Source: Saccoglossus kowalevskii (taxonomy: Eukaryota > Hemichordata > Enteropneusta > Harrimaniidae). From it: a DNA stretch of 23,117 bases. The translations under genes and the position numbers were made by a program. Numbering within the stretch: position 1 is the stretch's first letter; the number at the start of each line of letters is the position of its first letter. The DNA lies in assembly GCF_000003605.2 (NCBI RefSeq), contig NW_003122923.1:130422-153538 (forward strand), given 5' to 3'. Shown here one piece after another: positions 1 to 23,117 of this stretch. Below the pieces are notes generated by a model. That model saw only the letters and a program-made list of their open reading frames with translations, was not told the DNA's origin and ran no database searches.

Positions 1-199
1 TCTATGGTGGGTAATTGAATGTAGTGAATTTAAAGCTCAATACCTTGGTCTGCCTTCTTGCTCTTTGTCGTCTTTTACACATATCAAAGATTCTAAATAT
101 CTCCTTTAATAGATATACATCTTGTACAAGTGTATTCAAACCACAGCTTTGTTTTGTTTTTCTCCAAAAAATTTAAACTATACGTTGAAATTAACTTAC

Positions 200-305
200 A
201 TCTTCGGCTGCGATCACCTGATTCTAATCGTTTTCGTTGAATTCTTTTCTCTTTCATGCGCTGTTTGATTTCCAAAATGCTGTCATTCAATTCGTGGCTT
301 TCCAT
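200..305 (-). CDS. First coding exon of an unrecognised gene (partial)
   Basis: On the minus strand an ATG at 305-303 opens 35 codons plus one base. The exon ends at a strong donor: AT|GTAAGT, with the intron GT starting at 199. The start context is good (A at -3, G at +4). The peptide starts MESHELNDSILEIKQRMKEK and continues into a basic, probably helical stretch rich in K, R and E (about residues 11-35), as in many coiled-coil proteins. Further minus-strand reading is intronic, so the rest of the gene lies beyond the left edge. Just upstream of the ATG there is a possible acceptor (TTTTTCAG, exon from about 338), so the 5' UTR may be spliced. I do not recognise the family. Start, donor and charge pattern make a real exon likely, but a single 106-nt exon is limited evidence. 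Confidence 0.6.
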
Positions 306-1823
306 AGTTACAGGCTGGATTTACAAAACAGACTCAATCTGAAAAATGTTTTTTTCGAATAAAAGCATGATTTCTTTACAGACTTGCTGGCTAAATTAAT
401 CTTTGTCAGTGAAGGAATGTGAAAGCAGTGAAATGAGGAGTGACTAATGGATCTATACATTCTACTTAGTCTTCAGTAAAGCAAAACAAGTTAGAAATAA
501 AGATTAAAACTATATATTGTTTGAAAAATCGCACATCACAAAAATCACCCATGGGTTTTAGTACTGTACCAGGGTGACTTTTCGGATCTGCATATCCATC
601 AAATCGTTATATAGTATATAATAGTTGGTATTAAATCATTGTCCTGAGCATGGAAGGTAAGAGGACAGAAGAGAGGATGGGTTTTAATCCGATTTATATA
701 TTTTATTTCAAGTTTTATCACCATTTTCTATTTTCCTTTTTATCACTTATTTACTCAACAAAACAGGTTGGACTCGCTCACGATTTGTTGGGACTGGCAA
801 GGCATGCAACTTGTTCTTTGTTTTCCAGTGCCAGTGGACGATGGACTGCCTTGTTTCTGTAGTAAAATTGTTTCAGTTTGAAAACGAATAAGAACATGTT
901 TTGTTGTCTCCTGAAGTATTTGAAAGGTCTAAGTAGGGCTCTGTAACATTTTCAGATAAGCTGAAGTCAATGTTGAACAAAAACATGATTTTTATGCAAG
1001 TGTAGTGTGTGTGACATATGATGCTAGGACCCTGGTAGTGTCATGGAAACTTGTTATTGAGATAGAATATCTTTTTTTTTTTTTTTTTTTACTTACAATC
1101 AATGAAATTTCAAAACAAGACTAAATTTATTTTACAAGGATCTGTGATTTTGGTGTCAATTTATCTCAGTAAAAACTCTGGCTGGTGCTGAGCTGACCGC
1201 TAATTATTCACGCAATTGCATTACAGGAATGTCTAGCAAGTAAATAAATCGAAGTGTTCATGAATCATGGGACAACAATCTTTAGTCTCCTCTCTCCTGT
1301 CCCACTGCATGTACCTTCCCAAGTAACTATTAAAAATAGCTGGACGATTCGAGCAATGGCTCTTTATCGATAGCATAGAAGAAAATACCCAAACGTATGT
1401 AGAAACGTATAATTCATAATGTTGGAGTCTAATGAGAAAATGGCAACTAAGAGTTTGTGAAGGAGAAAAAAAATTGCTGTCATGCTGAGAAAAAATGTTT
1501 GTTGCCATTTAAAAAAAAAAAAAAAATACAATTAATTTCATCCAGACTTCTCAATTTTCTAATGGTGCATTTCAAATATCTCAATAACTGGACCGCCTGT
1601 ATTGACAGTGACCAGTGAAGCACATGATCTCGGTTGGTGTGATTTCCAAAACACTGAGCACAGTGGCTGAGTGCAAGTATAAATAACCACACACAAAAAA
1701 CATCGGTTGAGCACCGCCGCAATCACAGGCACCAGGAGAGTGTCACGATCGTCGGTGTGACTGTGGATGGAAATATTACGTTTTTAAGAAAAATAATGAA
1801 CAACATTATCAGAGCTTTGATGG
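306..1823. other. No supported gene; homopolymer tracts
   Basis: No coding exon with convincing splice signals is seen on either strand. Landmarks are a run of 19 T at 1072-1090 and a run of 16 A at 1511-1526. If the promoter proposed near 1.95-2.0 kb is right, most of this stretch is the first, non-coding intron of the minus-strand gene. Confidence 0.4.
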
Positions 1824-2002
1824 ATACTCACACGCATGGAGTGTTGGTGACTTATTGGTTTATAATTATAGGATATAACCAACAAAGAAGACCCTTATAG
1901 AGAACCAGATTCAGTCTATACTACTGATTCGGCAACGTCAGTTCTTTTTAAAATTTCCCGGAAGTTATGCTATACTACGATTGGCTAATAATAGAACACG
2001 TG
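1824..2002 (-). promoter_or_regulatory. Candidate promoter and non-coding first exon of the minus-strand gene
   Basis: Read on the minus strand, the order is an E-box CACGTG (1997-2002), a CCAAT box (AGCCAAT, 1986-1980) and an ETS-type site ACTTCCGG (1965-1958). About 125 bp further on is a good donor GTGAGTAT (1831-1824). This order is typical of TATA-less animal promoters, with ETS and CCAAT elements close to the start site. It would pair with the possible 5' UTR acceptor near 339 in front of the coding exon at 305-200. The motifs are directly visible; the promoter role and the link to that gene are inference. Confidence 0.3.
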
Positions 2003-2830
2003 ATATGAAAGTGACCTGTCGCCATAGATGGCGCTCTTTGTGATCGAGTATAACTTGAACTCTGCATGTGTTGCTCAACTCTTTATGTTTGGGTATTGTA
2101 TACCTTCAGAACAAATCCTATTCTATACACCAAGTAGAAGTACATCACGTACAGTCTGGTGACTAGTTTTTAATCTACGACAACTGGTGACTTGATTGCG
2201 AAACCAAATTCAAGTCTGAATCGTGTTTGTACACAAATACAGTTTGCAGTTACAGTTCCAATCAGAGACTGGTAAACTAATGACTGGGTTAGAATATCAA
2301 TTTCATGCGTGTATGTTTCTGAAATGAACACATAAACTGATGCAAATACAAATGTTGAATGTGGTTTACATGAGATCAAAGTACCGACAACTCAGAATAT
2401 GTTTTGATCATCTACTCACCAACAGTGTGTTATTGGTCGAAAGTTCCTAAATTCTTTACCATAACATTTTCCCGAGAGTTGACATTTCAAAGTGTTATGA
2501 TACGAAAGTAATAAACCCCAGGTTTGTGAATGGAATTCATTTAGAGTCACGACTCAGCTAAGTCATTTTTTCCCGTTATTGACAGTACTTTTGTGGTTGA
2601 ATCGGTTTGATTTTAAGCTAGACAGGTCACTCTCGTAAAGTTTCGAGGGTATTTGAGAGGTCGGATTTAAGTTTGGTTAGTTTCTTGAATGTTTAGGCAA
2701 AATTTTTGTGTTATATATATTTTTGTAATTTGTGACGAAATCTGTATGACTATATATTTTTTTCTCTCTCTCGACGTGAATGAATCACTATATTTGTATT
2801 AGTAATAGGAATCAACAAAATCAATCTTTT
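2003..2830. other. Intergenic, nothing supported
   Basis: AT-rich sequence with no convincing coding exon, RNA gene or repeat. It contains only short chance reading frames without splice context. Confidence 0.4.
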
Positions 2831-3075
2831 GACCACTACTCAACTAAAAGTGATTTTTTTTGAATTCATGTTCCTCATTCCATATATAATACAGAGTTTT
2901 AAAGTTATTAAAGCTAATCCCTTGAGCAAACAGTTTTTGAAAAAAATAACCATAACTTTGGTAGTGTGACTAATACTAGTATAGAACAGTTATAATACAT
3001 TAATTCATATAATGAAGGATATTTGTTTAAAAAAACAGAATAATTCATTCACTTAATTGTAGTTGAGTAGTGGTA
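2831..3075. mobile_element. Candidate MITE with 15-bp terminal inverted repeats
   Basis: ACCACTACTCAACTA at 2832-2846 is repeated as a perfect inverted copy at 3060-3074. Weaker similarity continues inward (AGTGA, then T-rich and ATTCAT-like stretches). The interior is non-coding and AT-rich. The size of about 245 bp fits a non-autonomous DNA transposon. No clear target-site duplication is visible, because both flanks are T- or A-rich. Confidence 0.45.
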
Positions 3076-3252
3076 AAAAAAAAGACTTTTATGGGGATTT
3101 ATGGGGATTCACACATGCTGAGATAACAAAATATAAAATAAATAGAAATACAGATTTGGTTGCAAGTTACCAAGATGTGTATACTACAAGTTTGCTTATA
3201 CTATAAACATTCAAAAAATAACTAAGATTAAATCTGACCCCTTAATTCGCTC

Positions 3253-3379
3253 GAAACTCTATAGCCTGACATGTAGGAGTGAGTGGCGCCCTCGCCGGCC
3301 GAACGGCATCAGGCCCTACTGTGTTGGTGAGCACTTTTGAGGGCGCAGCTCACGCAACCTTGTCAGGCTAGAAACTCTA
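3253..3379. mobile_element. Complete 109-bp MITE with 9-bp target duplication
   Basis: The element spans 3262-3370 and begins TAGCCTGACA and ends TGTCAGGCTA (perfect 10-bp inverted termini). Inside these a second paired segment follows: GTGAGTGGCGCCCTC against the complement of GAGGGCGCAGCTCAC, 13 of 15 matching, so the whole unit can fold into a long hairpin. It is flanked by perfect direct repeats GAAACTCTA at 3253-3261 and 3371-3379, which is a target-site duplication. It is far more GC-rich than its surroundings and has no coding capacity. A 9-bp (or 8-bp plus one chance match) duplication suits Mutator-like, Merlin-like or hAT-like superfamilies; the family itself is not recognised. Confidence 0.85.
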
Positions 3380-3531
3380 CTACATCCTTGAAAACATTGC
3401 ATGAGTCAATCGTCAAATTCAGTGTTCTTTGATTCTACAGAAAGTTAAACTAAGTGTGGAGTCGTTGGTGGATAGCGGATCTTTCCCAAAATGCTGACAA
3501 TCAGAGAGCACGGAATGATCTACTTGGTTAA

Positions 3532-3646
3532 AGGGCGTCGCGCAGCGCGTAATCGAATTTCATGTAAACAATCGTAGTATTTTACACGCGTTGCATATGT
3601 TGCTATGCGCCCCATATCGAACAGCACATGGCGCGACGACACCTGG
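3532..3646. repeat. GC-rich imperfect inverted repeat
   Basis: A left arm near 3532-3563 (containing GGGCGTCGCGC and later ATCGAAT) is approximately mirrored by a right arm near 3612-3646 (ATATCGA, then GGCGCGACGACACCT). Matches are interrupted by small gaps. This may be a decayed MITE or only a CpG-bearing patch. No target duplication was found. Confidence 0.3.
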
Positions 3647-5317
3647 CATTTGAAATCAAGTCCTAAAGTATAAGTACTTATCATTTCATCGAAGGCGTTG
3701 TCAATTCATTTGAGAACCTCCGAGGGATATCATCAAACCAAGAGAAACAAAGACACCCTCCCACTTGGCCAAAAACAAAAAAAGATACTGCACTTCACCA
3801 CTACATGTACTATTATATGTTTCACTGACACAAGACTGTTATAACTTTTCAGACACTGACAATCAACAGATGTATTGAAAGTATTTATTTTTATGAGTGG
3901 GATGGGTTTTACCTTGTAAAGCTATATCAAATGGTAAATCATCAGTACAGTTCACTAAACACGTTCACATTCTTATAAATCAAATTACATGTACACATCA
4001 TTCCATAACTGAGTGCAAAATCATCTAATCATGATTGACAATATTTGTTATACTTTATTTCAAAGTAAAATACAATATCTCAAATCAGGAAACACTTAAA
4101 TGTTTGATGTAAAGATTGCTACGAAAAATGTATACTTTTCACATTGATTACAATTTACCCATACTGAATGTGTTTAGGTTTGGGATTGGAATGGGGGAGG
4201 TTACTATTTTACGTCATTTTTCTCAATAAAACTGTGATTCATTTCTATATGCGCACATGTAAAATAAAATAAAAAGTACCATAATTGGCTTTGTGTGATG
4301 TTACTCAAATGATACTTTTCGAATATTTTTAACGTTATTATATATTTTGACTTAACGAATTCAGAATGTGACCTCCCGGGGTTACCGTTGATAGCTCCGA
4401 ACCAACAAACACGCTCTTTTCTCAATTGACATTTTGACGATGACACCATGTGCTATTAATTATATCAGCGTGTATATATGATTGGTTTCATGTTGAGAAT
4501 ACGATGAGTCATTATTATATGATTGGTTAATTTTAGAGGGTGGGGTTTATGTCAGAGACTTTCAAATGTATCAGTTGTGCTTTGTGTTGGTTGGGCGATG
4601 GTTTGGGCCACCGCTCTGGCAGTAGATGGACAGTTAACTGTTACAGATTTTTATTACTGTAGTGTAAATTCTGGAGTGGTTTTAGATGGATGTGGGAAAT
4701 TTGCTATTTTTTGTACGTACAGGAAACGTTGTGTTTTATAGTGGTTATTAAAACTCATAAAAATGTTATATGTTAGTCAGGTAGATTGCGTTGTGTTAAT
4801 TTCATATCTTTGCTAGAGTTAGAATTGAATTTTATCATTTTAATTTGCTCTGGCAAGATTTCACAAACTAGCAGTGGAGACATAGTAATCCAATAAACTC
4901 CCTTCAAGCGAAATTCAGTTGTTGAGGATGGGTGCCATCTCATTCTATTTGTCCGTTGTATGAGTAGCGTAGAGTTGACTCGACTGTTCGCCGTTTCAGG
5001 GTAAACCCATACAAAAAAAAGAGAAAAAGAAAGCTTAGAAAAAGGTATTTAAGTTGGAGGCATGAAGTACAAATAAGAAATACTGTATTTACTATATTAG
5101 AAGCACATCTTCATTACACATAAAGCAAAAAATGTGTTTATTGCATACAAAATCATCGAAATGTGTTCTTTTTTGACCATAGACTATATATATATATGTA
5201 TATGGTCATATGACACAATAGTCATATCACAGATGCCTTCATTGCAGTACTGGCTGCATGTCGTAATCTACAACAGTGATTAGTGCATTACAGTTATGCA
5301 TATTAAAAAAGACACAT
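3647..5317. other. Intergenic, nothing coding supported
   Basis: AT-rich, with no exon bearing good splice sites. A local palindromic AT stretch, GACCATA...TATGGTC, lies near 5177-5209. Two CCAAT-type sites in a repeated TATATGATTGGTT context lie near 4475 and 4517. A 72-codon frame at 4523-4741 has a hydrophobic stretch and six cysteines but no supporting context. Confidence 0.35.
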
Positions 5318-5807
5318 GTAACTATTTTAAATTAGTTTTATTGAAATCTGTTGTAATGTTTTTGAGAAAAAGTGGAAAGGCTTAAAATTGGCTAATTGAT
5401 ATGCAAATTAGGTAATTAATATGCACCAAAAACTAATCAGGTCTGAGTATTATTTTAGAACACTTGTATCTAGTTTCATTGGGATCTGTTGCATGATTCT
5501 TGAGAAAAAGTAAAGAGGCGTAAAATTGGCTAATTAATATGCAAATTAGGTAATTAATATGCACCAACAACTAATCAAGTCTGAGAATTATTCTAGAACA
5601 CTTGTATCTAGTTTCATTGGGATCTGTTGCATGGTTCTTGAGAAAAAGTAAAGAGGCGTACAATTGGCTAATTAATATGCAAATTAGGTAATTAATATGC
5701 ACCCAAAACAGACACACACACAGACGCACTAACCACAAAGACTGCTATTGCGTGTGAACACGTTCTCTATTTTAACTCAGATAACTAATAATTATTAGTG
5801 GTCTGAG
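5318..5807 (-). repeat. Tandem-repeat transposon remnant (HINE/pearl-like), minus orientation
   Basis: Three copies, the first divergent, of a unit of about 138 bp. The phrase GCTAATTRATATGCAAATTA recurs at 5391, 5529 and 5667. The array runs into a short CA tract (about 5711-5722). Next comes a block that, reverse-complemented, reads AGTCTTTGTGGTTAGTGCGT. A CGTGT-TC-ACACG hairpin follows near 5750-5762, and then a 28-of-32 palindrome at 5776-5807. Read in reverse this is the same order (hairpin, TG tract, tandem repeats) and the same family as the array at 22200-23117. The architecture resembles non-autonomous Helentron-type elements (pearl, DINE-1), but no diagnostic Helitron end was identified. 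Confidence 0.6.
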
Positions 5808-6668
5808 ATTTAAATAATAAAACCCAGTGACACAATATAAACTTTCAGTGTTTGTTCACAAATCTTTAAAAGTTCGTTACAATTCCATTTAGTTTATTCG
5901 AATTGACAGCGATGTATTTACCTAATTTTGTATTATATTAACTTATGTGATAGTATGTTATATTTATAACGTGCCTTTGTGAAAAAATAAAACAATGGTA
6001 ATACATATCCATTTATAAAAAAAAACAGGGTGCATTGAAGGGGTCATATGTCAATGTGGGATTCATTACATAAAAAAAAAACACTAGTACGATCTGGGTG
6101 AACATTCTACATAAGAGGAGTTGGAGTGAGGGCCTATGCATACAGTTTTTCTATTAGTGTACGTGGTGGGCTTTTGTGTGTTTAGTAACCGCTACAGCGT
6201 TAATAAATCATTACTATTTGTTAACCAGTGCACACAGAAGTCCGATGAAAGCTCGATGTAGGGCCCTCTAAGACTTTAACTTTTTGTACATGGGTTGGAA
6301 AAGTATTTAAAAAAAATGTTCCTGGCCTATTGTATATCTGATACTTAGTAAATGGAAGCCCAGTATGTATGCTGTTCTATGTTTGTGTTTACATTCAGGA
6401 CTCTCGTGGAATATTTGTATAATTTAAATGAGACCCAAGAACGTGGGAGAACACTTTTAAGCTTTTCAAAACCATCTTAGGGGGTCGTTTGTACATAACA
6501 ACAACGCTTTACTCGGTGCGACCGTCACTAGAGTGGTCTTTACAAATAATGACTTCGCTAACATAAGCAACAAAAGTCGCTATTTGTGATTACTGGTGTG
6601 GTGAATGTAGCTCCCATGGTGTAAAGTTAGTTGTTTGTCGGTTCGAGAAGTCAAGTTCAGACGACAAG
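5808..6668. promoter_or_regulatory. Upstream region of the 806-residue protein gene
   Basis: The last few hundred bases before the ATG at 6669 must hold the 5' UTR or core promoter of a plus-strand transcript, unless a distal non-coding exon exists. No TATA box at a sensible distance is evident. An upstream ATG at 6616 is followed at once by a stop (ATG GTG TAA), a minimal upstream frame. Nothing else is recognised in this stretch. Confidence 0.25.
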
Positions 6669-8712
6669 ATGAGCGCGCCAACAGATGTTGCGAAGTTGGT
6701 GACTAGAAAAATGTAAGTCCACACATACACGCACACACACAGGACTGTCCTGTCCAATGATTCACCAACTCGTTACAGACTTCATACTAGTACTATTTAT
6801 TCTTGCACGTACCGGTATTGAACGCTTTCATTCTGTCAGTGTCACTAATAAACACATTCCGTTTTATCGTCCGTACATACCAAACTGTCTAATTATATTG
6901 CCTCTTTCTTTAAATGTCATTATTGAAAACTATATTATTAATGTAGGTCAACGGGCCACCTCTATATTATACCGGTATTTTCTATTGACAACTCTACCTA
7001 TTGTGTTCACTAAACAGAATCAATCAAGATATAAAGTCGAATGTTTATAGTTTTAAATTCTTTTATAAGTGGTTGTATCATAGACTATTGTTGATGTATA
7101 CACAACAACAAAAATACACAATCATAGTCAGTGTATTTGTTTGGAGTAATGTTACACATATTTCATAAACTTGAGGAGCCTTGATTGCCTTGTAATGAAA
7201 CACAATGAGCATAGTTTCATCTGAATTCCAGCAATACTGTAAGATTTACATGAAAAAATATATTATTGTACCTGCTATTGTATCTCTTTAAGGCATTGTC
7301 TCCAAAATGGCGCACACTTCAAAATCATGCAATGTAACACAGCTAATAGACATTATATGTATATATTTAGTCGTCTACATGGTATTGAATTTTTGTGCTG
7401 TAATGGCGGCTTTCATCAAATTCTTTGAACATTCTGTTAAGTTGAAACAGATGTTAACAACAATATTTACCAATCACAGACACTACCGGTAGTACATTTC
7501 ATGTTCATGCATGATCACCTATTTCGCCCTCAACTTTGAACATTTACAAAATTTGATTTGCACTCTATTACTTTTATACACTTCATTTTGCAAGAGGCAA
7601 AATTTCCCTGGTAGGTTCCTATAAAAAAAGCAGTCACAGCGACTTTTGCAAACAATTTTGGTCAATGACATTGTGAAATTTGGGAAAATAAAGTGATTAC
7701 ACTTATCTTTTTTTCTCGTTTTCTTGTATACAGGGAGTACATGATGAATGTACATCGAGTGGAGACAGGTTTCGATTCGTCAGGCAGCGGTCGTCACAGC
7801 ACCACAAAGCGAATGGTGAGTTTTATTGTATTTGCAAAATTGAAATTGTCTGCAAAATTGTTTTGTTGATTTCACAATTAAAATGGGTATCAATCTCAAC
7901 AGTCTAAATAAAAATTAAAATTACAAATCAAAATTAAACTTCAACATTTGTCATCTCACTTCATTTTTAAAAATAGATTTACATTTGCAATCTTGCTTTT
8001 ACTTTTTGAAAATAAATTTACATTTGAAAACTTTTTATTTTTATTTTTGAAAATGTATTTATAGTTGAAAACTTTCTTTTATTTTTGAAAGTACCTTAGA
8101 TTCACATTTGGAATTTTAATTTACATTAAAAAATGTATTTAAAATTGCATTTTCACTGCAGTATTTTAAAAGAGCAAAGGGGTGGCGAAAATTCAAAACC
8201 ATTTTAAAAAATCAAAATAAAAAGTCATTTTAAAACAGAAGTGAAAATGCAATTTTAAATGTAAATCTATTTTTAAAGTGAAGTAAAATTACAAATTATA
8301 ATTTGCATTTTGATTTGTAAATTTAATTTTTACTGATGCTTTTAAGTTTTATATCGATTCTAATTGTGTTAGTTATAAAGAGTTAACATGGATTTATTTT
8401 GGTATTTAGTAATCCATTTGGCCAAAACTGATGTTTGTATTACCTAATGAATATATATGTGCTAGGTATACAGCTTATGTAACACCAAGACATAAAGGTA
8501 TTCCTCTTTATCTGCATACTATTATTGTATAGGCTGACCTGATATACACTTTGTCAATCTGATTATAATAAGACCCTACTTTGGGTTTATTGTGTGTTTT
8601 TTTTTAAAAGTCATTGTTTTTCTAATTATGTATTTAATTATTCATTTTTGGTACAAACAATACAACAGAATGTACATATTACTAATACTAATAATACTAC
8701 TACTACTACTAC

Positions 8713-8751
<39 letters not shown>

Positions 8752-11700
8752 TACAAAATAATAAAAAATGTAGTACAAATAAAATAAAATATATACAAAA
8801 ATAAAATAATAATACATGTCATACAATACATATAATTTGATAATCAGATTGACACCTGGTAGTCTGTTTACTTAATCTTAGTCTGTTTTATACTTAATCC
8901 TATTTTTTTTATTTATTATTAAATCACAGACATCTTTTTAAAATTTAAATTCAACTTTCAAATTTTGTCCTAACAAACAGTGTTCTGTACACATGATGTA
9001 TACATCATATGAGACCCATATCTAATATAAAATATTTATTGATTGCAAAATTATCAGATTCTTGATTAAAGTTCTATTTGTTTCTCATACTAGGCGAGAT
9101 ACGATATGGCATACCTAATTCAGACTGATGATAAAAAGAAGAAACAGAAAAATGCAGGTAAAGACAAGAAAAAACAAGAAAGAAAGAAGAAATCTAGCAA
9201 TGATGTAGCAGAAGATAGAAAAGATGGTACACAAGAAGAGGAACCTAAAAGTGAAAAAGAACAGTCATGGACTGGATTGAGCAAATCCAGAAGACAGGGA
9301 AGAGCAGAGTCTTCAGAAAATGATGAGAAATCTAGTAAAGGAGAGTGGAAAGGAATCACTATGTCACGGAAAACGAGTAAAACAGAGAATAAGGAAACGT
9401 CAAGTGAAAGTCAAACAAAAGAAAGTGAGGGAGATTGGACTGAACTCAGTAACTCAACAAAAGATGAAAATGAAGAAAAAAACTCAGTTGAAAGAAAAGA
9501 TACTGAAAGAGAAGACGATGTTGATAAGAAAATTGATGAGGAATGTAAAAATAAGTCCAAGAGGAAGAAAAAGGACAAAACTCTAATCTCGCCTCGACTA
9601 CAGAAAGATACTTTGCCAAAGAGTTTAGTGAGAAAAAAGCAAATGAAACAGTTGACAGAGGATGCCAATAAATTGTTTGTAAGTACATGTGATTACTAAA
9701 CAGTGATTGGTGGATTGTACAAGTGATGAAAATTATCTGTATTCTGTGCATTGTGTATAATTGTTTAAACTTTTATCATCTACAGGAATCACTGGATGCA
9801 GGTACTATTGATAAATATTTCCGATACCGACCGTCATGTAAAAACAAAGACAGCTTAGACTTGGTATGTTGTTTGTCTTTCTGAGTATTAATCGTCTTCC
9901 ATTGTGATTCAAGCATTTCATATTCAATTTAACTACTGTTATACCTATAACTGTAAAATACTTTATTTTAGCTGGAATTAATTTTTGCTGAAAAGATTTT
10001 TTTGGTGATTTGTATGGAATTCAGTTTCACTGATTTTTGATGAGTTGAATGTAAAATATTAGAAAAAAAGGTATATTCACTGGATTTTATTTTCACTGAA
10101 TCATTCCTACCGCGAAAATTAATTCCAAGTGAAAATAAAGTATTTTACAGTATGCAAATGAGTTAATTTTATGAAAACTATATCTTTGATCAGAATTTTT
10201 ATTCCTGACATAAATTACCTAAAAATGTACAAAAATGTATCACCAGGATTACCAATGTTGAAGCAATATTGTTATTATTTTGCAGTTATTGCAGTTAGGC
10301 CCAGGACATTTTTTTTCTTCTTTAAATTGTATTTCGATTTTGTTTTTTGATGAAAAAATTATTTTTCCTTTCAAAAATTTTTAGCTGTCACATACAATGA
10401 CCAGAAACTACCAGTAATTATAACTTAAAAGTTATTCAGTTATCTCAACATTACCTTGGGATATTTTGTCATAATGGCCACTATAAATGTCATAATATAT
10501 TTCTTATTATTTGTCATATTTTAGGTGTAAGTCAGTAAATTTAACTGAAAACACTTTTAGACCCTTTGTCTAAAATGGTTGAACAAAATTAGGATACAGT
10601 GTGATGTGAAGGAAATACCAGCAAATTGCTGATGACTGGGGATTATTTGAATTTTTTTTTAATTCACAGATTGTAATCATATCAATTTTTTTTTCTCAAA
10701 TTATTACTAACACCATGTTTTTTTCTTCTATTTTTCTCTAGGGTAAAGTGCGTCCTTTGTCAATGCATGTTGATGCGATTTTGAATTCTTCTAAAGCAGT
10801 CTCCTTTGCCATAGAACACGGTGAGTTTATCACAAGGTTTGTAGACAATATCCAATGAATGACCAATGATATCAGATTTACAGAACAAGCAAACATAGAC
10901 TAAAAAAAACAACAGAAGACAGAAAATGTACTAAATGCAACCTACTTGAGGATGAAATTTATTACATCACAAAATGTGAACTTTACACAGATGAAAGAGA
11001 GTTGTTATATTCACATTCTTCAAAGAAAATTAACAATTTTCAACACTGTACAAACAAAGAAAAATTCATTCATATATTGAATAAAAACAACAAATATTTA
11101 CTAACAGAGCTTATCAAATCAAAACCATGATCCAGTGCTTCTTGGCATGACCAACCTCATTTGAATACATGAATATCGTTCTTTTAACACATTTAGTTTA
11201 TCAAGCATTAAACTTACTTTGGTGAATGTCTGGATCCACTGGTGTAGTGGAAAGAATAAGATTTGCTATATTTACTATACTATATAACAGTTATTAGAAA
11301 AATATAATATTCTAATCATATTAATTATTCAAGATTTTTAATTTCGCTATTTTCACAGATAACCAGTGAAATTTATCAAATCAAAATAGTGAAATTAATT
11401 GTCAGTGAAAAAAAATGGTTTTAAAGTATATGAATCTTGCCTGCAAGAATGATTAAAAATTGCTGGATTATGATATAAAAAATTTGCATGGCTTTATTAG
11501 CACATGGAATTTGCATTATATTTGTTGTTAATATTGTTATACCATATCTCAAATGAAAATGTTCCTCAAGTCAACAGGTTCCTGCGATTAAAGATATGGT
11601 GGGCAGTCTTACATCTACTATATACTTTTATAATTTTTTATAGTATTCTCACTTATTGGGACTTATTGCCTTAGTGTTTCTGATTGAACACTGGTATATA

Positions 11701-14700
11701 TAAAACATAAACATCACAAATCTATGCATACATTCTAATCACCAATAATTAATTCAGCTTTTCATTAAATGTTTTCTCATATTTCAGATGACAGAAAGTC
11801 TGCCCAAGAACATCAGAAAAAACAAAATGAAAAAGCTGCTTCTAAGGTGTGTGTGAAAATTGGTATTACTGTAATAATGTTAGGATGAATTTTGTATTCA
11901 TGTTAATTTTGACCTCACCTCGATTTAGTACTAAAATGTGAAATGCTTTGAATGTTTTAGAGAAAAGAAGAAGAAGCCAGGAAAAAAAGAAAAGAAGAAG
12001 AAAAGAGAAAAAAAAAGTTGGCCATTGGATGTGGGAAGCAGCCACATGTGGCAACATTGCTTGGGTGAGACTTCATCAACATTTTCTAGTAATTTCATCT
12101 TCGGAAATTGTGCATCAAACTTCCTAAAATATTTTTCTCATTTATCATGATTTGTACACTTGTTGCATCGACCATAACTTATTCTCGGGGACGTACATCC
12201 AAGTATTTTCACCGCCTGGCAACCGCCATGGTAAAAACAAAGGCTGAAAACTCTCGGAAAACGGTACTTTGGGCTAGTTGTTGGGACTCTTCTGAACAAT
12301 GTAACAAGACTACCCCTACATGTGTAACATATATAAATTTGGTTGCTCAGTATTACTTCAAAATTGAGTTTGTGTTGTTTCCTTGACTTTAGCTGTTTTC
12401 AATGGCTCCTCGACCGGCGTTCCATAGCAGCTTGCGCAGAGCCCATAGAAATACATAGAACGTTCTGTGATGTAACTCCGCTCCCAAGGATAGAATGATT
12501 ATTGAATAATTTGGCACACAGACATGAGTTTGATAATTAGTTTAAGCATTTCAACTACCGGTTTGTTTTGAATATCATAACTTGTTTATTGGAAATTTTA
12601 TTGTAAAAAGCCAATCACATTACATCTCTAAGACATAACCATTTAATTCATTGTGACTGACCATTTCTGTGAGTTCAATGGAAAGACATTGTTATGTAAA
12701 TGGGGGGAAGGATTCCGTTTGCAGTGTCGATATTCTTCTGATCTGTTTTAAATCACTTTTTATTACTGATAATGATGACCACACAACCAAACAGTGTTGT
12801 CTATTTAGACAATAGTTTTTGTATTCAAACATATCATTTTGCTGTCACACAAGTGCTTCATCACTGGAGGGTGTATTAGCTAGCAGCCACATTACCGTAC
12901 TGTGCTTTCCTTTATTTCTGACAATATGATAATGCAGAAAATTTTATTGCATGGTGACTATAGGTTAGCAGAACATTGAAGTGTCTCTCAGTCGTTATTG
13001 AACAAATTTTGTTCAAAATTCGTACAAACATGATGGGACATAATTGTTTTCATACATGTCATTTTGTTTCACAGACCGTAATCAAAATGGCTGACTGGAG
13101 AACGTTTTGTATTAGTGAATGCTGTTATGGACCAATCAAATCCAAACTTTACACATACTCTGTGCATGCATGAACATGATGCATTTGCCTTATTCTGTGT
13201 AACATTGTGAATTCAAAATGGCCAACTGGTGGCTATTTTATTTTCAAAAATATAACATGCCATTTTGTTTCAAATATTAACTATACAAACTACCAAGTCT
13301 GTTTACATTTATTTACTTTATAAATGCTCATTAATATACCATGTGATGAATGACTATACATTTATGTACTACAAAAAAGTGTATATAGTATGAACAAAAA
13401 AATACACGTCAGGAATTTGAAGTATTATTGTTACTGAAACAAATTTGTTATAACACAACTGGGTCGAATATGTAACTTCCATACTTTTGTTTACTAGTAT
13501 GCATTGGGTATTGTGTCATATCTATCTTTCAAAATGTTAATGCTTTCGCAAACATAATTGTATCAATTCAAAACATCAGGATTACGTCATTGTCACTATT
13601 GATGTTTTCTATTTAATAATAAACTGTAATACTTTAATACTTGTCTTACCTTATGGTATTGTTGCAGATCATTGTTGGAAAACGACCAGAAGTACAAAGA
13701 GCAGAAACCGTCAAAAAAAAATCAAGATGAGGAAGAAGATAAAAAGAGAGATTCTTTGCATGTGATAAGTCCGATGCATGACCATGAGAGTAGTAGTGAC
13801 AGTGACAGTGACAGTGACAGTGACAGTGACAGTGACAGTGATAGTGATAGTGGTAGTAGTGCATCATCCTCTTCATCTGATGATGAAGCAAAGAAGGAAA
13901 TCAAAGATGCCCGGACTATGACTCCTGCAAGTGAGCCTGAATCGTCTAAGAAGAGTGAAGGTGATTGGACTATGATTAGTAAGGTTACAAAAGATGAATC
14001 CATGGCGACAGAATCATCTCAGCAGAATGAAGAAGTGGAGCAAGAGAGTAGCTGTGATGAGTTGGCAAAACTGGCCAGTTCCACAAAAGAAGGTGATAGT
14101 ACGTCTCAGGATGACAAAACTGGAAGTGGTATATCAAGTAATGATGATGACGACGAGAAAACTACTCCCAGACCAGACACTCCCAGACCAACCACTGCAA
14201 CACCACTGTTAGTTGCTAAGCAAGAAGGATCACAGCGTGGAAGTGCCAGTTCATTGTCATCCATCAAATCCGGCAGTAGTACATCAAGTTCATCATCAGA
14301 GAGTTCTCAATCATCATCTGGTGGTAGTAACAAGAGACCAAAATCTGCTCAGGGATCACAGTCTTCTGTTAAAAAAAATTCCATTCACAGTGATACATCA
14401 AAGCATTCATCAGTCAGTTCACTGAAGACAAAAACTAAGACTGAAAGTGTTGAGTCTGATAAAGATGGTGTGATGTCAAAGCCATCAAGCAAAGAAAGCG
14501 AAATTATGAAAAGCGAGAGTAATGAATCCAGAGAGGAAACTGTATCTTCTATGAAAGAAAGTGAAGGTGAGAAGAGCACGGATGAGGTTGGTGATGGGAA
14601 ACAGTGGACTTTCATCAGCAAGTCAGGTAAGGACCAGCCATCAACAGAGCAAGAAGGTGATAAGCTAAGTATTACTGGAGATGAACCTGAACAGAAGTGC

Positions 14701-15057
14701 CATCCAACTGAGCACAGTGAGGATGTATGCGAAAACTCTGATAAGAAAATTGATACGTCCACTCCAACAGCTCATGATGAAGACCAGGGAGATTGTACAA
14801 AAACTGCTAGTCTTGATGTAGTGAAGGAGACAGAAGAAAACAAAGAAGTTATCAAAAATGACGATTGTCCAGATTCAGATTTAGATTTATCATCAGTTTC
14901 ATCATTGGATACTTCAATGGACAGTGACACCAGTGACTCAGATTCTGATTCCGATTCTGATGTCCAGCAAAGTGTAAAAGGAAGTGATAAACAAACTGGC
15001 AGTCTGCCTGAGAAGACTGTGTCTGTTGGTGGAATTGAAGGGGAATCTAAATGTTAA
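6669..15057 (+). CDS. Uncharacterised 806-residue disordered protein with five W-x-x-[LI] motifs (8 coding exons)
   Basis: The exons are 6669-6712, 7734-7815, 9094-9678, 9786-9863, 10742-10820, 11788-11846, 11961-12064 and 13668-15057. All introns are GT-AG (donors such as GTAAGT and GTGAGT), and phases agree at every junction. The total is 2421 nt: 806 codons and TAA. The start has A at -3. Visible parts: residues 1-51, ordered-looking (EYMMNVHRVETGFDSSGSG, then KRMARYDMAYLI); 52-205, Lys/Glu/Ser-rich with Trp motifs at W101, W127 and W157; 206-355, a second ordered-looking block with TIDKYFRYRPSC, PLSMHVDAIL and a charged KEEEARKKRKEEEKRKKK helix (about 311-328); 356-806, Ser/Asp/Glu-rich with Trp motifs at W444 and W657 and Ser-Asp runs. 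No signal peptide or membrane segment is visible, so it is presumably cytosolic or nuclear. I do not recognise the family. Confidence 0.85.
6713..7733 (+). other. Intron 1 of the 806-residue protein gene
   Basis: It has donor AT|GTAAGT and acceptor TTGTATACAG. A short AC-rich stretch follows the donor (about 6720-6741). The open frames inside (6757-7050, 7307-7492) lack splice context and look like chance. Confidence 0.7.
7900..8335. mobile_element. Foldback/MITE-like inverted-repeat element in intron 2
   Basis: The outer arms begin CAGT and end ACTG. Left AAAAATTAAAATTACAAATC is mirrored at about 8310-8334, and a 21-bp perfect match TTTAAAAATAGATTTACATT(T) links 7966-7986 with 8257-8277. 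A nested arm TTTAAAATTGCATTTTCACT (8138-8157) is a perfect 20-bp inverted copy of 8240-8259. The interior is very AT-rich, with repeated ATTTTTGAAAATnnATTTA phrases and no coding potential. Composition alone would not give perfect 20-21-bp inverted matches in mirrored order. No target duplication was resolved. Confidence 0.65.
8680..8748. repeat. ACT/AAT trinucleotide microsatellite
   Basis: A run of ACT units changes into a longer run of AAT units inside intron 2. It ends in AAATAAAT. Frames on both strands through it give only poly-Ile/Leu or poly-Leu/Val, which is a by-product of the repeat. Confidence 0.9.
9094..9678 (+). CDS. Exon 3: basic Lys-rich segment with three of the five Trp motifs
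   Basis: This exon is 195 codons in phase 0-0 (residues 43-237), acceptor TACTAG|GCG, donor TTT|GTAAGT. It opens with the end of the ordered N-terminus (ARYDMAYLIQTDD), then a strongly basic run of Lys and Gln (about 55-76). Three Trp motifs follow at roughly 26-30-residue spacing: SWTGLSKS (W101), EWKGITMS (W127) and DWTELSNS (W157). A second basic run lies near 196-203, and the exon closes with the start of the central block (LISPRLQKDTLPKSLVRKKQ). The even spacing and shared flanks suggest internal duplication of a short linear motif. Confidence 0.8.
9950..10151. mobile_element. 202-bp MITE with about 40-bp terminal inverted repeats in intron 4
   Basis: The left end CTGTAAAATACTTTATTTT (from 9951) followed by GGAATTAATTTTTGC is mirrored by GCGAAAATTAATTCC and AAAATAAAGTATTTTACAG (ending 10150). 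The arms pair over about 40 bp with one gap and a few mismatches. The interior is AT-rich and non-coding. No unambiguous target duplication is seen. The size and long inverted ends are typical of MITEs. Confidence 0.75.
10870..11130 (+). pseudogene. LINE (non-LTR retrotransposon) 3' fragment, C-terminal Cys motif region
   Basis: An open stretch after a stop at 10867 reads YRTSKHRL, then DRKCTKCNLLEDEIYY, TKCELYTDERELLYS and finally TELIKSKP with a TGA at 11128-11130. This matches the extreme C-terminus of many animal LINE ORF2 proteins: LR-S-H-L, then C-x2-C, V/L-EDE-x-H-F, x2-C-x-x-Y, x3-R-x-x-L. The usual His after EDE is Tyr here. About 86 codons remain; endonuclease and most of the reverse transcriptase are missing, as expected of a 5'-truncated insertion. 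It sits sense-oriented in intron 5 of the 806-residue protein gene and cannot be active. Confidence 0.7.
11335..11400. repeat. Short inverted repeat in intron 5
   Basis: TTAATTTCGCTATTTT (about 11339-11354) is mirrored by AAAATAGTGAAATTAA (11383-11398) with one mismatch. The loop is about 28 bp. It recalls the ATTTTCACTG and AATTTTCGC phrases of the 9950-10151 element and may be a short decayed relative. Confidence 0.4.
12065..13667 (+). other. Intron 7 of the 806-residue protein gene
   Basis: It has donor GG|GTGAGA and acceptor TATTGTTGCAG. No further exon with both splice sites in phase is visible. A patch at 12180-12480 is less AT-rich than its surroundings but has no recognisable content. 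Short phrases (CAAAATGGCYRACTGG, CATTTTGTTTCA) occur twice near 13.06-13.27 kb. Confidence 0.6.
13668..15057 (+). CDS. Exon 8: Ser/Asp-rich acidic C-terminal half with two Trp motifs
   Basis: This terminal exon carries residues 344 (last base of its codon) to 806 and the TAA at 15055-15057. The first dozen residues (SLLENDQKYKEQ) finish the ordered central block. The rest is low-complexity and acidic. There is a nine-fold Ser-Asp run (387-404), the motif SEGDWTMISKVTKDES (W444), a Pro/Thr stretch (TTPRPDTPRPTTATP), long Ser runs, the motif GKQWTFISKSGKD (W657), and a second Ser-Asp cluster near 762-774. The many Ser next to Asp or Glu are good casein kinase 2 targets by sequence. Retention of a 461-codon frame through repeats argues that it is coding. 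Confidence 0.85.
13795..13848 (+). repeat. In-frame hexanucleotide repeat encoding (Ser-Asp)9
   Basis: Seven AGTGAC units (13795-13836) are followed by two AGTGAT units. Each encodes Ser-Asp, so unit-length changes keep the frame. The C-to-T change is silent. It is a coding microsatellite inside exon 8 and likely to vary in length between individuals. Confidence 0.9.
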
Positions 15058-15975
15058 TATAGCAATCATTGCTGTCACAGAGAAAAAAAATACCTTTATA
15101 TTTTAGCAGCACCTTAAAAATACATTTGTATAATTTCAGCATTTTTTGAGATAGATAATGTTTGTGTCAGTACTAAACTTATTGAGCCTAAAATATTATG
15201 ATTTACTAGTGTCTCAGAGAACCTACTGTCTTTTAGGATAGTCTGCTTTATTTGAAATATTCTGATCTCTTCAGACTAAAGAAATTACAATTTAATCTGT
15301 GGATTGAAATGCTAAAATGTGAATTATTCTAATCATGTTGCCAAAAAAATCATAAAATGTTAGTACAGTAATTTGTATCAATGCGAAGTGAAGGTTTACA
15401 CATGATTTGACTTAGACATCATCTTTCACGTAAATTATATGATTTGATCTCCAATTTATTTTCCCCCAATAGAATCTCATTTCTAGTTAGCAAAATCAAA
15501 AGTCTGTTTTTAAATATATAAGCTTTTGCACTAATGAAAACAAATTTCAAATTTATATACCTTAGTTATAAGTTTATTTTTAAAAATTGTTTAAGGCAAA
15601 TATTATATTTCAATAATATTTTTTATTATACTGTACATATCACTTTTACACAAAATTGATAATTAAACTTGCAAACACCATTTTTTAATTGATAACTGTC
15701 CACACTACAAACCTGAAAGTGTATTTTTGCTTGTATACATATCATCTCCTCACATCACTTTGAATTTAAAAAAAAATCTTAAAATGTATCATGTCACACA
15801 TTTACAAACAAATAACTATGATGCATATAAATCTATTTTCTAATTACTGGATGAAATAATACCTGATTTGTTTGGGATTCCATTTACTTTTCTTCCAGCT
15901 TAAGATAATTTCACTCAGACCTTGATATTTACACTGATCAATCTATGCATATCTATTGAGTATTTTTCATAATTC

Positions 15976-15981
15976 AATAAA
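15976..15981 (+). terminator. Candidate poly(A) signal of the 806-residue protein gene
   Basis: This is the first canonical AATAAA after the stop codon, followed by GT- and T-rich sequence (AAGGTGTCAATACC, TTGATTTTGTCATC). It would give a 3' UTR of roughly 0.95 kb. An ATTAAA variant near 15663 is an alternative. Confidence 0.5.
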
Positions 15982-16300
15982 ACAACAAGGTGTCAATACC
16001 AGTATTGATTTTGTCATCACTTATTACAGGGGTCTTTTCTAAATTGAATAGTGCTAGAAAGTTGAAACTTATGATTTCTGAATAGAAAGTAGTGATGCGC
16101 ATGAATATAGCGCCCTCTTCAGTTGAAATGTGTTTCCTTATAGTGAGAGCTTGTTTTATGGTCGTTTACAAATATTTATAAAACATTTATCTCGGAAGAT
16201 CTTGGTGCTTCATTCAAATCTAATTTAAGATGATTTTTTTGGCCATATACACCTTTTAGTTTGCCCATTACCCATGAGTCCTTGCGGGATTTCTTCAATC

Positions 16301-17155
16301 ATTGGCTGATTTACTACCATGAACGCAAAAGATAGATCTAATTAAATTTGTGACAGCGTGCGCCAAAATAAACTGATAATGGAAACCACAATCTTTCTAA
16401 TAAAGTCCCTTAGAACATTGAATATCCCTAGCAAAGTTGAAAGCGGTGTTTGTTTTGACTTTAACAGTTGAAAAGTAAACAAATATCGGAAATTCCACTA
16501 GGTTTGACAGAGGTGTTTCAAATCTGAAATGGATTTTGTATGCTTGTAATCAAACAATAATTTACTGTGTTCATATCTAGAACGTTCTTAGGATTCAATT
16601 ATTAGCCATTTTCGTATTTCACACAATTTTTCGGCTCGAAATGTGACTTTATTTTAAAATTTAAATTGACTCGTGTATCATATTTGCTGATAAAGTATTA
16701 TGCCGTGACCCACTCACATCCCGTTTGTAATATGTTGTCTAAAGTTGTAATTCAAGTTTGCACACAACTTTGTGACATTCCTTGATAAGAGACACAAGTT
16801 TGGAATAACTTGGTCGATCTGTGTGGATATTGCGAACTTTCCCGCAAAATCCCATCTGAATCTGAAAAACTTGTATGATCAATGTAGATTTTGTTGAACT
16901 ATAACTTCCGCGGGAAATTATGATGTTGATATACAAGACACGTGTTTTGAATACAGCGAGACCGGTAACGCATCATAATATTCAGCCAACAAGTATGGTC
17001 ATATTTTCCAAGTATGGTACTGGTTTTCCATTCTCAACATGACATAAGTCATATATACCTTTGCCTGCTTTATTGATTTTCAAAACGCCTTTGACACCGG
17101 GGTCTCCTATACAACAGGGACGGACTGTGACCAAAAAACCCTGTACTTTCCCGCC
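16301..17155. promoter_or_regulatory. Cluster of four E2F-like sites and a CCAAT box without an assigned gene
   Basis: Matches to TTTSSCGC are GCGCCAAA (16360-16367, minus), TTTCCCGC (16838-16845, plus), GCGGGAAA (16910-16917, minus) and TTTCCCGCC (17147-17155, plus). An ATTGGCTGA (CCAAT type) lies near 16301. No coding exon with good splice sites accompanies them. Minus-strand frames at 17194-16982 and 16936-16739 start with ATG but look like no known protein. Confidence 0.3.
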
Positions 17156-17442
17156 AAAATTGAATAGGCCCACCAAAAAACCGGGCGGTGGCAATGATGC
17201 TTTAGTGGTATCTTGTCTGACGTAACAGAAGCCACACAGATGAACTATTTTCCAGAACGTACAGATTATCAGTCTACCCTTACTATATAAACTGAGAAAA
17301 ATAGAATCTCTGTCAATTTCTATGAAATATTTGAATTCATTTACAACAACTCGCTGTGTTGTGTGAAATTAATTAATTGCATTACTAACACATCCCTGAT
17401 TGAAATAGATATTAGGCAAACATATTTGACAATGATTACGTC

Positions 17443-17821
17443 ACACTAAATCATCCGATATTGACTTCTCCCCCATCAACATCATTGGACAACCCTATTT
17501 ACCATCTTCCTTGTTTACTCTATGTAGACGACTTAGTGCTTCTGTCAGAAAGAATTACAAATGGCGTTAAACAAGCTGGAAAATGGAAACTAGATATAAA
17601 TATCACGAAATCAAAGCCCAATTTTGTTTTACTGCTCTGAAGTGCGGTCTGATGGCATCATTAGGCAACAACAAAACTTCATTAACTTTCTGCTACCGAT
17701 AGAAAAAAAACAACAACAATATTGTAAATTCCTTCTTAGGGTAAATAGTAGAGCAGCAAACCTATCCTGTGTATTAGAACTACGGGCGCTTCCACTTATT
17801 TTGTCAGGGATTGCAGTGAGT
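17443..17821 (+). pseudogene. Decayed LINE reverse-transcriptase remnant
   Basis: An open stretch ending at TGA 17638-17640 reads NPIYHLPCLLYVDDLVLLSE and then KWKLDINITKSK. This matches the active-site region of non-LTR retrotransposon reverse transcriptase (usual form LLYADDLVLLS followed by WxLxVNxxKSK). The second active-site residue is Val here instead of Ala, which some families use. In another frame (about 17699-17821) IEKKQQQYCKFLLRVNSRAA and NLSCVLELRALPLI match the next conserved block (FCKxLLGVxxxAxNxAVxxELGRxPL). The spacer between them is shortened and the frame shifts, so it is a dead fragment. It lies between the 806-residue protein gene and BBS5. Confidence 0.7.
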
Positions 17822-18583
17822 GCAATTACAAGTAGTGCCACTGACTGTGGTGGAGCTCACGAGGGCGGTATTCATCCGCTAAGGCTTGTGGTTGATTGCT
17901 CTCTCTATCACTTATAAATATGTTTTATAAAACAAATATAATAAATGGTACAGCGCTCTCTTTAGGCATAACATGTTAAATGATTTGTGCGACAAACCAG
18001 AATTGTTGCAGATGTATCTGTATACTCAATCTCCGAGTCAGTTATATTATATCATGGACGTCCATGTTTATATCAAAGGCGAGTAAATTCTCCATTTAAA
18101 CTGAAATGTGTGCCATAAAAAATAAGGGTATATATATTTTTCGAAATTATAATATAATTCTATTTCCTAATTTCTTTTGTGAATCTCCCCGGCGAACCAA
18201 CTGGCGAATCTCCGGGTGATTCCATAATTTTAATACTTGACGTTCAGAATTTTGAGAATCCCTTGCAAATACGGTTAACTTTTGACGTTTTTGCACTTGG
18301 AATGGGTCATTTTTCTTAAATATACGTATTTAGAGGCGTTTTAAATAGTCATGTTCGAACATGGGCACTTCATGGCCAAATTGTCAAAAATTATTCTCCC
18401 CTGTCGTCCGGCGTCATTTGTAGTGTTTACGCCCTCATTGCATTCATGGATGTACTCCTTCGTTTTTATTCGCAATACGTGATGGGAAATATTTTATTCT
18501 GGAAAATGGCGACTCACTAGAAAAGAAACCGTCTTGTTACCTTGATTCAAGATTGGGGGACATCGCTCACCAGAAGCTGAATT
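17822..18583 (+). promoter_or_regulatory. Upstream region of BBS5
   Basis: This holds the presumed promoter and 5' UTR. Two perfect 14-bp palindromes occur: CATGGACGTCCATG (18053-18066) and CATGTTCGAACATG (18350-18363). An imperfect dyad built on GAATCTCCCCGG and CCGGGTGATTC lies at about 18181-18222. AAAATGGCGAC near 18504 resembles a YY1 core near start sites. Only one RFX half-site (GTTACC, 18536-18541) was found; a full X-box, common in ciliary genes, was not. Confidence 0.3.
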
Positions 18584-21359
18584 ATGGCCACCTTTGATGC
18601 ATTGTGGGAGGACAGAGATGTGCGCTTCGATATTAGTCCTCAGTAAGTAAAATTGAGTTGTTATTAGCGCGTAAACTGCGAGTCGTTGTGCAGTATTGAT
18701 TTGTTTATAGTGAGTGTTTACCTGTCGCCGGCTGGCTGCAGTTCTGTGGCTCTTGCTGTCACTATTTTCTTTATCGCGATCACCTCTTGACGGACGAAAT
18801 AACACAACTAGCGATACAAATACGAACTCCCGAAATACGAACAAAGCGTTCGGCGCCAACTCATCTCGTACATGCAACAAACTATACGTGTATATTTTTA
18901 TCTTTATATTAGTGTCAACACATGAAAATTGTATTTTCAAGGATGCAATACATTATTATGTATAATTTTGTATTATCACATTAGAAATTGGAGTTAGGAA
19001 ATGACATTACCCGGTATATTTCGACTGAATATCCACTTTAATACAGTAGATGCCATATAATAAACTGATCATGAAAACCATTATCTCCCTTCCTTTCTTT
19101 AGAACATATCTGGTGTTTGACGTTGCCTTCACTATTTTTAATAGAGGTGTTCAGATAATAATTCACTGTAAAAATATGAAATTCCCCTCGGACTTGGGTG
19201 AAAAAAACACACAATTTAATATTTTTGAATTTAAATTCTATATCGATCCATATATCCCATTTGAAAATGCTTCTGTCCATTTATTGAATTTGAGTTCAAG
19301 CAGCTTTCATTGTACTTTAGTCACGTGTCATCTACGAATGAACATCGTGGAGTTGATTCTTTAGTACAGTCTATTTCATCCAATATCACCACCAGTTTAA
19401 TCTTGTGTAACTACAACTTCTAGTTCCAATATCGTCTGTTATTGATTGTGTACTAGTATTTAGCTAATGGCTGAATCCTGGGAAAGGCATTGTGAAGATT
19501 TATTAAAGATCTGGAAACTGTTGGACGATAAACTTAGAGCCAAGACATGAAACTTCTGGTGACAAGAGCTGTTGCCACTGGGAGTATAAAAAACTACTGT
19601 ATTGTTGAAAATATGTATTTGTAAACATTTCAAATCAAAAGAGTTTTTAATTTGTATGTACTGTGCTCAAGATGCTCTTGTTGCCTTGAAGTGTGACCCC
19701 CCCTTATGAAAGTGGTATGCTCCATGCCTATGTACCAGTAAAGATTGATAATCAAGTTAGCTAATCAGTAAGCAGTTTTGTGAGGTAAATTTTAATACTG
19801 GTGTCTCAATATCATAGGTGTCAGGTGCAAATGAATATCTAGTGTGCTCAACCTTTTCACCACCAGTTCCCTCTTTTCATCACAAAATAGTCATGTTTAT
19901 AATCTGTACTTTTCTTCTGAAGATTGGGACAATAGCCAAATTTTTTGAGTAAAAACTGAATATTGCCTCAAATTTTGTCTACTGGCTCCAAAATTAGGGT
20001 TCATTGCCATAAATATTGAGAAAAGAGTGCAGAAAAAATTTGGGCGAGAAAGTCTGGTGGTGAAAATGTTAATATTTAATAAACAAAATTTTTGTTTAAT
20101 TTTGCAAACTCTGGGAAAGTAATTTTTTTGAAGAAATATTTATTTCACATCTATCTCTAACTGCAATCACTTTGATTTACTGTATTGTATTTTGCATTCT
20201 AACAGACAAATGAAGATGCGTCCTGGTGAGATACTTATAGATAGACTTGATTCAGTTGAAGACACTAAAGGAAATAATGGAGACAGAGGTATGCCTCATG
20301 TGCTGATATGCAATACAATTCAAATGTGTCATTGACGTGACTGAGTCTGCTTTAAAACAGGATATGTAAATTTATAGAACCACAGTTATGTCTTATCATG
20401 CGCAGTATCGGTCCCATTTAATAACACGCATTATTTGTTTATATGGAATTACAACGGATGCCATACAACAAATGTGGCAATTCAAGTCAAAGCAAAAGAT
20501 GTTCCAATGGTGTTACACTCAGGAAGCACATGTTGCTGCATATTTTGACTAAGGGGTTTTATATAGTACACAAGCTAATGTTAAGCTAATATAAGTCAGT
20601 GCGTTCTTATTGAAAAGTGCATAGTTTCACATCAGTTTATTATCAGTCTGTTTCCGTATTGGCTACTCATCTCTTGCTTAGTGTTCGTCTATTCCATTGT
20701 CTGCCACATATGCCACTGTCATCATTACCTGTTAATGGATATATGCTTACATTGATATCATGGTATGTGCTCAATTGGTGAATAAATCCTGGTAATAAAC
20801 CAGATTTGATTACTTTTGAGCATGGTATAAATGTAATGTGTCATACGCTCTTGGGGTTAATCCTATTCACGACAGTATTACATAAATCCAATATCTACAA
20901 TTATAGAATACTGTCTACTGGCTTTTCTTCCAAAGTGTCAGTGTATCACAGTTGTAACTACATGGCAACGGCATCTACTGTGGTCGGCAGTGGATATTAT
21001 GTTCCATCCTATCCATTAGGTGGGTAGCTAATCTCGATACAAGATTTTATTACTCCAACAACAGATTGTTTTTGCATGATGCCTTCATTCAATAAATTGT
21101 TCTATTCTAAAACAGGTCGCCTAATAATAACCAATCTAAGAATAATATGGCATTCTCAGACGCTGCCGAGAGTGAATCTCTCTGTTGGGTACAATTGTAT
21201 CGTTAACATCACCACAAGGACGGCTAATTCTAAACTTAGAGGACAGACAGAAGCATTATATATATTAACCCGGTGTAATAACACACGATTTGAGTTCATA
21301 TTCACTAATCTTGTACCTGGAAGTCCTAGATTGTTTACCTCTGTCATCTCTGTGCATCG
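18584..21359 (+). CDS. BBS5: BBS5, Bardet-Biedl syndrome 5 protein (first three coding exons)
   Basis: Coding exons are 18584-18642, 20206-20288 and 21116-21359. Junctions CA|GTAAGT...CAG|A, G|GTATGC...CAG|GT and CG|GTGAGT keep frame. The start has A at -3 and G at +4. The product begins [20 protein letters not shown] and contains [41 protein letters not shown] and [20 protein letters not shown]. These are near-identical to vertebrate BBS5. BBS5 is a core BBSome subunit that carries membrane cargo to and from cilia and binds phosphoinositides through two PH-like (DM16) repeats. Here 128 codons plus two bases are present, of about 340, covering the N-terminus and first PH-like repeat. The remainder must lie right of the window. 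Confidence 0.97.
18643..20205 (+). other. BBS5 intron 1
   Basis: A 1.56-kb intron with no further element recognised. A 148-codon minus-strand frame at 18940-18494 overlaps exon 1 antisense; it has no family resemblance and no splice context. Confidence 0.7.
20289..21115 (+). other. BBS5 intron 2
   Basis: An 827-bp intron with no repeat or exon recognised. The acceptor is TTCTATTCTAAAACAG. Confidence 0.8.
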
Positions 21360-21908
21360 GTGAGTTTGTTTATTTCTTTTGCATTCGTTGATTCCTATAT
21401 CATTTTCACTAAGGAATACTCTCTGCTAGCAATTTGAGGTACCGCAACAATGACAAAAATTCAAAACTAAATCATGTATTGATACTTAAGTGGGACTGTA
21501 TTCATCCGGTACCCAATTTCAGCATCAAGCTTTTAAAAATGGCTCTTGACTGATTATTTTTAAAAGGCATTGAAGATAACCTTTTTATTTCATTCATGTA
21601 GTTTAAGATACATTGATTATTTTCTGTTAAACAAAGAAAAAAAAAAAATCTCTTTGAAATGTATTACATCCTCGTACTACTGGAAAATAATTGGATATCA
21701 AACTTACCAAACTTCTTAGTTTGGATAATTTGTTTTGATGGCCTTAGTTATTAACATTATTCCACTTCTCAGCATTGTATATTGTGATAGACTGTAATTA
21801 TTCTCATCCAAAGTGAAAAATGATGATGATTTTTATTTGTTTTGTATTAAGACTATTCAATACTGCAACAACAGCATCAATGTTCAATTTAACATTTATT
21901 AAAGCGAG

Positions 21909-22040
21909 AGGGTTGTCACCTGCGCACGGGAATTGAGTTCCAAGGGACGATAACAACACACGCTAAGAACACAAAGGCTCATGCTTTTTGTAAACAATGA
22001 CATGCTATGGCCACCTGACGCATGCACAGGTGACAACTCT
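21909..22040. mobile_element. 132-bp MITE with 18-bp terminal inverted repeats
   Basis: The left end AGGGTTGTCACCTGCGCA (21909-21926) and right end TGCACAGGTGACAACTCT (22023-22040) are inverted copies with two mismatches. The interior is non-coding and more GC-rich than its flanks. No target duplication is evident. It lies in BBS5 intron 3. A separate perfect 7-bp stem, GTTTACG-ATAG-CGTAAAC, starts 7 bp past its right end (22048-22065). Confidence 0.7.
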
Positions 22041-22199
22041 GATTTGGGTTTACGATAGCGTAAACTAAAACTGGAACATATGTTATCAGAATATGCAATA
22101 AGTGTTTGTTATTCTACCTACAAGGCACATTTCATCTTTATTCAAAATTATGAAGTGCAGGTTTCCAACTAATGTGTGTGATTTCATTAATTCATTTTT

Positions 22200-23117
22200 G
22201 ACTCCCATGTGCGAAGCACAAAATGGGAGTCTTTGCAGTTAGTGTGTCTGTATGTGTGTGTGTATGTGTGTATGTGTGTATGTGTGTATGTGTGTGTGTG
22301 TGTGTATGTGTGTCCGACTGTTCCACTGCTATCTCAAGAACCATACTTCGTTTTTTGATGAAACTTGGTGCATAGATGCTCTGGGCCAATGCGCAGATTT
22401 GATTAGGTTTTGGTAAAAATCCATGCTCGTTAATTACCTAATTTGCATGATAATTAGCTAATTGTTTGCTGTTCTATGACTGTTCCACTGATATCTAAAG
22501 AACCACTCATTGGATTTTGATGAAACTTGGTACATAGATGCTCTGAACATATGCGCAGATTTGATTAATTTTTGGTAAAAATCCGTGCATATTAATTACC
22601 TAATTTGCATGATAATTAGCTATTTTTTAGTGGTTCCATGACTGTTCCACTGATATCTAAACAACCACTCATTGGATTTTGATGAAACTTGGTACATAGA
22701 TGCTCTGAACTAATGCTAGGTTTTGATTAGTTTTTGGTAATAATCCGTGGATACTAATTACCTAATTTGCATAATGATTAGTCAATTTTCAGTTTTTCCA
22801 CTGATATCTCAAGTACTAATCATCACATTTCAATGAAACTTGGTACATAGATGTCATACGACACTGCACAGACCTGATAGTTTTTATGGTAATATCAGTA
22901 CATATTAATTACCTAATTTGCATAATTAATTAATTTTCAGCATTTGATATAAGTAGTTAGCATTACATTTCAATGAAACTTGGTACTTACATACTCAAGG
23001 ACTATGCAGAGATTGATTGTTTTCGATAAATATTTGTGCATATTAATCACCTAATTTGCATAATTAGTTAATTTTCAGCTTTTCCACGGGTATCTCAAGT
23101 ACTAATCATCGCATTTC
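22200..23117 (+). repeat. Hairpin + TG tract + tandem-repeat array (HINE/pearl-like), plus orientation, runs off the edge
   Basis: It opens with a two-tier hairpin: GACTCCCAT (22200-22208) pairs with ATGGGAGTC (22223-22231), and inside it GTGC pairs with GCAC. Next comes AGTCTTTGCAGTTAGTGTGT, then a TG/TATG microsatellite (about 22250-22313). At least five units of about 140-162 bp follow, marked by TGTTCCACTGATATCT, ATGAAACTTGGTACATAGAT and TAATTACCTAATTTGCAT. Unit spacing is 162, 162, about 151, then 140-146 bp. The array continues past the window. It matches the 5318-5807 element in reverse orientation: 27 of 31 bases agree in the block beside the TG tract. The layout resembles Helentron-derived non-autonomous elements; the family is unconfirmed. 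Confidence 0.7.

What the first reader, a model, noticed from the sequence alone, without database searches (positions are those of the whole stretch)
9256..14640. Five p62-like W-x-x-[LI] motifs in one unrecognised disordered protein
Seen: W101 (EQSWTGLSKS), W127 (KGEWKGITMS), W157 (SEGDWTELSNSTKDE), W444 (SEGDWTMISKVTKDE) and W657 (GKQWTFISKSGKD). All share W-[TK]-x-[LI]-[ST], four of the five as W-T-x-[LI]-S, in a Ser/Lys/acid-rich context, and these are the only evident repeats rich in Trp. Known: ATG8/LC3-interacting regions have the core [WFY]-x-x-[LIV] with acidic or Ser residues before it, and that of p62/SQSTM1 has DDWTHLSS, very close to these. Inference: a multivalent ATG8-family binder (selective autophagy receptor or scaffold). 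Ser at -1 or -4 would allow phospho-control, as in optineurin. Ubiquitin-binding or PB1 domains were not recognised, so it would not be a standard receptor.
Basis: partly seen in the sequence, partly recalled or inferred. Interest (0 to 1): 0.72.

Follow-up and report, generated by a model that had tools for sequence, protein, structure and literature searches.

The report
Disordered protein, five tryptophan motifs
An unrecognised, mostly disordered protein, probably of an animal, has all five of its tryptophans inside one repeated short motif; two copies look like good docking sites for autophagy proteins, three match the known signature poorly.

Summary
Eight exons (6669-15057, +) give an 806-residue protein in a 572-Mb genome. 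It has exactly five Trp, all in W-[TK]-x-[LI]-[ST]. L/I at +3 in 5 of 5 has P=1.2e-6 (3e-4 after 242 tests); 0 of about 40,000 shuffles reached it.

The ATG8/LC3 reading is partly supported. W157 (GDWTEL) and W444 (GDWTMI) match the extended LIR pattern and score 22 and 23 on the iLIR scale, recovered here from its published table (p62: 24). W101, W127 and W657 fail that pattern. Acid before the Trp is not a shared column; T at +1 and K/R at +8 are. ATG8 genes exist in the genome. No Pfam family matched; PDB searches gave only chance or low-complexity matches.

Most likely a multivalent ATG8 binder with two strong and up to three accessory LIRs (0.4). Close rival: a repeated motif for another partner (0.35). 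Orthologue conservation, the decisive test, could not be run: the collections hold no other animal genomes, and the paralogue search did not complete.

The parts
6669..15057 (+). Spliced gene model, eight exons: 6669-6712, 7734-7815, 9094-9678, 9786-9863, 10742-10820, 11788-11846, 11961-12064, 13668-15057; 806-aa protein (start codon inferred)
   Evidence: GT/AG borders and phases consistent; AATAAA at 15976; no transcript data
9094..9678 (+). Exon 3, with motifs W101, W127 and W157; folded alone from a single sequence, the Trp stretch is low-confidence coil between two end helices
9268..9282 (+). Motif 1: W101 WTGLS, hexamer QSWTGL; fails xLIR
9346..9360 (+). Motif 2: W127 WKGIT, hexamer GEWKGI; fails xLIR (K at X1, G at X2)
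9436..9450 (+). Motif 3: W157 WTELS, hexamer GDWTEL; xLIR, recovered iLIR score 22.0
13668..15057 (+). Exon 8, last exon: Ser/Asp-rich, holds the (SD)n run and motifs W444 and W657
13966..13980 (+). Motif 4: W444 WTMIS, hexamer GDWTMI; xLIR, recovered iLIR score 22.9
14605..14619 (+). Motif 5: W657 WTFIS, hexamer KQWTFI; fails xLIR (Q at -1), no acid from -3 to +2

Best explanation
The gene encodes a largely disordered, Lys/Ser/acid-rich intracellular protein (no signal-like N-terminus seen by eye) that acts as a multivalent tether to ATG8-family proteins. W157 and W444 would be the main docking sites: Trp in hydrophobic pocket 1 and Leu/Ile in pocket 2 of an LC3- or GABARAP-type protein, with the preceding Glu/Asp touching its basic face. 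W657, and less surely W101 and W127, would be weak accessory sites that add avidity on an ATG8-coated membrane, as described for yeast Atg19. Ser/Thr around the cores (S at -4 in three copies, S/T at +4 in all five, S at +6 in four) could add negative charge by phosphorylation. Shown: the motifs, their non-chance regularity, the LIR scores of two, and ATG8 genes in the genome. Inferred: binding, avidity, phospho-control and any link to a cargo.
For: 5 of 5 Trp in W-x-x-[LI]. Two of five meet xLIR; recovered iLIR scores 22.0 and 22.9 against p62 24. My own matrix puts W157 above 90% and W444 above all of 29 verified LIRs scored by leave-one-out, and both above all 20 unverified ones; the summed score of the five was reached by 0 of 3000 shuffles. 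Four of five meet the older rule of an acid in -3..-1, X1 or X2 (rule; acid counts). ATG8 exons on two contigs. Compositional disorder; low-confidence coil around the Trp of exon 3. Precedents: six LIRs in RTN3L, accessory LIRs in Atg19.
Against: Three of five fail xLIR and all five fail cLIR; two xLIRs are reached by 2.5% of 5000 shuffles, so that count alone is only mildly unusual. W101, W127 and W657 score above only 3%, 14% and 28% of the 29 verified LIRs and above 0%, 10% and 55% of the 20 unverified ones. Acid before the Trp is not a column shared by the repeats; K/R at +8 is. Flanks after W101 and W127 are basic (+4 and +3 over eight residues). Lys-rich NLS-like runs would also fit a nuclear protein. 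No orthologue was available and no binding data exist.
Confidence: 0.4

Rival explanations
1. The five copies are one repeated short linear motif, W-T-x-[LI]-[ST]-x-S-x-[KR], for a partner that is not ATG8. The resemblance of W157 and W444 to LIRs comes from the W-x-x-[LI] core, which several docking motifs share.
For: The columns that survive correction are T+1, [LI]+3 and [KR]+8; acid before W is not among them. Three copies fail the LIR expression. The protein carries basic NLS-like runs and 56 [ST]xx[DE] sites.
Against: I know of no described motif with this pattern, but no motif library was searched; only two peptide searches of the PDB and one text search for letters were run. The two best copies score like verified LIRs.
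Confidence: 0.35
2. Acidic-string motifs for the PH domain of TFIIH p62/Tfb1, where an aromatic residue and a hydrophobic residue three positions later (Trp133 and Val136 of XPC) fill two pockets. The protein would then be nuclear and recruit TFIIH.
For: Same aromatic-x-x-hydrophobic spacing and disordered setting; NLS-like runs and Ser-Asp tracts here.
Against: The strings seen are strongly acidic (e.g. EDDEDDEDEADFEDV). Here the eight residues before each W have net charge 0, -1, -2, 0 and -2. None of the five has Val at +3, though Leu is used in one fission-yeast string.
Confidence: 0.08
3. Trp motifs for Trp-binding pockets, as in GW182-type proteins that bind Argonaute or the deadenylase subunits NOT9 and PAN3.
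For: Isolated Trp in long disordered Ser/Lys-rich sequence. The comparison is recalled, from no call.
Against: Such Trp need no fixed hydrophobic at +3 (recalled), while here +3 is the most constrained column. No Gly stands directly beside any Trp.
Confidence: 0.05
4. The motifs are remnants of internal duplication in a low-complexity protein, without a binding partner.
For: W157 and W444 share 11 of 15 residues in the best register and 8 of 15 codons in the Trp-centred one, as a duplication would.
Against: The other nine pairs share only 2 to 5 of 15 codons, yet W and [LI]+3 persist in all copies and T+1 in four. No other rare residue tested shows a shared column.
Confidence: 0.12

Closest known systems
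SQSTM1/p62 LIR (DDDWTHLSS)
   Same: W-T-x-L-S core; W157 reads GDWTELS
   Different: p62 has three Asp before W and PB1, ZZ and UBA domains (recalled); here one Asp and one Glu in the three residues before W157/W444, and no recognised domain
RTN3L, six LIRs in its N-terminal region
   Same: Several LIR-like motifs spread along an unstructured chain (passages)
   Different: RTN3L has a reticulon homology domain; no Pfam domain was found here
Yeast Atg19, one canonical plus accessory LIRs
   Same: Strong and weak motifs in one chain, proposed to give avidity (abstract)
   Different: Atg19 is a cargo receptor; here no cargo or cargo domain is known
XPC / TFIIE-alpha acidic strings for the TFIIH PH domain
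   Same: Aromatic-x-x-hydrophobic in a disordered chain (passages)
   Different: The strings seen are much more acidic and mostly use Val at +3

Membership tests
LIR/AIM-containing protein | Core [WFY]-x-x-[LIV] | tested here: met
   5 of 5 Trp; in all 6 [WFY]xx[LIV] sites against a shuffle mean of 1.7 (0.4% of 5000 shuffles reach 6)
LIR/AIM-containing protein | xLIR expression of iLIR | tested here: inconclusive
   Met by 2 of 5 (W157, W444), not by W101, W127, W657 (expression)
[quoted passage not shown]
   0 of 5; not a necessary feature: the verified p62 LIR does not meet it either
LIR/AIM-containing protein | Motif in disordered sequence | tested here: met
   Mean hydropathy 0.339, below the boundary 0.426, with recalled scales; exon 3 model low-confidence coil at its three Trp, from a single sequence, which is weak evidence. 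Exon 8 not modelled
LIR/AIM-containing protein | Partner present in the organism | tested here: met
   Four ATG8 exon matches over the cut-off on two contigs
LIR/AIM-containing protein | LIR-dependent ATG8 binding | not testable with these tools
   Needs peptides or pull-down; complexes could not be folded
LIR/AIM-containing protein | Motif conserved in orthologues | not testable with these tools
   No collection of other animal genomes; 0 relatives of residues 211-299 in viral and prokaryote contigs, as expected
Selective autophagy receptor | Recognised cargo- or ubiquitin-binding domain | tested here: not met
   No Pfam family at E up to 5 for the whole protein
TFIIH-PH acidic string | Strongly acidic stretch before the aromatic | tested here: not met
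   Net charge 0, -1, -2, 0, -2 in the eight residues before W

The most novel reading that the evidence does not exclude
The five copies are instances of a docking motif not yet described, W-T-x-[LI]-[ST]-x-S-x-[KR], repeated in an unrecognised protein family and read by a partner other than ATG8, possibly switched by phosphorylation of the Ser at +4 or +6.
Probability: 0.25. Interest if true: 0.65.

Novelty: new member of a known kind. Interest (0 to 1): 0.4.

Why it matters
If W157 and W444 bind ATG8, this is an unrecognised protein with several LIRs and no known cargo domain, so it would point to a new autophagy adaptor or a non-autophagic ATG8 scaffold. If they do not, the five-fold repeat is a clean handle for finding another Trp-reading domain. 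Either way it is directly testable with five peptides and ATG8 proteins of the same species.

Tried and rejected
Pfam scan of the whole protein and two pieces at E up to 5: no family. PDB sequence search of residues 1-363: one match at E 0.13, which I take as chance. PDB search of residues 364-806: one match at E 0.00047, a polyketide synthase chain, confined to residues 384-414, the Ser-Asp and Ser runs, which I take as low complexity. PDB search with 30- and 28-residue peptides around W157 and W444: one match (E 0.76) and none; phmmer is weak for such short queries, so this says little about LIRs. Relatives of residues 211-299 in viral contigs and genome contigs: 7 and 44 pattern matches, no relative; these collections are not of animals, so this does not show a lineage-specific gene. 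Text search for letters of the motifs: 0 papers in the held library. Text search for the ankyrin-G LIR: 0 papers; that its core is W-T-E-F-S is recalled only. MDM2-type F-x-x-x-W-x-x-L (recalled) was rejected: residues at -4 are K, S, S, S, D. Kinesin W-acidic, AP2 WxxF and PEX5 WxxxF/Y motifs were considered from memory and do not fit the letters. Rfam: no match in the window. Paralogue and PB1-domain (p62) searches of the genome did not complete. One search was a trial text search with no hit and no bearing.

Scope and dropped rows. Matrix: 29 of the 34 verified entries of the iLIR table; left out were the two pentapeptides, the two verified ones outside xLIR (NDWLLP, SHWPLI) and one duplicate, which biases it towards canonical LIRs. 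Regression: 90 distinct scored hexapeptides typed from the table, duplicates once; leave-one-out on 87. For W101, W127 and W657 some letters are absent from the table, so their sums (15.8, 16.1, 16.1) leave those positions out and are not comparable. Shuffles with a Trp near the C-terminus were skipped, so n is slightly under 40,000. The disorder scale and boundary are recalled. Naming the ATG8 exons LC3-like and GABARAPL2-like is by eye from recalled sequences.
Full report
What is there. The window is bases 130422-153538 of contig C1565 of a 572-Mb genome in 4830 contigs. On the + strand, eight exons with GT donors, AG acceptors and consistent phases give an 806-residue protein, with an AATAAA at 15976. 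The exons are a model read from the sequence; no transcript was available, and the start codon is inferred. That the organism is an animal is my inference from the introns, BBS5 and the ATG8 genes; no call names it.

The observation. The model has five Trp, and every one lies in W-[TK]-x-[LI]-[ST]. With L+I at 6.6% of residues, L/I at +3 in five of five has probability 1.2e-6; 0 of about 40,000 shuffles reached it and 2 reached four of five. Over 242 combinations of offset and residue class, three distinct columns survive correction: [LI] at +3 (3e-4), T at +1 (0.027) and [KR] at +8 (0.043). S/T at +4 is five of five but does not survive (0.23). F, Y, C, H or M as anchor gives no corrected value below 1. 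The strongest 15-residue repeat in the protein, with long Ser-Asp and Ser runs masked, is the W157/W444 pair, 11 of 15, against a maximum of 9 in 200 shuffles. As W157 is in exon 3 and W444 in exon 8, this also argues that both exons belong to one gene. A six-frame scan of the window finds no further copy on the + strand and one other match on the - strand; 30 nucleotide shuffles average 2.0 matches.

Is it a set of LIRs? The expressions come from the iLIR paper (PMC5119064; outline, passages and its table section seen). The extended LIR is met by W157 (GDWTEL) and W444 (GDWTMI) and by no other site in the protein; the canonical LIR is met by none. Shuffles average 0.24 extended LIRs per protein, and 2.5% of 5000 reach two, so on this measure alone two is only mildly unusual. 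I recovered the paper's additive scores by regression on 90 scored hexapeptides (leave-one-out error 0.05 on 87). They give 22.0 for W157 and 22.9 for W444, beside 24 for p62. In the paper's table, above 18 there were 13 of 27 verified LIRs, 0 of 20 unverified, 0 of 18,018 background and 5 of 18,065 randomised hexapeptides. My own matrix from 29 verified LIRs puts W157 above 90% and W444 above all of them in leave-one-out, but W657, W127 and W101 above only 28%, 14% and 3%; among 20 unverified xLIRs the three stand above 55%, 10% and 0%. The summed score of the five was reached by 0 of 3000 shuffles, and all five Trp reached the observed minimum in 2 of 3000.

The weak three. W657 has no acidic residue from -3 to +2. 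W127 has Lys at X1, and W101 and W127 have Gly at X2. In a peptide study of the PLEKHM1 LIR, small or positively charged residues at X1 were generally disruptive and Gly or Pro at X2 could decrease binding; Phe at X2, as in W657, raised LC3B binding (PMC5538626, passages and the first part of the discussion seen). A review gives acidic or phosphorylated residues before the aromatic as affinity-enhancing (PMC7564214, passages). Here an acid stands in -3..-1 in four of five but is not a shared column. So the claim of five p62-like LIRs is too strong; two are p62-like.

The partner. The ATG8 family gives four matches over its cut-off in the same genome, on two contigs. Read by eye against recalled sequences, C3163 encodes an LC3-like protein and C3995 a GABARAPL2-like one. 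This shows only that a partner exists, as would be expected in any animal.

The protein. It is disordered by composition (mean hydropathy 0.339 against a boundary of 0.426, recalled scales), with net charge near zero, Lys-rich runs that could be NLSs, and 56 [ST]xx[DE] sites. Exon 3 alone, folded from a single sequence, gives low-confidence coil around W101, W127 and W157 (mean pLDDT of the whole model 58) and two end helices, the second at about 87 pLDDT. No Pfam family at E up to 5. PDB searches gave one match at E 0.13 for residues 1-363 and one at E 0.00047 for residues 364-806, confined to the Ser-Asp run. Orthologues in other animals could not be sought with these collections; the gene may well have named relatives that I could not see.

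How it probably works. The best-supported reading is an ATG8 tether with two strong LIRs 287 residues apart and up to three accessory ones. Two precedents are close: RTN3L, in which binding was lost only when all six LIRs were mutated (PMC5517149, passages), and Atg19, in which accessory LIRs give avidity (PMC5009254, abstract). The strongest argument against it is that the features shared by all five copies are not those that mark LIRs. A dedicated motif for another partner is therefore almost as likely. The TFIIH PH domain reads a similar aromatic-x-x-hydrophobic core (PMC10345426, passages), but in far more acidic strings than any here.

Surroundings. Downstream on the same strand lie the first exons of BBS5 (Pfam BBL5 E 9.4e-56; the two solved relatives listed are BBS5 chains). 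I see no reason to link its function to the gene studied.

Verdict. Observation confirmed; interpretation partly supported. Interest is moderate: a well-defined, non-chance motif repeat in an unrecognised protein with a plausible, cheaply tested partner, but no conservation or binding evidence.

Noticed in passing
window 18584-18642, 20206-20288, 21116-21359: First three exons of BBS5 (Bardet-Biedl syndrome 5) on the + strand; just beyond the window the contig reads as a long run of N, where its later exons would be expected.
   Followed up: partly
window 17443-17640: Short frame with YVDDLVLLSE, which looks by eye like a broken reverse transcriptase of a retroelement.
   Followed up: no
window 5333-5709 and 22316-23083: Tandem arrays with units of about 138 and 162 bases; by eye both contain versions of an AT-rich segment like TAATTACCTAATTTGCAT or its complement.
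   Followed up: no
window 13795-13852: Six-base AGTGAC repeat, 9.7 copies, coding the Ser-Asp run; perhaps length-variable between individuals.
   Followed up: no
window 9400-9420: SSESQTK (residues 145-151) resembles a dynein light chain LC8 site shortly before W157 (motif recalled).
   Followed up: no
window 198-305, - strand: A possible first coding exon MESHELNDSILEIKQRMKEKRIQRKRLESGDRSRRC of an unidentified divergent neighbour.
   Followed up: partly
exon 3 end to exon 5, about 9568-10820: Hydrophobic-richer stretch (residues 201-280), with a helix at about 87 pLDDT at the end of exon 3; possibly a folded domain and the best handle for orthologue searches.
   Followed up: partly
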